A program made the translations under genes and the position numbers. 64,000 nt of DNA from Ochrobactrum teleogrylli. GTDB lineage: Bacteria; Pseudomonadota; Alphaproteobacteria; Rhizobiales; Rhizobiaceae. Shown piece after piece: positions 1 through 64,000 of the stretch. The stretch's first letter is position 1. Each line of letters starts with the position of its first letter. The stretch is taken from contig NZ_VEWL01000001.1 in the NCBI RefSeq assembly GCF_006376685.1, forward strand, positions 248,001 to 312,000, read 5' to 3'. The notes under the pieces were generated by a model. That model was not told where the DNA came from. It worked only from the letters and a program-made list of their open reading frames with translations, and searched no databases.

Positions 1-1
1 C

Positions 2-97
2 GACAAGGTCAGCGTGAAGATGGATCGGGGAGATCAGATGTCGACACTGGAAGTCGATATCGAGCTTCCCTTGAAGAAAAAGGTGCGGGCAGCCTGA
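2..97 (+). CDS. C-terminal end of an unidentified protein (partial)
   Basis: An open frame enters from the left edge and stops with TGA at 95-97, giving the last 31 residues of a protein. The tail is hydrophilic, with an acidic stretch followed by a lysine-rich end (LPLKKKVRAA). Too little is present to recognise a family. The frame is real only if it continues upstream, which cannot be seen here. Confidence 0.4.
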   Translation, partial: DKVSVKMDRGDQMSTLEVDIELPLKKKVRAA

Positions 98-146
98 TTT
101 TCAAAGCATTTCCCGCAGCAACATTTGAACGTTTTGTGTCTGGGAA

Positions 147-176
147 GGCCATAATACAACGTGCGGGGGCCATAAT
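147..176 (+). promoter_or_regulatory. Direct repeat GGCCATAAT upstream of the 56-codon gene
   Basis: The nonamer GGCCATAAT occurs at 147-155 and again at 168-176, exactly 21 bp apart, about two helical turns. It lies just in front of the Shine-Dalgarno sequence of the gene at 191. This spacing suits a dimeric regulator, but no regulator can be assigned; it could also be chance. Confidence 0.3.
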
Positions 177-190
177 GGAGGGATATTTCC

Positions 191-361
191 ATGAACCGCG
201 GCACACTTCTTATCCGTCTGAAGGAGCTTCAGGAACTGCCAAAGTTTCAGAAGCGCGATATTTGTACGGTAAGCGCCTTTCTCCCTCTCGACGCTCTGGC
301 AGAACATGTCAGGGTCTGCGAGGAGGCCGCAGGCGTAGCGCAAACGGGGCAGGATCATTGA
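191..361 (+). CDS. Small protein of 56 residues, unknown function
   Basis: A 57-codon frame starts with ATG at 191, preceded by GGAGGG at 177-182 with an 8-nt spacer, an excellent ribosome binding site. The protein begins MNRGTLLIRLKELQELPKF and is hydrophilic with no signal peptide or membrane helix. Its TGA stop (359-361) lies inside the terminator hairpin at 348-373, so gene and terminator fit each other. Family not recognised. The good SD plus the dedicated terminator are the case for a real gene; there is no homology evidence. Confidence 0.6.
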   Translation: MNRGTLLIRLKELQELPKFQKRDICTVSAFLPLDALAEHVRVCEEAAGVAQTGQDH

Positions 362-373
362 TCCTGCCTTTTT
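348..373 (+). terminator. Rho-independent terminator of the 56-codon gene
   Basis: A perfect 10-bp stem (348-357 with 359-368) around a minimal loop is followed by five T residues at 369-373. The stop codon of the preceding small gene lies within the 3' arm. Confidence 0.8.
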
Positions 374-391
374 CGCTGGCTCATGCGTCTT

Positions 392-475
392 TTACGGCAC
401 GGCAAAATGCGTCTGCAAATAGCAGCCGAGAAACAAAAGCACGACCGCAGCCGCTATGAGAGCCAGAATTTTCAT
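392..475 (-). CDS. Possible 27-residue membrane peptide
   Basis: On the minus strand ATG at 475-473 opens a 27-codon frame ending at TAA 394-392. The product is almost wholly one hydrophobic helix (MKILALIAAAVVLLFLGCYL, then a short polar tail), typical of small single-pass membrane proteins. It lies downstream of argP on the same strand. The Shine-Dalgarno is poor (a GGAG about 20 nt upstream), so this may be chance. Confidence 0.3.
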   Translation of the reverse strand: MKILALIAAAVVLLFLGCYLQTHFAVP

Positions 476-552
476 AAAACAGCATTCGCTCAATCTCCGC
501 TCACGTTCAATAAAACTGATGGTGATCGAAGTGTGCGGAGGCTGGTAACGGA

Positions 553-1461
553 TCAGGCGGCGTTCTGCAGCAGTTCGCGCCGCGCTGTTGCGACAACCTG
601 CTGCGTCAAATCGGAGAGTCGATCAGCCGCAAGCCGATTGACCTGCCAATAGAGCGGTACATCGAGCGGTGTGTCGGCTACAAGTTCGACCAGCTGGCCG
701 GATGCAAGGTGGTCCTTCACCAGCACGTTTGGGTTTACACCCCAGCCCATACCGTCAAGGCTCGCTTCGACAAATCCTTGCGTGGATGGCAACCAGTGCG
801 TCGGGCAATTGACATCCGCCTTGAGATTTTCCTTGATCCAGCGCTCCTGAAGCCGATCTTTCTGGTTGAAGGTCAAGGCTGGCGCAACAGCAAGCGCGTC
901 AGGCGTCACGCCATTTTTGAAATACCGTTCCATGAAATCCGGCGATGCGGTTGCGTGATACCGCAGCGTGCCGAGCGGAACGATACGGCAGCCTTGCACC
1001 AGTTTCGCGTGAGAGGTCACAGCCGCCAGAACACGCCCATGCTGAAGCCATTCGGCTGTGTGATCCTGATCATCCACGGCGATGTTAAGAAGATGCTCGG
1101 AACCTTTGGTAAAAGCGGAAATTGCTTTCAAAAACCATGTTCCCAGACTGTCGGCATTGGTGGCGATGTTCAGCGTGACGCGCTGCTTCAGGTCGTCCGG
1201 CCCGGCAAGGGCGGGCAGTTCTTCCAGCAACTCGCGTTCCAGCATACCCACCTGTTCGATGTGGCGACAAAGCCAGTCGCCTTTTTCGGTCGCGGTGCAA
1301 GGCGTCCCGCGCGAAATAAGCACCGTGCCAAGCCGCTCCTCCAGATGTTTCACCCGTTGCGATATGGCAGACGGCGTCACGTTCAAGGCGCGGGCCGCTT
1401 TCTCGAAACTGCCGGTTTGCACGACCATCGCGACGGCACGAAGTGCGGAATAATCGATCAT
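553..1461 (-). CDS. argP: LysR-family regulator ArgP (LysG/IciA type)
   Basis: A 302-residue LysR-type regulator. Residues 1-60 form the winged helix-turn-helix (FEKAARALNVTPSAISQRVK), followed by a linker helix and a periplasmic-binding-like effector domain. Family knowledge: ArgP/LysG senses basic amino acids such as lysine and arginine and switches on the exporter ArgO/LysE. The divergent neighbour at 1584 is such an exporter, which makes the assignment strong. A dyad that should be its operator lies at 1481-1502 between the two genes. Length is normal for the family. Confidence 0.88.
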   Translation of the reverse strand: MIDYSALRAVAMVVQTGSFEKAARALNVTPSAISQRVKHLEERLGTVLISRGTPCTATEKGDWLCRHIEQVGMLERELLEELPALAGPDDLKQRVTLNIATNADSLGTWFLKAISAFTKGSEHLLNIAVDDQDHTAEWLQHGRVLAAVTSHAKLVQGCRIVPLGTLRYHATASPDFMERYFKNGVTPDALAVAPALTFNQKDRLQERWIKENLKADVNCPTHWLPSTQGFVEASLDGMGWGVNPNVLVKDHLASGQLVELVADTPLDVPLYWQVNRLAADRLSDLTQQVVATARRELLQNAA

Positions 1462-1480
1462 TAGTTTATCTTAATTATAG

Positions 1481-1502
1481 TTAGTATCTTTAACTATACT
1501 AA
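1481..1502. promoter_or_regulatory. Probable ArgP operator, TTAGTAT-N8-ATACTAA
   Basis: A perfect inverted repeat (1481-1487 and 1496-1502) lies in the 122-bp divergent region between argP and argO. It contains the T-N11-A core of LysR-type operators. It could control both argO activation and argP autoregulation. Confidence 0.65.
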
Positions 1503-1583
1503 TCCAGACGAGGTCTGTATCCAAGCGCTATCAACCATTCCAATTTGCGTGGCATCTGGCGCCATACTCCGTAGCGAGCCGAA

Positions 1584-2192
1584 ATGAATTTCTCCGTTTA
1601 TCTGACGGGCCTGACCATGGGCCTCAGCCTGATTGTAGCCATCGGCGCGCAGAACGCCTTTGTTCTGCGGCAGGGGCTGCGCGACGAGCATGTCTTCGCG
1701 GTCAGTCTTGTCTGCGCCGTTTCGGATGCGGTGCTGATCACGCTTGGGATCACCAGCTTCCAGAAGATCGCGGCGGCGCTGCCGTCAATCGATCCGGTCA
1801 TGCGCTATGGCGGTGCCGCTTTTCTGATTTGGTATGGAGCGCGAAGCCTTTATTCGGCAATCACATCGTCAACGGCGCTTTCGACCGGCAACGGTCAGGC
1901 AACGGGCTTGGGGAAAACCATTGCCACCTGCCTCGCTCTGACCTGGCTCAATCCGCATGTCTATCTGGACACGGTTGTCTTGCTGGGCACGATCTCTACC
2001 CAGTTTCCGGGCCTCGAAAGCGCATTCGCTATGGGCGCGATCACGGCTTCGTTCGTATTTTTCTTTTCGCTGGGATTTGGTGCGCGCTGGCTACGCCCGG
2101 TTTTCGCCAAGCCGTCCGCCTGGCGTGTGCTGGAGGGCTTGATTGCTTTTGTAATGTGGGCAATCGCATGGAAGCTACTGACCGGTGCATAA
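1584..2192 (+). CDS. argO: LysE/ArgO-family basic amino acid exporter
   Basis: A 202-residue integral membrane protein of the LysE/ArgO family, expected to export L-arginine and/or L-lysine. The N-terminal helix carries the conserved stretch GLSLIVAIGAQNAFVLRQGL; about six hydrophobic segments follow, ending in AFVMWAIAWKLL. The start ATG at 1584 has only a weak Shine-Dalgarno. It is transcribed divergently from argP. It converges with the AraC gene, whose stop is only 24 bp away, with no obvious terminator between. Substrate is inferred from family and neighbour. Confidence 0.87.
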   Translation: MNFSVYLTGLTMGLSLIVAIGAQNAFVLRQGLRDEHVFAVSLVCAVSDAVLITLGITSFQKIAAALPSIDPVMRYGGAAFLIWYGARSLYSAITSSTALSTGNGQATGLGKTIATCLALTWLNPHVYLDTVVLLGTISTQFPGLESAFAMGAITASFVFFFSLGFGARWLRPVFAKPSAWRVLEGLIAFVMWAIAWKLLTGA

Positions 2193-2216
2193 GCGCCGGT
2201 CCGCTCTCTATCCGGT

Positions 2217-3242
2217 TTATTCTTCCGAACCCTGCTGCCGAATCCGCTCGGAAACAAAGGTATGCAATGTGAACGACGTAGCCGGATTGTGATCCGGTGA
2301 TTTTGGAAAACCTTTCAAATCCTGCGGCGCTATACCGAACCGCTCCTTGAAGAATTTGGTAAATTGCGCGCGGTCTGAAAAGCCGCAGGCATAGGCGACT
2401 TCCTTCATGCTCAGCCGTCGTCCGCCATCATTGATGAGGCGTCGATAAGCAAGGTCGAGCCGCTTGTTGCGGATCAGCTTTGTGACACCGTTGTCAGGTT
2501 CAAACGCGCGATAGAGATGAGAGTGCGACAGCTTGAACTGTTGCATAATGCTCTTTGGCGAAAGGTTCGGATCAGCCAGGTTCGCGTCGATATGGTCGAG
2601 CACGCGCTGACGCAGCGGCTGGCTGACGGCAAGATATTCTTCCAATGTGAAAGCCTGCCTGTTTATCGCCGCTTTCAGCAGAACCATCAGGGATTCCTGA
2701 ATTTCAGGATAATCATTCTGGTCGATCGTATCGATGATCCGGTCGAGTGTCAGAATGAAATTGAACAGGATCTTGTTGGTTGCAATGTTGGAAGGCAGCA
2801 CCAGACCGTGCAGGTTCTTGCCCGGAAAGGCCTTGTTGAGTTCCTTGCGCGGAATGGCCAGCGTCACGCGCGCGCCAGCTTCTTTCTTGCTGGTCAACAC
2901 CTGCGTCAGATCGAGAATGAATATGTCACCCGGCTTCACATCGACATTCTTGCCGTTGAAGTCGCCACGGTAGTCGCCAGCCAGAACGAGTTGCAGCAGA
3001 TAAAGGTCGAGATCCGTTCTCGCGATGATTTTCGGCGTTCGATCACAGAACTGGCTGCTGAATGTGGTATTGCCGACCACCATGTCGCCGAACAGACGCG
3101 AGCGGACGGAGCCGCTCATGACTTTGTCGCCTTTTTCGAGCGTTGGCGAAACCTCATAGATGATGGACGACGTGTCCCGCCAGAAATCATTGCGGATTTT
3201 CTCGTCAACCATATCCGCTGATATGTAATGGCCGCTCTTCAT
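2217..3242 (-). CDS. AraC-family transcriptional regulator
   Basis: A 341-residue regulator with an N-terminal AraC-binding-like sensing domain and a C-terminal double helix-turn-helix (about residues 225-325). The second HTH reads MKEVAYACGFSDRAQFTKFF, a textbook AraC signature. The ATG at 3242 is preferred because a G-rich element (GTTGGGGGCAC) precedes it; an upstream in-frame TTG at 3275 would add 11 residues. FeaR/NphR-like relatives sense aromatic or amine compounds, but the ligand here is unknown. No metabolic gene is adjacent, so only autoregulation through the upstream GGGACA motifs can be suggested. Confidence 0.85.
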   Translation of the reverse strand: MKSGHYISADMVDEKIRNDFWRDTSSIIYEVSPTLEKGDKVMSGSVRSRLFGDMVVGNTTFSSQFCDRTPKIIARTDLDLYLLQLVLAGDYRGDFNGKNVDVKPGDIFILDLTQVLTSKKEAGARVTLAIPRKELNKAFPGKNLHGLVLPSNIATNKILFNFILTLDRIIDTIDQNDYPEIQESLMVLLKAAINRQAFTLEEYLAVSQPLRQRVLDHIDANLADPNLSPKSIMQQFKLSHSHLYRAFEPDNGVTKLIRNKRLDLAYRRLINDGGRRLSMKEVAYACGFSDRAQFTKFFKERFGIAPQDLKGFPKSPDHNPATSFTLHTFVSERIRQQGSEE

Positions 3243-3845
3243 GTGCCCCCAACTGCGACAATTATCAGCTGGCAACTTTGCATGCGCATAAGCTTACGCA
3301 CTTTTTAAGCATCCAACTGTTTCCTACTACTCCCAAGCCCGGACCTATTCTATCAAATTTGTCCCTCAAAACGCAAGATGGGACAAAAATACCGCATATT
3401 AGGGACATACATGTATTGTCAGTGCGATTCCCTCAGCTATTTCTATTAAGTCGAATTCTTTATTGTTAGATCTTGGTGAAGTATCGAATTGCGGAATTAA
3501 ATCAGGGTCTAACGCGATAACCGCCCGCCCGATGTTCGAAGTAAAGCTGTCTCGTTGAAACGGGTATTCCAGATCAATTAAATCGTTGGATTAAACAACT
3601 CTTATATTGAAAGAAAAATCTGGCGGAGGCGGTGAAATTATACAGCGGGCGCAATTCAGGGTTGCCAAGCCATCATTCTGTTTACGACGGAAAAAGTCGC
3701 ATATGCGAAGGTTTTGGCGGAATTATCCCCACCAGACGTCGCTATCCCTCACGGATATAGACGCTTGGCGTCGCTTGAGCAGGGCGCGCTCGACACAACG
3801 AAAACCTTTCACTGGAACAAACCGCTTTATCAGAAAGGATCGATT
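3243..3845. other. 600-bp intergenic region with a GGGACA dyad
   Basis: No convincing gene is present; short frames here lack ribosome binding sites or family signals. It contains the dyad TTTGTCCC (3358-3365) / GGGACAAA (3380-3387) and a third GGGACA at 3402-3407, at operator-like distance from the AraC start. The right half should hold the promoter of the exported protein at 3846. The sequence is AT-rich compared with its flanks. Confidence 0.5.
3358..3407. promoter_or_regulatory. Three GGGACA boxes upstream of the AraC gene
   Basis: TTTGTCCC at 3358-3365 and GGGACAAA at 3380-3387 form an 8-bp perfect inverted repeat. A further GGGACA at 3402-3407 is in direct orientation to the second box, 22 bp on. 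Repeated half-sites at two-turn spacing suit an AraC-type dimer, probably the adjacent regulator itself. This is inference only. Confidence 0.4.
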
Positions 3846-4244
3846 ATGATCGTGAAGCGAAGAACGCAGCTGCTTGCCAGCATGGTGGTGCTTGCACTGG
3901 CGTCACCCGTGCAGGTCGCGTTCGGGCATGACTGGGATCATGACCATTGGGGCCATCATGACCATGATTTTCCGCCTTTCGGTCATGACCATGGTTTTCA
4001 TCATCACGATCATGCTGGTGCTGCCGTTGCCGCAGGGATTCTCGGACTGGCGATTGCCGCCGCCATTGCCGACAATGGCAACAACCGTCCTCACGATGTT
4101 TATGCTCCGCCGCCACAACCTTATTATGCGCCGCCGCCTTATCGCCTGAGCAACGGCATCACCTGTTATCCGGCGCAGCGGGCCTGTTACCTGGCGAACG
4201 GACATTATGCGGGCCTCACGACCCATTCGCAGTTCGGCAATTAG
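3846..4244 (+). CDS. Exported histidine-rich protein, possible metal binder
   Basis: A 132-residue protein with a signal peptide (about residues 1-27). It is followed by a 29-residue segment (28-56) containing 12 histidines mixed with aspartates, then a glycine/alanine hydrophobic segment (57-76). A proline/tyrosine-rich linker (YAPPPQPYYAPPPY) leads to a C-terminal NGITCYPAQRACY motif with two cysteines. The ATG at 3846 has AAAGGA upstream. The His/Asp cluster suggests periplasmic or envelope binding of nickel, zinc, cobalt or copper; this is inference, as no characterised family was recognised. It is probably co-transcribed with the gene 8 nt downstream. Confidence 0.75.
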   Translation: MIVKRRTQLLASMVVLALASPVQVAFGHDWDHDHWGHHDHDFPPFGHDHGFHHHDHAGAAVAAGILGLAIAAAIADNGNNRPHDVYAPPPQPYYAPPPYRLSNGITCYPAQRACYLANGHYAGLTTHSQFGN

Positions 4245-4252
4245 GACATATT

Positions 4253-4687
4253 ATGAAATTTCATCATTTTTTACTGGGTGCGGCATTGCTGGCAGCCTTT
4301 CCAAAAGTGGCTATGGCTGAAGACGCTGCCAATAATCGGCTCCATGCCGCTTGGGACGCTCTGGCCAAGGGCGAAGGCGAATTTCTGTCAACGAAGCAAT
4401 TTGCCAGCCTGAACAATCTCGCCTATCAGGCAGCCATTGTGAGACTTTGCGATGGGCATGAGCTCGATCATGAAGCATTCCGCAGGAAAATCGAAGACGT
4501 CATCAAAGATACGGACAAAAAGCTGAGCGACGAGCAGGCCGATCTGCGCGAAGCAGCTGTTCTTGTGGCCTTCGGCGCGCGTTTTGGCCTGTTTCTCGCC
4601 GAAGGCAGCGATGACAGCAAGCCAGAGTTTTGTGCATCCGCCGACGAAATCAAATCCTCGCAGGATATTTCAGTTCTGGCGAATTGA
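4253..4687 (+). CDS. Exported protein of unknown function
   Basis: A 144-residue protein with a clear signal peptide (residues 1-22, cleavage after AMA). The mature part is mostly helical and charged, with two cysteines (66 and 127) that could form a disulfide. It begins 8 nt after the histidine-rich protein and ends just before a strong bidirectional terminator, so the two genes form a small operon. Family not recognised; a role linked to the metal-binding-like partner is only a guess. Confidence 0.7.
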   Translation: MKFHHFLLGAALLAAFPKVAMAEDAANNRLHAAWDALAKGEGEFLSTKQFASLNNLAYQAAIVRLCDGHELDHEAFRRKIEDVIKDTDKKLSDEQADLREAAVLVAFGARFGLFLAEGSDDSKPEFCASADEIKSSQDISVLAN

Positions 4688-4707
4688 GGCGACTGCCGAT
4701 CAAAACG

Positions 4708-4743
4708 AAGCCTCCCGTGCTGTCCGCGCGGGAGGCTTTTTGT
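4708..4743. terminator. Bidirectional rho-independent terminator
   Basis: A perfect 10-bp GC-rich stem (4708-4717 with 4729-4738) and 11-nt loop, followed by a T-run on the plus strand and preceded by A residues that give a shorter T-run on the minus strand. It separates the exported-protein operon from the converging RND operon. Confidence 0.85.
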
Positions 4744-4751
4744 CTAGGCGG

Positions 4752-7700
4752 TCATGCCTCATGCGGTGCTGCTTTTCGTCTGCGGAACCAGCGTGCACTT
4801 GCCAGACGGTCAATTTCCACAAAAATCACCGGTGTGATGAACAGTGTCAGCACCTGACTGAGCAGAAGGCCGCCCACCACCGCCACACCAAGCGGCTGGC
4901 GCAGCTCAGACCCTTGACCGCCGCCAAGCGCAACGGGAACAGCCGCGAGAAGCGCACAGAATGTCGTCATCATGATGGGACGGAAGCGACGAATAGCTGC
5001 CTGATGGATTGCTTCTTCCGGCGCATGGTTTTCATCACGCTTCAGGTAGAGCGCGACATCGACCATCATGATCGCGTTCTTCTTGACGATACCGATCAGC
5101 ATCAAAAGCCCGATTAGCGCAATGATCGACAGGTCGAAACCGGACAATTGAAGCGTGATCAGCGCACCGAACGCGGCGGATGGCAGGCCGGACAGAATGG
5201 TCAGCGGATGCGCGAAACTCTCGTAGAGAACGCCGAGTACGATATAGATCGTAGCAACGGCGGCGAGGATCAGCAGACCCATATTGCCGGTCGATTGGGC
5301 AAAAATCTGCGCCGCGCCCGAAGGCCGCGCCGATACCGAGGCCGGCATGCCGATTTCACTGCGCAGTGCCGTCACGCGGTCGGTTGCGGTGCCAAGCGAA
5401 ACACCTGCGGGCAGGTTGAAGGACAGCGTGACCGATGCGAGCTGTCCCGACTGGTTGACGGTCACCGGCCCGTTGGTCCGCTTGATTGTGGCAAAGCTGG
5501 CCAGCGGAACCAGAGCGCCCGACGATGAGGGCACACGCAGCGCGCCGAGTTGCGTTTCGTCCCACTGGCGGTTCTGATCGAGTTCCAGAATGACATCATA
5601 GCTGTTGCCGGTGGTCTGGATTTGCGAAACTGTCAGCGTTCCATAGGCGGCTTCCAGCGTGCTGCGGATCGCTTGCGAGCTGATGCCAAGACTTCCCGCC
5701 TTGTCGTGATCGATTTCTATACTGGCTTGCAGGGCGTTGTTTTGCAGGTCGGACGCCACATCGACAAAGGTTTGCGGTTCGGCCTTCATGGCATCGGCCA
5801 GTTTCACCGACCAAGACCGGGCTTCGTCGGCATCGAGCGATTGCAGCACAATCTGATACTGGCTCTGCGTGCTGCGTCCGCCGAAACGCAGATTCTGCAC
5901 CGGCGTTATATAGGCGGTGATACCGGGAAGGGCGGCGAGCGATTTGCGCAACGCGCTCAAGGTCTGGTCGAGCGGAGGGCGGGTGTCTCGCGCTTTCAGC
6001 TGCACCAGCAGCGATCCGGTATTGAAAGTCGATCCACCGGGGCCGCTGCCGAGTGACGCCGTAACGTGCTGGACGGCGGGGTTTTCGGAAACGATCGCCG
6101 CCGCCTGCTGTTGGAGATTGCGCATCGCTTGATAGGAAATATCCTGCCGCGCTTGCGTGGAAATGGTGAGAAGGCCAATGTCTTCCTGCGGGAAGAAGCT
6201 GCGCGGCAGCGTCGTGAACGACCAGATCGAGCCAAGGAAACTGAGGCCGAACACCAGCAGCACCTGCGCCCGATGCCTGAGGCACCAGCCGACAGCGCGC
6301 CCATAGCTTTCTGTCACCTGATCGAACAGGCGAGCGATCCGGCCCGGTTTGATTTCCTTGTGCGGCAGGCGTGCGGCGAGCATCGGCGTCACGGTCAGCG
6401 ACACGAGCGCCGAGGAGAGGATGGCGAGTGTCACTACCATGCCGAATTCATTCAGCACACGCCCAACGATGCCGCCCATCAGGAGAATGGGCAGAAACAC
6501 CGCCACTAGCGACAGCGACATGGAAATGATCGTGCCGGTCACTTCCTGACTGCCCTTGATAGCAGCCTCAAAAGGCTGCATCCCCTGTTCGGTATAGCGC
6601 ACGATGTTTTCGAGCATCACGATGGCATCGTCCACCACAAGGCCGACCGCCAGTGTGAGGGCAAGCAACGAGATATTGTCGATGGAAAAGCCGAACGCAT
6701 ACATGGCGGCAAATGTGGCAACCAGCGAAAGCGGCACGGCAAGGCCGGGGATCATCGTCGCCCAGAACTGGCCGAGAAACAGAAAGATCACCAGCACGAC
6801 GAGCGCAATCGTAATGCCAAGCGTCTTTTGAACATCGGCGACCGCATCGCGGATCGACCGGGAGACGTCGTTGACGACAGAAATATGCATCTGCGCGGGC
6901 AGGGAGGCTTCGATCTCCGGCAGCTTGGCCTTGATCGCATCGACAACGGCAACCGTGTTCGATCCCGGCTGGCGTTGTACCGCAAGCGCAATCGACTGTT
7001 TGCCATCCAGCCAACTGCCCTGATTGACGTTTTCCACACTGTCGAGAACATTGGCTACATCCGAGAGGCGGACGATGCGATTGCCGCTGCCGGAGATGAT
7101 CAGGCTTTTGAACTCATCGGCATTGGTGCGCTGGGTTTTGGCATTGACGGTGAGCGCCTGCGACCCGTTCTGCAATGTGCCGACTGGCGTTTGGCTGTTC
7201 GCGGCGGCGATGGTATCGCCAAGGCCAGACAGGGACAGATTGCGACTGTCGAGCTTATCGGGATCGACCTCGACGCGCACGGCATAGGTTTTGGAGCCGT
7301 AGACCTGCGCTTGCGCAACGCCTGAAATGGTGGAAAGCGCTGGCGATATGATGTTCTGCGCGATGTCGTCCATCTGCGTCAGGCGTGCGCCGTCGCCGGT
7401 GAGCGCCAGAATGATGACCGGCGCATCGGCGGGATTGGCCTTGCGGTAGCTTGGCGGCGTGGTCAGATTGTCGGGCAACTGACGCTGGGCGCGGGTAATC
7501 GCCGCCTGCACGTCGGCGGCCGCCGCGTCGATATTGCGCGACAGGTTGAACTGAAGCGTGATCGAGGTGTTGCCAAGCGAAGAGGTGGCGCTGATCGTAT
7601 CGATACCCGCAATCGTCTCGAACTGCTTGATAAGCGGGGTTGCGACAGACGATGCCATGGTATCCGGCGACGCGCCTGCCAGTTGGGCCGACACGTTGAC

Positions 7701-7832
7701 GGTCGGAAAATCCGCTTCCGGCAGCGCGGCGACTGGAAGCTGGAGATAAGCTGCAATGCCGCCGATCAATCCGCCGATGACAAGGAGGATCGTCGCAACC
7801 GGGCGGCGAATGAAGACTTCGGAAATGTTCAT
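4752..7832 (-). CDS. RND multidrug efflux permease (MdtB/C-like)
   Basis: A 1026-residue inner-membrane proton/drug antiporter of the hydrophobe/amphiphile efflux family. It starts MNISEVFIRRPVATILL and shows the usual 12-helix plan with two large periplasmic loops. The proton relay is intact: paired aspartates in helix 4 (AVGLVVDDAIVMLENI) and the lysine of helix 10 (GIVKKNAIMM). ATG at 7832 is preferred over an in-frame TTG at 7853 because AAGGCG/AGGG lies just upstream. It follows the adaptor gene directly. No outer-membrane channel gene is in the window, so a TolC-type protein encoded elsewhere is presumably shared. Substrates cannot be predicted. Confidence 0.92.
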   Translation of the reverse strand: MNISEVFIRRPVATILLVIGGLIGGIAAYLQLPVAALPEADFPTVNVSAQLAGASPDTMASSVATPLIKQFETIAGIDTISATSSLGNTSITLQFNLSRNIDAAAADVQAAITRAQRQLPDNLTTPPSYRKANPADAPVIILALTGDGARLTQMDDIAQNIISPALSTISGVAQAQVYGSKTYAVRVEVDPDKLDSRNLSLSGLGDTIAAANSQTPVGTLQNGSQALTVNAKTQRTNADEFKSLIISGSGNRIVRLSDVANVLDSVENVNQGSWLDGKQSIALAVQRQPGSNTVAVVDAIKAKLPEIEASLPAQMHISVVNDVSRSIRDAVADVQKTLGITIALVVLVIFLFLGQFWATMIPGLAVPLSLVATFAAMYAFGFSIDNISLLALTLAVGLVVDDAIVMLENIVRYTEQGMQPFEAAIKGSQEVTGTIISMSLSLVAVFLPILLMGGIVGRVLNEFGMVVTLAILSSALVSLTVTPMLAARLPHKEIKPGRIARLFDQVTESYGRAVGWCLRHRAQVLLVFGLSFLGSIWSFTTLPRSFFPQEDIGLLTISTQARQDISYQAMRNLQQQAAAIVSENPAVQHVTASLGSGPGGSTFNTGSLLVQLKARDTRPPLDQTLSALRKSLAALPGITAYITPVQNLRFGGRSTQSQYQIVLQSLDADEARSWSVKLADAMKAEPQTFVDVASDLQNNALQASIEIDHDKAGSLGISSQAIRSTLEAAYGTLTVSQIQTTGNSYDVILELDQNRQWDETQLGALRVPSSSGALVPLASFATIKRTNGPVTVNQSGQLASVTLSFNLPAGVSLGTATDRVTALRSEIGMPASVSARPSGAAQIFAQSTGNMGLLILAAVATIYIVLGVLYESFAHPLTILSGLPSAAFGALITLQLSGFDLSIIALIGLLMLIGIVKKNAIMMVDVALYLKRDENHAPEEAIHQAAIRRFRPIMMTTFCALLAAVPVALGGGQGSELRQPLGVAVVGGLLLSQVLTLFITPVIFVEIDRLASARWFRRRKAAPHEA

Positions 7833-7849
7833 CGCCCTGGCGCCTTCAT

Positions 7850-9034
7850 TCAATTGGACGAGACTTTTGTCTCAGTATCGTTGCTGGTCAGTTTGACCTT
7901 GCTGCCATTGGCTAGCGAGGCCTGACCTTCCGTCACGACCTTTTCACCGGGTTGTAGGCCAGCGCTGAGACCGGCCATGCCATTGGCGCGAAGCGCAACC
8001 GTGACCGGGCGCACTTCGATGCTGTTATCCGTCTTCACGACATAGCTGATTGAACCGCTTTCCTGCGGCTGCACGGCAACGCCGGGCACAAGCACCAGAT
8101 TGTCTGCCTGTCCGGCTTCCACCAGTACACGCAGCGACTGTCCGGGCCAGAAATTGCCAGATGGATTGTCCAGCGTGGCGCGCAGGCGCACGGTGCCGCT
8201 GGCGGCATCGATTGTGTTGTCGAGGAAGCTGACCGGGCCGCTTTCCGAAATATCCCTGCCGTCAGCCGACACTGCGGAAGCTGTGGCTTTCAGTGTGCCG
8301 ATGGCGAGCGTTTCGCGGATCAGCGCGATATCCGTTTCCGGTAGTGTAAAATCCGCATAAATCGGCTTCATCTGCGTGATGGTCGCGACCGGCGAACCGG
8401 CGGAAAGATAGGCGCCAGCGGATACAAGCACGACGCCAAGCTGGCCGTCGAAAGGCGCTATAATCCGGGTGTTGTCGAGGGTCACCTGATCAGCCGCCAG
8501 CTGTGCCTGATCGACTTGCAACTGGGCTTCAGCCACTTTGAGAGCGGCCATGGCGTCGTCGCCAGCCTGCGAAGTGCTCACGCCCTTGGTGACAAGGTCT
8601 TGCATCCGCTTCAGCAGGATTTGCGCATTGTTCAGCGTGGCCTGCGATTTGGCGACGGAGGCCTGATCTTTCACGACAGTGGCGCGGATGGCGCGGTCAT
8701 CAAGTTGAGCGATCAGGTCGCCCTTTCTGACGATGGCCCCGTCCTTGACATTGAGGATGGCCACATTGCCGGGCTCGGGACTGTTGACCGCCGTGGAGGC
8801 GACGGCAACAACCGTGCCGATGGTGCTGCGCTGGATCGGCAGCGATCCAGCGGTCGCAACCGCGACCTTGACGGCATGCTCGGCATTGGCCGAGCGGCTG
8901 CCACCTTTTCGACTGTCTGTCTGAACTGCGTTTGGAGCACTGGTGCCGTTCTGTTTCGTGGTATGTTGCCAGCCGACAAAACCGGCACCGGCAACCAATA
9001 GGATCGGGACACCCCAAACAACCCAACGCTTCAC
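7850..9034 (-). CDS. RND efflux periplasmic adaptor (membrane fusion protein)
   Basis: A 394-residue adaptor with an N-terminal membrane anchor (about residues 4-22) and a biotinyl-lipoyl-like segment (PEPGNVAILNVKDGAIVRKG). A long helical hairpin (about 125-185) precedes the second lipoyl half (TRIIAPFDGQLG), and beta-barrel and membrane-proximal domains follow. Adaptors of this type bridge the RND permease and the outer-membrane channel. The stop lies 17 nt before the permease ATG, so the two are one operon. No regulator gene is adjacent. Confidence 0.92.
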   Translation of the reverse strand: MKRWVVWGVPILLVAGAGFVGWQHTTKQNGTSAPNAVQTDSRKGGSRSANAEHAVKVAVATAGSLPIQRSTIGTVVAVASTAVNSPEPGNVAILNVKDGAIVRKGDLIAQLDDRAIRATVVKDQASVAKSQATLNNAQILLKRMQDLVTKGVSTSQAGDDAMAALKVAEAQLQVDQAQLAADQVTLDNTRIIAPFDGQLGVVLVSAGAYLSAGSPVATITQMKPIYADFTLPETDIALIRETLAIGTLKATASAVSADGRDISESGPVSFLDNTIDAASGTVRLRATLDNPSGNFWPGQSLRVLVEAGQADNLVLVPGVAVQPQESGSISYVVKTDNSIEVRPVTVALRANGMAGLSAGLQPGEKVVTEGQASLANGSKVKLTSNDTETKVSSN

Positions 9035-9194
9035 TCAACGCTCCTGTCAACGAAGGGATACGCCGCAATACCGGCTGTCCGAACGCTAACACAACGGTGC
9101 CGCCCGGCAATTAAATTGATTGAGAGCGGCAGTTGTTCAGTTCGTGATAATGAGTGATGCCATTATTAGCAGAAACGCGTGTTGTTGCTGGCCG

Positions 9195-9863
9195 TTATTG
9201 AAGAATACGGAGAATATCGCGGACGACTTCCGCCTGCAGCGGGCGTTGTTTTTCGATGTTGAAATGGCCGACTTCCTTCACGCCGGAGAAATCGCGGTTG
9301 TCCAGCTTCCCCTTGAAACGGGGGCCGGGCACCAGCGGAAGCCCCCAACCGTGCTGCGAGAAATAGAAATTCACAACGCGGCGGATATTTCCTGGCAAGG
9401 GATCGGGTGCCGTGGCGGCAAACGAGGCCATGTAATCCACGCGAATGCCTTTTTTCTCAAGGACTTCGGCGATGGAAATAATGGCATTGGCACCCAATGA
9501 ATGGCCGACGAGAATGACCGGCTGCGGGCCATATTTCTGCCGGTCGGCAATAATCCGGTTGGCGACGAGCCGCCAGGCGGCGTTGCCATCGACATGCGCA
9601 TCTACACCTGCGGCCTGCAATTCTGCACCGATTTCATCGATGCCGGCGGAAAAGATATTGGCGAAACCGCGCAGGAGATAGACGTCGGGGCGTCCCGGCT
9701 GGGCGGCGTTTCCCGTCTTGTCATTCGTAGCGGGCACCTGTCCGGCAGGTTTCGCCGATTTGGCGTGTGCTGCGACCGGCATCGCGGCCAGCACAAGGCC
9801 AGAAAGCAGCAGAAAGCGGCGGCTGATGAAATTTTTCGCCGAATTGCCTGATTTGTTCGTCAT
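9195..9863 (-). CDS. Exported alpha/beta-hydrolase-like protein
   Basis: A 222-residue protein with an arginine pair before its hydrophobic signal segment (SRRFLLLSGLVLAAMPVAAHA, cleavage near 34). The mature part shows the nucleophile elbow VGHSLGAN (Ser122) and a late histidine (VGHFN, His200) that could complete a catalytic triad, typical of serine hydrolases or lipases. It is the last gene of a three-gene minus-strand cluster starting at 11647. Substrate unknown; location presumably periplasmic. Confidence 0.75.
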   Translation of the reverse strand: MTNKSGNSAKNFISRRFLLLSGLVLAAMPVAAHAKSAKPAGQVPATNDKTGNAAQPGRPDVYLLRGFANIFSAGIDEIGAELQAAGVDAHVDGNAAWRLVANRIIADRQKYGPQPVILVGHSLGANAIISIAEVLEKKGIRVDYMASFAATAPDPLPGNIRRVVNFYFSQHGWGLPLVPGPRFKGKLDNRDFSGVKEVGHFNIEKQRPLQAEVVRDILRILQ

Positions 9864-9878
9864 GTAAAAATACCGGGG

Positions 9879-10466
9879 TTATGGCCAAGGTCTCGGAATA
9901 ATACGTCCGGTGCGCCTGGCATATTCGTCATATGAAGCGCCGAATGCGTTGCGCATCATCGCTTCTTCATGGCCTACGCGGTAAAAATAGAGAATGCCGA
10001 CACCAACAATGCCCGCCAGACCGGCGAACCAGTTGGGGAGCAGGCAAAACTGCGCTATCGCCCAAAGCCAGAACGATAAATACATCGGATGGCGGACATA
10101 TTTATAGAGCCCATCCGTCACGAGTTTGTGTTCCTTGCGGATTTCCAGCGACACCGACCAGTTCTTGCCGAGCTGGCGATGACTTGCATGAAACAGCCAT
10201 AGAAAGGCGAGTTCCACGACAAGGCCGATCCAGCCGAGCCACGGCTGAAAGGTATAATCAGCAAAGGCTGGAAAGCCCGTTGCAACATAGATAACCGGGA
10301 TCAGCGACAGGCCGACGGTCGCGGCAGCCAGCGCCGCCCGGTCGGGCAGTGTCTTGGCATTGGTCGTAACTTTGATCTTGCGGGCGCGCCGCTGGTGCGG
10401 CACCCGGATGACCACCCACGCAACGAGCCCAATGGCCCAGACGATCATTGCCAAGGTGGGCGTCAT
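9879..10466 (-). CDS. ICMT/PEMT-type membrane methyltransferase
   Basis: A 195-residue polytopic membrane protein with the isoprenylcysteine carboxyl methyltransferase / phospholipid methyltransferase signature. It has a GLYKYVRHPMYLSFW segment, then a late EE motif and a YDEYARRTGRIIP tail. Family members transfer methyl groups from S-adenosylmethionine to lipid or prenyl-type acceptors. The acceptor here is unknown. Its start overlaps the stop of the upstream gene by 4 bp (ATGA), showing translational coupling. Confidence 0.82.
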   Translation of the reverse strand: MTPTLAMIVWAIGLVAWVVIRVPHQRRARKIKVTTNAKTLPDRAALAAATVGLSLIPVIYVATGFPAFADYTFQPWLGWIGLVVELAFLWLFHASHRQLGKNWSVSLEIRKEHKLVTDGLYKYVRHPMYLSFWLWAIAQFCLLPNWFAGLAGIVGVGILYFYRVGHEEAMMRNAFGASYDEYARRTGRIIPRPWP

Positions 10467-11647
10467 TCGGAAATATCCTTTTCTGGCGACGAGTCGCCCA
10501 CAATATGGTCACGCACACGGTCTGCCAGGAAAATCGGGCCGCAGCAGACCTGAAAGAAATCGTACCAATAGGGCTTCGTATTGCCGAATACATATTGATA
10601 ATGCACGCGAAAGAGATTGCGCTTCACCCGCTTGTAAGTCTCGGCCAGCAGCATATCCTTGACGCGCACCTGACGCACGAACGGAAACCTTCTGCCCTCC
10701 GCACGCTTGAGCTTCATTTCCGCCACCGGGTCGGTTTTATAGAAGTTGATAGCGTCGGTGAGGCACTGGATTTCCACCCAATCAAGCTTACCATCATCGG
10801 TAAGTCTTTGCACGTCTTCACGAAATCTCTTGGCTGCCGGATGGTAGCCAGCCTTGAGCGCCGTGGAACCAAGCGTCAAAATGGTAACCTTCGGCGCGCG
10901 CGTTGAAAAGGCTTGGTCTATGGCCAGACAACGGGCGGCGACATCCAGCATCAGCATGCCGCCGGTGCTGTGACCGATCAGGATGACCTCGTCATATTTG
11001 CCCGCTCTGACGCGCTGGACAATGCCTTCCGCAAAACGCTGCATCAGCGCTTCGGCATCCGGTCGCCTGCCGCGAAAGAAGTTCAACGAGAAGGACCAGA
11101 GATCCATCAGATGATTGGTGGACCAGCGTTTGCCCAGCACCATCAAAGCGACCGAGAACACGGCAAGTCCGATGATCCAGCCAAGTGCGCCAAGCCAATG
11201 CGCTGTGAGACGAACGGCGGCATATCCCAACAGCGCGAACAGGACAATTGCGAGGAAAGGATAGAGGAAATAAAGCCCAAAGCGCCAAGCTTTGGCAAAG
11301 AATTGGAAAGCCGTGCCGGAAAAGACGAAGTCGCCAAAAGCGCGCAGATATTTGCCGAGCCGAACGGGCAGGGGCCGGGCGAAATCCGCCAGTACGATGC
11401 TGTCGAGTGCGAGAAAATTGAAATCGGTCGTCGTTGACCAATCTTCGTGCGCAGCACGGGTTTCGATGGTTGCAAGCCCAATCTCGTGATCGGGTGCCTG
11501 ATCCACGGAAGAGACCGCCGACTGATAGCCCCAAAGCGTGTCGAAACGCGCAATTTCCTTACGCAGCCGCTTGAAAAACGCGTCTGGCGTTTTCGGATCA
11601 TACCCGCCAATAAAGAATACGGCACGCCGCTGGACCGACTGATTCAT
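10463..11647 (-). CDS. Membrane-anchored serine-hydrolase-like protein
   Basis: A 394-residue protein with two adjacent predicted membrane helices in the middle (about 122-147 and 150-171) and a nucleophile elbow IGHSTGGML (Ser227). This suggests an alpha/beta hydrolase whose active site sits near the membrane. The N-terminus (AVFFIGGYDPKTP) also resembles the opening strand of such folds. It is the first gene of the cluster with the methyltransferase and the exported hydrolase. The combination suggests lipid or ester remodelling in the envelope, but the substrate is not known. Confidence 0.7.
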   Translation of the reverse strand: MNQSVQRRAVFFIGGYDPKTPDAFFKRLRKEIARFDTLWGYQSAVSSVDQAPDHEIGLATIETRAAHEDWSTTTDFNFLALDSIVLADFARPLPVRLGKYLRAFGDFVFSGTAFQFFAKAWRFGLYFLYPFLAIVLFALLGYAAVRLTAHWLGALGWIIGLAVFSVALMVLGKRWSTNHLMDLWSFSLNFFRGRRPDAEALMQRFAEGIVQRVRAGKYDEVILIGHSTGGMLMLDVAARCLAIDQAFSTRAPKVTILTLGSTALKAGYHPAAKRFREDVQRLTDDGKLDWVEIQCLTDAINFYKTDPVAEMKLKRAEGRRFPFVRQVRVKDMLLAETYKRVKRNLFRVHYQYVFGNTKPYWYDFFQVCCGPIFLADRVRDHIVGDSSPEKDISE

Positions 11648-11973
11648 GCCGAAAGCGTAATTTGCATCTTATGCATTGTCGAGATTAATCCGCATCGCAT
11701 ATTATTGAAATTCTTTGGCCTTTCTTTCTCAAGGCTGGACTTTCAGCGAGAAAAAAATTCCGGTCCATTTCAGCAATTTTGCATGATGGCTTTATGACGG
11801 AAGCTTTGTCGAAACAAATGGATAGCAGGGCTTTTGCTGTTTGGCACAACGGCCTGCGCGCCTTCTGGCTTGGTGCGACGGACGCTTTGCAACTGGCGAA
11901 AACGTGATATGGCGAGAGCGGCGCGATCCGGGGAGGACGCTGTCAGATTCTTGCAAGTTCTGGATCGCATATT
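11648..11973. other. Divergent intergenic region
   Basis: Between the hydrolase cluster (minus) and the PfkB kinase (plus). I see no gene, hairpin or repeat of note; promoters for both directions should lie here. Confidence 0.4.
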
Positions 11974-12891
11974 ATGAGCCGCACTATTCTCTGCCTGGGC
12001 GCCTTGACGCTCGACACAATCCTCCGCCTTGACGCATTGCCGGAAAAAGCCGGGAAATATCTGCCCAGCGAAGCGGTGCAAATTGCAGCGGGTATGGCAT
12101 CGAGTGCCGCAGCCGCCATCGCCCGTCTCGGGGGCGATGTGGCGCTTTGGGCATCGACCGGCGACGACGCCACCGGCGAGCGGGTGATTGCTGAATTGCG
12201 GGCCGAAGGGATCGACTGCACTCATATACGCAGGCTTCCGCGCGCGCGCACCGCGTTTTCGTCGATTCTGGTCGATCCGTCCGGCGAACGTGTCATCGTG
12301 CCGTTCTATGATCCGCAACTGGGTAGTCCGGCGTCAATCGTGCCGCCTGTCGAAACAGGTGCATTTGCAGCGGTCATGGCCGATGTCCGTTGGGCTTGGG
12401 CCGCAGAAACCGGCCTCAAGGCCGCGCGTCGCGCCGGTATACCTGCGATTCTCGATGCAGACACGGCCCCGGTCGAACTTCTTGAACGGTTATTGCCGCT
12501 TGCAACGCATATTGTCGCGTCAGAACCCGCCGCCATCAGCCTGACGGGAACGGCGAATTTGAGCGAATGCGTCGAGATACTGGCCAGCCGCTATGATGTT
12601 TTCACAGCCGTTACCGCTGGCGCGCAGGGGTGCTACTGGACTGAACGGGCCGGGCATTCGGTGCAGCATGTCGCCGGGTTTCCCGTAAAGGCGGTCGACA
12701 CGCTCGCTGCGGGCGATGTCTTTCATGGCGCTTTCGCGCTCGGGTTGGTCGAAGGCGGCGCGATGCATGACATCATCCGCTTTGCCAATGCCGCCGCCGC
12801 CATCAAATGCGCACGGTTCGGCGGACGTTCCGGTTCGCCGAGCCGGGCAGAAGTGCAGGCATTTATGGAAAGCGGACTGCTTCCGGTTTAA
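11974..12891 (+). CDS. PfkB-family carbohydrate kinase
   Basis: A 305-residue ribokinase-fold sugar kinase. The C-terminal signature VDTLAAGDVFHGAFALG is present, with Asp248 as the expected catalytic base and the adjacent anion hole. The N-terminal substrate motif is modified (GMASSAAAAIARLGG; the usual asparagine is absent). It lies 107 bp before the lyase gene and in front of a sugar ABC importer, so a keto- or deoxy-sugar imported by that system is the likely substrate. KDG-like sugar acids or amino-sugar derivatives are both possible. No SD stands out before the ATG. Confidence 0.82.
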   Translation: MSRTILCLGALTLDTILRLDALPEKAGKYLPSEAVQIAAGMASSAAAAIARLGGDVALWASTGDDATGERVIAELRAEGIDCTHIRRLPRARTAFSSILVDPSGERVIVPFYDPQLGSPASIVPPVETGAFAAVMADVRWAWAAETGLKAARRAGIPAILDADTAPVELLERLLPLATHIVASEPAAISLTGTANLSECVEILASRYDVFTAVTAGAQGCYWTERAGHSVQHVAGFPVKAVDTLAAGDVFHGAFALGLVEGGAMHDIIRFANAAAAIKCARFGGRSGSPSRAEVQAFMESGLLPV

Positions 12892-12935
12892 ATCTCCATT
12901 CCCTCAAATTTACATAAACGCACAGTGAACGCGAA

Positions 12936-12964
12936 TTGACTATTTACTAACATGTTAGTATGTG
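12936..12964 (+). promoter_or_regulatory. Promoter with a 16-bp palindromic operator in the spacer
   Basis: TTGACT (12936-12941) and TATGTG (12959-12964) with a 17-bp spacer form a plausible sigma-70 promoter for the lyase gene at 12999. The perfect 16-bp palindrome TACTAACATGTTAGTA (12945-12960) fills the spacer and touches the -10 box. Occupancy would block RNA polymerase. The GntR gene at 14003 is the natural candidate repressor. Confidence 0.6.
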
Positions 12965-12998
12965 CCAACTTACAGTTCAATCTTGGGAGGAGACGGCT

Positions 12999-13916
12999 TT
13001 GCCAACAGATTCTGGGCCGCAAAACAATTCTGCGCAGAAGCGCTTCGGGCTTTCTGCAGCGCTCACCACGCCATTCGATGCGGATGGCAAGATCGACGTC
13101 AACCGTGCACTCAAGCACGCCCGTGCGCGCCTCGACCATGGCTGTTCCAGCGTCACGCTGTTCGGCACCACCGGCGAAGGATCTTCGATTGGCGATGCGG
13201 AGCGCGCAGCGCTTCTCGACGCATTCATCGCGCAGGGATTTCCAGCAGCCAATATCGTTGTCGGCGTGATGGAGAACTCCATTGCCGATGCGGTGCTTCA
13301 GTCGGGCGATGCGCTGCGTCGCGGCTGCAAGGCCATTCTTCTGGCGCCGCCGTCCTATTTCAAGAACCTTTCCGACGATGGCCTTTTCAACTGGTTCTCC
13401 GCCGTGCTGAAAGGTCTCGGTTCGGATGCGCGCGATATCATCCTTTACAACATCCCCTCGGTGACGGCGGTTGAACTTTCGGTCGATCTGGTCGGCCGCC
13501 TGCGCGTTGCTTTCGGCGCGATTATCTCTGGCGTGAAGGATTCATCGGGCAACTGGGCTTATACCGAGAAGCTTCTGGCTGCGCATAAGGACATTGCAAT
13601 CCTGATCGGCGACGAGCGCGATCTCGCCGCCGGTGTTCGTCTCGGCGGGCAGGGCGCGATTTCCGGCATGGCCAATCTGTTCCCGGACCGCCTGCTGCGC
13701 ATGATCAATGACGGGCAGGACGATGCCGAACTGGTCGATGCTGTGCGCAAGCTTCTCAACTATCCGGTGACGCCTGCGGTGAAGGCGCTGGTGGCGCGGC
13801 ATACCGGCGATCAGGAATGGCGCCGTGTCCGTGCACCGCTGGTTGCGCTGAACGATGCGGATTTCGATGCAATTGGCAGTGTATTTGCCGGATTGCATAT
13901 GGCAAAGGCGGCCTGA
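12999..13916 (+). CDS. DapA / N-acetylneuraminate lyase-family aldolase
   Basis: A 305-residue TIM-barrel class I aldolase. It shows the FGTTGEG phosphate/carboxylate loop (about residues 55-61), the tyrosine of ILYNIPS (Tyr150) and the Schiff-base lysine of GVKDSSGN (Lys180). The start is taken as TTG 12999 because GGGAGGAG at 12985-12992 lies 6 nt upstream; an upstream in-frame start at 12960 would overlap the promoter. Family members cleave or make 2-keto-3-deoxy sugar acids or dihydrodipicolinate. The setting with a PfkB kinase and a sugar importer points to catabolism, not lysine synthesis. Exact substrate unknown. Confidence 0.85.
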   Translation: MPTDSGPQNNSAQKRFGLSAALTTPFDADGKIDVNRALKHARARLDHGCSSVTLFGTTGEGSSIGDAERAALLDAFIAQGFPAANIVVGVMENSIADAVLQSGDALRRGCKAILLAPPSYFKNLSDDGLFNWFSAVLKGLGSDARDIILYNIPSVTAVELSVDLVGRLRVAFGAIISGVKDSSGNWAYTEKLLAAHKDIAILIGDERDLAAGVRLGGQGAISGMANLFPDRLLRMINDGQDDAELVDAVRKLLNYPVTPAVKALVARHTGDQEWRRVRAPLVALNDADFDAIGSVFAGLHMAKAA

Positions 13917-13941
13917 GCCGGGCATAAGCGTTGCAGACATG

Positions 13942-13970
13942 CTGCGGAAATGTGGGAGACGTTTCCGCAG
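13942..13970 (+). other. Intergenic hairpin between lyase and GntR gene
   Basis: A perfect 9-bp stem (13942-13950 with 13962-13970) encloses an 11-nt loop. No T-run follows, so it is more likely an mRNA-processing or stability hairpin than a terminator. Confidence 0.45.
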
Positions 13971-14002
13971 TATAACCAAAGCGGTTGGGAGAGGACAAAG
14001 CC

Positions 14003-14665
14003 TTGGCGGAAGATCAGAACGAGCCGGTGAAGTTGCGGGACAAAGCCTATCAGAGCTTTACCCAGCATTTGCTGGCGCGCGATTTCCATCCGGGCCAGTT
14101 CGTCTCGCAGCGCCAGCTCGTGACCATGACAGGTCTGCCGCTTGGCGCCATCCGCGAGCTGATCCCGCGCCTTGAAGCGGAAGGCCTGATCAAGACCGTA
14201 CCGCAGCGCGGGCTTCAGATCGCCCATATCGATCTCAATCTCATCCGTGAGGCTTTCCAGTTTCGCCTGTTTATCGAGAAGGAGTCGGTCGCGATTTTCT
14301 GCCAGTCGGCATCGGATGAATTGCTGCGTTCGCTGCGGGCCGAGCATGAAGACACGCTGAACCGCGCCATGAGCGAAGGTGAAACGCCTGAGCTTGAGGA
14401 GCGGGCGCAGAATATCGACTGGAGCCTGCACGACACCATTGTGGCCTCGCTCGACAATGAAATCATCTGGCGCGCTTACCAGACGAATACGATCAAGATG
14501 CGCCTGATCAATCAGGAGCGTTTCCGGATCACCGGGCGCGTCATTCCGGTCATGCAGGAACATCTCGCGGTGTTGTCGGCGATTGAAACCCGCGACCCGC
14601 AAATCGCCATGGATGCCATCGCCGTTCATATCAACAATGCGCGGAAGCTGGCTTTACACATCTAG
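14003..14665 (+). CDS. GntR-family (FCD domain) regulator
   Basis: A 220-residue regulator with an N-terminal winged HTH (VSQRQLVTMTGLPLGAIRELIPRLEAEGLI) and an all-helical C-terminal FCD ligand-binding domain typical of the FadR subfamily. TTG at 14003 is preferred because GGGAGAGGA (13987-13995) precedes it at good spacing; TTG at 13985 has none. It lies between the lyase and the sugar importer and probably represses both by binding the palindrome at 12945-12960. The effector would be the imported sugar or a breakdown product. Confidence 0.85.
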   Translation: MAEDQNEPVKLRDKAYQSFTQHLLARDFHPGQFVSQRQLVTMTGLPLGAIRELIPRLEAEGLIKTVPQRGLQIAHIDLNLIREAFQFRLFIEKESVAIFCQSASDELLRSLRAEHEDTLNRAMSEGETPELEERAQNIDWSLHDTIVASLDNEIIWRAYQTNTIKMRLINQERFRITGRVIPVMQEHLAVLSAIETRDPQIAMDAIAVHINNARKLALHI

Positions 14666-14723
14666 ATCAAACAAAGGCCCAGCAAGAGGAGTTGCCGGGT
14701 TTGAAACATAGGGGAGGAGCAGA

Positions 14724-16058
14724 ATGAAACTATTTCATCCGACACGTCGCCAGTTTCTGGCGGGTTCAGCGGCCATCGCCGCATCCGGTGTGACAGGCAT
14801 CAGCCCGTCTTTCGCCGCTTCCACGGTTGACTGGAAGAAATATGCGGGCACCACGCTTGAGGTGAATCTCATCAAGAGCCCGCGCGGCGAAATCCTTCAG
14901 AAGCATCAGAAGGAATTCGAAGAGCTGACGGGCATCAAGGTTCATTCCGAACAGATGCCGGAACAGCAGCAGCGCCAGAAGGCGGTCATCGAACTGACCT
15001 CCGGTCGCCCGAGCTTTGACGTCATTCACATCAGCTATCACGTGCAGAAGCGCCAGTTCGAAAAGGGCGGCTGGCTTGCCGATCTCAACCCGTTCCTGAA
15101 AGACCCGACGCTGACCGATGCGTCGCTGACGGAAAACGATTTCGCAAGCGCTGGTCTGACCTTCGCCAAGGACGCCAATGGCCGCTTCGGCGCATTGCCG
15201 TTCTCGGTCGATTACTGGATCATCTACTGGAACAAGGACCTGTTTGCCGCCAAGGGTATCGAATATCCGAAGACCTTCGAAGAACTGGTGAAGGCTGCGG
15301 AAGCGCTGACCGATCCGTCTTCGAACACCTACGGCTTCGTGGCCCGCGGCATGAAGAACGCCAATGTTCCGGTCTGGACGAGCCTGATGCTCGGCTATGG
15401 CCAAAGCTCGGTCGATGCCGACGGCAATTTGAAGACGGATTCGGCAGAAGCCATCGAAGCCGCCAAGCTCTATCAGCGCCTGATGACCAAAGCGGCACCT
15501 CCCGGTGTTGCCGGTTTCAACTGGGCCGAATGCCAGTCGAGCTTCCTGCAAGGCAAGGTCGGCATGTGGCTCGACGGTATCGGCTTTGCGCCGCCGCTCG
15601 AAGATCCGAACAAGTCGCGCGTTGTCGGCAAGGTCGGCTATGGCGTCATCCCGGCTGGACCGAAGGCCCAGGCCGCACCGACCACCGGCGACGGCATCGG
15701 CGTGACCGAAGCTTCGACCAAGAAGGAAGCCGCCTATCTCTACTGCCAGTGGGCCATTTCGAAAGAAATGGGCGCTCGTCTGCTGCAGACGGGTTCGGGC
15801 GTTCCGTTCCGCAAGTCGATCATCGACGATGCGGAAGTGCGCAAGGGCGTGACCATGCCGGAAGGCTGGGTCGAAGCCCTGTCGAAATCCGCACCAATCA
15901 GCCAGCTCTGCCTGCCGGTTATCGTCCCGGTCACGGAATTCCGCGACATCATGGGCGTTGGCCTCACCAATCTTCTGAATGGTGCCGAAGCAGAAGCTGA
16001 AATGAAGCGCGCGACGGAAGAATTCCGTCCGGTCCTCGCACGGAGCGAAGGAAAATGA
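14724..16058 (+). CDS. Sugar ABC importer, substrate-binding protein
   Basis: A 444-residue extracellular solute-binding protein family 1 member. The N-terminus (HPTRRQFLAGSAAIAASG) has a twin-arginine-like signal, suggesting Tat export in folded form. The aromatic-rich segment FSVDYWIIYWNKDLFAAKGI is typical of carbohydrate-binding proteins of the CUT1 class. A strong GGGGAGGAG lies just before the ATG. The stop overlaps the first permease by 4 bp. The ligand is a sugar or sugar derivative; see the kinase and lyase neighbours. Confidence 0.87.
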   Translation: MKLFHPTRRQFLAGSAAIAASGVTGISPSFAASTVDWKKYAGTTLEVNLIKSPRGEILQKHQKEFEELTGIKVHSEQMPEQQQRQKAVIELTSGRPSFDVIHISYHVQKRQFEKGGWLADLNPFLKDPTLTDASLTENDFASAGLTFAKDANGRFGALPFSVDYWIIYWNKDLFAAKGIEYPKTFEELVKAAEALTDPSSNTYGFVARGMKNANVPVWTSLMLGYGQSSVDADGNLKTDSAEAIEAAKLYQRLMTKAAPPGVAGFNWAECQSSFLQGKVGMWLDGIGFAPPLEDPNKSRVVGKVGYGVIPAGPKAQAAPTTGDGIGVTEASTKKEAAYLYCQWAISKEMGARLLQTGSGVPFRKSIIDDAEVRKGVTMPEGWVEALSKSAPISQLCLPVIVPVTEFRDIMGVGLTNLLNGAEAEAEMKRATEEFRPVLARSEGK

Positions 16059-17017
16059 CATCTGCCGCCCCGACAGGAGCAACAAAGAGCATGAATGGGG
16101 AGGCCGCCACAAAGGCGGCTTCCACAACCAGAACCGGTAGCAAGTCTGGAAAAAGCCATCTGAAACCGAGTTACTGGCCGTTTGTGCTTCCCGCCTTGAT
16201 CACCGTCGGGGCGGTGATCGTCTTCCCTTGGCTGTTCACCCTCTGGATGAGCGCCAATCAATGGCAGCTCGGCGGAGGCATCAGCTTCGTCGGCTTCGAC
16301 AATTATATCCGTCTGGCAGCCGATGCGCGCTTCTGGGATTCCATGTGGCACACGGCCGTCTATACGGTTCTGTCCGTGGTGGCGCCGATGGTGCTGGGCA
16401 CGATTGCCGCTCTGATCTTCGACAGCAAGCTGCCGATGCGGGGCCTGTTGCGCGGTATCTTCGTCATGCCGATGATGGCGACACCTGTTGCCGTCGCGCT
16501 GGTCTGGACAATGATGTATCACCCGCAGCTTGGTGTGCTGAACTATCTCCTGTCGCTGGTCGGGATCGGTCCGCAGGAATGGATTTTCAACCAGAACACC
16601 GTCATTCCGTCGCTGGTTGCGGTCGAGACCTGGCAATGGACGCCGCTGGTCATGCTGATCGTGCTGGGTGGTCTTGCTTCCATGCCGCGCGATCCGTTCG
16701 AAAGCGCTGAAATCGACGGCGCAAATGGCTGGCAGAAATTCCGTTACATCACGCTTCCGATGATCCTGCCTTTCATCATGGTGGCCGTCATCATCCGCTC
16801 GATCGATGCGCTGAAAAGCTTCGACATCATCTATGCGATGACGCAGGGCGGCCCCGGCACGGCATCGGAAACCATCAATATCTATCTCTATAACGTGGCG
16901 TTTTCCTATTACGACATCGGATATGCTTCGGCGATTGCCGTGGTGTTTTTCATCGTGATCATCGCCATGTCCATGATCCTGCTGGCGCTTCGCCAGCGGA
17001 CCAAATGGAACGCTTGA
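16055..17017 (+). CDS. Sugar ABC importer, permease 1 (UgpA/MalF type)
   Basis: A 320-residue permease with a polar N-terminal tail and about six membrane helices. The cytoplasmic EAA loop is recognisable (SAEIDGANGWQKFRYITLP) and would contact the ATPase. It overlaps the binding-protein gene by ATGA and is followed 10 nt later by the second permease, as in CUT1 operons. Confidence 0.88.
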   Translation: MTSAAPTGATKSMNGEAATKAASTTRTGSKSGKSHLKPSYWPFVLPALITVGAVIVFPWLFTLWMSANQWQLGGGISFVGFDNYIRLAADARFWDSMWHTAVYTVLSVVAPMVLGTIAALIFDSKLPMRGLLRGIFVMPMMATPVAVALVWTMMYHPQLGVLNYLLSLVGIGPQEWIFNQNTVIPSLVAVETWQWTPLVMLIVLGGLASMPRDPFESAEIDGANGWQKFRYITLPMILPFIMVAVIIRSIDALKSFDIIYAMTQGGPGTASETINIYLYNVAFSYYDIGYASAIAVVFFIVIIAMSMILLALRQRTKWNA

Positions 17018-17027
17018 GGACCGGCTC

Positions 17028-17846
17028 ATGGCACGCAAGTCAATTCTGTCGAAGCTCGGCACTGCGCTTCTTGTTTTCGTTATCGTTTCGCCGGCGCTTT
17101 TCTTTTTCATCTGGATGCTGTCGCTTTCGCTCAAATACGAAATCGACAACGGTGCCTATCCGCCGATCCTGATCCCGGAACGTTTCGCCTGGTCGAACTA
17201 TACGCAGATTTTCGAAGCCAATGATTTTCTGCTCTATTTCTGGAACAGCCTTCTGGTGACCGGCATGGCGACACTGCTCGCCCTTCTGGTCGGGGTTCCA
17301 GCGGGCTACGGCATCGCGCGACTCAAGGCGCATAAATCGGCGATTGTCATCATGATCGCCCGCATGACGCCGGGTCTGTCCTATCTGATCCCGCTGTTCC
17401 TTCTGTTCCAAACACTGGGTCTGCTTGGCACGCTCTGGCCGCAGATCATCATCCATCTGGTCGTCACCGTCCCAATCGTGATCTGGATCATGATCGGTTA
17501 TTTCGAAACGACGCCGATGGAACTGGAAGAGGCGGCGATAATCGACGGCGCGTCCTCGTTGCAGGTGTTTCTCAAAGTAGCGCTGCCCATTGCCAAGCCC
17601 GGCATCGTGGTGTCGCTTATTCTTGCAGTGATCTTCTCCTGGAACAATTTCGTGTTCGGGATCGTGCTCGCAAGCCGCGAAACGCGCACGCTGCCGGTCG
17701 CTGTCTATAACATGCTTTCCTTCGAACAGGTGAGCTGGGGGCCGCTTGCTGCCGCAGCACTTGTGGTCACTCTGCCTGTTCTGTTGCTTACCGTCTTCGC
17801 ACAGCGCCAGATCGTTGCAGGTCTAACCGCAGGCGCCGTCAAATAA
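17028..17846 (+). CDS. Sugar ABC importer, permease 2 (UgpE/MalG type)
   Basis: A 272-residue permease with six predicted membrane helices and a well-kept EAA loop (LEEAAIIDGASSLQVFLKVA). The extended N-terminal helix and the C-terminal GLTAGAVK tail are typical of MalG-type partners. It forms a heterodimer with the preceding permease. Confidence 0.88.
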   Translation: MARKSILSKLGTALLVFVIVSPALFFFIWMLSLSLKYEIDNGAYPPILIPERFAWSNYTQIFEANDFLLYFWNSLLVTGMATLLALLVGVPAGYGIARLKAHKSAIVIMIARMTPGLSYLIPLFLLFQTLGLLGTLWPQIIIHLVVTVPIVIWIMIGYFETTPMELEEAAIIDGASSLQVFLKVALPIAKPGIVVSLILAVIFSWNNFVFGIVLASRETRTLPVAVYNMLSFEQVSWGPLAAAALVVTLPVLLLTVFAQRQIVAGLTAGAVK

Positions 17847-17861
17847 GAGTTGAGGTTCAAG

Positions 17862-18920
17862 ATGGCATCTGTATCCATCCGTAATGCAGTCAAGAAATAT
17901 GGCAATGTCGGCGTTCTGCACGGCGTGTCGGTCAGCATCGAGGACGGCGAGTTCGTCGTGCTCGTCGGCCCTTCGGGCTGTGGAAAGTCCACGCTTCTGC
18001 GTATGATCGCCGGGCTTGAGGAAATCAGCGACGGTGAAATCGCCATCGGTCCGCGCGTGGTCAACGACCTGCGCGCCAAGGAACGCGACATCGCCATGGT
18101 ATTCCAGAACTATGCGCTTTATCCGCATATGACGGTTGCCGACAATATGGGCTTCGCGCTCATGCTCAAGAACGCGCCCAAGGAAGAGCGCGACAACCGC
18201 GTTGCGCGTGCAGCCGAAATTCTCGGCCTCAACAAGCTGCTCGACCGCTTTCCGCGCCAGCTTTCCGGAGGTCAGCGCCAGCGCGTGGCCATGGGCCGCG
18301 CCATTGTGCGCGATCCGCAGGTGTTCCTGTTCGACGAACCGCTCTCCAACCTTGATGCCAAGCTGCGCGTGCAGATGCGCGGCGAGATCAAGGGCCTGCA
18401 TCAGCGCCTGAAGACCACCACCATCTATGTGACCCACGACCAGATCGAAGCCATGACCATGGCCGACAAGATTGTGGTGATGCGTGACGGTCTGGTCGAG
18501 CAGATCGGTGCGCCGCTCGATCTCTACGACCGCCCGGCCAATATGTTCGTTGCGGGCTTCATCGGCTCGCCGTCGATGAATTTCATCAATGGCAAGATCG
18601 AGGAAGGTTCGTTCGTGGCCGATGGCGGCTTCCGTATGTCACTGCCGCAGGGTGATTATGCGAGCCTTTCGGCCAAGGCTGTCTATGGCGTGCGTCCCGA
18701 GCATATGAAGATCGCCGAAGGCGGCGTTCCGGTTACGGCGGAAATTGTCGAGCCGACCGGTTCGGAAATCATGGTCATGGGCAAGCTCGGCACGCAGCCG
18801 ATCACCTGCCTGTTCCGTGAGCGTTTGACCGTGCGTCCAGGCGATGTGCTACCAATCGCCATTGATCCGGCAACGAGCCACGTCTTTGAGCCGGAAAAGG
18901 GGATGCGTGTCAGCGCCTGA
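17862..18920 (+). CDS. Sugar ABC importer, ATPase (UgpC/MsmK type)
   Basis: A 352-residue ATPase with Walker A (GPSGCGKST), Q-loop (FQNYALYPHMTV), signature LSGGQRQRVAMGRAI, Walker B (VFLFDEPLSNLD) and H-loop. A C-terminal OB/TOBE regulatory domain of about 110 residues follows. ATG 17862 is preferred over TTG 17850 because TTGAGG lies upstream. It is closely similar to the ATPase at 58861, and such MsmK-type ATPases can serve several importers. Confidence 0.9.
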   Translation: MASVSIRNAVKKYGNVGVLHGVSVSIEDGEFVVLVGPSGCGKSTLLRMIAGLEEISDGEIAIGPRVVNDLRAKERDIAMVFQNYALYPHMTVADNMGFALMLKNAPKEERDNRVARAAEILGLNKLLDRFPRQLSGGQRQRVAMGRAIVRDPQVFLFDEPLSNLDAKLRVQMRGEIKGLHQRLKTTTIYVTHDQIEAMTMADKIVVMRDGLVEQIGAPLDLYDRPANMFVAGFIGSPSMNFINGKIEEGSFVADGGFRMSLPQGDYASLSAKAVYGVRPEHMKIAEGGVPVTAEIVEPTGSEIMVMGKLGTQPITCLFRERLTVRPGDVLPIAIDPATSHVFEPEKGMRVSA

Positions 18921-18954
18921 CCATTTCCATTGAACGGCGAACTCCTTTAATAAT

Positions 18955-18980
18955 CAGACTCTCGGTAATGTGAGAGTCTG
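18955..18980 (+). promoter_or_regulatory. Hairpin abutting the anmK-like ribosome binding site
   Basis: A perfect 9-bp stem (CAGACTCTC 18955-18963, GAGAGTCTG 18972-18980) with an 8-nt loop ends on the first G of the GGAG that precedes the ATG at 18990. There is no T-run. It could modulate translation or mark an RNA-processing site between the importer genes and the kinase. Confidence 0.5.
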
Positions 18981-18989
18981 GAGAATTCT

Positions 18990-20105
18990 ATGCAGCCAAT
19001 CTGGGCCGTGGGTCTGATGACCGGCACCGTTCTCGATGGAAATATCGACGTCGCGCTTTTGAAAACGGATGGCGAGACGGTCGATATATTCGGCACCTAT
19101 GCGCTGAAGCCTTATCCGGACGGTATTCTGGAACTGTTGCAGCAGGCGCAGGCCGAAGCCCGCGTTTGGAATTTTGAAGGCCCGGAACCGGCGATTTTTG
19201 CCGAGGCGGAAGATGCCCTGACCCGAGCGCAATCGGCTGCCGTGCGCACGCTGGTTGAAGAAAGCGGGCTGATTATGGCCGATATCGGCGTTGTCGGTTT
19301 TCATGGCCAGACCGTGCTGCATCGTGCGCCACAGCCCGGACGGCTTGGCGATACGCGCCAGCTTGGCGACGGTGCGCTGATGAGAGACTTGCTTGGCACC
19401 AAGGTTGTCTACGATTTCCGCACCGCCGATATTCGTGCAGGCGGACAGGGTGCGCCGCTGGCTGCGATCTATCACGCGGCTTTGCTGCGCAGTGCCGATG
19501 CCAGCGGCGATACGGCAATTCTCAATCTCGGCGGTGTCGGCAATATTACATGGTGGGATGGCGGCGACACGCTGGTCGCCTTCGATACCGGCCCGGCCAA
19601 TGCGCCGATCAATGATTTCATGAAAGCGCGTGGTTTGGGCGAGATGGACCGCGACGGCGCGCTGGCGGCGCATGGCAAGGTTGACGAAGCGCGCCTCGCC
19701 AAACTGCTTGAACATCCTTATATGACCGCGCCTTTTCCGAAATCGCTGGACCGCTTTGACTTTACAGCTGCTATGGCTGATGGCCTCAGCGATGAAGACG
19801 GGGCTGCAACGCTCACCGCTTTCACCACATCGGCGGTGGCAAAGGCGCTCGATATTCTGCCACAGCGCCCGAACCGGCTGGCGGTCTCCGGTGGCGGGCG
19901 TCACAACCCGACGATGATGCGTATGCTGGTCGAGCGTGCTGGCGTCGAGCTTGTGCCGGTCGAGACCTTAGGTTGGCGGGGCGATGCGGTTGAGGCTGAG
20001 TGCTTCGCGTTTCTCGCCGTGCGCGCCTTGCGTGGCTTGCCGATCAGCTTTCCAAGCACAACAGGCGTACCTGCACCCATGACAGGGGGAAAGATCGCAG
20101 GCTGA
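18990..20105 (+). CDS. AnmK-like anhydrosugar kinase (divergent)
   Basis: A 371-residue member of the anhydro-N-acetylmuramic acid kinase / levoglucosan kinase family. Recognisable motifs are [10 protein letters not shown], the GGQGAPL loop, FDTGPAN (with the catalytic aspartate) and [12 protein letters not shown]. The N-terminal ATP loop is unusual: [11 protein letters not shown] replaces the common GLMSGTSMDG and has an extra residue. True AnmK recycles peptidoglycan-derived anhydroMurNAc. This copy sits behind a sugar importer, so it more likely phosphorylates an imported anhydrosugar. GGAG at 18980-18983 is its SD. Confidence 0.8.
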
Positions 20106-20149
20106 ACGGTCCGCATCAAGGATTTATCTTTTTAAGGGAAATCTGGATA

Positions 20150-20275
20150 GCAAAACGCCCGCAGCAATTTGGGAGGAGGAGAGTTGCTGCGGGCGGATTG
20201 GTAAAGCGCGATTGGGAGGAGGAGTATCGCGCTTCAGGTTCGGTTTTTGGGAGGAGGAGTAAAACCGAACAACTG
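20150..20275 (-). ncRNA. Three-hairpin anti-Shine-Dalgarno RNA (cuckoo/alpha-r14/CcsR class)
   Basis: Three consecutive perfect hairpins: 20238-20247/20261-20270 (10 bp), 20204-20212/20226-20234 (9 bp) and 20156-20167/20184-20195 (12 bp). Read on the minus strand each loop carries CTCCTCCTCCC, complementary to Shine-Dalgarno sequences. The first two loops in transcription order are an identical 13 nt, while the stems differ completely. The last hairpin is followed on the minus strand by CGTTTTGC, a usable terminator. Known cuckoo-type RNAs of Alphaproteobacteria (alpha-r14, CcsR) have this design and act under stress. Minus-strand orientation is inferred from the loop and T-run; the 5' end is not determined. 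Confidence 0.85.
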
Positions 20276-20373
20276 CAAAATAGAGCCGTGAGCCGGGCCT
20301 TACAACAACCGATCCTGCAACCGAGATATGCGTATTTTGCAAGGCGTTAAAACGCGTCCCAAAACGAAACCGC

Positions 20374-20402
20374 CCCAGCCGCGAATAAACGCGCTAGGGC
20401 GG
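20374..20402 (-). promoter_or_regulatory. GC-rich hairpin upstream of the anti-SD RNA
   Basis: On the minus strand CCGCCCTAGCGCG pairs with CGCGGCTGGGGCGG (slightly imperfect), followed by TTTCGTTTT. A preceding GGCGG...CCGCC hairpin would use the same CCGCC, so the two are mutually exclusive, as in attenuators. Whether it regulates the RNA downstream or ends the GGDEF-EAL transcript is unclear. Confidence 0.4.
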
Positions 20403-20567
20403 TGAATCTCCGCCAAAGCCCCCAATGGCGAGATGCAGAATTAATAGCACGAGTCGCGCCCTGGTAAACGTTGTCAAGGGCATTCGATGACAGAAAGAAG
20501 CGAACTATGTCAAAACGGCAACAATGCCGGTGCGCATCGGCCTATCTCCTTGGAAGGTGCGGGCGGT

Positions 20568-22394
20568 TTAATGCAGCTTTTCGGCGTCCAGTTTGGGCAT
20601 CATGGCCAGAACCTCCGGCAACTCGCGCACCTCACAGGCGGGGCTGAAATACCAGCCCTGCAAATGATCGCATTTCATGTCGCTCAAAAGGTCGATCTGT
20701 TCGATGGTTTCGACGCCTTCGGCGGTCACCGTTTTGCCGAGACTATGGGCGATCTGAATGACGCCGCGCACGATGGCCCGATCTTCCGGTGAAGCCGCGA
20801 TATTGGCCACAAAGCTGCGGTCGATCTTAAGGCGATCAATCGGCAGGCGGCGCAAATGCGTGAGCGAGGCGAAGCCGGTTCCAAAATCATCAAGGGCGAC
20901 TTCCACGCCTGCCATGTGAAGCCGTTTGAGACCCTGTTCGACGCGCTTTTGCGCAAGGCCGAGCAACATGCCTTCCGTCATCTCCGCGCTGAAACTGTCC
21001 GGTCCGATACCGGTTTCGGCGCATAATTCAAAGAAGCGGTCGAGAAAGATATCCGAGCGGAAATCGGAATTGGTCAGGTTCATCGCAATGCGATGCAAGG
21101 GCGCTTCCGCCTGACGCAGCGATTGAGCATCCGCAAAAATCCGCTCCAGCATGAACATGCCGAGCGCCGCCCGTATGGCCGGGTCTTCAAAGCCTTCGCC
21201 GAAATAGGCAGGCGTCAGCAATCCCCGTTCGGGATGACGCCAGCGCATCAGCGCTTCCAACGAAATTGCCTGACCGGAAAGCAGCGGAATGATCGGCTGA
21301 TAATGCAGTTCGAATTCGCGATGTTCCAGCCCACCCTCGATCTCTTCATAGAGCGCGGATTTGCGGCGGGCGACTTCACGCAGCTGCGGCTGGAACACTT
21401 CCACGCGGTCCCGGCCCAGAGCCTTGGCTTTGTAGAGCGCGAGATCTGCCGCCTTGAACAGATTGCCGACATCCTTGCCATCGCGCGGAAAGCGCGCAAT
21501 GCCGAGGCTGGACGATATGCGCCGTGGAGTCGTGCCAATCACCATGGGCTGACGAATGGCTTCGAGAATTTCTTCGAAAAGCTCATCGGCTTCGCAGTCC
21601 GTCGCGCCGACGAGAATGAGGCTGAACTCGTCGCCGCCCATGCGCGACATGAACAACTGACTGTCCTCGAAGGACCGCAGACGCTTGCCGATATTCTGGA
21701 GCAGAACATCGCCTGCGTGATGCCCGAACGTGTCATTGACCTCCTTGAAGGAGTCCACATCGAGCAGCGCCAGATGGAATATGCCGTTGGACCTTTCGTG
21801 GTCCTGCACCTGCATTTCCAGATATTCCTGAAAACGGCGGCGGTTCGGTAGTCCGGTCAGCGGGTCGAGATTGGCCAGCCGGTCGAGATGTTCCTTGCTG
21901 GTCCGCAAGGCGCTTTCAAGTTTCTTGCGGTCGGAAATATCGAAGCGGATGGCCGTGTAGCTATCCACCTTTCCAGCAGGTGACAAATGCGGGACGATGG
22001 TGGTATCGACCCAGTAATGCGAGCCGTCCTTGCGCCGATTGCAGATTTCGCCGTGCCAGATTTTGCCATGGGCGATCTCGCGATACATGTCGCGAAAGAA
22101 GTCCTTGCTGTGGACGCCCGAATGCAGGATGCGGTGGTTCGCGCCGATCAGTTCGCGCGCCGTATAGCCGCTGATCTCACAGAACTTACGATTGACATAG
22201 GTGATGGTGCCGCGCACATCCGTGTGAGCGACAATCGCAGCGCTGTCGAGCGCATAGCGAATGAAGTCGTCTTCAAGATCGGGCTGCAAGGGCTTTTGCA
22301 GCTTCCGCGCAATCTCTTCAACAGCGTCGGTAAAAGACGATGTCTGCTGGTCCAGAGCGTGCTTCTTTTCCGGCGCCGCTTTTTTCTCTGTCAT
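20568..22394 (-). CDS. PAS-GGDEF-EAL cyclic-di-GMP enzyme
   Basis: A 608-residue soluble signalling protein. A PAS domain (about 45-155) resembles redox- or ligand-sensing PAS modules. A GGDEF domain follows with an intact GGDEF motif (253-257), then an EAL domain with EAL at 380-382, DDFGTG at 502-507, KID at 523-525 and AEGVET at 558-563. No RxxD inhibitory site precedes GGDEF. Both active sites look intact, so the protein may make and/or break c-di-GMP. No partner gene is adjacent; the anti-SD RNA array lies downstream on the same strand. In Brucella relatives c-di-GMP tunes motility and virulence. Confidence 0.9.
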   Translation of the reverse strand: MTEKKAAPEKKHALDQQTSSFTDAVEEIARKLQKPLQPDLEDDFIRYALDSAAIVAHTDVRGTITYVNRKFCEISGYTARELIGANHRILHSGVHSKDFFRDMYREIAHGKIWHGEICNRRKDGSHYWVDTTIVPHLSPAGKVDSYTAIRFDISDRKKLESALRTSKEHLDRLANLDPLTGLPNRRRFQEYLEMQVQDHERSNGIFHLALLDVDSFKEVNDTFGHHAGDVLLQNIGKRLRSFEDSQLFMSRMGGDEFSLILVGATDCEADELFEEILEAIRQPMVIGTTPRRISSSLGIARFPRDGKDVGNLFKAADLALYKAKALGRDRVEVFQPQLREVARRKSALYEEIEGGLEHREFELHYQPIIPLLSGQAISLEALMRWRHPERGLLTPAYFGEGFEDPAIRAALGMFMLERIFADAQSLRQAEAPLHRIAMNLTNSDFRSDIFLDRFFELCAETGIGPDSFSAEMTEGMLLGLAQKRVEQGLKRLHMAGVEVALDDFGTGFASLTHLRRLPIDRLKIDRSFVANIAASPEDRAIVRGVIQIAHSLGKTVTAEGVETIEQIDLLSDMKCDHLQGWYFSPACEVRELPEVLAMMPKLDAEKLH

Positions 22395-22619
22395 GCGGTA
22401 TGTCTCAGCATGGGGGATGTTGCTGCTTAATCATATCAAATTTTATCCGTACTTTCCAGAATATAGTATTATTGTTTAGAAATATACAATCTATTGAATA
22501 ATTTGAAAATTACATAAGTATCCTTGTTTTATTTAAACTCAGCTTCAACCTACGGTAATCAATTGTATTTCCGGGTTGCTTCTAGGTATGGTTGTTTATG
22601 TGCTGGCGTCCTGCCGGGC
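22395..22619. other. AT-rich intergenic region
   Basis: About 225 bp, notably AT-rich between 22430 and 22560. It lies upstream of the GGDEF-EAL gene and behind the glycosylase gene. No gene, clear promoter or terminator was recognised. Confidence 0.4.
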
Positions 22620-22997
22620 CTATTTCCGCAGACGTTCGGCAATACGGGCTCTGTTGATCGCCATTGCTTCGTCGGAAGGTTCCCAGTCGCAACACCATTC
22701 AGGCGGGATGCCGATCAGCAATTCATGGGTTGCGGTGAACTGGGGCGCGTAACCTCTGGCCTGCATTTCGGCCACAAGCGAGGCCTGACGCTTCGCCAGA
22801 TAGCCGAGGCGCGTATAGAAAAACCGGACATGCCCGGTTCCAAGCGTGTAGGCGGGCGGATTTCTCCGATCCGTGGTGGTTTCGCCGCGCTGGATCGCTG
22901 CTTTCACAAGGGCGAAAACACGCGGCAATTCCCGGTATTCCGCAATAAGATGCGGCCCGGTCAGCTCCGCTGGGGGAATGCAGTTAATGCGTGTCAA
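22620..22997 (-). CDS. Pyrimidine-dimer DNA glycosylase, T4 endonuclease V family
   Basis: A 125-residue protein matching phage T4 endonuclease V (DenV) from its first residue: MTRIN, then AEYRELPRVF, GTGHVRFFYTRL and a final SDEAMAINRARIAERL. Residues essential in T4 fall at the same numbers: Thr2 (the N-terminal amine nucleophile), Arg22, Glu23 and Arg26. The enzyme cuts the glycosidic bond at UV-induced cyclobutane dimers and then nicks the abasic site. It is about 13 residues shorter than the T4 protein and lacks the aromatic WYKYY tail that contacts DNA. It stands alone; phage origin is possible but no phage gene is nearby. Confidence 0.88.
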   Translation of the reverse strand: MTRINCIPPAELTGPHLIAEYRELPRVFALVKAAIQRGETTTDRRNPPAYTLGTGHVRFFYTRLGYLAKRQASLVAEMQARGYAPQFTATHELLIGIPPEWCCDWEPSDEAMAINRARIAERLRK

Positions 22998-23169
22998 TTC
23001 TCAAAATCCCGCTCGCCCTGAGATTGAATTTGAGAACCGAATAGGCCAAGTCGTCCCGATGCTCAAGCTAATTTAGCTGGCTATTAAAAGATAAGGCCTT
23101 GAGATCAAATGGAAATGGCGGCAAATCTGCCGCCGTCCAAGCCGTTTCGTTCGCTCTATCTGTGATCGC

Positions 23170-24594
23170 TCAATGCGCGATCATGACATGGCGCACGGCA
23201 GTATAGTCCTCAAGCGCATAGATCGACATGTCCTTGCCATAGCCGGATTGTTTCAACCCGCCATGCGGCATTTCATTGGTCAGCATGAAATGGGTGTTGA
23301 TCCAGGTGCAGCCATATTGCAGGCGGGCTGCAGTCTGCATGCCCTTGCTGACATCTTTGGTCCACACCGACGAGGCAAGACCATAATCGCTGTCGTTCGC
23401 CCATTGCACGGCTTCATCGACATCGCTGAAGCGCGTGACCGAAACAACCGGACCGAAGACTTCGCGGCGCACGATTTCATCATCCTGCGTTGCTCCGGCA
23501 ATCACGGTCGGCTCGAAGAAGAAGCCGTTGGCGCCCGATGTCTTGCCGCCGGTCGTCACCTCGATATGCTTATGCTCGCGGGCGCGGGCGACAAAACTCT
23601 CGACACGATCCCGCTGACGGCGGGAAATGAGTGGTCCGATCTCGTTCTGGCTGTCATCTTCCAGATTGTAGCGGATGCTGGAAACGGCGGATGACAAGTC
23701 AGCGACGAAACGATCATAGATGCGCGCATCGGCATAGATGCGGCAGGCGGCGGTGCAGTCCTGACCGGCATTGTAATAGCCGAAGGTGCGAATGCCGTTG
23801 ACGACAGCTTCCACATCCGCATCGTCAAAGACGATGACCGGCGCCTTGCCGCCAAGTTCCAGATGGGTGCGCTTCACGCTCTTGGCTGCCGCCTGCAAGA
23901 CCTTCTTGCCGGTTGCGACGTCCCCAGTGATCGACACCATATCGACACGCGGATGATTGATCAGCGCGTTGCCGACCGTTTCACCACGTCCCAACACGAT
24001 ATTGACGACACCCTCCGGCAGAATATCCGCCAGTAGCCTGGCCATTTTCAGCGCGGTCAGCGGAGTCTGTTCGGATGGTTTGAAGACAACCGTATTACCG
24101 CCCGCAATGGCTGGCGCCAGTTTCCACGCCATCATCATCAGCGGATAGTTCCACGGGGCGATGGAGCCGATGATGCCGACCGGATCGCGGCGGATCATAG
24201 ACGTGTGGTTCGGCAAATATTCGGCGGCAATCGGTCCGTGGAGATTGCGCACCGCGCCTGCAAAGAAGCGGTAACAATCGACAATGGCCGGAATCTCGTC
24301 ATTGATGACGGCGTTGATCGGTTTGCCGCAATTAAGCGCTTCCAGTGTGGCAAAGGCCTCCGCATCGCGCTCAATCGCATCGGCAATCTTGAGAAGGTAG
24401 TTGGAACGTTCGCCGGGCGTGGTGCGCGACCAGCTTTTGAACGCCTTGTCGGCGGCGCTGACTGCGGCATCGACCTGCGCCAGCGAGGCTTCCGGCAGTT
24501 TGAGAACGGTCTCGCCGGTCTTGGGATTGAGGACGTTTTCCTCGGTTTCCGTGCCAGCTTCAAAGCGCGAGCCAATCAGCATTTCGGTGTTCAT
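23170..24594 (-). CDS. patD: 4-Aminobutyraldehyde dehydrogenase (PatD/YdcW type)
   Basis: A 474-residue NAD-dependent aldehyde dehydrogenase, the same length as E. coli PatD. The catalytic glutamate ([10 protein letters not shown]) and cysteine ([11 protein letters not shown]) are present. ATG 24594 is chosen because GGGAGAACG lies just upstream; the longer frame from 24642 has no SD. As the last gene of a ydcSTUV-like importer operon it should oxidise 4-aminobutyraldehyde from putrescine to 4-aminobutyrate. The aminotransferase that would supply the aldehyde could be the class III enzyme at 43481. Confidence 0.88.
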
Positions 24595-24610
24595 ATCGTT
24601 CTCCCTTGTG

Positions 24611-25426
24611 TCATTTCCCGTCACCGGCGACCTGATCGCCATCGCGGGTGAGATAGTAGGCGGCGAGGATGGGCAGGAAGGTCACCAGAACCACCACCAT
24701 GGCCACCACATTGGTGACGGGGCGCTGTCGTGGCCGGATCAGTTCCTGAAGCATCCAGATTGGCAGGGTCATCTGCTGGCCGCCGGTAAATGTGGTGACG
24801 ATCACTTCGTCGAAAGACAGTGCAAAGGCGAGCATGCCGCCTGCGAGCAAGGCCGTTCCGATATTCGGCAGGATCACATAGCGGAAGGTCTGGAACCCGT
24901 TTGCGCCAAGATCCATTGAGGCTTCGATCAGCGAACCGGAAGTGCGTCGAAAGCGGGCCACGGCATTGTTGTAGACGACCACCACGCAGAAGGTGGCGTG
25001 ACCAAGCACAATGGTCCACATCGAAAACGGAATGTCGAACAGCGAGAAGGCCGAGCGCAAGGCAATGCCGGTGACAACGCCGGGCAGCGCGATGGGCAGG
25101 ATGACCAGCAGCGAAATGCTCTCGCGTCCGAAGAAGTGGGTTCGGCTGACGGCAGCGGCGCAGAGCGTACCAAGCACGAGCGCAATCAGGGTCGCAATCG
25201 TGGCCACCTGCACGGAAAGCGCAAGCGACGACCACACATCGGCACGGTTCCATGTCACGGCGAACCATTGCAGTGTGAAGCCCGGCGGCGGCCATTGATA
25301 GCTTTTCTCTTCCGTCGTGAAGGCATAGACGAAGATCAGCAGGATCGGCAGATGCAGGAAGGCGAGGCCCAGTCCGGCAGCAAGCTTCAATCCGAAGGAA
25401 GCGCGGTTGTTGCGATCAGAGCGCAT
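24611..25426 (-). CDS. ydcV: Polyamine-type ABC permease (YdcV/PotC-like)
   Basis: A 271-residue permease with about six membrane helices and the EAA-like loop [23 protein letters not shown] 25426 overlaps the end of the preceding permease by 11 bp and has a GGGG stretch before it. PotC-type subunits pair with PotB-type subunits to import putrescine or spermidine. Confidence 0.87.
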
Positions 25427-26408
25427 CGAAAGCCCCCTGTTTCTTGGCGATCCAAAGATAGATGGCCATGATGACGATCGGCACGACGGAGAAGGCAGCA
25501 GCGAGCGGCACATTGCCTGCCGTTCCCTGCTGGGTATAGACGGCTTGTCCGATGAACAGGCGCGACGAGCCGATGATCTGCGGAATGATGTAATCGCCGA
25601 GTGTCAGCGAAAAGGTGAAGATCGACCCCGCGATGATACCCGGCATGGCGAGCGGCATCAGCACGGTTCGGAAGGTTTGCGCAGGCGTTGCTCCGAGGTC
25701 GGACGAGGCTTCCACCAGATTGCCCGGCACACGCTCCAGCGCCGCCTGTGTCGGCAGGATCATATAGGGCAGCCAGATATAGACAAAGACGATGAAGGTG
25801 CCGAGATAACTGACCGACAGTGAATTGCCGCCGATGACCGGCAGAGACAGGATGCCGTCGAGCAGCCAGGACAGGTGCAGTTTCGCGAATATCCAGGTCA
25901 GGATGCCTTCCTTGGCAAGGATCAGCTTCCACGCATAGACCTTAACCAGATAGCTCGACCAGAGCGGCAGCATGATGCCGAGATAGAACAGTGCTTTCCA
26001 GCGGCCACGGGCATAGCGGGCGGCATAATAGGCGATGGGAAAGGCGACGAAAGCAGACGCAACCGTCACCAGTGCGGCCATTGATACGGTGCGGATGATG
26101 ATGTCGAGATTGGCGGAATTTAAAAGCTGCGCATAGGTCGCGAGCGTGAAATTATAGTCGATCAGCCCGGAAAAATCGTCGACCGAGAAGAAGCTCTGCA
26201 AGAGCAGCGCGATCAGCGAACCGATATAGATAATGCCCAGCCACAGAAGCGGCGGCGTGAGCATGAGAAACAGCAGCATCCCCGGACGACGCCAGAAAAG
26301 GTCGGAGAGACGACCAAGTATCCCGCCGTGCTGCGGCAGGATGGAGGTCGGATTGGCCCCGGAATTTGCTCCGGAGTTTCCGAGTGTGGAAGCCTGCGCG
26401 CCGCTCAT
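25416..26408 (-). CDS. ydcU: Polyamine-type ABC permease (YdcU/PotB-like)
   Basis: A 330-residue permease with a polar N-terminal extension of about 40 residues, six membrane helices and the loop [20 protein letters not shown]. It overlaps the ATPase gene by ATGA and the next permease by 11 bp, showing tight coupling within the operon. Confidence 0.87.
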
Positions 26409-27403
26409 GCTGCCTGATCCATGTAATGAACGTCACCCGGATTCCAGACGATGCGGATATCCGATCCCGTCTCGGGAACACTTGCACCTGCGGGCAGCAT
26501 GACATGCAATCTGGCACCTTCGGCTTCAACCCCGAGACGTGTGGCGGAGCCGAGAAAGCTGGCGGTTTCGATCCGCGCTGCAACGCCGACCTTGTCGCCT
26601 TTATCTGCAAGGCGAATGGATTCCGGCCGGAGGCTGGCCCAGCGGCGCTCGCCGCCAAATGCGGCCATGATTTCCGGTGCGACGACATTGGAAGAGCCGA
26701 CAAAATCCGCAACGAAACGGGTCTGGGGACGATTATAGATTTCCTGCGGTGTTCCGGCCTGAACGATGCGGCCATTGTTGAAGACTGCGATGCGGTCCGC
26801 CATGGACAGTGCTTCGCCCTGATCGTGGGTCACGAAGACGAAGGTGATGCCGAGCGCCTTTTGCAGGCTCTTGAGCTCTTCCTGCATCTGTTCGCGCAGT
26901 TTGAGGTCAAGCGCGCCGAGCGGCTCATCGAGAAGTAGCACTTTCGGCTTGTTGACGAGGGCGCGCGCCAGCGCGACGCGCTGCCGCTGCCCGCCGGAAA
27001 GCTGGCTTGGCTTGCGGGCGCCATAGCCGGGCAGCTTGACCAGTTCGAGCATTTCCTCGGCGGCGCGGTGGCGTTCAGCCTTTCCGGCACCCCGCACCAT
27101 CAGCCCATAGGCCACATTGTCCAGAATGCTAAGATGCGGAAACAGCGCATAATCCTGAAAAACCGTGTTGACGTTGCGCCGATAGGGCGGCACGCCACCG
27201 GCGCTTTCGCCAAAAATCTCTATTGTTCCGTTGGTCGGCTGTTCGAAGCCCGCGATCAACCGTAGGCAGGTCGTCTTGCCGGAACCGGAAGGGCCGAGCA
27301 TGGCAAAGAACTCGCCGGGCGCGATGGTCAGGTTGACGTGATCGACGGCCCGGACTTCGCCGAAGTGCCGGCTCACATTTTCAAAACGAACTGCTGCTGT
27401 CAT
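26405..27403 (-). CDS. ydcT: Polyamine-type ABC ATPase (YdcT/PotA-like)
   Basis: A 332-residue ATPase with Walker A GPSGSGKTT, signature LSGGQRQRVALARAL, Walker B VLLLDEPLGALD and a C-terminal TOBE domain. ATG 27403 is preferred (GGTAGAG just upstream) over 27418. It belongs to the PotA class that powers spermidine/putrescine uptake. Confidence 0.88.
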   Translation of the reverse strand: MTAAVRFENVSRHFGEVRAVDHVNLTIAPGEFFAMLGPSGSGKTTCLRLIAGFEQPTNGTIEIFGESAGGVPPYRRNVNTVFQDYALFPHLSILDNVAYGLMVRGAGKAERHRAAEEMLELVKLPGYGARKPSQLSGGQRQRVALARALVNKPKVLLLDEPLGALDLKLREQMQEELKSLQKALGITFVFVTHDQGEALSMADRIAVFNNGRIVQAGTPQEIYNRPQTRFVADFVGSSNVVAPEIMAAFGGERRWASLRPESIRLADKGDKVGVAARIETASFLGSATRLGVEAEGARLHVMLPAGASVPETGSDIRIVWNPGDVHYMDQAA

Positions 27404-27458
27404 GGCTCTACCCATCATCGAGAACGCCAGCCTCCGTTGGCGGGCGCGTCTGTCCGTT

Positions 27459-27482
27459 CCCTTCCTTCAGCTGAAGGAAGGG
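27459..27482. other. Perfect 24-bp palindrome between ydcS and ydcT
   Basis: CCCTTCCTTCAG joined directly to its reverse complement, with no T-run afterwards. In the mRNA it makes a 3' hairpin on the binding-protein message, which usually protects it from decay and raises the binding-protein to permease ratio. Confidence 0.6.
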
Positions 27483-27509
27483 CAATGTTTGTAATTGTGA
27501 TGGTCGATG

Positions 27510-28670
27510 TCAGCGACCGCCAATGACGCCGATATAATCCGACACCCAGCGATGGTAGGGGACGCATTCGCCCTGGCTTTCGCATTTGGCCGTCGGTGTG
27601 CGCCAGAAGCTGATCTTGGCAAAATTATCGAAGCCGTTGGTCGCGCAGCCTTCGTCGGTCAGAAGCGCATTGCCCTTACAGGCTGCTGGAACGGACGGTA
27701 CGGCACCGAACCATGCGGCGGCGTCGCCCTGAACCTTTGGTTTTAACGAGTGCTCGAACCACTTATAGGCGCAATTGGGGTGCTCGCTATCCACGTGGAG
27801 CATGGTGGTATCGGCCCAACCGGTTGCGCCTTCTTCCGGGAAGGTCGAGCCGACCTTGGCATTTTCCGACTTCAGGAGATTGACCTGAAACGGCCATGAA
27901 CCGGAAGCCACGACGCCCTCATTCTTGAAGTCATCGATCTGGATCATCGCGTCATGCCAATAACGGCTGACGAGCTTGCGCTGCCCGCGCAGGAGATCGA
28001 GCGCTGCCTTATACTGGTCTTCGTTGAGTTCGTACGGGTTCTTGATGCCGAGTTCCGGCTTGTGCTTCATGAGATAAAGCGCGGCGTCGGCGATATAGAT
28101 CGGCCCGTCATAGGCCTGTACGCGGCCCTTGTTGGACTTGCCGTCCGGCAGGGTCTGTTCTTCGAACACCACGTTCCAGCTCTTCGGCGCTTCGCCCTTG
28201 AAGACATCGGTGTTGTACATCAGCACATTCGGACCCCAGAGATAGGGCACCCCGTAATGCACGCCTTTGACGGTGAACCAAGGCGCATTTTGCAGCCGTT
28301 CGTCCACCGTTTTCCAGCTTGGGATGAGGTCCGTATTGATCGGCTGCACGCGTTTGCCAGCCACGAGGCGTAACGAGGCGTCACCGGAAGCGGTGACGAG
28401 ATCAAAGCCGCCTTCATTCATCAGCGCCACCATTTCGTCGGAGGTGGCGGCAGTCTTCACACTGACCTTGCAGCCGGTTTCCTTTTCGAAATCGGTGACC
28501 CAGTCGTAGTTCTTGTCGGTTTCGCCACGTTCGATATAGCCCGCCCAGGCCACGATGCTCAGCGCGCCTTCACCTTCGCCAATTGCTTTCAGCGGTTCGG
28601 CGGCAATGGCCTGCGTGGCAAAGCTCGCAACAGCCATTAAAGCGGTACAGGATTGCAGAAATTTTCTCAT
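27510..28670 (-). CDS. ydcS: Polyamine-type ABC substrate-binding protein (YdcS/PotD-like)
   Basis: A 386-residue exported binding protein with a standard signal peptide (cleavage near residue 23, AIA). The mature part opens with LSIVAWAGYIERGETDKNYD and contains GFDLVTASGDASLRL and GVPYLWGPNVLMYNTDVF. These are the patterns of PotD/PotF proteins that hold polyamines through acidic and aromatic residues. It is the first gene of the five-gene operon ydcSTUV-patD. Confidence 0.87.
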   Translation of the reverse strand: MRKFLQSCTALMAVASFATQAIAAEPLKAIGEGEGALSIVAWAGYIERGETDKNYDWVTDFEKETGCKVSVKTAATSDEMVALMNEGGFDLVTASGDASLRLVAGKRVQPINTDLIPSWKTVDERLQNAPWFTVKGVHYGVPYLWGPNVLMYNTDVFKGEAPKSWNVVFEEQTLPDGKSNKGRVQAYDGPIYIADAALYLMKHKPELGIKNPYELNEDQYKAALDLLRGQRKLVSRYWHDAMIQIDDFKNEGVVASGSWPFQVNLLKSENAKVGSTFPEEGATGWADTTMLHVDSEHPNCAYKWFEHSLKPKVQGDAAAWFGAVPSVPAACKGNALLTDEGCATNGFDNFAKISFWRTPTAKCESQGECVPYHRWVSDYIGVIGGR

Positions 28671-28799
28671 CGACCACTCCCGTTTTATTCACATTCAGTG
28701 ATTTTGTTCCCGGAGCAGATGGTGTGCTTAAACCCTGCCTTTCGCAAATTCATTTATCGGAAAGCTGGTATCGATTTTTCCGATATCGGAGCTGGTGTG

Positions 28800-29708
28800 C
28801 TAACGCAGTCGGCCAGAACGCGCAGCCTCGGCAATGCCGATGAAGTCACGTGCGGATTGCGGCAGGCTCGATCCTTTTCGCCATGCCATACCAATCTGCA
28901 CGACGGGCAGCGATCCCGAAACATCGCGGCTTTCGATCCGGTCGCCTTCCAGCGACCAGGGGCGATAGACGAGATCGGGGAGGAGGGCTATGCCCGCGCC
29001 CGTGGCCACCAAACTGCGCACGGCTTCCACCGATCGCGTGCGGAAAGCCACATGCGGACGGGCACCGAGGGCGGCCAGAAGTTTGCCGGTATTTTCCTCG
29101 ATTTCGTCAACCGTCAGCATGATCAGCGGTTCCTTCGCGATATCACTGACTGAAATGCTGTCGATGGAGACGAGCTCGTGCCCGAGCGGCAGCCACAACC
29201 GATAGGGCGAGGTTTCGAGAATTTCCGCATGTAGCGCCATGCGGTCACGCAGGTTTGAAATCACCATCACCGCCACGTCCAGCTCACCGCCGACAAGCAG
29301 ATGTTCCAGATAGGAACCATTGTCTTCGATGGCGCTGATTTCGACGCCCGGAAAGGCGCGGCGATAGCGGGCGAGCAGGTCGGACAGGACGTAGCCAGCG
29401 ACCAGCGATGTTACGCCAAGATTGAGCTTGCCCTTTTCCTGAATGCGCTGATCGACGAAAGAGCGGCGGGCATCCGAAACGCCGGTCAGAATCTTGGTGG
29501 CGTGGCGCAGAAACTGATGGCCGTTATGTGTCACCGTCAGGCCGCGGGGATGGCGCTCGAAAAGCTCGACATTCAGGTCGGTTTCCAGCTCCTTGATCGC
29601 CTCCGTGACAGAAGACTGCGAAATTGACAATTTTTGCGCCGCACGGGTGATCGACCCTTGCTCCGCAACTGCAACGAAATACTGTAACTGCCTTAATGTA
29701 AACGCCAT
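28800..29708 (-). CDS. LysR-family regulator, probably of the polyamine operon
   Basis: A 302-residue LysR-type regulator (HTH AAQKLSISQSSVTEAIKELE, effector domain from about 90). It lies on the same strand upstream of ydcS with a 129-bp gap. This arrangement and the absence of any other regulator suggest that it controls polyamine uptake and oxidation. A divergent target is not apparent, as the next plus-strand gene is the synthetase at 30007, 298 bp away. Confidence 0.83.
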   Translation of the reverse strand: MAFTLRQLQYFVAVAEQGSITRAAQKLSISQSSVTEAIKELETDLNVELFERHPRGLTVTHNGHQFLRHATKILTGVSDARRSFVDQRIQEKGKLNLGVTSLVAGYVLSDLLARYRRAFPGVEISAIEDNGSYLEHLLVGGELDVAVMVISNLRDRMALHAEILETSPYRLWLPLGHELVSIDSISVSDIAKEPLIMLTVDEIEENTGKLLAALGARPHVAFRTRSVEAVRSLVATGAGIALLPDLVYRPWSLEGDRIESRDVSGSLPVVQIGMAWRKGSSLPQSARDFIGIAEAARSGRLR

Positions 29709-30006
29709 TTCGGCAGTTAACCGTGACCGGTGAAAGATTGCAAGAGTGGTGGATAGGAACTAAAAGCGGATGATCTGACCGGCGTTGTATGCTAGTTTTG
29801 CAACACTGAGAGACGAACATCTAAGATAAAAATAAATTCACTTTCTTATTTCAACCAGTTTGAGTAGTGGCCTGCGCCAATAGCGGTCTTCTTCACCCGC
29901 AGTGAACGGTTCGACGACAGATAATGCCTCATTGCAGGCAAAGCGTGCCGCCTAACGCGTATAATTGCCCGTTGATGCTCGACCTTTGGTCAGTGAGTGT
30001 TGAAAA

Positions 30007-33000
30007 ATGAATTATGAAAATCGTGGCGCTGGACACGGCGAAGCCGCAGCGACGACAGGCGTAAATGGTCTGCCCATAGACGATGCGCAGGGAAAAAAGG
30101 CGCTGGGCAAGGCGGGTCTTGGGGCTGCTCGCGAGCAGATCCTGACAGGTGCTGATTTCGCTGACCCCGGAAAACCGGGCGAACGGCTGGACCTCTTTTT
30201 CGAAGAACTGGCCGACAGATTTTCGGATTCGGTTGCCGTTGTTTCAGATGGACGCAACTGGACCTATCGGGAACTCGACAACCGCGCCAACCAGTTTGCG
30301 CGTCTGCTGATCGAACGCGGTGTTCATCCTGGCGACCGTATCGGCCTGCTGCTCGACCGTTCTGCCGACACGTATATCGCGCTGCTCGCCGTCATGAAGG
30401 CGGGCGCGGCCTATGTGCCACTGGCGACCGCATTTCCGGAAGATCGCATGGCCCTTATCATCGAGGATGCCAATGTAAAACTTGTCATTTCGCTAGAGGC
30501 CTATACGGCCCGCGTCGAACAGATGCCCGTGCCGCATGTGCTGATCGACGGGGCGGGCGCTGAAATTTCAAAGCAGTCCGACGCGCCACTGGACAAGGCT
30601 GCAAGGGCCGCAAATCCGGATCAGATTTGCTATATTCTCTATACGTCTGGCACGACCGGCAGGCCAAAAGGCGTCGCCATCCTGCATCAGAGCTTCTGCA
30701 ACTTCCTGCGTGTCGCGGCGATGTCCTATGGCTACAGGCCGGGCGACCGTGTTTATCACGGCATGACCATCGCCTTCGATTTTTCGGCGGAAGAATATTG
30801 GGTGCCGTTTACGGCAGGCGCGACCGTAGTGCCCGCCCCGGGGCCGATGACGCTGGTGGGCGAAGAACTCGCGGATTTCCTGCGGAAGAATGACATCAAC
30901 TGCATGGCGTGCAGCCCAACGCTTTTGTCTTCCATCGAAACCGATGTGCCGAAGCTGCGCCTGCTGATGGTGGGCGGCGAAGCCTGTCCGCTCAATTTGG
31001 TGGCGCGCTGGACAAAGCCGGGACGCCTGCTTCTCAATACTTACGGGCCCACGGAAGCGACCGTCACGGCAACCATGGGCGTTCTGACGCCCGACAAGCC
31101 AGTGACCATCGGTGCGCCGTTGCCGACCTATTCGATAGTCATCATCGAACCGACCGAGCCGAAGCTGACCGACCCGGATCAACTGGGCGAAATCGGCATC
31201 GCCGGTATCGGCCTCGCGGTCGGTTATCTCAACCGGCAGGATTTGACCGACCAGAAATTCATTCCTGATTTCATCGGTCTGCCTAACAATCCGTCAGCAC
31301 GCATCTATCGCACCGGCGATCTGGGGCGCATTAATGCTGCGGGCGAGATCGAGTATCATGGGCGTATCGACACGCAGGTGAAGATTCGCGGCTACCGCAT
31401 CGAGCTTGGCGAGATCGAAGCCGTTCTGCTCGATCAGCCCGGCGTTGCGCAGGCTGCCGTCACCACCTGGGAAATCGAGCCGGGTCGTGTCGAACTGGTC
31501 GCCTATTATGCGCCGAAGTCGGGCGTGCCACCGCTGCAGCGTGCCGATATTGCGCGCGAGCTGAAGCGACGTTTGCCGTCCTATATGGTCCCGGCCTATC
31601 TCGAAGAGCTGGACGCCATTCCAATGACGGTCTCCAACAAGGCCGATCTGAAGCGCCTGCCAAAGCCGACCAATGTGCGCCTTTCGGCGGAGCGCGAAAT
31701 CGTCCCGCCGAGCAATGACGATCAGCGCTTCATGGCGGACGCGCTGGCCGCAGTGCTTAATCTGGATGAAGTTTCGGTCGAGGATCATTTCTTCGATGAT
31801 CTGGGCGCCAATTCGCTGCTGATGGCGCGGTTTTGCGCCCGCGTGCGTACAGCGCAGGGTTGGGAAACGGCGTCGATGCGGGATATCTACCTGCATCCGA
31901 CCATCGCAAGTCTGGCGACGCATCTGCACGCGCCGCAGCAGAAGACCGCGGCCACGGTTGAGCGTCAGCTCACCCACAAGGCATCGAATTTTGCTTACTG
32001 GACCTGCGGCGCTGCACAGCTCGCCTTCTATGCGGTCTATGCCTATATCGGGCTGGTTTTCTTCGATGGCGGTCTCGACTGGGTCTATGACGCGCTCGAC
32101 AACCCGCTTCAGCTCTATTTCCGATGCGTTGTTCTCGCTGGGGCAAGCTTCTTCGCGATGACGGGCTTTGCCATCGCTGCGAAATGGCTGCTGATCGGGC
32201 GCTGGAAGACAGAAAGCTTTCCAATCTGGGGGCTGCGCTATTACCGCTTCTGGGTGGTGAAGACCTTGATCCGCACCGCGCCGGTGGTGCTGTTCCGCGG
32301 CAATCCGCTCTATAGCCTCTATCTGCGGCTGCTCGGTGCAAAGCTTGGCCGCAACACGGCCATCGAATGCCGGGCAATTCCGGTTTGCACCGATCTGATT
32401 TCCATTGGCGAGAATTCCATTTTGCGCCGCGAATCCAACATTCTCGGCTTTACGGCTGAAAGCGGCTATATCCATACGGGCACGATCACCATTGGTGACG
32501 GCGCTTTTGTGGGCGTTGGTTCGACCATCGATATCGACACCAAAATCGGCAATGGCGCGCAGCTTGGCCATGCGTCGTCGTTGCAGCGTGGCCAGAGCAT
32601 CCCCGATGGTGAACATTGGCATGGGTCGCCCGCAGCGCCCACTACTGCGGATTATTGCAAGGTGCGCAGCATTACGCTGTCGAAAACCCGCCGTATCATG
32701 TTCGAGATCGTGCAGCTTGTCGGGCTGTTCATGCTGGTCACGCCGTTCCCTTTACTGTTCCATAGCTACTGGCAAAATGTCAGCGACGATTATCAGGAAA
32801 CCATCGGCATCGTGGCCATCGGCACGACCGTTACGCTATTCGGCGTGCTGGCAACCTCGTTTATTGCTGCGGTTGCCGTGCCGCGACTGGCCAGCCTGTT
32901 TCTGAAGCCAAACCGCACCTATACGCTTTACGGCTTCCATTACTGGCTGCAGTCGATGGTGGAACTGGCCAGCAATTCGCGTCTTCTCAATCTGCTGTTC

Positions 33001-34179
33001 GGCGATAGTTCTGCCGTCGTGCACTATATCCGGGCCATCGGCTGGAAGCTCAACAAGGTGGTCCAGACCGGGTCCAATTTCGGCACCAACCAGCAGCATG
33101 AAAACCCGCTTCTGTGCGAAATCGGCAGCCAGACCATGGTGTCGGATGGTCTGTTTATGATCAACACGCACAAGTCGGCGGCGACATTCCGGCTGGAGCA
33201 TACCAAGGTCGGCGAGCGGAACTATTTCGGCAATAATATCTTCTATCCGTCCGACGGACGGACCGGGGATAACTGTCTGCTCGGCACCAAGGTTATGGTG
33301 CCGATCGAGGGGCCTATGCGCGAGAATGTCGGGCTTCTGGGTTCGCCCTGCTTTGAAATTCCGCGCATGGTCAATCGCGACAAGGAACTGATCGCCAATA
33401 TTGAGGAGGAGGACCGCCTGCGCCGCTTGCGCCGCAAGAACTTCCACAATTTCCGCACCGGACTGATGTTCCTGGCGGAGCAATGGCTGATGCTGTTTGC
33501 AACGCTGGCGATCTGGGACCGTGCGCTGAACTATTATGACGACTGGAAGTACAACGCGCTGTTTGTGGCCGTGGTTCTGACGGCGGGCATTGCAATACCG
33601 TTCTATATCTTCATCGAAAGGCTCTCGCTCGGCTTCGGCAGACTGAAACCGCGTATGACGACGATCTATGATGAAGCTTTCTGGCGGCATGAGCGCCATT
33701 GGAAACTGTCGGATTCGCCGATCACGCAGCTTTTCGCCGGAACGCCGTTCCGTCCGATGATTCTGCGCTGCCTTGGCGTGAAGGTCGGTCGCCGCGTCTA
33801 TGACGGCGGCGCCAATCTGACCGAACGTTCGCTGGTGGAAATCGGCGACGATGCAACCTTGAATGAAGGTTGTGTGATCCAGCCGCATTCGCTGGAGGAG
33901 GGTGCTTTCAAGTCCGACTTCATCCGCATCGGCAATGGCTGCACGCTCGGACCATCGGCATTCGTCCATTATGGCGTCGTCATGGGCGACGGCTCTATCG
34001 TTGATGTGGATTCCTTTGTCATGAAGGGTGAGGTGCTTGAGCCTTATTCCGTCTGGCGTGGTAATCCGGCCAAGCTCAACCGTTTCGTCGTCCCGGTGAC
34101 GAAGGATGGGACGGTGCTGGCCAATGTCAAACAGGCGGCAGGTTCTGTCGCTCTTCGCCCGGCGGAGGCAGCCATTTGA
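30007..34179 (+). CDS. Pls/PosA-family membrane non-ribosomal peptide synthetase
   Basis: A 1390-residue protein. Residues about 55-560 are an adenylation domain with YTSGTTGRPKG (212 on), FDFSAEEYW (Asp258), NTYGPTEAT (344 on), RGYRIELGEIE (461 on) and the late lysine 545. A carrier domain follows with LGANSLL (Ser603, the phosphopantetheine site). Then come three repeats of two membrane helices plus a left-handed beta-helix-like domain: about 664-880, 898-1120 and 1152-1375. There is no condensation or thioesterase domain. This is the plan of epsilon-poly-lysine synthetase Pls and delta-poly-ornithine synthetase PosA, where the membrane part ligates one amino acid repeatedly. A homopolymer of a basic amino acid is the likely product (inference). 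SD is weak. Confidence 0.9.
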   Translation: MNYENRGAGHGEAAATTGVNGLPIDDAQGKKALGKAGLGAAREQILTGADFADPGKPGERLDLFFEELADRFSDSVAVVSDGRNWTYRELDNRANQFARLLIERGVHPGDRIGLLLDRSADTYIALLAVMKAGAAYVPLATAFPEDRMALIIEDANVKLVISLEAYTARVEQMPVPHVLIDGAGAEISKQSDAPLDKAARAANPDQICYILYTSGTTGRPKGVAILHQSFCNFLRVAAMSYGYRPGDRVYHGMTIAFDFSAEEYWVPFTAGATVVPAPGPMTLVGEELADFLRKNDINCMACSPTLLSSIETDVPKLRLLMVGGEACPLNLVARWTKPGRLLLNTYGPTEATVTATMGVLTPDKPVTIGAPLPTYSIVIIEPTEPKLTDPDQLGEIGIAGIGLAVGYLNRQDLTDQKFIPDFIGLPNNPSARIYRTGDLGRINAAGEIEYHGRIDTQVKIRGYRIELGEIEAVLLDQPGVAQAAVTTWEIEPGRVELVAYYAPKSGVPPLQRADIARELKRRLPSYMVPAYLEELDAIPMTVSNKADLKRLPKPTNVRLSAEREIVPPSNDDQRFMADALAAVLNLDEVSVEDHFFDDLGANSLLMARFCARVRTAQGWETASMRDIYLHPTIASLATHLHAPQQKTAATVERQLTHKASNFAYWTCGAAQLAFYAVYAYIGLVFFDGGLDWVYDALDNPLQLYFRCVVLAGASFFAMTGFAIAAKWLLIGRWKTESFPIWGLRYYRFWVVKTLIRTAPVVLFRGNPLYSLYLRLLGAKLGRNTAIECRAIPVCTDLISIGENSILRRESNILGFTAESGYIHTGTITIGDGAFVGVGSTIDIDTKIGNGAQLGHASSLQRGQSIPDGEHWHGSPAAPTTADYCKVRSITLSKTRRIMFEIVQLVGLFMLVTPFPLLFHSYWQNVSDDYQETIGIVAIGTTVTLFGVLATSFIAAVAVPRLASLFLKPNRTYTLYGFHYWLQSMVELASNSRLLNLLFGDSSAVVHYIRAIGWKLNKVVQTGSNFGTNQQHENPLLCEIGSQTMVSDGLFMINTHKSAATFRLEHTKVGERNYFGNNIFYPSDGRTGDNCLLGTKVMVPIEGPMRENVGLLGSPCFEIPRMVNRDKELIANIEEEDRLRRLRRKNFHNFRTGLMFLAEQWLMLFATLAIWDRALNYYDDWKYNALFVAVVLTAGIAIPFYIFIERLSLGFGRLKPRMTTIYDEAFWRHERHWKLSDSPITQLFAGTPFRPMILRCLGVKVGRRVYDGGANLTERSLVEIGDDATLNEGCVIQPHSLEEGAFKSDFIRIGNGCTLGPSAFVHYGVVMGDGSIVDVDSFVMKGEVLEPYSVWRGNPAKLNRFVVPVTKDGTVLANVKQAAGSVALRPAEAAI

Positions 34180-34643
34180 CCGATCCTGACCCAAGTTCTG
34201 GCGCTGTCCGGCTTCAAACCGTAACCGACGACTTGCGGTCACGGGTTACCGCGCTGGAGCTTGCGCCGGGACAAGAAAATCTTGTTGCGGATAATGCAAG
34301 CTCGCTGGAAGAGGCGGACGAGGACGAGGATGCGCGTCCGCGCGCCGTGTTCGCCGGTGACATTCTGGTCGGGTTTCTCATGTATGACGCGACCAGCGAC
34401 GGCGACAATGCCCAGATCTACCGCTTCATGATCGACCGCGCTTTTCAGGGGTGGGGTTACGGAAAGGCCGCGTTGCAGCTGGTCTTGGCTGAGATCAGGG
34501 CGCTCGATCATATTCGTCGCATCTCGATCTGCTACGAACCGGAAAACGAAGGCGCGCGCCAGCTTTATGCTAAAGCGGGCTTTGTCGAAGATGGTCTCGA
34601 TGAAGATGGCGAGATGATCGCCCACCTCGATCTTCGGGACTGA
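34176..34643 (+). CDS. GNAT acetyltransferase coupled to the synthetase
   Basis: A 155-residue GNAT enzyme. The acetyl-CoA loop reads QGWGYGKAAL (91-100), preceded by IYRFMIDRAF and followed by CYEPENEGARQLYAKAGF. This pattern resembles diamine/polyamine acetyltransferases (BltD/PaiA-like). The start is TTG, overlapping the synthetase stop, with GGAGG 7 nt before it; no ATG is available before residue 69. A role in capping the free amine of the product, for self-protection or tailoring, is inferred from context. Confidence 0.78.
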   Translation: MTDPDPSSGAVRLQTVTDDLRSRVTALELAPGQENLVADNASSLEEADEDEDARPRAVFAGDILVGFLMYDATSDGDNAQIYRFMIDRAFQGWGYGKAALQLVLAEIRALDHIRRISICYEPENEGARQLYAKAGFVEDGLDEDGEMIAHLDLRD

Positions 34644-34653
34644 TGAAACGGAT

Positions 34654-35283
34654 ATGGCGCGCTTCGATCCATTGGAAATTGCGCTGAACCAAGCCATGCA
34701 GGCTGTCGCCGCGGCGGGCATTTCAACCGCTTGCCGGGTCATTCGGGACGGGGATGAAACCCGATTGCTGGCCGACGAAAATGCTACGCTTCCGACGCGA
34801 AATCCGGTTCGCCGTCGCGCCAGCGGGGCCGCCCGCCTTGCGGCGCGGGAATTGCTCATAAAGCATGGCAGAGGCGGTTTTGCGATTTTGCGGGGCAGCT
34901 CGGGCGAACCAATCTGGCCATCGGGCATTGTCGGGTCGCTCGCCCATGATGACGATATGGCTGTTGCTGCTGTTGCAAGCAGCGCCGATTTTCTTTCGGT
35001 CGGGATCGATGTGGAGCCGGCTATTGCGCTGCCGGAGGACATTGCCGCGCTGGTGAAGCAGCCAGGCGACCGCTTGCCTGAAGGTGCAGCCGATGCAGAT
35101 CGTATTCTTTTTTGCGCCAAAGAGGCGGTTTATAAGGCCGTCTATCCGCTGGACCGCGTGGTGCTGAACTATGACGACATCATTGTCGATCTTCAGCAGG
35201 GATATGCGCATACGACGACAGGCAGAATGGTTCGGGTCGTCTTTTGCCGTGCGCCGAAAATTATAGTGCTGGCCTATCTCTAA
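34654..35283 (+). CDS. 4'-Phosphopantetheinyl transferase (EntD type)
   Basis: A 209-residue Sfp/EntD superfamily protein. It shows the histidine motif GSLAHDDD (94 on), the magnesium motif GIDVEP (Asp119, Glu121) and FCAKEAVYK (Lys156, Glu157, Lys161). The enzyme moves phosphopantetheine from coenzyme A onto the serine of carrier domains. Its place 10 nt after the GNAT gene makes the synthetase carrier (Ser603) the obvious target. The fold is recognisable although the N-terminus is divergent. Confidence 0.85.
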   Translation: MARFDPLEIALNQAMQAVAAAGISTACRVIRDGDETRLLADENATLPTRNPVRRRASGAARLAARELLIKHGRGGFAILRGSSGEPIWPSGIVGSLAHDDDMAVAAVASSADFLSVGIDVEPAIALPEDIAALVKQPGDRLPEGAADADRILFCAKEAVYKAVYPLDRVVLNYDDIIVDLQQGYAHTTTGRMVRVVFCRAPKIIVLAYL

Positions 35284-35289
35284 AAAGCA

Positions 35290-35325
35290 TCGAAGGCCGG
35301 AATCTGGCGGGTTCCCGGCCTTCGA
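35290..35325. terminator. Terminator between converging operons
   Basis: A perfect 11-bp stem (35290-35300 with 35315-35325). On the minus strand it is followed by GCTTTTTAG, so it ends the dhaK-dhaL transcript; on the plus strand there is no T-run, but the stem may still block the synthetase transcript. Confidence 0.7.
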
Positions 35326-35341
35326 CATGTGTGGAGACGTA

Positions 35342-35986
35342 TCAGGAATGAGCTGATACGAACTCCGACATTCTGACGATCAGGAAGGTGCCGACGGTCG
35401 CACCGGCATCCTGAAGACCGATGGTCTTTTCCTGGAAGGCTGCTGCCTTGCCATGCTGGGCCACCAGAGACTTGGTTGCTTCCAGCGCGTCTTCAGCGGC
35501 CTTGGCTGTCGCAGCCAGGGCGTCGGGCAGGGAAGCACCGACGGCAGCCTGTGCTTCAAGCGTAACGGCAATCGGATCGAGCACGTCGAGCAGGGTCTTG
35601 TCGCCGACCTTGGCCTTGCCACGTTCGGCAATACCGTCACGATAAGCGCGCCAGAAGGCGGCAACTTCCGCAGTGCCCAGTTCTTCGACGCCTTCGGTCG
35701 CCTTGCTTGCGCGCAGGAAACCGGTTGCCGTCAGCGTGCCCATGGTGGACGGGGCGACGCGGGCCATGGTGGCACCCGCCAGACGCAGCAGCTTGGAGAT
35801 ACCAGCCGCTTCGCCTTCTGCGGCGGTTGCTTCGGCAGCGGCTGCGAAAGCCTTGCTCATGGTGATGCCGAGATCGCTATCGCCGACCTTGCCGTCAAGC
35901 GCGATCAGGAATTCGCGCTGTTCTGCGAAAAGCTGCTTCCAGCTGTCGAAGAGGTTGATGAGATCGGAAGCCTTGATGGAGTTCAT
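35342..35986 (-). CDS. dhaL: DhaL-type kinase subunit (ATP/ADP-binding)
   Basis: A 214-residue all-helical DAK2/DhaL domain. The metal-nucleotide motif DGKVGDSDLGITM holds the conserved aspartates, and VGDKTLLDVLDP is the second conserved block. DhaL supplies the nucleotide phosphate to the ketose held by DhaK. No phosphotransferase partner DhaM is nearby, so an ATP-dependent kinase is likely. Last gene of the operon from 41866. Confidence 0.88.
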   Translation of the reverse strand: MNSIKASDLINLFDSWKQLFAEQREFLIALDGKVGDSDLGITMSKAFAAAAEATAAEGEAAGISKLLRLAGATMARVAPSTMGTLTATGFLRASKATEGVEELGTAEVAAFWRAYRDGIAERGKAKVGDKTLLDVLDPIAVTLEAQAAVGASLPDALAATAKAAEDALEATKSLVAQHGKAAAFQEKTIGLQDAGATVGTFLIVRMSEFVSAHS

Positions 35987-35995
35987 GGCGTTACC

Positions 35996-36997
35996 TCAAC
36001 CGGCAATGTGCTTGAAGAACGGCGTGTTCGCCGAAGCGGCGATAAGCGGCTCCAGTTCGTCGTCCAGATGCAGCACGGAGATCGAAGCGCCAGCCATTTC
36101 CATGGCGGTGGCGAATTCGCCGATCCAGATGTGCTTTACCTTGACGCCGCGCTCGTCGAAAAGCTGGGCTACGCGACGGAACATGATGTAAAGTTCTTCC
36201 AGCGGGGTGCCGCCGAGACCGTTCAGCAGAACGGCAACTTCATCGCCCTTGGCATAATCCTGTTCGGCAAAGATGCGGCCCAGAAGCTGGTCGACAACGG
36301 AGTCGGCCGGTGCAAGCTTGGTGCGGCTGATGCCCGGTTCGCCATGGATGCCCATGCCGATTTCCATTTCATCGTCGCCGATGGAGAAAGTGGCATGGCC
36401 GATTTCAGGCACAACGCAGCTCGATAGCGCAACACCCATCGTGCGGGTGCGCAGACGAGCCTTGTCGGCGAGGCGCGTTACTTCATCGAGCGACAGGCCG
36501 TTGGCGGCTGCCGCACCGGCTGCCTTGTAGATGAAGAAAATGCCTGCAACGCCACGGCGCTTGTGTTCTTCACCGACGACCGACGAGGCAACGTCGTCAT
36601 TGCCGACAACCTGCTTGACGGTGATGCCGTCGAGGTCGGCCAATTCCGCAGCCATGTCGAAATTGATGATGTCGCCCGTGTAGTTGCCATAGATGTAGAG
36701 CACGCCCGCGCCCTGATCGATAGCCTTGGTGACCTGATACATCTGTTCAGCGCTTGGCGACTGGAACACGCCACCGACAGCTGCACCGTCGATCATGTTT
36801 TCGCCGATATAGCCGAGGAAGGTCGGCAAATGGCCCGAGCCGCCGCCGGTTGCGATGCCAACCTTGCCAGCCTTCGGCGTGGCGGTGACCATGCAGCGCT
36901 TGTCGTCATTGACGAAGGTGAGTTCGGGATGCGCCCGATAGATGCCTTCCAGCATCTCATCAACGAAATTGACTGGATCGTTCAGGAATTTCTTCAT
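35996..36997 (-). CDS. dhaK: DhaK-type kinase subunit (ketose-binding)
   Basis: A 333-residue DAK1/DhaK domain. GGGSGH at 51-56 and GIHGEPG with His218 are intact; the histidine binds the carbonyl of dihydroxyacetone as a hemiaminal. In relatives of sugar-alcohol pathways such kinases act on erythrulose instead of dihydroxyacetone. Placement in an operon with an Rbs-type importer suggests that the imported sugar yields a short ketose. Gap to dhaL is 9 nt. Confidence 0.88.
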   Translation of the reverse strand: MKKFLNDPVNFVDEMLEGIYRAHPELTFVNDDKRCMVTATPKAGKVGIATGGGSGHLPTFLGYIGENMIDGAAVGGVFQSPSAEQMYQVTKAIDQGAGVLYIYGNYTGDIINFDMAAELADLDGITVKQVVGNDDVASSVVGEEHKRRGVAGIFFIYKAAGAAAANGLSLDEVTRLADKARLRTRTMGVALSSCVVPEIGHATFSIGDDEMEIGMGIHGEPGISRTKLAPADSVVDQLLGRIFAEQDYAKGDEVAVLLNGLGGTPLEELYIMFRRVAQLFDERGVKVKHIWIGEFATAMEMAGASISVLHLDDELEPLIAASANTPFFKHIAG

Positions 36998-37020
36998 GAT
37001 TTCCTCTTGAGATTATCGGG

Positions 37021-38046
37021 TTATTTCTTGCGCTGCTGGGTGACGAAGAAGGCGGCGGCCAGAAGAATGAAGCAGCCGACGACGAGACGCTGCCATGTGC
37101 TGGGAATGCCGACGAGCACCAGAACGCTGTTGATGACGGTGATGAGCAAAACGCCCAGAATGGTGCCGAAAACGCTGCCCGTGCCGCCGGTAATTCGTGC
37201 GCCGCCCAGAACCACAGCGGCGATGACGCTGATTTCGGTTCCGACAAAGTCGAACGGGCTGGACTGACGGTTGGCGCAAACATGGATGATGCCTGCAAGA
37301 CCCGCGAGACCACCGGCATATCCGAACAGGAACAGATGGATGGTGCGCAGATTATAGCCGAGGCGGCTGGCGATCTGGCTGTTGCCGCCCATGGCGAAAA
37401 TGGCGCGACCCATCAAGGTGCGGTTCAAGATCCACCAGGTCAGGATCGCCGCGGCTGGCAGGATCAGGAAGTAGAACGGCATGGTGATGGTGGCGCCGTT
37501 GGCGGATTCGAACTGAAACAAAGGCAGGCGGCCAAACGCGCCCATCGTCGGCGGCAGCGACATGATCCAGACCGTGCCGACGAACGCGAGCAAAAAGCCA
37601 CGGAACAGATATTGCGTGCCAATGGTGACGATCAGCGACGGAACTTTCAGACTGTGTACCAAAACGCCGTTGATAAGGCCGAGAATGACGCCACCGGCAA
37701 TCGCCATCAGGATGACGAAGACGATGGGCAGCGTCGGCATATAGGCCTGCACCAGAAGCGTCAGCGAATAGACCGTGCAGGCCGCAATGGCCGTGAACGA
37801 CACGTCGATGCCGCCAGCGGCGAGAATGATGAAGACGCCGAGCGCGAACAGGCCCATCACGACGCTGGCGCGACCGATATCGATCAGCGTCGAAGCCTGC
37901 AGGAATGCAGGATTGACAATCGACACGATCACGCAGATCGCGACCAGGAGAAAGAAGGTGATGGATTCAGGGCGTCTGCGAATGAAGTCACCCAGCTTGA
38001 AGGACCGGGTCTGGCCCAGTTCCTGCTGATATTGCGACGCGCTCAT
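37021..38046 (-). CDS. Rbs-type sugar ABC permease
   Basis: A 341-residue permease of the RbsC/AraH class with about ten hydrophobic segments. It contains a mid-protein loop GRAIFAMGGNSQIASRLG and a late GARITGGTGSVFGTILG stretch, both typical of CUT2 permeases. It overlaps the ATPase gene by ATGA. Confidence 0.88.
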   Translation of the reverse strand: MSASQYQQELGQTRSFKLGDFIRRRPESITFFLLVAICVIVSIVNPAFLQASTLIDIGRASVVMGLFALGVFIILAAGGIDVSFTAIAACTVYSLTLLVQAYMPTLPIVFVILMAIAGGVILGLINGVLVHSLKVPSLIVTIGTQYLFRGFLLAFVGTVWIMSLPPTMGAFGRLPLFQFESANGATITMPFYFLILPAAAILTWWILNRTLMGRAIFAMGGNSQIASRLGYNLRTIHLFLFGYAGGLAGLAGIIHVCANRQSSPFDFVGTEISVIAAVVLGGARITGGTGSVFGTILGVLLITVINSVLVLVGIPSTWQRLVVGCFILLAAAFFVTQQRKK

Positions 38047-39608
38047 TGCGGTAGCTCCTTTTGCGACGACATCATGGCTTGGTAGAGCTGGTCTTCCGTC
38101 GCCTCGGCGGCGTCAAATTCCTTGACGATGCTTCCCGCGTTCATGACGAGAATGCGGTCGGCGTTTTGCAGCAGTTCGGGCAGGTCATCGCTGACGATGA
38201 TGAGACCCATGCCTGCTTCGGCCAGTGTCTGGATTGCGCGGTAGATTGTATCCTTCGATCCGACATCGACGCCGACAGTCGGGCCGTGCAGCACAAGCAG
38301 CTTCGGACCGATGCTGAGCCAGCGACCGATGAGAACGCGCTGCTGATTGCCGCCCGAAAGAGCGCCGACCGGCAGGTCCATATTTTTGGTATTGAGGCGC
38401 ATCTGCTCCATCAGCGAGGCTGCGATTTCGCGGCCTTTCTTCTGGTCCACGATGCCGATCTTGTTGCTGAGGCGGGTCAGGATCAGCGCGATTTCGTTTT
38501 CGAAAATCGACTTGTCGAGGAAAAGCCCCTCGGCCAGACGATCCTCCGGCACATAGCCGATACCGAGGTCTATGGCTTCGGCAGGGTTCTTGACGTTGAT
38601 CTTGCGGCCTTCGAGCGTAATCGCGCCGTTGGATGCCGGATCAACGCCGGTGATTGCCATTGCGAGCTCGTTACGGCCAGAATCGGCGAGACCCGTAATG
38701 CCGAGAACCTCGCCCTTTCGGAGCGCCAGGTTGACATTCTTGAAATCCGGCGACGATAGACCGTCCAGTTTCAGCAGTTCTGCCTCGCCCGGCGTGCCGG
38801 TGCGGTAACGTTCGGCGTCAATTTCACGGCCGATCATCAGTTCGGACAACTGCTTCTTGGTGTAATTTTCAATCGGGCCTTGCGCCACGCACTGGCCGTC
38901 GCGAAACACGACGGCGTTACCGCCAATGCGATAGCATTCGTCGAGCTTGTGGGTCACGAAGAGGACGGCGACATTGTCTGCGCGCAGGCGATTGACGACT
39001 TCGATGAGGTTGTCGACTTCGCGGCGCGTCAGCGACGTGGTCGGCTCGTCCATGATGACCAGCTTGGCGCTCGTGGCGATCGCACGGGAAATGGCGACCA
39101 GCTGGCGCATGGCAAGCGGCAGTTCGGAAACGATGGTGTTCAGGAAAGCGCGGTCCGTCGGCAGCCCGACAGTGGCGAGCGCACGTTCCGCCGTCTGGCG
39201 CAGCTTGGTGCGGTCGAAACGGCGCAACAACTTGCCATTGCCTTCAACGAGCTGCTGATTAAGCGCTACGTTTTCGGCAACCGTGAGGTTAGGGATCAGT
39301 GAAAGGTCCTGATAGACGGTCTCGATGCCTGCAGCCAGTGACTGAATCGGATCGAGTTCTTTATAGGTCTTGCCGTTGAGAACAATTTCACCCTCGCTCG
39401 GACCATGCGCGCCGGACATGATCTTGATAACGGTGCTCTTGCCGCATCCATTCTCGCCGAGAAGGTGATAGGCTTCTCCGAGATTGAGCGTGAGGTCGAT
39501 GCCGCGCAATGCATGCACGCCGCCGAACCGCTTGTGGATGTTGCGCAATTCGAGAAAACGTTCCGGTGTCCGGCCATTTTCCGACTCATTGTTCATCGTA
39601 GTTGACAC
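38043..39608 (-). CDS. Rbs-type sugar ABC ATPase (tandem nucleotide domains)
   Basis: A 521-residue double ATPase of the RbsA/AraG class. The first half has Walker A GENGCGKST and Walker B LVIMDEPTTSL. The second half has a degenerate Walker A region (GLADSGRNEL), signature LSGGNQQRVLIGRWL and VLHGPTVGVDVGSK in place of a normal Walker B. This asymmetry is normal for CUT2 ATPases. GTG 39608 is chosen because GAGGAATTAAC precedes it; the frame extends to 39650 without an SD. Confidence 0.88.
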   Translation of the reverse strand: MSTTMNNESENGRTPERFLELRNIHKRFGGVHALRGIDLTLNLGEAYHLLGENGCGKSTVIKIMSGAHGPSEGEIVLNGKTYKELDPIQSLAAGIETVYQDLSLIPNLTVAENVALNQQLVEGNGKLLRRFDRTKLRQTAERALATVGLPTDRAFLNTIVSELPLAMRQLVAISRAIATSAKLVIMDEPTTSLTRREVDNLIEVVNRLRADNVAVLFVTHKLDECYRIGGNAVVFRDGQCVAQGPIENYTKKQLSELMIGREIDAERYRTGTPGEAELLKLDGLSSPDFKNVNLALRKGEVLGITGLADSGRNELAMAITGVDPASNGAITLEGRKINVKNPAEAIDLGIGYVPEDRLAEGLFLDKSIFENEIALILTRLSNKIGIVDQKKGREIAASLMEQMRLNTKNMDLPVGALSGGNQQRVLIGRWLSIGPKLLVLHGPTVGVDVGSKDTIYRAIQTLAEAGMGLIIVSDDLPELLQNADRILVMNAGSIVKEFDAAEATEDQLYQAMMSSQKELPQ

Positions 39609-39700
39609 GTTAATTCCTCTGCCACAGTGCATCATTGCGCTTGCGCGCAACGGTTCCGCTGTCGGCTGGTTGGCGGCAAAATCAACCGGGGTTAGTTGCC

Positions 39701-39730
39701 CGGATGCTTTCCATTCGCGGAAAGCATCCG
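39701..39730. other. Hairpin after the sugar-binding protein gene
   Basis: A perfect 12-bp stem (39701-39712 with 39719-39730) and 6-nt loop lies in the 191-bp gap between the binding-protein stop and the ATPase start. No T-run follows on the minus strand, so partial termination or mRNA stabilisation is likely. Confidence 0.55.
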
Positions 39731-39799
39731 AGGCCTTGACGCTAAGTGGCGATGGTGAACGGAACGGTCGCCACCCGCAGTCGGATCTTCTGAGACTTC

Positions 39800-40810
39800 T
39801 TAGAACAGGTGTTCCTTGTAGGAATCCTTGTCGGCGATAACCATGCCGTTACCGATAACGAGGAGGCCTTCGCCTGCACCCTTCTTCACCGAAACCTTGT
39901 TATAGCCTTCAACGCCGAGGTCGATGCCGTCCTTGACTTCCTTCTTTTCCAGCAGAAGCTTGGCGACAGCATTCATCGCCATGCCAGCCTTCTGCGGGTC
40001 CCAGAAGCCGATAGCCGTGATGGCGCCGGATTCCAGAAGGTCAGCCGAAGGGTTCGGAAGGCCGGTGCCGACGAGGCAGACCTTGCCGCTTAAGCCCGCT
40101 TCATCGATCGCGCGGCCAATGCCGAGAACGTCGTTGCCAGCCGAACTCTGGAAGCCCTTCAGGTCAGGATGCTTGCGCAGGATTTCCTTGGCCTTCTCGT
40201 AGGTGCCGTTGGCATCGTCGAAGGATTCATTGTTCGGATCGACCAGCTGCATATCCGGGTACTGCTTGGCGTTTTCTTCAGCCGAGCCAACCCACTGCAT
40301 ATGCGTGCGGCTGCCGAGCGAACCAACGAAGGTCGTCCACTTGCCGCTCTTGCCCATGCACTGTGCAAGACGTTCGTTCAGGGCTTTGCCATAGTCGGCA
40401 TTGTCGAATGCTTCGACGTCGGCCATGGTGTTGACCTGGTTGTCGGCTTCGTGGGTCACGACAACAATGCCGCGTTCGATGGCGCGCTTGAAGGTGCCTT
40501 CGAGAACAGCCGGATCCATCGGCACGACGGCCAGAGCGTTAACGCCCTTGGCAACCAGATCCTGAACGATCTGAAGCTGCTGTGCCGCGTCGGCAGTTGC
40601 CGGGCCGCTCTGGGTTGCAACCACATCCGGGTTGGCCTTCTGATAGGCTTCAACGCCGGTGTTCATGCGGTCGAACCACGGAATACCGCTGATCTTGACG
40701 ACGGTTGCGATGACCGGCTTTTCCTGCGCGACCAGCGTGCCTGCGCCGCCTGCGAGTGCAGTGGCAGCAATGAGCGCACCAGTGAGCAGCTTCTTTGTCT
40801 TTGCTTTCAT
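39800..40810 (-). CDS. Rbs-type sugar ABC substrate-binding protein
   Basis: A 336-residue binding protein with signal peptide (cleavage near residue 28, LVA). The mature protein begins PVIATVVKISGIPWFDRMN and shows NALAVVPMDPAVLEGTFKRA, the RbsB/LsrB-like type-1 fold. A cysteine pair is possible (QCMGK and KVCLVGT). Ligand unknown; the DhaK/DhaL neighbours suggest a sugar or polyol that yields a short ketose. Confidence 0.87.
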   Translation of the reverse strand: MKAKTKKLLTGALIAATALAGGAGTLVAQEKPVIATVVKISGIPWFDRMNTGVEAYQKANPDVVATQSGPATADAAQQLQIVQDLVAKGVNALAVVPMDPAVLEGTFKRAIERGIVVVTHEADNQVNTMADVEAFDNADYGKALNERLAQCMGKSGKWTTFVGSLGSRTHMQWVGSAEENAKQYPDMQLVDPNNESFDDANGTYEKAKEILRKHPDLKGFQSSAGNDVLGIGRAIDEAGLSGKVCLVGTGLPNPSADLLESGAITAIGFWDPQKAGMAMNAVAKLLLEKKEVKDGIDLGVEGYNKVSVKKGAGEGLLVIGNGMVIADKDSYKEHLF

Positions 40811-40840
40811 GACTTCCTCCTCGTTAAGAGTCCCTCAGTA

Positions 40841-41866
40841 TTACGGTTTGGTGCTTGAGGGTTGAGCACCAATGGGTGCCTTGGAGCGATTGCCCAAGGT
40901 AAAGAAACTGGCGACGTCGTAGCGTCCGACAGCGAGGAATGCGAGCAGCAGCAGGCCCCAGGCAAAGTCGCGGACGAAGTTGGACAGTCCACCGAAGTTG
41001 AGCAGGCTCGACATGAGCTGCAAGGCGATGGCGCTCAGCACCACGCAGATGATACGACCGTAACCACCTTCGGGCTTCACGCCTGCCATCACGACGATGA
41101 GAATGGCGACCAGCAGATAAGAGCTGCCGTAATCATATTTCACGTTGACGTTGCGTGCGGCGATGATGATGCCTGCAATGCCTGCCAGAAGGCCGCTTGT
41201 TGCATAGGTCGCAATCAGAACGCGGGCGCGGGGAAAACCGGCGAAGACGGCTGCCTTCGGGTTGGTGCCCATCAGCATCAGCCATGCGCCGAAAGGCGTG
41301 AAGCGAACCACGGCGCCGATCAGAATGGCGACCGCAAGGAAAATCAGAAAGCTGATCGGGACGGCGAGGAACATGTCATTGCCGATGCGCGACAACAGGT
41401 CAGGGCTGCCGACCATCACGGCGCGGCCTTCCGAGACCACGACGGCCAGACCCATGAAGGCCATCTGCGTGCCGAGCGTGCAGAGAATGGGCGTGATGTT
41501 GAAACGCGCAATCAGGATGCCATTGATAATGCCGCCTGCAAGGCCGACGATCAGCGCAAGCACGATGAATGCAATGCTGAAACCGAGCGGATTGACCGAG
41601 GCCGACACGAAAGACGATGCAATAACCGCTGCAACCACGCCTGCGAGATTGGCAAGCGCGATACCCGAAAGGTCGATGCCGCCATTGCCGGCGCACATGG
41701 CCAGCATCACGCCGATGGCGAGAAGGCCGATTTCAGGCACCTGACCAGCCATGGACTGCAAGTTGAACAGGGAGAGAAAAGACCCGCCGGAGATGTACGC
41801 GCCAAGCGCGAGCAATCCCACATTAATGACAACAAGCATGGCAAGCGGGTTGCTTGTCCTCTGCAT
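40841..41866 (-). CDS. Rbs-type sugar ABC permease, first gene of the operon
   Basis: A 341-residue CUT2 permease, paralogous to the one at 37021; together they make a heterodimeric channel. It shows GGIDLSGIALANLAGVVAA and a glycine-rich loop. A strong GGAGGAG lies in front of the ATG. Transcription starts in the 327-bp region shared with the LacI gene. Confidence 0.88.
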   Translation of the reverse strand: MQRTSNPLAMLVVINVGLLALGAYISGGSFLSLFNLQSMAGQVPEIGLLAIGVMLAMCAGNGGIDLSGIALANLAGVVAAVIASSFVSASVNPLGFSIAFIVLALIVGLAGGIINGILIARFNITPILCTLGTQMAFMGLAVVVSEGRAVMVGSPDLLSRIGNDMFLAVPISFLIFLAVAILIGAVVRFTPFGAWLMLMGTNPKAAVFAGFPRARVLIATYATSGLLAGIAGIIIAARNVNVKYDYGSSYLLVAILIVVMAGVKPEGGYGRIICVVLSAIALQLMSSLLNFGGLSNFVRDFAWGLLLLAFLAVGRYDVASFFTLGNRSKAPIGAQPSSTKP

Positions 41867-41882
41867 GGTCTCCTCCTACAGC

Positions 41883-41893
41883 GTTTACTAAAC
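41883..41893. promoter_or_regulatory. LacI-type operator GTTTACTAAAC, copy 1
   Basis: Perfect 5-1-5 inverted repeat located 17 bp upstream of the permease ATG, in position to block the importer-dhaKL transcript. The same 11-mer followed by AAA recurs at 42013. Confidence 0.7.
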
Positions 41894-42012
41894 AAAAACT
41901 TATTTCACTAAACCTATTGCCTAGCTAACGGCGATGTCAAGCGGATGCTGCTGAAAATTCCGTTGATTTGCGCAGGTTTTCAGCTTAATCGTTTTAAAAA
42001 CACGGCTGTTGT

Positions 42013-42023
42013 GTTTACTAAAC
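42013..42023. promoter_or_regulatory. LacI-type operator GTTTACTAAAC, copy 2
   Basis: Second exact copy, 130 bp from the first and about 170 bp before the LacI-type start. Two spaced copies permit looping or separate control of the two directions. Confidence 0.7.
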
Positions 42024-42193
42024 AAATTGTGTTTTATCGTGGTGCTTTCTCAGTAGCATGATGCGGATTTCCGAATAAGATGCGCATTGAAGAGGATTCC
42101 AGCCCATCCTTCTGGCTTTGCCTGAGCGGGCGGTGGGGCCGAATGGGGCCAAGAGGGGAATGACGTGCTGATGACGGCAGCCGTGCGGAGCGT

Positions 42194-43279
42194 ATGAAAA
42201 AGAAGAAATCTTTTACGATCAGAGATATTGCCGAGAATGCGGGTGTTTCCCCCGCCACGGTTTCGCTTGTGTTGAACGGTAAGGGAGAAATCTCTGGCGA
42301 GACCCGCACGCGTGTTCTTGAAGCAGTGTCGCGGCTGAATTACGTGCCGCGTGTGGCCAAGACCAGCAACGGCACCACAGGGCCGGGCGAGACGATTCGC
42401 TTCCTGAAAATTTCCAAGCACGGCGGCACGGTCAATCGCGATCACAGCGTGTTCGTTTCGGATTATATCGACGGCATGTCGTCGGAAGCGTCCCGCCGCA
42501 ATTACACGCTGGAGGTGGCGAGCTTCGAGGGGCAGCCGGTCAGCGCCGTGGCCGAGTCGCTGGCGGGTGCGCCGGTTCGTGGCGTCATCGCGCTTGGCAC
42601 CGAATTGTCGGCGGTTGATATCCACATGATACAGGGCATGGGCTTGCCCACGGTTTTCATCGATACGTTTTACGATGTCGTTGAGGCCAATTTTGTCGAC
42701 ATGAATAATGAAGACGCCGTCTTCAAGGTGCTGTCGCATTTCAAGCAGTCCGGCTTCTCCCGCATAGGCTTTGTTGCGAGCCCCACCGAGACGATGAACT
42801 TCCGGTTGCGTCGTGAAGCCTATGTAAAGAACATGCAGCGGTTGAACCTCAAGGTTCAGCCCGAGGATATCCTGTCGGTCGAATCGACCTATGAAGGCGC
42901 TTATCGCGACACGCGCGAATTGCTGCAATCGGGGCATGAGCTTGCCGAATGCTATTTCTGCACCAATGACATTATTGCCTATGGCTTCATCCGGGCCCTG
43001 AAGGAAAGCGGCGTGCGCATACCGGAAGATGTTTCGGTGATCGGCTTCGACAATCTGCCGCAGAGCGCCACCATGGAGCCGATGCTGACGACGGTGGATG
43101 TCTCCAAGCGCAAGATCGGCAATCTGGCCGTGTCGATACTGGACGATCTGATCAATGCGGCTGACAAACAGCCTGCGGTCAAGGTGCTTGTGGGCGCTGA
43201 CCTTGTGATCCGGCAGAGCGATTCGGTTCTGTCATCGCGGAAGAAGAAGCGTCCGCAGATGGAAGAAGCTGGCGAGTGA
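42194..43279 (+). CDS. LacI-family repressor of the Rbs-type operon
   Basis: A 361-residue regulator with N-terminal HTH (TIRDIAENAGVSPATVSLVLN, residues 7-27) including the hinge helix, and a periplasmic-binding-like sensor domain. The C-terminal tail is very basic (SSRKKKRPQ). It is divergent from the importer-dhaKL operon, with two matching dyads in the shared region. The inducer would be the imported sugar or its phosphorylated product. Confidence 0.88.
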   Translation: MKKKKSFTIRDIAENAGVSPATVSLVLNGKGEISGETRTRVLEAVSRLNYVPRVAKTSNGTTGPGETIRFLKISKHGGTVNRDHSVFVSDYIDGMSSEASRRNYTLEVASFEGQPVSAVAESLAGAPVRGVIALGTELSAVDIHMIQGMGLPTVFIDTFYDVVEANFVDMNNEDAVFKVLSHFKQSGFSRIGFVASPTETMNFRLRREAYVKNMQRLNLKVQPEDILSVESTYEGAYRDTRELLQSGHELAECYFCTNDIIAYGFIRALKESGVRIPEDVSVIGFDNLPQSATMEPMLTTVDVSKRKIGNLAVSILDDLINAADKQPAVKVLVGADLVIRQSDSVLSSRKKKRPQMEEAGE

Positions 43280-43310
43280 CTGCATTATCCCTCGGCGGTC
43301 CACATTTTCT

Positions 43311-43325
43311 CGAAAACGGTTTTCG
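43311..43325. promoter_or_regulatory. Inverted repeat CGAAAACGGTTTTCG
   Basis: A 7-1-7 perfect inverted repeat in the 201-bp gap between the LacI-type gene and the aminotransferase. It could be an operator for the aminotransferase or a weak terminator of the regulator gene; the stem is AT-rich and only TTCTC follows. Confidence 0.35.
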
Positions 43326-43480
43326 TTCTCGTTGCGCCAAAGATTATTTGTTTATAGCTTCGATCCTAACGACAAGTGGTTTTCCGCATCTCGGGCGCTG
43401 GCAGGATAATATTGCCGTTGAAGCGGCTATAGATGAGTGACGTGAAAGCTGCTCTGATCGGATTTAAAAGGGGAATTCGA

Positions 43481-44854
43481 ATGACCAGACAGCCCAATTC
43501 CGTTGAAGCTCGCGATATCGCTTATCATTTCCATTCAAACACCAATGCGCGCCGTCATGAAGAAATCGGCCCGGTGGTGATTGAAAAGGGCGATGGCATC
43601 TACGTCGAAGACAATAACGGCAAGCGCTACATTGAGGCGATGGCTGGGCTTTGGAGCGTCGGCGTCGGCTTTTCGGAAAAGCGTCTGGCCGATGCAGCGC
43701 ATAAGCAGATGCTGAAGTTGCCTTATTCGCATACTTTCACGCATCGCTCGCATCCGCCGGTTATCGAACTGGCTGAAAAGCTGATCAGCATTGCGCCGGT
43801 GCCGATGAGCAAGGTTTATTTCACCAATTCCGGTTCGGAAGCCAACGACACCATCATCAAGATGTTGTGGTTCCGCGCCAATGCCATGGGCCAGCCGCAG
43901 CGCACCAAGATCATCGGTCGCAAGCGCGGTTATCATGGCGTGACGATTGCTTCGGCCAGCGCCACCGGCCTGCCGGTCAATCACAACTCGTTCAATCTGC
44001 CCCTGCCAGGCTTCCTGCACACGACGTGTCCGCATTATTACCGCGATGCGCTGCCGGGCGAGACGGTGGATGAATTCACCACGCGTCTTGCCAAGGAACT
44101 GGAGGACATGATCCTCGCGGAAGGACCGGAAACGGTTGCAGCTTTCATCGGCGAGCCGGTGATGGGCGCAGGAGGCGTTGTCGTGCCACCGGAAGGTTAC
44201 TGGGAAAAGATTCAGGCCGTGCTGCAGAAATACGATATTCTGCTGATCGCCGACGAAGTGATCTGCGGTTTTGGTCGTACCGGCAACATGTTCGGTTCGC
44301 AGACCTTCAACATGAAGCCGGATATCATGACGCTGTCGAAGCAGATTTCGTCGTCTTATCTGCCGATCTCGGCTTTCATGTTCAACGACCGCGTCTATCA
44401 GCCGGTGGCCGATGAAAGCGCGCGTCTTGGCGTGTTCGGTCACGGCTATACGGGATCGGGCCATCCGGTCGCAGCCGCCGTTGCGGTCGAGAATCTCAAG
44501 ATTATCGAAGAGCGCGATCTGGTGACCAATGCGCGCGAAACGGGCGCCTATATGCAGAAGCGCCTGCGCGAACTGGCCGAGCATCCGCTGGTCGGCGAAG
44601 TGCGCGGCGTTGGTCTCATTGCGGCACTTGAACTGGTTGGCGACAAGGCCACCAAGGCACCGCATGAGAAGGTTGGCGCGCTGGGCGGGCTTGCCAATGC
44701 TGCGATGTTCGGCAATGGGGTCATCACCCGCAATATGGGCGACGCAATTGCGTTTTGCCCGCCGATGATCATCACGCCTGCGCAGGTCGATGATGTTGTT
44801 GCGGCAACGAAGAAGTCGCTGGATGAGGTCGCGGCCTCGCTCGGTCGCAGTTGA
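43481..44854 (+). CDS. Class III aminotransferase (putrescine/omega-amino acid type)
   Basis: A 457-residue PLP-dependent enzyme of the omega-transaminase group, similar to SpuC-type putrescine-pyruvate aminotransferases. Landmarks are TNSGSEANDT, YHGVTIASASATG, the DEV motif in LLIADEVICGFGRTG and TLSKQISSSY with the PLP lysine. ATG 43481 follows AGGGGAATTCGA; the frame opens at 43433 without an SD. It stands alone between a regulator and a terminator. With PatD (23170) it would complete putrescine to 4-aminobutyrate, though beta-alanine or other amines are possible substrates. Confidence 0.85.
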   Translation: MTRQPNSVEARDIAYHFHSNTNARRHEEIGPVVIEKGDGIYVEDNNGKRYIEAMAGLWSVGVGFSEKRLADAAHKQMLKLPYSHTFTHRSHPPVIELAEKLISIAPVPMSKVYFTNSGSEANDTIIKMLWFRANAMGQPQRTKIIGRKRGYHGVTIASASATGLPVNHNSFNLPLPGFLHTTCPHYYRDALPGETVDEFTTRLAKELEDMILAEGPETVAAFIGEPVMGAGGVVVPPEGYWEKIQAVLQKYDILLIADEVICGFGRTGNMFGSQTFNMKPDIMTLSKQISSSYLPISAFMFNDRVYQPVADESARLGVFGHGYTGSGHPVAAAVAVENLKIIEERDLVTNARETGAYMQKRLRELAEHPLVGEVRGVGLIAALELVGDKATKAPHEKVGALGGLANAAMFGNGVITRNMGDAIAFCPPMIITPAQVDDVVAATKKSLDEVAASLGRS

Positions 44855-44880
44855 TCTGAAAACGCCTTCAAGGGACAAAC

Positions 44881-44910
44881 AAAACCCGCATCAGCGATGA
44901 TGCGGGTTTT
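44881..44910. terminator. Bidirectional terminator
   Basis: A perfect 13-bp stem (44881-44893 with 44898-44910) with a GCGA tetraloop; the stem ends supply A-run and T-run in both directions, followed by CATTTTATG. It ends the aminotransferase transcript and the converging lhgO transcript. Confidence 0.88.
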
Positions 44911-44937
44911 CATTTTATGATGGAGAAAAACGCCTGT

Positions 44938-46128
44938 TCAATTGCCTGTTTGCAAGCGTTGAAAGATCAGATTTCCGATCGGTATGGCCGATGTTGCAGC
45001 TGGGGACGGTGCATTGCACACATGCAGCACACGTTTGGTCTGGTGGAATTTGAAATCGTGAATGAGCTTGCCGTCTCGCGAAACGGCTTGCGCCCTTATC
45101 CCCGCACGATAAGGACGCAGGTCGCTTTCCTGCAGGGAAGGGCAATATTTCCGGCATTTTTCCAGATAGCTCGTCTTGAAGAGGCTATCCTTCATTTCTT
45201 CGAACCCGGACGAAAGATGGGCAGTAATCACCTTCCAGAAGCCCGGAAATGCGGCATAAGTCGCCATGTCACGCAGACTGGCCGAGAATTTGGGATAACC
45301 CTCGCGGGAAAGACCCAAAACGGCATTGGGACCGACGGTCAGGCTGCCATCGATCATTGGCGTCAGATGTATGCCGAGAAACGGCATTGAAGGATCGGGC
45401 ACCGGATAGATCATGCGTTCGACGAGTTTGTTCAATTCGGGCCGCAAGGCATAGTATTCGCCGCGAAAAGGCACGATCTGGAAATCGATATCGACACCCG
45501 ACCGGCGGGCAAGGCGGTCGGCCTGCAGACCGGCGCAGGCGATAACCTGCCTGCTTTCCCAAACCTTGTCGCCCGCATAAACGCGCGCATTATCCGCCCG
45601 TTCTTCAATGCGGTCCACACTGATATTGAATTCGATATCGCCGCCCGCGGCGCGAATGAGATCGGCCATGGCGCGGCAGACCGCGCGATAATCAACAATA
45701 CCGCTTTGCTCGACCAACAAAGCGGCAAGTCCGGTCACAGCGGGTTCGAATTCGTGCAATTCACCGCCACTGAGACGGCGGCAGGTGATGCCGTTTGCGG
45801 CGGCATTGGTTTCAAGGGCTGCAAGGCGCTGCACTTCCACATCGTTGGTCGCCACGACAAGCTTGCCCGGAACTCGATAGGCTATGTTGTTCTCGTCACA
45901 AAACTGCTTCGTCATGCGCTCGCCAGCGCGGCAAAGCTCTGCCTTGAAGCTGCCGGGCTGATAATAGATGCCCGCATGGATCACACCGCTATTATGGCCG
46001 GTCTGATGCATCGCAACGGCGTTTTCCTTTTCCAGCACCAGAATGCGGGCTGAAGGCTCTCGTCTGACAATGGTAAGCGCCGTGGCAAGGCCGACAATAC
46101 CGCCACCAACGAGACAATAGTCATACAT
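44938..46128 (-). CDS. lhgO: L-2-hydroxyglutarate oxidase LhgO
   Basis: A 396-residue FAD-dependent oxidoreductase of the DAO family. It begins with the dinucleotide fold YDYCLVGGGIVGLATAL and has the LhgO-typical HNSGVIHAGIYYQPGS block and a C-terminal CNAPSPAATSAIPIG motif. LhgO oxidises L-2-hydroxyglutarate to 2-oxoglutarate and passes electrons to the membrane quinone pool. It is a single gene with a TGATGCATCA dyad upstream. Confidence 0.9.
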   Translation of the reverse strand: MYDYCLVGGGIVGLATALTIVRREPSARILVLEKENAVAMHQTGHNSGVIHAGIYYQPGSFKAELCRAGERMTKQFCDENNIAYRVPGKLVVATNDVEVQRLAALETNAAANGITCRRLSGGELHEFEPAVTGLAALLVEQSGIVDYRAVCRAMADLIRAAGGDIEFNISVDRIEERADNARVYAGDKVWESRQVIACAGLQADRLARRSGVDIDFQIVPFRGEYYALRPELNKLVERMIYPVPDPSMPFLGIHLTPMIDGSLTVGPNAVLGLSREGYPKFSASLRDMATYAAFPGFWKVITAHLSSGFEEMKDSLFKTSYLEKCRKYCPSLQESDLRPYRAGIRAQAVSRDGKLIHDFKFHQTKRVLHVCNAPSPAATSAIPIGNLIFQRLQTGN

Positions 46129-46151
46129 GATGATGCCCGATATTTGCTGTA

Positions 46152-46161
46152 TGATGCATCA
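46152..46161. promoter_or_regulatory. TGATGCATCA palindrome upstream of lhgO
   Basis: A perfect 10-bp palindrome 24 bp upstream of the lhgO ATG, inside the 297-bp divergent region before tauA. A repressor site for lhgO is possible; no regulator gene is adjacent. The rest of this gap shows nothing else I can name. Confidence 0.35.
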
Positions 46162-46425
46162 AAATTACCTTCCATAAAGTAGCACAAGCGTCAACGTCCT
46201 ATAACAGGAATGTAGCTTCTGCCGCGCGGACGGATAGTCCTCTTTTGGGTGCATATCCACACGTTGCCGGTGGTGCGAATATTTTTCCTTTGCATGTAAA
46301 ATTGGTATCCCGTTCCTCTACAACCGTTGCGCGTTGTTCGATCATTGTTGGTATTGGAAGCGCTTGAGGCCGGGGCTTCAGGCTGGCGCTTTCGGGGTGA
46401 TCAACAGCGTGAACGAGGGCGTAGG

Positions 46426-47430
46426 ATGACAATACTGACAAGACGTATTTTTCTGGCCGCTTCCACGGCTGTTATTGGGGTGGTGGCTGCGGGCGCAAGC
46501 TTCGCCGCCGATGTAAAAATCAATATCGGTTATCAAACGGTGGTTGAGCCATCGAAGGTTCCGCAGGCCGACGGCGAATATGAAAAGGCGGCCAATGCCG
46601 ACATCAATTGGCGCAAGTTCGATTCAGGCGCGGATGTGATTGCGGCTGTGGCTTCCGGCGATATCGACATCGGCTATGTCGGCTCCAGCCCGCTGGCTGC
46701 TGCCGCCAGCCGCGAACTGCCGATTGAGACGTTTTTCGTCGTGGGGCTTATCGGTGAATCCGAGGCGCTGGTCGCGCGGGATGCCGCGTCGGTCAAGGAC
46801 CTTGCGGGCAAGAAGGTTGCCGTGCCGTTTGTCTCGACCACGCATTACAGCCTGCTGGCCGCGCTCAAGCATGAGGGCGTGGACAGCAAGTCGGTGGAAA
46901 TCCTCAATCTGCGTCCGCCGGAAATTGCCGCCGCTTTCGAGCGCGGCGACATTGACGCCGCTTATGTCTGGGACCCGGCATTGGGCCAGATCAAGACCAA
47001 GGGCAAAGTCATTCTGGATTCGGCCAAGGTTGCCGAATGGGGTGCGCCAACCTTTGACGCATGGATCGTCCGCAAGGATTTCGCCAGCGAGCATCCGGCA
47101 GCGGTACGGGATTTCGTGAAGGTAACCGGCAAGGCCTATGATGCCTATAATTCCAAGCCGGAAGCCTGGGATGCCAAATCACCGCAGGCGGAAAAGATTG
47201 CCCGCCTGACCGGCGCCAAGCAGGAAGAAATTCCAGCGCTCCTGAAAGGCTATGTCTATCCGTCGCTGAAGGATCAGGCCTCTGCCGACTATCTGGGCGG
47301 CGCAACCGTGAAGGCGATTGCGGACACTTCCGCCTTCCTGAAGGAGCAGGGCAAGATCGACAACGCGCTGCCGGATTATGCGCCTTACGTCACCACGAAA
47401 TTCGTGACGGACGCGCTCGCCAGCAACTGA
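46426..47430 (+). CDS. tauA: Taurine ABC importer, binding protein TauA
   Basis: A 334-residue exported binding protein (signal cleavage near residue 27, SFAADV). It follows E. coli TauA closely: GYQTVVEPSKVPQADG, NWRKFDSGADVIAAVASGDI, FVSTTHYSLLAALKH and RGDIDAAYVWDPAL. ATG 46426 follows GAGGGCGTAGG; an upstream in-frame start at 46327 lacks a signal peptide at its end. It binds taurine in the periplasm for use as a sulfur (or carbon) source. Confidence 0.9.
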   Translation: MTILTRRIFLAASTAVIGVVAAGASFAADVKINIGYQTVVEPSKVPQADGEYEKAANADINWRKFDSGADVIAAVASGDIDIGYVGSSPLAAAASRELPIETFFVVGLIGESEALVARDAASVKDLAGKKVAVPFVSTTHYSLLAALKHEGVDSKSVEILNLRPPEIAAAFERGDIDAAYVWDPALGQIKTKGKVILDSAKVAEWGAPTFDAWIVRKDFASEHPAAVRDFVKVTGKAYDAYNSKPEAWDAKSPQAEKIARLTGAKQEEIPALLKGYVYPSLKDQASADYLGGATVKAIADTSAFLKEQGKIDNALPDYAPYVTTKFVTDALASN

Positions 47431-47455
47431 TCCTGCGCGTTTCAGATCGAACAAA

Positions 47456-47488
47456 CCCCTGTCCGCCGACCATTCCGGCGGGCAGGGG
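47456..47488 (+). other. Hairpin between tauA and tauB
   Basis: A 13-bp stem with one G-U pair (47456-47468 with 47476-47488) and a 7-nt loop, not followed by a T-run. It probably stabilises the tauA message or partly ends transcription before tauBC. Confidence 0.55.
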
Positions 47489-47512
47489 CATTTGCGGTAA
47501 CAGGTAGGGCAT

Positions 47513-48286
47513 ATGAGCCAGCTCAAACTCAGTCAGATCAGCGTGCACTATGGCGGCACTGCGATACCAGCGCTCGACAATGTATCGCTTGACCTCTCGG
47601 CGGGCGAATTCGTTGTACTCACCGGGCGTTCAGGTTGCGGAAAAACGTCGTTGCTCAATGTCGCTGCCGGATTGTTGCAGCCGCAAAGCGGCGCGGTGAC
47701 GCGAAACGGTGTTCGTCTGCAAGGTGCAGGACAAGGGCGGGCGGTGGTGTTCCAACACGATGCGCTGTTTCCATGGTTCAACACGCGCGACAATGTCGCC
47801 TTTGCCTTGCGACTGAAAGCCATTCCCCAGAGCGAGCGACGCCGCATCGCCGATGAATTGCTGGCGCAGGTCCGGTTGGAAGGCGCGGGCGACAAGGCGA
47901 TCTGGGAATTGTCGGGCGGCATGCGCCAGCGTGTCGGACTGGCACGGGCGCTGGCCTCAAAGCCGGATTTTCTATTGATGGACGAGCCGCTGGGCGCACT
48001 CGACGCGCTGACGCGTGAACGCATGCAGACGCTGTTGCTCGACATATGGGGCAAAAGCGCGGCGGGCGTCCTGATGGTCACGCATGGCATTGAGGAAGCA
48101 TTGCTGCTCGCAACCAGAATTGTCGTGATGCTGCCGCATCCGGGGCGGATCGAGCGGGTGTTCGATGTGAATTTCGGCAGGCGTTATCTGGCGGGCGAGC
48201 CGGTGCGGTCCATCAAGACGGACCCGGCGTTCCTGCAAGCGCGGGGCGAACTGGCGGATGCGATATTCGAGGGAGAAACGGCATGA
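47513..48286 (+). CDS. tauB: Taurine ABC importer, ATPase TauB
   Basis: A 257-residue ATPase with Walker A GRSGCGKTS, Q-loop FQHDALFPWFNT, signature LSGGMRQRVGLARAL and Walker B FLLMDEPLGALD. It belongs to the TauB/SsuB class. The stop overlaps tauC by ATGA. Confidence 0.9.
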   Translation: MSQLKLSQISVHYGGTAIPALDNVSLDLSAGEFVVLTGRSGCGKTSLLNVAAGLLQPQSGAVTRNGVRLQGAGQGRAVVFQHDALFPWFNTRDNVAFALRLKAIPQSERRRIADELLAQVRLEGAGDKAIWELSGGMRQRVGLARALASKPDFLLMDEPLGALDALTRERMQTLLLDIWGKSAAGVLMVTHGIEEALLLATRIVVMLPHPGRIERVFDVNFGRRYLAGEPVRSIKTDPAFLQARGELADAIFEGETA

Positions 48287-49152
48287 GTGTTTCGACAGAA
48301 ACGCGCAGCTATGACGATATTGCGCAAAGCAAATCGGAGAGTTCCACTGATCTGCCCCGGCTCGGTTCACGGCCATGGCTGTCGTTATTTTCCGGCACGC
48401 GTGCGATCAGCGCGGCGACGATTGTTGCTCTCATCCTTGTCTGGTGGTTGGCGGCAAGCCTGAAACTGGTCTCGCCGGTCTTTTTGCCGTCGCCCGCACA
48501 GGTTCTGGCCAAGTTTTTCAGCGTGGCGCAAAACGGTTTCGTCGATGCGACGCTGGCGCAGCATCTGATCGCGAGTCTTGCCCGCGTTTTTGCGGCGCTG
48601 GTCGTTTCGATCGTCATTGCCGTGCCGGTCGGCCTTGCCATTGGCCTTAGTCCCGTCGGGCGGGGTATTCTCGACCCCATTCTGGAATTTCTGCGCCCGA
48701 TCCCGCCACTTGCTTATCTGCCGCTGGTGGTGATCTGGTTCGGCATCGGCGAAACGTCGAAAGTGCTGGTCATCTTTTTGGCGATGCTGGCGCCGATTGC
48801 GCTTTCCACGGCATCCGGCGTGCGCAGCGTTTCGCAGGAGCGTTTGAATGCTGCGCGCGCCTTCGAAGCAAGTCGTCGGCAACTGGTGCGTTTCGTTGTG
48901 CTGCCGCATACGCTGCCCTCGATCTTTACCGGGGTGCGCATTGCGTTGGGCGCAGGCTGGACCACGCTGGTAGCCGCAGAACTGGTTGCAGCGACCAGAG
49001 GCCTTGGTTTCATGATCCAGTCGGCCGCGCAGTTCCTTGTGACCGATGTGGTGATCATGGGCATTATCGTCATTGCGCTGATCGCTTTTGCGTTTGAACT
49101 GTCGCTGCGCAAGCTTGAATCCGTGCTGGTGCCCTGGGCGGGGCGCGATTGA
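48283..49152 (+). CDS. tauC: Taurine ABC importer, permease TauC
   Basis: A 289-residue permease with a polar N-terminal tail of about 40 residues and six membrane helices. The EAA-like loop is NAARAFEASRRQLVRFVVLP, and the DPILEFLRPIPPLAYLPLVV block is typical of TauC/SsuC. No taurine dioxygenase (TauD) gene follows in the window. Confidence 0.9.
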   Translation: MSVSTETRSYDDIAQSKSESSTDLPRLGSRPWLSLFSGTRAISAATIVALILVWWLAASLKLVSPVFLPSPAQVLAKFFSVAQNGFVDATLAQHLIASLARVFAALVVSIVIAVPVGLAIGLSPVGRGILDPILEFLRPIPPLAYLPLVVIWFGIGETSKVLVIFLAMLAPIALSTASGVRSVSQERLNAARAFEASRRQLVRFVVLPHTLPSIFTGVRIALGAGWTTLVAAELVAATRGLGFMIQSAAQFLVTDVVIMGIIVIALIAFAFELSLRKLESVLVPWAGRD

Positions 49153-49319
49153 GGCAGCAGGCTTTACAATATGTCGTGCACTGTCTTGCGCGGCGATAGC
49201 GTTCGAGAAGTAAAGAATTTCCCCTGAACCCCGTGAGGTTAGACGTTCGTTCCTGTGGCTGCGCTTATTTGTCTCTAACATAAGAACAAGAAGAAGCCGG
49301 TGTTTCAGGAGCAGTATTG

Positions 49320-50273
49320 ATGCGCATTACAAGACGTAAATTTGCAGGACTTCTCGCCGGTTCGGCTGCATTACCATTGATCGGCAGTGTGCCTGCTTTC
49401 GCGCAGGAAAAAGTGCTGCGCATCGGTTACCAGAAATACGGCACGCTGGTACTGCTCAAGGCGCGCGGCATTCTCGAAGAGAAGTTGCAGAAGATCGGTT
49501 TTGACGTGCGCTGGACCGAGTTTCCGGCAGGGCCACAGCTTCTCGAAGCGCTGAATGTTGGCGCGGTTGATTTTGGCACCACCGGCGAAACGCCGCCGAT
49601 CTTCGCGCAGGCAGCGGGTGCGCCGCTTGTCTATATTGCGCATGAGCCTCCGGCACCGACCGGCGAGGCCATTCTGGTGCCGAAGGACAGCCCCATCAAG
49701 ACGGTTGCAGAGCTGAAAGGCAAGAACGTCGCGCTCAACAAGGGTTCGAATGTTCACTACCTTCTGGTCAAGGCGCTTGAAGATGCAGGCCTTGCCTATA
49801 CCGACATCAAAACCACCTTCCTGCCACCTGCCGATGCGCGCGCCGCTTTTGAGCGTGGCGCAGTCGATGCCTGGGTGATCTGGGATCCTTTTCAGGCCGC
49901 AGCGGAAATCGCCATTGAAGCGCGCGAGTTGCGCAACGGCGAAGGGCTTGTGCCCAACCATCAGTTCTATCTTGGCGCAAAGCCATTTGTGGATGCGAAC
50001 CCGCAAGCCATCGATATCGTTATCGATGCGATTGCCGAGATCGATACATGGATCAAGGACAATACGGCGACGGTCGCGGCAGAACTTGCGCCTTCGGTCG
50101 GCATTCCGGAAAATGTCCTTGTCCGTGCCGTTGAGCGTCAGTCCTATGGCGTCAAGCCGCTCGATGCAGCGGTCATCGCCCAGCAGCAGGAAATTGCAGA
50201 CACCTTCTTCAAACTCGGCCTCATTCCCAAGGAAATTTCCATTGCCGAGGTGACGCGCAAGGGAGCGGCTTGA
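49320..50273 (+). CDS. ssuA: Alkanesulfonate ABC importer, binding protein SsuA
   Basis: A 317-residue binding protein with a twin-arginine-like N-terminus (MRITRRKFAGLLAGS) and cleavage near AFA. The mature part starts KVLRIGYQKYGTLVLLKARG and has FGTTGETPPIFAQAAGAPL and ALNKGSNVHYLL, a close match to SsuA. It binds aliphatic sulfonates. AGGAG lies about 10 nt upstream of the ATG. Confidence 0.9.
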   Translation: MRITRRKFAGLLAGSAALPLIGSVPAFAQEKVLRIGYQKYGTLVLLKARGILEEKLQKIGFDVRWTEFPAGPQLLEALNVGAVDFGTTGETPPIFAQAAGAPLVYIAHEPPAPTGEAILVPKDSPIKTVAELKGKNVALNKGSNVHYLLVKALEDAGLAYTDIKTTFLPPADARAAFERGAVDAWVIWDPFQAAAEIAIEARELRNGEGLVPNHQFYLGAKPFVDANPQAIDIVIDAIAEIDTWIKDNTATVAAELAPSVGIPENVLVRAVERQSYGVKPLDAAVIAQQQEIADTFFKLGLIPKEISIAEVTRKGAA

Positions 50274-51121
50274 TGGCGGATTCAAGCATTTCGGGCATTT
50301 CCGGCTTTGCCGGAAAGAGCAGCACAGGCAATGTCCCGCGTTTCAAATCGCTCGGCAAAGTGCTTGCACCATGGGCGCTGCCGATTGTTCTTTTGATCGT
50401 CTGGGAGATCGCCGCGCGTACCGGCCTGATCACGGCGCGATTGATGCCGGCTCCCAGCACGGTGGCGGCAGCATTCTGGAAATCGCTACTGGACGGAACG
50501 CTGATCTATCATACCTATATTTCCACGCAGCGCGCCTTAATCGGTCTCGTCATCGGTGGTGGCTTGGGTTTTGTCGCCGGTATCGTCAACGGTCTCTGGA
50601 AACCAGCCGAAACGCTGCTCGACAGCACTTTGCAAATGCTGCGCAACATCCCGCATCTGGCGCTTATACCGCTCGTCATTCTGTGGTTCGGCATTGACGA
50701 AACCGCCAAGATTTTTCTGGTTTCCATTGGCGTTTTCTTTCCGATCTATATCAACACGTTTTACGGCGTGCGCACCATCGATCCCCAATTGATCGAGATG
50801 GCGCATGTCTATGGATTGGATCGGAAGGCGCTGATCCAGCGCATTATCTTGCCGGGTGCACTGCCGTCGATCCTTGTCGGCCTGCGCTATGCTCTGGGCT
50901 TCATGTGGCTGACGCTGATCGTTGCCGAGACCATTTCGGCCACCAGCGGCATTGGCTATATGACCATGAATGCGCGTGAGTTTCTGATGACCGATGTGGT
51001 GTTGCTCGGCATCATCATCTATGCGCTTCTCGGCAAAGTGGCCGACACGGCAACCCGTCTCATCGAAAAGCGCGTGCTTGTCTGGCATCCGGCCTATCAG
51101 CCGGAGAAAGGCAAAAACTGA
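50273..51121 (+). CDS. ssuC: Alkanesulfonate ABC importer, permease SsuC
   Basis: A 282-residue permease with six membrane helices. The ATG overlaps the ssuA stop (TGATG). The loop IEMAHVYGLDRKALIQRIILP is the EAA region, and LRNIPHLALIPLVILWFGID is the family-typical second block. The stop overlaps the ssuB start by one base. Confidence 0.9.
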   Translation: MADSSISGISGFAGKSSTGNVPRFKSLGKVLAPWALPIVLLIVWEIAARTGLITARLMPAPSTVAAAFWKSLLDGTLIYHTYISTQRALIGLVIGGGLGFVAGIVNGLWKPAETLLDSTLQMLRNIPHLALIPLVILWFGIDETAKIFLVSIGVFFPIYINTFYGVRTIDPQLIEMAHVYGLDRKALIQRIILPGALPSILVGLRYALGFMWLTLIVAETISATSGIGYMTMNAREFLMTDVVLLGIIIYALLGKVADTATRLIEKRVLVWHPAYQPEKGKN

Positions 51122-51888
51122 TGGCTGCGGTTCAGGACACATATGATGTCGCAACGACCGCTCGCGGTGCGGAAGTGGATGGTGGATTGCCCATTTCGCT
51201 TTCCCGTGTCGACCGTACCTTCGGTAGCCTCAAGGTTCTGCGGCACTTCAATCTGGAGGTGCCGTCCGGGCAGTTTCTGGCCGTTGTCGGGCGCTCTGGC
51301 GGTGGCAAGTCGACGCTTCTGCGCCTGATTTCGGGGCTCGACCTGCCCGATGGCGGGCGCGTTACGGTGGGTGGAGAAGCGCTGACTGGCATCAGCCCAT
51401 CGGTGCGTCTGCTGTTTCAGGAAGCACGGCTGGTGCCGTGGCAGCGCGTGACCGACAATGTCGGCATAGCGCGTGGCGAAAACTGGCGCGAGGCCGCACT
51501 CTCCGTCCTGTCGGATGTGGGGCTTGAAGGGCGCGGCAATGACTGGCCTTCCGTCCTGTCCGGCGGCCAGCGGCAGCGTGTGGCGTTGGCGAGGGCGCTG
51601 GTCAGCGATCCGAAAATCCTGCTTTTGGACGAGCCTTTTGGCGCGCTCGATGCGTTGACGCGTATCGAGATGCACCGCCTTCTGGAACGCATCTGGACGA
51701 AGCGTGGCTTTACGACGGTCCTGATCACCCACGATGTGGCCGAAGCTGTCGCACTCGCTGATCGGGTCATCGTTTTGCGCGAGGGGTCGATTGCGCTCGA
51801 TATCGACATTGATCTGGAGCGCCCGCGCCGCGAACTTGCCGATGCCCGCGCGATTGACCTGCAGAAGCGGATTCTGGACGCGGTGTAA
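51121..51888 (+). CDS. ssuB: Alkanesulfonate ABC importer, ATPase SsuB
   Basis: A 255-residue ATPase with Walker A GRSGGGKST, Q-loop FQEARLVPWQRV, signature LSGGQRQRVALARAL and Walker B ILLLDEPFGALD. The QEARL/PW sequence is typical of SsuB. Genes for the sulfonate monooxygenase (SsuD/SsuE) are not in the window. The stop codon forms the edge of a long palindromic element. Confidence 0.9.
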   Translation: MAAVQDTYDVATTARGAEVDGGLPISLSRVDRTFGSLKVLRHFNLEVPSGQFLAVVGRSGGGKSTLLRLISGLDLPDGGRVTVGGEALTGISPSVRLLFQEARLVPWQRVTDNVGIARGENWREAALSVLSDVGLEGRGNDWPSVLSGGQRQRVALARALVSDPKILLLDEPFGALDALTRIEMHRLLERIWTKRGFTTVLITHDVAEAVALADRVIVLREGSIALDIDIDLERPRRELADARAIDLQKRILDAV

Positions 51889-52030
51889 GAGCCTGTTCCA
51901 AAAGTCGCCCTGTGCGGCTGCAAATGGCAATTTTCTACGTTCCGGTGCTCACGTACCTTAAGTACGCTCCGCTCCGGTACACGAAAATCACCATTTTCAC
52001 ACACACATGCTGCTTTTTGGTTCAGGCTCT
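51888..52030. repeat. 143-bp imperfect palindromic element
   Basis: The outer 16-bp arms (51888-51903 and 52015-52030) match with two mismatches. Inside, the sequence continues as an imperfect inverted repeat around CTTAAG at 51958-51963 (ATTTTC...CCGG...CGTAC arms). The whole could fold into one long hairpin. Size and style resemble the short palindromic repeats of Brucellaceae (Bru-RS-type, MITE-like), but membership was not checked. It sits directly after ssuB and may also end its transcript. Confidence 0.6.
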
Positions 52031-52104
52031 AAGCGATCCCCCAAAAACACGATATGAAAAACGCTGCGATCTGAATTGATCGCGGCGCGAACCCGTGCCC
52101 GCCC

Positions 52105-52168
52105 TTGACAGCCATTGCGATATCGATAAATTCCAACTGGACTAGTGGAAAGACCAGTGGGTCAGTGG
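52105..52168 (+). promoter_or_regulatory. Promoter and repeated AGTGG operator region of gntR
   Basis: TTGACA at 52105-52110 with a TAAATT-like -10 box 16 bp on. Downstream, AGTGG occurs at 52144-52148, 52156-52160 and 52164-52168. The larger motif TGGACTAGTGG (52138-52148) recurs with one change at 57686-57696 before the SDR gene. This suggests autoregulation by the GntR protein and control of the second operon. Confidence 0.5.
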
Positions 52169-52176
52169 GAGCAGCG

Positions 52177-52932
52177 TTGATCGTCGCACATAATCTTCTG
52201 CTCGATAAGAACACGGGGCTGGGGCGAAACCTGGAGCGGCGTACCATCAAGGATGTGATCGCCGACAAGATCGCAGCGCTTATTGCGTCCGGTTTGCTGG
52301 CGGTGGGCGATGAGCTGCCGGGCGAACGCGAATTGTCCGCAGCGCTTTCGGTCAGTCGCCAGACGGTGCGCAGCGCCATCCAGACGCTTGCGGCGCGCGG
52401 TGTGTTGGAAGTTTCGCACGGATCGCGCACGCGCGTCGCCAAAGCCGATCTTACCGGTATGGCGGTCGGAATAACATCAAGGCTCAATGTCGATCTCTAC
52501 GATGTCCATGCCGTACATGCGGCGAGACTGCTGGTCGAGCAGCAGATCGTCGGCGATGCCGCCGAGCGCATTTCCGACGAAGCGCTGGATATCTTGCGTC
52601 GCTCGCTCAAGGCGCAGATCGATTGCCTGAATGATCCGGTTCGTTTCCTGATCTGCGACCGCGAGTTTCACGTCACTATCTATCGCGAATGCGGAAACCC
52701 GCTGCTCGCCGATATTGTCACCGATCTCTACACCTATATGCTGGAGCATCGCCGCCGCGCCGTTGCGCAGCCGGGCGCAATTGATGGCAGTTTTTCCGAC
52801 CATCAGGCGATCTTGCAGGCGCTTGAAAAGCGCGACCGCGAGGCGGCGATGGCGGCCTTCGCCGCGCATGAAGAACGCATTTATGTTTCAACCAAGAACT
52901 TGCTTGCCAAGGTGCGCGACAAGCGCGGCTGA
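52177..52932 (+). CDS. GntR-family (FCD domain) regulator of tetronate genes
   Basis: A 251-residue FadR-subfamily regulator. The winged HTH lies at about residues 25-85 (LPGERELSAALSVSRQTVRSA), and the FCD domain includes the metal-site-like DREFHVTIY segment. TTG 52177 is chosen because GTGGGAGCAG is upstream; the frame opens at 52105, but that codon is part of the TTGACA promoter box. It precedes the tetronate pathway genes by 47 bp and is their likely regulator. Confidence 0.85.
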   Translation: MIVAHNLLLDKNTGLGRNLERRTIKDVIADKIAALIASGLLAVGDELPGERELSAALSVSRQTVRSAIQTLAARGVLEVSHGSRTRVAKADLTGMAVGITSRLNVDLYDVHAVHAARLLVEQQIVGDAAERISDEALDILRRSLKAQIDCLNDPVRFLICDREFHVTIYRECGNPLLADIVTDLYTYMLEHRRRAVAQPGAIDGSFSDHQAILQALEKRDREAAMAAFAAHEERIYVSTKNLLAKVRDKRG

Positions 52933-52979
52933 GGGAGTTGGATGCGGTCAGCATCCGTGAATGGGAAAGGCGAAATCGC

Positions 52980-53960
52980 ATGCATGTTTTGATTATCGGC
53001 GCAGCAGGAATGGTTGGCCGCAAGCTTTCCGAAGCAATCGCCCGTGATGGCGGCATTGACGGAAAGCCCGTCGAGCAGTTGACGCTGGTGGATGTGGTCG
53101 CGCCGACCCCGCCGGAGGGCTTTACTGGTACGGTCCATGCGAGCGCGGGGGATATTTCTGATCCAGCCGTCACACGCGCGCTCATTGCCACGCGACCGGA
53201 TATTATCTTTCATCTGGCGGCCATCGTTTCCGGTGAAGCGGAACTTGATTTCGACAAAGGCTATGCGATCAATCTCGACGGCACGCGCTATCTCCTTGAA
53301 GCGATCCGCAAAGAAGGCGAAAAGGCGCCCTACAAACCGCGTGTTGTTTTCACCTCGTCCATTGCCGTGTTCGGCGCGCCATTCCCGGAAAAGATCGACG
53401 ACGAGTTTTTCCTGACGCCGCGCACCAGCTATGGCGCGCAAAAGGCAATCGGCGAACTGCTGCTGGCAGACTATGCCCGCAAAGGCTTTCTGGATGGGAT
53501 CGGCATTCGCCTGCCCACCGTCTGCATTCGTCCCGGCAAGCCAAACAAGGCGGCATCGGGCTTCTTCTCCAATATTCTGCGCGAACCGCTGGTCGGACAG
53601 GAAGCGATCCTGCCGGTCGATGAATCGGTACGCCATTGGCATGTGAGCCCGCGCCGGGCGGTTGGCTTCCTGCTTCATGCCGCGACTATCGATCTGGCTA
53701 AAGTCGGGCATCGTTGCATCCTCAATATGCCGGGTTTGTCTGCCACCGTTGGAGAACAAATTGAAGCATTGCGCCGTGTCGCTGGCGACAAGGCCGTGGC
53801 GCTTATCCGCCGGGAGTCCGACCCGCTGATTGAAGGCATCGTCGCCGGTTGGGCGCAGGACTTCGATGCGAGCCGCGCCATCGCTCTTGGTTTTGTCGGT
53901 GACAAATCCTTCGATGAAATCATCCGTATCCATATCGAGGATGAACTTGAGAAGGCCTGA
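52980..53960 (+). CDS. denD: D-erythronate dehydrogenase DenD (extended SDR)
   Basis: A 326-residue NAD-dependent epimerase/dehydratase-family protein. It has the nucleotide loop GAAGMVGRKL, the HLAAIVSGEAELDF block, the catalytic Tyr-Lys pair in SYGAQKAIGE and the RLPTVCIRPGKPNKAASGF region typical of DenD. ATG 52980 follows GGGAAAGG. DenD oxidises D-erythronate to 2-oxo-tetronate; the assignment rests on the complete set of ltnD, otnK, otnC and otnI downstream. Confidence 0.85.
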   Translation: MHVLIIGAAGMVGRKLSEAIARDGGIDGKPVEQLTLVDVVAPTPPEGFTGTVHASAGDISDPAVTRALIATRPDIIFHLAAIVSGEAELDFDKGYAINLDGTRYLLEAIRKEGEKAPYKPRVVFTSSIAVFGAPFPEKIDDEFFLTPRTSYGAQKAIGELLLADYARKGFLDGIGIRLPTVCIRPGKPNKAASGFFSNILREPLVGQEAILPVDESVRHWHVSPRRAVGFLLHAATIDLAKVGHRCILNMPGLSATVGEQIEALRRVAGDKAVALIRRESDPLIEGIVAGWAQDFDASRAIALGFVGDKSFDEIIRIHIEDELEKA

Positions 53961-53993
53961 TCGGCAAGGCAACTGAAATAAAGGGAGGTTCGC

Positions 53994-54899
53994 ATGGCGC
54001 CGGGCAAAACGGCAACCGTGATTGGTCTTGGCTCGATGGGGTGGGGCGCAGCCCTGTCCCTGCTGCGCGCGGGCTTTCACGTCAAGGGCGTGGATATTCG
54101 TGACGAAGTGCTGAAGCGGTTCGCGGCGGAAGGCGGCGAGGCTTTTTCCGCACCTGCCGATGCGGGCACAAGTGATGTTGTCTTTGTCTTCGTGGTCAAT
54201 TCCGATCAGGCCATGGAAGTGCTGTTTGGCCCAAAAGGAGCGGTGCAGACCGCCGCGCCCGGCACGGTATTTCTTCTATGCGTGACAATGGCGCCAAGCG
54301 TGACGGTCGAGATCGCTGCCAAGCTTGAAGCTGCGGGAATGGCGGTTATCGATGCACCGGTTTCTGGCGGTTTTCAAAAGGCGCTGACCGGCGAAATAAC
54401 GGTCATGGGTTCCGGCGCGGATGCAGCTTTCGCGAAAGCCGCCCCGGCTCTGGACGCCGTTGCGGCCAAAGTGTTCCGGCTTGGGGAAGAGTTCGGCCTT
54501 GGCTCAAAAGTCAAGATGATCAATCAGTTGCTGGCAGGTGTTCACATCGCCGCTGCCGCTGAAGCGCTGACGCTCGCCGCCAAAGTGGGTCTCGACTTGC
54601 AGACGGTATTTGATGTCATCCGCGTTTCTGCTGGTTCGTCCTGGATGTTCGAAAATCGCGGGCCGCATATCGTTGATGGTGATTATACGCCGCGTTCTGC
54701 GGTCAATATTTTCGTCAAGGATATGGGGATTGTGGCTGGCGAAGCGTCTGATGCAGGCGGCTCCACGCCGCTTAGCGAAGCCGCGCTGGCCTTGTTCAAA
54801 CAAGCATCCGAGGCCGGTTTCGGCCTCGAAGACGATGCCGCCGTTGCCAAGATTTTGGCCGCGCGCAGCGGCATTGCCCTGCCGGGCATGGAGAAATAA
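53994..54899 (+). CDS. ltnD: L-threonate dehydrogenase LtnD
   Basis: A 301-residue beta-hydroxyacid dehydrogenase. It shows IGLGSMGWGAALSLLRAGF (NAD fold), APVSGGFQKALTGEITVMG (substrate loop) and SKVKMINQLLAGVHIAAAAE with the catalytic lysine. LtnD oxidises L-threonate at C2 to 2-oxo-tetronate. GGGAGG precedes the ATG. Three bases separate its stop from otnK. Confidence 0.87.
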   Translation: MAPGKTATVIGLGSMGWGAALSLLRAGFHVKGVDIRDEVLKRFAAEGGEAFSAPADAGTSDVVFVFVVNSDQAMEVLFGPKGAVQTAAPGTVFLLCVTMAPSVTVEIAAKLEAAGMAVIDAPVSGGFQKALTGEITVMGSGADAAFAKAAPALDAVAAKVFRLGEEFGLGSKVKMINQLLAGVHIAAAAEALTLAAKVGLDLQTVFDVIRVSAGSSWMFENRGPHIVDGDYTPRSAVNIFVKDMGIVAGEASDAGGSTPLSEAALALFKQASEAGFGLEDDAAVAKILAARSGIALPGMEK

Positions 54900-54902
54900 T
54901 CG

Positions 54903-56177
54903 ATGGCTATCGTATTGGGCGCCATTGCCGATGACTTCACCGGAGCCACGGACCTTGCCGGACTATTGGCCCGCAGCGGCTATCCGGTTTCGCTGCGCTT
55001 CGGATTGCCCAGTGAAACTGACGCGGCGGAAACGACAGCGCCGTTCGAAATCATCGCGCTGAAATGCCGGACAGTTCCCGTTGATGAGGCCGTCGCTCAG
55101 GTGCGCGCGGCATATGCGTGGCTGAAAGCTGCCGGTGCGCAGCGGTTCTACTGGAAATATTGCTCGACTTTTGACAGCACTGCCGAGGGCAATATTGGGC
55201 CGGTCGCCGAAGCTTTGATGGCTGATATTGGCACGTCGCAGACGATCTATTGTCCGGCTTTTCCTGAAAACGGCCGCAGCATTTTCATGGGGCATCTTTT
55301 TGTCGGTGAACAGCCGCTGGACGAAAGCCCGATGAAGGATCATCCGCTGACGCCGATGCGGGATTCCAGCTTGGTGCGTTTGCTGCAACCGCAGGTCAAA
55401 GGCAAGGTCGGATTGGCCAATCGCCTCATTGTGGCACGCGGTGCTGATGCCTTGAAGGCGCAGTTCGCGGCACTGGCTAGCCAGGGCGTGGCGCACGTTG
55501 TTGTCGATGCGGTTGCCGATGAGGACCTCGGAACCATTGCCGAGGCTACGCTTAATCTGCCCTTGCTCACCGGGGGTAGCGCGCTTGCCATGCCCTTGCC
55601 GCGCCTCTTGGCTGAGGCAGGGCAGTTGCAGCAAGACAGGCAAGAGGCGCAGGAACCTGCCGTTGGTGAAGGCCAAATCGTGCTTTCCGGCAGTTGTTCG
55701 GCGATGACACTCAAACAGGTTGCGCATTATGCGCAAAGAGCCGCGAGCTACCGGCTCGACCCGCTGGAACTGGCGGAACATGGCGCTGGCGAGGCTTTCG
55801 CGTGGCTCCGGCAGCGCTCATTGAATGAACCGAAGCTGATCTATGCCAGCGCAGAACCCGCATCGGTCCGCGCGGCGCAGGAAAAGCTTGGCGTGGAGCG
55901 GGCAGGCCAGATTGTCGAAGAGGCTCTTGCCGCTCTGGCGCGCGAGGCTTTCAGTCTTGGCATTCGTCGTTTCGTGGTGGCGGGTGGTGAAACATCCGGC
56001 GCAGTGGCGCAGGCGCTTGGCGTCTCGCGCGTGATGGTCGGCAGGGAAATCGCCCCCGGTGTTCCGTGGACCTTTGCCACGATCAAGGGCGAGACAGCGG
56101 CGCTGGCGCTCAAATCAGGTAATTTCGGTTCCGAGAGCTTTTTTGAAACGGCGCTGCGCAAGCTGGAGGTCGCATGA
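54903..56177 (+). CDS. otnK: 3-Oxo-tetronate kinase OtnK (former DUF1537)
   Basis: A 424-residue four-carbon acid sugar kinase. The N-terminal half has AIADDFTGATDLAGLLARSG and FYWKYCSTFDSTAEGNIGPV. The C-terminal nucleotide domain has VLSGSCSAMTLKQV and VVAGGETSGAVAQALGV. OtnK makes 3-oxo-tetronate 4-phosphate. The stop overlaps otnC by ATGA. Confidence 0.9.
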   Translation: MAIVLGAIADDFTGATDLAGLLARSGYPVSLRFGLPSETDAAETTAPFEIIALKCRTVPVDEAVAQVRAAYAWLKAAGAQRFYWKYCSTFDSTAEGNIGPVAEALMADIGTSQTIYCPAFPENGRSIFMGHLFVGEQPLDESPMKDHPLTPMRDSSLVRLLQPQVKGKVGLANRLIVARGADALKAQFAALASQGVAHVVVDAVADEDLGTIAEATLNLPLLTGGSALAMPLPRLLAEAGQLQQDRQEAQEPAVGEGQIVLSGSCSAMTLKQVAHYAQRAASYRLDPLELAEHGAGEAFAWLRQRSLNEPKLIYASAEPASVRAAQEKLGVERAGQIVEEALAALAREAFSLGIRRFVVAGGETSGAVAQALGVSRVMVGREIAPGVPWTFATIKGETAALALKSGNFGSESFFETALRKLEVA

Positions 56178-56824
56178 GCGAAGAAGCGCGGCTACGCGAA
56201 AGCATATGCCTGATGGCGAAATCCATGTTCGACCGAGGGCTGACCGGCGGTTCGTCGGGCAATATTTCAGCCCGCTTGTCAGACGGGCGGTTGCTCGTCA
56301 CCCCGACCGGCAGTTCTTTCGGCAATCTCGATCCGGCAAGGCTGGCCTTGTTCGACAGCGAAGGCAAATTTGTCGGCGGCGACAAGCCGACCAAGGAAAT
56401 GCCGCTGCACGCTGCATTTTACGAAACGCGGGCAGCCAAAACGGGCGCTGTGGTGCATCTGCATTCCTGCCATTCCGTCGCGCTGTCCATGCTGCCGGAT
56501 GTGGACCCGGACAATATGCTTCCGCCGCTGACCGCCTATTCGATTATGAAACTCGGTAAGGTAAAGCTGCTGCCCTATTTCATCCCCGGCGATCCCGCGA
56601 TGGGCGATGCGATTCGTGGTCTGGCAGGCAAGCGAAGCGCCGTAATGCTGGCTAATCACGGTCCGGTCGTTGCCGCCAAGGATCTGGAAGCGGCGGTCTA
56701 TGCCGTTGAAGAGCTTGAGGAAACCGCGAAGCTCGCCATACTCACGCGCGGTTTGAAACCGAACATGCTGACGGAGGCGCAAATTCGCCAGATCGTCGAT
56801 AAATTTGATGTGGAGTGGGATTGA
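56174..56824 (+). CDS. otnC: 3-Oxo-tetronate 4-phosphate decarboxylase OtnC
   Basis: A 216-residue class II aldolase/adducin-fold enzyme. GGSSGNISARLSDGRLLVTP is the phosphate loop, and metal-binding histidines lie in VVHLHSCHSVALS and MLANHGPVV. OtnC decarboxylates 3-oxo-tetronate 4-phosphate to dihydroxyacetone phosphate and CO2, feeding lower glycolysis. It is coupled to otnK by a 4-bp overlap. Confidence 0.9.
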   Translation: MSEEARLRESICLMAKSMFDRGLTGGSSGNISARLSDGRLLVTPTGSSFGNLDPARLALFDSEGKFVGGDKPTKEMPLHAAFYETRAAKTGAVVHLHSCHSVALSMLPDVDPDNMLPPLTAYSIMKLGKVKLLPYFIPGDPAMGDAIRGLAGKRSAVMLANHGPVVAAKDLEAAVYAVEELEETAKLAILTRGLKPNMLTEAQIRQIVDKFDVEWD

Positions 56825-56825
56825 T

Positions 56826-57599
56826 ATGGCGCGTTTTTCAGCCAATCTCGGCTTTCTCTGGCAAGAATTGCCGCTGCCTGACGCCATCCGCGCTGCAAAG
56901 GCCGCCGGTTTCGATGCTGTGGAATGCCATTGGCCCTATAAATTCGAGCCTGGCGATGTCGCTGCCGCCTTGCGCGATACCGGATTGACGATGCTTGGCC
57001 TCAATACAATTCGCGGCAATGTCGAGGCTGGCGAGAACGGTCTGGCGGCGCTTGCCGGAAGGGAAGATGAGGCGCAGGCAGCGATTCGTCAGGCTGTGGA
57101 TTATGCCGTCGCCATCGGTGCCCTGAATATCCATGTGATGGCCGGAAAAGCAGAAGGCGAAGCGGCGCATCGCATATTCATTGCAAATCTTACTTATGCC
57201 TGCGAACTGGCCGCCACTCACGGCATAACGATCCTGATCGAGCCGCTGAACCACCGCGATGCGCCGGGATATTTTCTGAAGACATCAGAACAAGCCATTG
57301 CAATCATTCAAGAAGTGGCGGCAAGCAATCTGAAGCTGATGTTCGATTGCTACCATCTTCAAATCATGGAAGGCGATATCAGCAAACGGCTGGAAGCGTT
57401 GCAGCCGCATATCGGGCATGTCCAGATTGCGGCAGTGCCGGATAGAGCCGAGCCCGACCACGGCGAACTGGATTACCGGCATATTGTACAGTTGCTCGAT
57501 GCTCTCGGCTATGAAATGCCGCTCGGTGCCGAATATCGCCCGAAAACGACGACCGATGCCGGACTGTCATGGCTGTCCGGGATGAAGGCTTCGCGATGA
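56826..57599 (+). CDS. otnI: 2-Oxo-tetronate isomerase OtnI
   Basis: A 257-residue xylose-isomerase-like TIM barrel of the hydroxypyruvate isomerase family. It shows MARFSANLGFLWQELPLPDA, then ILIEPLNHRDAPGYFL (metal glutamate) and MFDCYHLQIMEGD. OtnI converts 2-oxo- to 3-oxo-tetronate, linking the dehydrogenases to OtnK. ATG 56826 follows GGAGTGGGA. It starts 1 nt after the otnC stop and is the last gene of this operon. Confidence 0.88.
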   Translation: MARFSANLGFLWQELPLPDAIRAAKAAGFDAVECHWPYKFEPGDVAAALRDTGLTMLGLNTIRGNVEAGENGLAALAGREDEAQAAIRQAVDYAVAIGALNIHVMAGKAEGEAAHRIFIANLTYACELAATHGITILIEPLNHRDAPGYFLKTSEQAIAIIQEVAASNLKLMFDCYHLQIMEGDISKRLEALQPHIGHVQIAAVPDRAEPDHGELDYRHIVQLLDALGYEMPLGAEYRPKTTTDAGLSWLSGMKASR

Positions 57600-57935
57600 G
57601 GGCAATGGCTCGCACAATCTCTTTAGCTAATGTTTCGGGATTGCGGCAAAACGAGATTGACTCGCGGCCTTCGACCGGCCAACAATGGACAAGTGGTCCG
57701 TTCACCTTACCAGTTAAGGGTGAAACGGTCCCGGCAGGGAATTGACGGCATACGCAATACGCGCGCCTGACTATCGGTTGCGCAGCATCGACCCACTATT
57801 GAAATTCGATAATGCATGCAGGCCGAAGCATATCCGCCCTCCGGGTTTTGAGGATCGTCAGGATCTTGCTTCAATAGAAAATTCAAATTGAAAACGCGCT
57901 CTGAGGCCGGGGGCGCAACACGGAGGAATGCTGGG
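57600..57935. other. Intergenic control region before the SDR/importer genes
   Basis: No supported gene. Contains TGGACAAGTGG (57686-57696), which overlaps GGAC-N5-GTCC, and promoter sequence for the SDR gene. The region separates the denD-otnI operon from the SDR/importer block on the same strand. Confidence 0.5.
57686..57699. promoter_or_regulatory. Candidate GntR operator TGGACAAGTGG
   Basis: Ten of eleven bases match TGGACTAGTGG at 52138-52148 upstream of the GntR gene. The site is also a GGAC-N5-GTCC dyad (57687-57699). Shared sites before the regulator and the SDR/importer block suggest one regulon. Confidence 0.55.
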
Positions 57936-58712
57936 ATGAGTGAGGCAACGGGTGCGAAAAGTGGGGCCATTGCGCTTGTCACCGGCGGCGGTACAGGTGT
58001 GGGCCGCGCTATCGCCAAAGCCCTCGGAGCACAAGGTTATCACGTCGTGATTTCCGGTCGTCGCATCGATGTGCTGGAAAAGGCAGCATCCGATCTCGCC
58101 TCGCAAACCGGGGGAAGCTTTCACCCAATCGCAGCTGATGTGGGCGACCCGGTCGCCGTTCGCAAACTGTTTGATGCGATTGTTGAAAAGTTCGGACGGC
58201 TCGACCTTCTGGTCAACAATGCGGGCGTTCTCGTTCCGGGTGTGCCGCTTGAAGAGGTTACGTTCGAAGACTGGAGCGCTATTGTCGGCGCCAATCTCAC
58301 GGGCGCTTTTCTGTGTACGCAGCAGGCTTTCCGCGTAATGAAGGCGCAAAGCCCGCGCGGTGGGCGGATCATCAATAATGGGTCCATTTCCGCCACCACG
58401 CCGCGCCCCAATTCAGCGCCTTATACGGCGACGAAACATGCCATTGCCGGGCTGACCAAATCGACCGCTCTCGACGGGCGTAATTTCGATATTGCCTGCG
58501 GCCAGATCGATATCGGTAATGCCGCCAGCGATATGACGCAGAAGATTTCCACCGGCGTCATTCAGGCCAATGGAACCATGGCGGCGGAGCCGACCATCGA
58601 TCCGGCACATGTCGCCAATGCGGTTGTCTATATGGCAAGCCTGCCGCTCGACGCCAATGTGCTGACCATGACCGTCATGGCAACCAAGATGCCCTTTGTG
58701 GGCCGGGGTTAA
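57936..58712 (+). CDS. Short-chain dehydrogenase/reductase
   Basis: A 258-residue classical SDR. It has the cofactor loop [20 protein letters not shown], the catalytic serine in NNGSISA and [10 protein letters not shown] with the Tyr-Lys pair. ATG 57936 follows GGAGGAATGCTGGG. It probably oxidises the polyol, lactone precursor or acid sugar delivered by the following importer, but the substrate cannot be read from sequence. A 148-bp gap separates it from the ATPase gene. Confidence 0.85.
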
Positions 58713-58860
58713 ATAAAAACGGGAATGCGCACCGGAAGAGGAATTCGGCGCGGAGAGCATGAAAAGCAAGGAGAATATTCGCGAAAGATCTGAGCGTCGG
58801 AAGTGAGGAGCCGACATTCACATCTTCTTAAAATACAGAATGCAGTCTGGGAGGAGATGC

Positions 58861-59928
58861 ATGGCCACTGTTCAGTTCGCCGAAGTGAAAAAGTCTTTCG
58901 GCAATTTCCCCGTCATCAAAGGCGTTAATATCGATATTGAAGACGGCGAGTTCGTCATTCTCGTCGGCCCCTCGGGCTGCGGAAAATCGACCCTGCTGCG
59001 CATGCTGGCCGGTCTGGAGAATATTTCCGGCGGCGAAATTCGCATCGGCGGCAGGCCGGTCAATAACTTGCCGCCCAAGGAACGCGATATCGCCATGGTG
59101 TTCCAGAATTATGCGCTCTATCCGCATATGACGGTCGCCAAGAACATGGCGTTCTCGCTGATGCTGAATTCAGCGCCGCAGGCGGAAATCGACAAGCGTG
59201 TGAATTATGCCGCTGGCATTCTGGGCCTAACCAATCTGCTCGACCGCTATCCGCGCCAGCTTTCCGGTGGTCAGCGCCAGCGCGTGGCTATGGGACGCGC
59301 CATTGTTCGCGATCCGCAGGTTTTCCTGTTCGATGAGCCTTTGTCCAATCTCGACGCCAAGCTGCGCGTTGCGATGCGCGCCGAGATCAAGGAACTGCAT
59401 CACCGCCTGAAAACGACGACCGTTTATGTGACGCACGACCAGATCGAAGCCATGACCATGGCCGACAAGATCGTCGTCATGCATGACGGCATTGTTGAGC
59501 AGGTGGGTTCGCCGCTGGAACTCTATGACAATCCCAACAATCTGTTTGTGGCGGGCTTCATTGGTTCTCCGGCCATGAACATGATCAAGGGCAAGCTTGA
59601 TCCGCAAAACCCGCAGGTGTTCGTGGCTACCGATGGCACGAGGCTGCCCCTGTCGCGCAGCTATCCGCAGGCTGTGGGGCGAGACCTCGTTTACGGTCTG
59701 CGCCCGGAATATATCCGGCTTGACGGTGCGGGTCTGGCCGCGCCCGTGGTGGTGATCGAACCGACCGGCTATGAAACACAGATGGTCGTGAATTTCGGCG
59801 GCACGGAAGTCACCTGTGTTTTCCGCGAACGCGTCGATGTGCGCCCCGGCGAGGCGATCAATATTTCCATCGACCCCGGCAATGTTCACCTCTTCGACGA
59901 AGAGAGCGGCATGCGCCTTATTGCATGA
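58861..59928 (+). CDS. CUT1 sugar ABC importer, ATPase (UgpC/MsmK type)
   Basis: A 355-residue ATPase, strongly similar to the one at 17862 (identical Walker A GPSGCGKST, the same FQNYALYPHMTV and LSGGQRQRVAMGRAI). A TOBE domain follows from about residue 240. ATG 58861 follows GGGAGGAG. Unusually the ATPase is the first importer gene here, whereas it is last in the 14724 operon. Confidence 0.9.
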   Translation: MATVQFAEVKKSFGNFPVIKGVNIDIEDGEFVILVGPSGCGKSTLLRMLAGLENISGGEIRIGGRPVNNLPPKERDIAMVFQNYALYPHMTVAKNMAFSLMLNSAPQAEIDKRVNYAAGILGLTNLLDRYPRQLSGGQRQRVAMGRAIVRDPQVFLFDEPLSNLDAKLRVAMRAEIKELHHRLKTTTVYVTHDQIEAMTMADKIVVMHDGIVEQVGSPLELYDNPNNLFVAGFIGSPAMNMIKGKLDPQNPQVFVATDGTRLPLSRSYPQAVGRDLVYGLRPEYIRLDGAGLAAPVVVIEPTGYETQMVVNFGGTEVTCVFRERVDVRPGEAINISIDPGNVHLFDEESGMRLIA

Positions 59929-60068
59929 ATTTATACAAGGCACGCTGAAGGAGGGGAGAGCCCGAGGCCGTGTCTTTTCTGGGAAAGTGCATTTCACCAG
60001 ATACCCGTTTTCGCCTGCAGGGACAGCGAACACGGCGTAACCAAGTCCCATTTTGGAGGAGGAGCATC

Positions 60069-61379
60069 ATGACTATCAGAAGAAGAACATTCCTGACAGG
60101 AACGGCAAGTCTTGTTGGCGCGGCGGGTTTGTCGGGCCTCGGCATTCGTCCGTCTTTTGCAGCCGAGCCGGATTATAAGCCGGAAGCGGGCGCCAGCCTG
60201 CGCGTGTTGCGCTGGACGCCTTTTGTGAAGGGCGATGAGGAAAGCTGGCTCGCCAACACCAAGAAGTTCACCGAAGCCACCGGCGTGGAAGTGCGCATCG
60301 ACAAGGAAAGCTGGGAAGATATTCGTCCAAAGGCTGCGGTTGCCGCCAATGTCGGCTCTGGCCCCGATATCGTGATGTGCTGGTTCGACGATGCCCACCA
60401 GTATCCTGACAAGCTGGTCGATCTGACGGAGCTTGGCACCTATCTCGACGGGAAATATGGCGGTTTCTATGACGGCCTCAAGGGTTATGCGACCCGCGAA
60501 GGCAAGTTCATCGCCATGCCGCTGACAGCAATCGGCAACGCGATTGTCTATCGCGACAGCCATATGAAAGCAGCTGGCTTCAGCGAATTCCCGCAGGACA
60601 CCAAGGGCTTCCTTGAGCTTTGCAAGGCCATGAAAGCCAAGGGAACGCCTGCTGGCTTCCCGCATGGCAAGGCTGTCGGTGACGGCAACAACTATGCGCA
60701 TTGGCTGCTCTGGAGCCACGGCGCGCAGATGGTCGATGAAAGCGGCAAGGTGACGATCAACTCGCCGGAAACGATTGCCGCCATCAACTATGCCAAGGAG
60801 CTTTATGCGACCTTCATTCCGGGCACGGAAAGCTGGCTCGACATCAACAACAACCGTGCGTTCCTCGCCGGTCAGGTGTCGCTGACGGCCAATGGCGTTT
60901 CCATCTACTATGCGGCGAAGAATGATCCGAAACTTAGCGAATTCGCCGCTGACATGCGCAGCACGAACTTCCCCATTGGCCCGGTCGGCAAGAGCGTAGA
61001 ACTGCACCAGACCAGCTCGCTTCTGCTGTTCAAGCATTCGAAATATCCGGAAGCAGCCAAGGCCTACATCAAATTCATGATGGAAGCCGATCAGATGAAC
61101 GCCTGGCTTGAAGGTTCCAGCGCCTATTGCTGCCAGCCGCTCAAGGCTTTCGCGGATAATCCGGTGTGGAAGGCAAATCCGATCCATACGCCTTATGCCC
61201 GCGCTTCGGAAACGCTGCGTCCGAACGGCTATGCCGGTCCGCTCGGCTATGCTTCGGCAGCCGTCATGGCCGACTATGTTCTGGTCGACATGTTCGCCTC
61301 CGCCGTTACCGGTGCTTCCACGCCGGAAGAAGCTGTGGCGAGCGCCGAAAAACGCGCCAACCGCTATTATCGCGTCTAG
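60069..61379 (+). CDS. CUT1 sugar ABC importer, substrate-binding protein
   Basis: A 436-residue binding protein with a twin-arginine-like N-terminus (MTIRRRTFLTGTASLVGAAG), suggesting Tat export. The mature part shows LRVLRWTPFVKGDEESW and PDIVMCWFDDAHQYPDKLVD, typical of family 1 solute-binding proteins. ATG 60069 is fixed by GGAGGAGGAG just before it. The ligand may be a four-carbon acid sugar or a precursor, judged from the upstream tetronate genes. Confidence 0.87.
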   Translation: MTIRRRTFLTGTASLVGAAGLSGLGIRPSFAAEPDYKPEAGASLRVLRWTPFVKGDEESWLANTKKFTEATGVEVRIDKESWEDIRPKAAVAANVGSGPDIVMCWFDDAHQYPDKLVDLTELGTYLDGKYGGFYDGLKGYATREGKFIAMPLTAIGNAIVYRDSHMKAAGFSEFPQDTKGFLELCKAMKAKGTPAGFPHGKAVGDGNNYAHWLLWSHGAQMVDESGKVTINSPETIAAINYAKELYATFIPGTESWLDINNNRAFLAGQVSLTANGVSIYYAAKNDPKLSEFAADMRSTNFPIGPVGKSVELHQTSSLLLFKHSKYPEAAKAYIKFMMEADQMNAWLEGSSAYCCQPLKAFADNPVWKANPIHTPYARASETLRPNGYAGPLGYASAAVMADYVLVDMFASAVTGASTPEEAVASAEKRANRYYRV

Positions 61380-61448
61380 TCGCTGGAGCTGAGGCGCGAA
61401 TTCCAGCTTCGCGCCTCGTTTCTTTTTGGGTTCTGGAGATTTGTATCC

Positions 61449-62411
61449 ATGACGATGACCAATTCACCCGGAGCCGGAGTATCCGGCGATCCCGGTGCGA
61501 TAAAACGGCCTTTCATGTCTCGCCTTGCGAATAATCACAACATGCTGGGCTTTCTGTTCATGCTGCCCGCAGCGGTTTTTCTGGTCTGCTTCCTGACCTA
61601 TCCGCTCGGTCTCGGCGTCTGGCTCGGCTTTACCGACACGAAGATTGGCCGCGATGGCATTTTCATCGGCTTGGAAAATTACGAGTTTCTGTGGGATGAC
61701 AGTGTCTTCTGGCTGTCGGTGTTCAACACCGTACTCTACACAACCGTGGCGTCGGTGTTGAAATTCGGTCTCGGCCTCTGGCTCGCGCTGCTGTTGAACG
61801 AAAACCTGCCGTGCAAATCGTTCTTCCGCGCCATCGTGCTGTTGCCATGGGTGGTGCCGACCGTGCTTTCAGCACTGGCATTCTGGTGGATCTACGATTC
61901 CCAGTTCTCGATCATTTCGTGGTCGCTGATCAAAATGGGCCTCATCGATCAACCCATCAATTTCCTTGGCGATCCAACCAATGCGCGTCTTTCGGTGATT
62001 GCAGCCAATGTCTGGCGCGGCATTCCTTTCGTGGCGATTTCGCTTCTCGCTGGCTTGCAGACCATTCCCGCCTCATTGCAGGAAGCAGCATCGCTGGATG
62101 GTGCCTCAAGCTGGCAGCGGTTCCGGCATGTGACATTGCCGATGCTGACGCCGATCATCGCGGTGGTGATGACGTTCTCCGTGTTGTTCACCTTCACGGA
62201 TTTCCAGTTGATCTACGTTCTGACCAAGGGCGGCCCGGTCAACGCAACCCACCTGATGGCGACCCTGTCTTTCCAGCGCGCCATTCCCGGCGGCCAATTG
62301 GGTGAGGGTGCAGCGATTGCGGTCGCGATGATCCCGTTCCTCCTTGCCGCCATCATGTTTTCTTTCTTCGGCTTGCAGCGTCGCAAATGGCAGCAGGGCG
62401 GAAGCGACTGA
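61449..62411 (+). CDS. CUT1 sugar ABC importer, permease 1
   Basis: A 320-residue MalF/UgpA-type permease with a polar N-terminus, about six membrane helices and the EAA loop LQEAASLDGASSWQRFRHVTLP. The start may be ATG 61449 or 61455; neither has a strong SD. Confidence 0.88.
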   Translation: MTMTNSPGAGVSGDPGAIKRPFMSRLANNHNMLGFLFMLPAAVFLVCFLTYPLGLGVWLGFTDTKIGRDGIFIGLENYEFLWDDSVFWLSVFNTVLYTTVASVLKFGLGLWLALLLNENLPCKSFFRAIVLLPWVVPTVLSALAFWWIYDSQFSIISWSLIKMGLIDQPINFLGDPTNARLSVIAANVWRGIPFVAISLLAGLQTIPASLQEAASLDGASSWQRFRHVTLPMLTPIIAVVMTFSVLFTFTDFQLIYVLTKGGPVNATHLMATLSFQRAIPGGQLGEGAAIAVAMIPFLLAAIMFSFFGLQRRKWQQGGSD

Positions 62412-62413
62412 CA

Positions 62414-63325
62414 ATGGAGATGACCATGCATTCCAAGGCACCTTCCAATGAAGCCGCTTTGAAGGACGACAGCCAGGGCATGTCCTATCTCAATCGCCTG
62501 CCGCGGCGGGTGGTGACGATCTACATACCCATAGCGCTGTTCGTCTTCGTGCTGCTGTTTCCGTTTTACTGGATGGCGATCACCGCCGTAAAACCGAACT
62601 CGCAGCTGACGGATTATGATAATTTCAGCCCCTTCTGGGTGGTGGGGCCGACGCTTGACCATATCAAATATCTGCTGTTCGAGACCTCCTATCCGGGCTG
62701 GTTGTGGAACACGATGCTGGTGGCGACGGCTTCGACTTTCCTGTCGCTGATTGCTTCCGTGTTGGGCGCTTATGCGATCGAACGCATCCGCTTCACCGGC
62801 TCGCGCTCGGTTGGCCTGTTCATCTTTCTGGCCTATCTGGTGCCACCGTCGATCCTGTTCATTCCGCTGGCGTTCATCGTCTTCAAGCTCGGCATCTATG
62901 ATTCACGTCTGGCGCTGATCTTCACCTATCCCACCTTCCTCATTCCTTTCTGTACATGGCTGCTGATGGGATATTTTCGCTCAATACCCTTCGAGCTTGA
63001 GGAAAGTGCTCTGGTGGATGGCGCCAACCGGTGGCAGATTCTGCTCAAGATCATCCTGCCGCTGGCCGTGCCGGGGTTGATTTCGGCAGGCATCTTCGCC
63101 TTCACGCTTTCCTGGAACGAATTCATCTATGCGCTGACATTCATTCAGTCTTCCGAGAACAAGACTGTTCCCGTGGGCGTGCTGACCGAACTGGTGCGCG
63201 GCGATATTTTCGAATGGGGCGCGCTGATGGCGGGGGCGCTGTTCGGTTCGCTGCCGGTGGTGATCCTCTATTCGTTCTTCGTTGACTACTACGTGTCGTC
63301 GATGACGGGAGCGGTGAAGGAATAG
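62414..63325 (+). CDS. CUT1 sugar ABC importer, permease 2
   Basis: A 303-residue MalG/UgpE-type permease with six helices and the EAA loop LEESALVDGANRWQILLKII. Three close ATGs (62414, 62420, 62426) are possible; GGAG at 62417-62420 would favour 62426. It starts 2 nt after the first permease and ends before a strong terminator. Confidence 0.87.
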   Translation: MEMTMHSKAPSNEAALKDDSQGMSYLNRLPRRVVTIYIPIALFVFVLLFPFYWMAITAVKPNSQLTDYDNFSPFWVVGPTLDHIKYLLFETSYPGWLWNTMLVATASTFLSLIASVLGAYAIERIRFTGSRSVGLFIFLAYLVPPSILFIPLAFIVFKLGIYDSRLALIFTYPTFLIPFCTWLLMGYFRSIPFELEESALVDGANRWQILLKIILPLAVPGLISAGIFAFTLSWNEFIYALTFIQSSENKTVPVGVLTELVRGDIFEWGALMAGALFGSLPVVILYSFFVDYYVSSMTGAVKE

Positions 63326-63378
63326 GCGGATTTTCTGAATGCGCTGAACGCATTGTCAGAACCAAGAGTTTCTATGGG

Positions 63379-63419
63379 CCCGCTGCACAATTGGGTTTGT
63401 GCAGCGGGTCTTATTTTTT
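63379..63419 (+). terminator. Terminator of the SDR/importer block
   Basis: A perfect 12-bp GC-rich stem (63379-63390 with 63397-63408), a 6-nt loop, then TCTTATTTTTT. A strong rho-independent terminator 54 bp after the last permease. Confidence 0.9.
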
Positions 63420-63420
63420 C

Positions 63421-63723
63421 AGTGAGGGAATTTTAGCACTTGCCGATGCAATCAGGCAACGTTTCACAATCTATGATTGACCTATGCGTCAAATCTGCTG
63501 CGAGCGCCCTTGACAGGCGAATGGTTCGAAATAATTCTCTTAATTAGAAAGAACTGATTTGCGCGTTGAGGGGCGTGTTTCTTTTCAACGGCGGATATCG
63601 TTACACCAGAATGACTTGCTGTATTCTGTAGCAATTCATTTTGGGTGATATTTGTTCTCGGGCTTTTCCGCTCTTTCGTACATGCACAGTCCTAGAGATG
63701 TTCGTTCTCGTTGGAGTTTCCGG
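63421..63723. other. Intergenic region before the autotransporter-like gene
   Basis: About 300 bp with no supported gene. TTGACA at 63510-63515 with TAATTC 16 bp on is a possible promoter for the gene at 63724. No clear operator is visible. Confidence 0.4.
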
Positions 63724-64000
63724 ATGGCCAGTTGGAAATATGACCGTACTCCCGCTAACCATATGAAATCCGTGACTGTGCAAGGCGTATTGAGCCGGGC
63801 TTTTCCATCGCTGGCGCTTGCGGGATTGACGACACTCGCCGGAACAGCCTTTCCGGAATTTGCAGAAGCAGCGTGCTTCAATGTCACGCGCGCAATAGCG
63901 ATCACCGGTTCCAGCACGGCGGAAGGCCAGCCGGACGAGGGCGAAACCATTACCTGCGATGCGACTGCGCCCAACCCTTTCACTTATGGCGTTATCGCGA
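63724..64000 (+). CDS. Probable autotransporter/outer-membrane protein (N-terminal part)
   Basis: An open frame from ATG 63724 (GGAG at 63713-63716, 7-nt spacer) runs off the window after 92 codons. It has a long signal peptide whose hydrophobic core (FPSLALAGLTTLAGTAFP) follows a polar 25-residue extension. The mature start has two cysteines and a glycine/threonine-rich repeat-like sequence (ITGSSTAEGQPDEGETITC). Extended signal peptides and this composition are common in autotransporter adhesins of Brucellaceae. The barrel domain, if any, lies outside the window. Confidence 0.65.
   Translation, partial: MASWKYDRTPANHMKSVTVQGVLSRAFPSLALAGLTTLAGTAFPEFAEAACFNVTRAIAITGSSTAEGQPDEGETITCDATAPNPFTYGVIA

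What the first reader, a model, noticed from the sequence alone, without database searches (positions are those of the whole stretch)
30007..35283. Pls/PosA-type poly-amino-acid synthetase operon in a Brucellaceae-like genome
Seen: one 1390-residue protein with adenylation domain, carrier (Ser603), then three units of two membrane helices plus a beta-helix-like domain, with no condensation or thioesterase domain. Known: this plan is that of epsilon-poly-L-lysine synthetase Pls (Streptomyces) and delta-poly-L-ornithine synthetase PosA (Acinetobacter). Inference: the locus makes a homopolymeric isopeptide not usually described for Brucellaceae. A surface-active polycation could affect envelope charge, competition or host interaction.
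Basis: partly seen in the sequence, partly recalled or inferred. Interest (0 to 1): 0.9.

Follow-up and report, generated by a model that had tools for sequence, protein, structure and literature searches.

The report
Polycation synthetase operon in Ochrobactrum-type Brucella
The locus is a real member of the enzyme family that makes chains of basic amino acids such as poly-lysine, but it sits on a branch of that family for which no tested enzyme was found here, with an amino-acid pocket unlike the tested ones, so it probably makes a different, still unidentified polymer.

Summary
Confirmed: 30007-34179 encodes a 1390-aa adenylation-carrier-membrane protein (carrier Ser603) without condensation or thioesterase domain. 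It matches TIGR02353 (Pls/PosA terminal domain) over all 695 positions, 849 bits, cut-off 423. A GNAT acetyltransferase and an Sfp-type phosphopantetheinyl transferase (PPTase) follow.

Corrected: the pocket is neither lysine- nor ornithine-type. It reads DFEAMGTVTK; all 91 aligned rows read DFEA[ML]GTVTK. The method recovered the published PosA code and an Ala-type Pls code. Phe at position 2 is reported for diaminopropionate/diaminobutyrate (Dap/Dab) synthetases. Relatives reading DFECLS[VA]VTK have a Dab transaminase gene beside them in 4 of 5 cases, one partial. Against simple transfer: only 3 of 22 genomes with the window-type enzyme have such a transaminase over cut-off, the window's own not among them, and Gly-Thr in the pocket resembles PosA. 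Dab and ornithine both stay open.

The terminal domain belongs to a separate class (23% identity to the Pls/PosA class; 100/100 support). The GNAT's best solved matches are named spermine/spermidine acetyltransferases. 11 of 35 genomes of the genus carry the synthetase.

The parts
30007..34179 (+). Pls/PosA-family NRPS-like synthetase, 1390 aa: adenylation (aa ~65-545), carrier (Ser603), terminal membrane/beta-helix-type domain (aa ~666-1355)
   Evidence: TIGR02353 849 bits, TIGR01733 406 bits; PF00501, PF13193, PF00550, PF00132; Ser603; hydropathy
34176..34643 (+). GNAT N-acetyltransferase, 155 aa, start overlaps the synthetase stop by 4 bases; nearest solved proteins are named spermine/spermidine acetyltransferases
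   Evidence: PF00583 48.6 bits; 9dsb E 1.7e-18 and 2fl4 E 3.8e-18, next match 2.8e-6; NCBIfam's best is RimI, 28.7 bits, under its cut-off of 86.4; found beside the synthetase in 58 of 79 loci
34654..35283 (+). Sfp-type 4'-phosphopantetheinyl transferase, 209 aa, to load the carrier Ser603
   Evidence: PF17837 63.6 bits, PF01648 31.4 bits; found beside the synthetase in 74 of 79 loci; of two PF01648 hits in the genome the other is in a 147-aa open frame
28800..29708 (-). LysR regulator, divergent from the synthetase; possible regulator only
   Evidence: PF00126, PF03466; this LysR (99% identity, divergent) is beside the synthetase only in the window and L004, L005, L006, L078, so the link is weak

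Best explanation
A membrane-bound, single-module NRPS-like synthetase that polymerises one short basic diamino acid. The PPTase puts the phosphopantetheine arm on Ser603. The adenylation domain activates a diamino acid and loads it on the carrier. The membrane/beta-helix domain joins loaded units to a growing chain through the side-chain amine, giving a cationic isopeptide oligomer. The GNAT acetylates free amines of the product, or an excess of monomer or polyamine, most likely as self-protection or capping. Monomer: 2,4-diaminobutyrate most likely (about 0.45), ornithine next (about 0.25), diaminopropionate or another basic amino acid for the rest. Shown: the domains, the family, the pocket residues and operon conservation. 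Inferred: polymerisation, the linkage, the monomer and the GNAT role.
For: Family match over the full terminal domain, with PosA-type and Pls controls scoring in the same range. Asp and Glu at pocket positions 1 and 3, which PMC10522769 gives as conserved in these synthetases and needed in PosA (passages and section 14), are present. DFEA[ML]GTVTK in 91 of 91 rows (some genomes may occur twice). Phe at position 2 is given there for PDAP/PDAB synthetases. In the adenylation tree the window's class falls with the DFE group (100/99), which includes a Streptomyces synthetase with a diaminobutyrate transaminase and an aspartate kinase next to it. DFECLS[VA]VTK relatives have EctB/Dat beside them in 4 of 5 cases. 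PPTase beside the synthetase in 74 of 79 loci, and no condensation domain was found in the genome, so the PPTase looks dedicated. The GNAT is nearest to polyamine acetyltransferases among solved proteins.
Against: No EctB/Dat over cut-off in the window's genome (196.7 of 401.6 bits for TIGR00709; 184.3 of 552.2 for TIGR02407), none in the 11 synthetase carriers of the genus, and only 3 of 22 window-type carriers in the wider family against 49 of 394 overall (one search scored at most four candidates a genome): so Dab supply is unexplained. No SbnA-type Dap enzyme over cut-off either. The pocket differs from the Dab-linked one at three to four of ten positions, and its Gly-Thr is as in PosA and Pls. 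The terminal domain is only about 23% identical to those of tested types, so polymerisation by this class is not shown. 'Spermine/spermidine acetyltransferase' is a depositors' name, and NCBIfam does not confirm it.
Confidence: 0.6

Rival explanations
1. It makes delta-poly-ornithine or epsilon-poly-lysine, as in PosA or Pls: the monomer is a housekeeping amino acid, so no dedicated monomer gene is needed.
For: No monomer gene in the operon or over cut-off in the genome. Pocket positions 6-7 are Gly-Thr and position 9 is Thr, close to PosA's Gly-Thr and Ser; Thr304 and Ser313 of PosA contact the delta-amine (PMC10522769 passages).
Against: Phe, not Met or Ala, at position 2, the position the authors tie to chain length; positions 4 and 5 are Ala and Met against His and Asn. 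The adenylation domain groups with the DFE group, not with PosA or Pls.
Confidence: 0.27
2. The class I terminal domain does not polymerise; it transfers carrier-bound amino acid onto an envelope or membrane acceptor, like an aminoacylation system of the Dlt kind.
For: Terminal domain deeply diverged (23.2% mean identity between the two classes, 33.5% within class II). Some relatives with this domain have one to three carriers and no adenylation domain (L094, L097, L098), so the domain is used outside the usual plan.
Against: The whole TIGR02353 profile is matched; in 18 rows of both classes 28 terminal columns are unchanged and 12 more have one exception, the unchanged ones including R747, D1047, N1076, Q1292, H1294 and E1342, which suggests shared chemistry.
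Confidence: 0.15
3. A silent or decaying relic without a product.
For: Patchy in the genus (11 of 35); no title in the listings points to a product.
Against: Open frame without stops in all 11 carrier genomes; pocket residues fixed while identity falls to about 68%; operon order kept.
Confidence: 0.05

Closest known systems
PosA, delta-poly-L-ornithine synthetase of Acinetobacter baumannii (PMC10522769; sequence used: L099, identified as PosA-type by species and by its code, not by its annotation)
   Same: Same domain order; TIGR02353 725 bits; Asp and Glu at pocket positions 1 and 3; Gly-Thr at 6-7
   Different: Adenylation domain 38% and terminal domain 21-24% identical; pocket DMEHNGTVSK; no GNAT or PPTase among the 6 annotated genes of the fetched 10-kb stretch (that gene table is incomplete by its makers' account)
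Pls, epsilon-poly-L-lysine synthetase (annotated Streptomyces copy L100)
   Same: Same domain order; TIGR02353 675 bits
   Different: Pocket DAESIGTVVK; terminal domain 23-24% identical; M1 metallopeptidase beside it, no GNAT or PPTase among the 7 annotated genes
PDAP and PDAB synthetases (poly-diaminopropionate, poly-diaminobutyrate)
   Same: Phe at pocket position 2, by the authors' statement in PMC10522769 (section 14)
   Different: The S. albulus PDAP pathway uses cysteine-synthase and ornithine-cyclodeaminase homologues (PMC4668381, abstract and passages), which are not in this operon; the full pocket codes of tested PDAP/PDAB synthetases were not available here
Dab-linked class I relatives: Skermanella mucosa pSM-2 (L095), G439 (L130), G483 (L131)
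   Same: Same terminal-domain class, 41-47% identity; adenylation domain 51-54%
   Different: EctB/Dat beside them (partial in G483), pocket DFECLS[VA]VTK; in Skermanella no GNAT or PPTase in the annotated flanks or by comparison
N-acetyltransferase self-resistance to cationic peptides: PamZ (PMC9054821), odilorhabdin locus (PMC8749412); start of abstract in the listing only
   Same: Acetyltransferase in a cationic-peptide gene cluster
   Different: No test here that this GNAT acts on the polymer, and its relation to PamZ was not compared

Membership tests
Pls/PosA family (TIGR02353) | Terminal domain matches the curated profile above cut-off | tested here: met
   849.4 bits, cut-off 423.1, positions 1-695 of 695
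Pls/PosA family (TIGR02353) | Adenylation domain, then carrier, then membrane domain; no condensation or thioesterase domain | tested here: met
   Pfam domains and order
Pls/PosA family (TIGR02353) | Six membrane helices in three pairs with three soluble C1-C3 regions | tested here: inconclusive
   Five clear hydrophobic stretches; the first expected one peaks at 1.16, near other bumps
Pls/PosA family (TIGR02353) | Left-handed beta-helices in C1-C3 | tested here: inconclusive
   Hexapeptide match in C3, pattern match in C1; structure job interrupted, then tool switched off
Pls/PosA family (TIGR02353) | Asp and Glu at pocket positions 1 and 3 | tested here: met
   D258, E262
Pls/PosA family (TIGR02353) | Makes a homopolymer through side-chain amines | not testable with these tools
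   Needs enzyme and product analysis
epsilon-poly-lysine synthetase (Pls proper) | Ala at pocket position 2; grouping with Pls | tested here: not met
   Phe259; apart from Pls in both trees
delta-poly-ornithine synthetase (PosA proper) | Pocket DMEHNGTVSK; grouping with PosA | tested here: not met
   DFEAMGTVTK; apart from PosA in both trees
Poly-diaminobutyrate synthetase (Dab-linked) | Phe at pocket position 2 | tested here: met
   Phe259
Poly-diaminobutyrate synthetase (Dab-linked) | Dab transaminase in the locus or genome | tested here: not met
   None over cut-off in the genome; 3 of 22 window-type carriers in the family have one
Poly-diaminopropionate synthetase | SbnA-type synthase with ornithine-cyclodeaminase homologue for Dap | tested here: inconclusive
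   No SbnA over cut-off among six hits; the best two are cysteine synthases; cyclodeaminase not searched

The most novel reading that the evidence does not exclude
The window belongs to a second class of polycation synthetases, untested as far as I found, spread through rhizobial genera and Ochrobactrum-type Brucella. A Dab-lineage adenylation module is joined to an anciently different (swapped or fast-evolving) polymerising domain, and its pocket has moved to another monomer. With its acetyltransferase it makes a polymer not among the known ones, for instance a partly acetylated or end-capped basic polymer acting at the cell envelope. Relatives that keep the domain but have one to three carriers in place of the adenylation domain would be a further variant, charged in trans.
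Probability: 0.35. Interest if true: 0.75.

Novelty: new variant of a known kind. Interest (0 to 1): 0.5.

Why it matters
In the passages I read, tested basic homopolymer synthetases come from actinomycetes, fungi (epsilon-poly-lysine) and Acinetobacter, and the natural role of these polymers is called unclear (PMC9606270, abstract start). A conserved operon in root-associated and opportunistic bacteria, with one fixed pocket, would let the monomer be found with one adenylation assay. It also offers a way to ask what the terminal domain does, because two deeply different classes share a small set of unchanged residues. For annotation it is a caution: the database name 'Pls/PosA family' covers a class in which I found nothing tested.

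Tried and rejected
Lysine product: rejected as first choice from the pocket. Domain swap as a proven event: not supported. The two terminal classes separate at 100/100 and the branch between them is very long (1.97 plus 0.83 changes per column with the long-branched row L122 left out), but holding class I together with the DFE-type class II rows is not rejected (p-AU 0.222), so fast evolution on one branch explains the data as well. Beta-lysine through the KamA-type gene downstream in Mesorhizobium loci (a cluster in 29 loci; one member, L012's, named): opposite strand, not in this operon, and the published beta-lysine pocket has Gly at position 2, so rejected. LysR as a conserved regulator: rejected. 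Sphingomonas GNAT/PPTase as the same pair: no similarity beyond chance to the window's. Promoter and terminator scans did not exceed shuffles. No tRNA in the window. The class-level search matched 10 of 385 genomes; apart from the window itself these are distant (27-33% identity, and one 117-residue piece at 40%). Literature: NAPAA with Ochrobactrum gave 2 papers and with Brucella 4, the four-term search with 15 listed, 'non-alpha poly-amino acids' with rhizobi 6, among them a Methylobacterium comparison; I saw listings only, and no title there is about such a product. One search was uninformative: none of its 15 listed papers held NAPAA.

Full report
WHERE IT IS. The window is part of a 4.76-Mb genome. 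Nearest relatives of the protein's terminal part with titled records are Ochrobactrum sp. Q0168 (97%), Brucella haematophila (96%), an untitled-genus Rhizobiales isolate AFS001111 (96%) and Ochrobactrum sp. RH2CCR150 (95%). I treat it as an Ochrobactrum-type member of the genus now named Brucella; the exact species is not known.

The 1390-aa frame, the adenylation and carrier domains, Ser603 and the lack of condensation and thioesterase domains are as described. TIGR02353 is matched end to end at 849.4 bits, cut-off 423.1. The same model gives 725 bits for an A. baumannii PosA-type protein, 675 for an annotated Streptomyces Pls and 548 for a Streptomyces synthetase with a Dab operon, so the window is not a marginal member. 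Five hydrophobic stretches are clear and the sixth is weak. The internal repeat is clear between units 1 and 3 and weak for unit 2.

THE OPERON. A GNAT (34176-34643) overlaps the synthetase stop by four bases, and an Sfp-type PPTase (34654-35283) follows. One scan returned 79 distinct loci (the best 80 of 93 matches). With thresholds of 40% identity and 900 bases, a PPTase of this family lies downstream in 74; with 45% and 300 bases, a GNAT of this family in 58. Both are present in 56, PPTase only in 18, GNAT only in 2 and neither in 3; three of the five without a PPTase end within 1.5 kb of the synthetase. The GNAT count is a lower bound, since frames under 90 aa and diverged copies are missed. 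The GNAT profile finds two proteins named spermine/spermidine acetyltransferase among solved proteins (E 1.7e-18 and 3.8e-18), and then nothing better than 2.8e-6; NCBIfam puts it nearest to RimI, far under the cut-off. The genome has two PF01648 hits, this one and one in a 147-aa open frame (AcpS type by its length, my inference), and no condensation domain was found. The PPTase therefore looks dedicated to this synthetase.

THE POCKET. I read the ten specificity positions by alignment, with anchors placed from recalled PheA numbering. The method returned DMEHNGTVSK for the A. baumannii protein, which is the published PosA code (PMC10522769, passages), and DAESIGTVVK for the Streptomyces Pls, with the Ala the same paper gives for Pls. 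The window reads DFEAMGTVTK. Of 91 rows (window, its own-genome copy, 10 genus genomes, 79 loci; some genomes may occur twice), 20 read DFEAMGTVTK and 71 DFEALGTVTK. Phyllobacterium sp. 628 differs by Ile at position 8. PMC10522769 states that PDAP/PDAB synthetases have Phe at position 2, PosA Met and Pls Ala, and links this to chain length (section 14). It lists DLEDIGTV[TVI]K for archaea, rhizobia, Methylobacterium and others as a code of unknown substrate (section 10). The Rhizobium sp. CCGE532 synthetase shows that code (DLEDIGTVVK), so rhizobia hold at least two kinds.

WHICH MONOMER. Five synthetases read DFECLS[VA]VTK. Four have a Dab transaminase gene beside them: Skermanella (EctB 604 bits, cut-off 552, directly upstream), Streptomyces NBC_01527 (annotated Dat family plus aspartate kinase), G439 (61% identical to the Skermanella EctB, directly downstream) and G483 (a 92-aa piece at the contig end, 41% over 69 aa). 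The fifth, Paenarthrobacter, has none in about 7 kb upstream and 9 kb downstream. These are not a blind sample: G439 was fetched because searches had shown the neighbouring genes. Still, Dab is the natural guess for the lineage. The window type breaks the link. Its genome has no EctB/Dat over cut-off. In the genus, 1 of 35 genomes has one, and that one lacks the synthetase. In the family, 24 of 394 genomes carry the terminal domain at E 1e-100 or better, 22 of them at 70-100% identity; of these 22 only G603, G660 and G685 have an EctB/Dat over cut-off, against 49 of 394 overall (only the top two and top four candidates a genome were scored). The pocket meanwhile has Gly-Thr at positions 6-7, as in PosA and Pls. 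Either Dab comes from another aminotransferase (six of the genome's were named, none as a Dab enzyme; L105 was not scanned), or the specificity has moved, ornithine being the obvious alternative. I cannot decide between these.

A SEPARATE CLASS. With 20 chosen representatives, adenylation domains are 41% identical between the window's class (8 rows) and the class of Pls and PosA (12 rows), hardly less than within the latter (42%). Terminal domains are 23% identical between classes and 33.5% within the latter. Both trees separate the classes (100/100 terminal, 98/97 adenylation). The adenylation tree places the window's class with the DFE group (100/99). The long branch lies in the terminal domain. 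Topology does not prove a swap: holding the DFE group together on the terminal tree is not rejected (p-AU 0.222). No tested enzyme that I found is on the window's side. In 18 rows of both classes 28 terminal columns are unchanged, R747, D1047, N1076, Q1292, H1294 and E1342 among them. They are candidates for shared catalysis; that is inference.

CONTEXT. Just upstream, on the other strand, lie a YdcS-like binding protein (652 bits, cut-off 725), a PotA-like ATPase (354 bits, cut-off 482), a permease with a second likely one, and an aldehyde dehydrogenase of the aminobutyraldehyde type (815 bits, cut-off 615): probably a putrescine uptake and breakdown set. The divergent LysR is beside the synthetase only in the window and four near relatives, so I read this as neighbourhood, not as part of the system.

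VERDICT. A member of a known family by name, but on a branch with no tested member found here, with a pocket that matches no published code I saw, and with a conserved acetyltransferase. No title about such a product in Ochrobactrum or Brucella turned up in the listings; those cover only the open library and do not prove absence.

Noticed in passing
L094:8404-11139, L097:8152-11256, L098:8650-11190 (plasmids of Streptomyces mirabilis, Arthrobacter sp. FW305-BF8, Streptomyces sp. CdTB01): Proteins as annotated with a full TIGR02353 terminal domain (752, 685 and 823 bits) but no adenylation domain; instead two, three and one carrier domains. They would have to be charged in trans.
   Followed up: partly
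L096:4622-9133 and L118:5241-9214 (Pseudonocardia plasmids): Adenylation domain under the TIGR01733 cut-off in L096 (264.7 of 317.4 bits), odd pocket (DLER-STVTP) and three carriers; in L118 the adenylation part is a separate, more diverged frame. Looks like decay towards the adenylation-less form.
   Followed up: partly
window 23170-28670 (-): Putrescine-type ABC transporter set (YdcS-like, PotA-like) with an aminobutyraldehyde-type dehydrogenase beside the polycation operon.
   Followed up: partly
L119:4177-9292 (Sphingomonas parapaucimobilis plasmid): A distant synthetase with PosA-like pocket DMEHNGTVTK also has a PPTase and a GNAT next to it, but neither resembles the window's: the pairing may have arisen more than once.
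   Followed up: partly
L120:4198-8286 and L127:4204-8286 (Rhodococcus plasmids); L132:3230-7183 (G110): Further pockets that match no code I saw in print: DFEYLGTVTK and DFEHSGTCSK.
   Followed up: no
L122:3922-7941 (Streptomyces sp. NBC_00648 plasmid): Pocket DSECYGGVTK, the same as the Bdellovibrionales enzyme that PMC10522769 reports to activate arginine (section 11).
   Followed up: no
L012:13702-14838 (-), L013:12374-13534 (-) and others (Mesorhizobium), about 1-2.5 kb downstream of the synthetase: Lysine-2,3-aminomutase-like gene (KamA family) in a cluster of 29 loci (L012's copy named); probably local gene order.
   Followed up: partly
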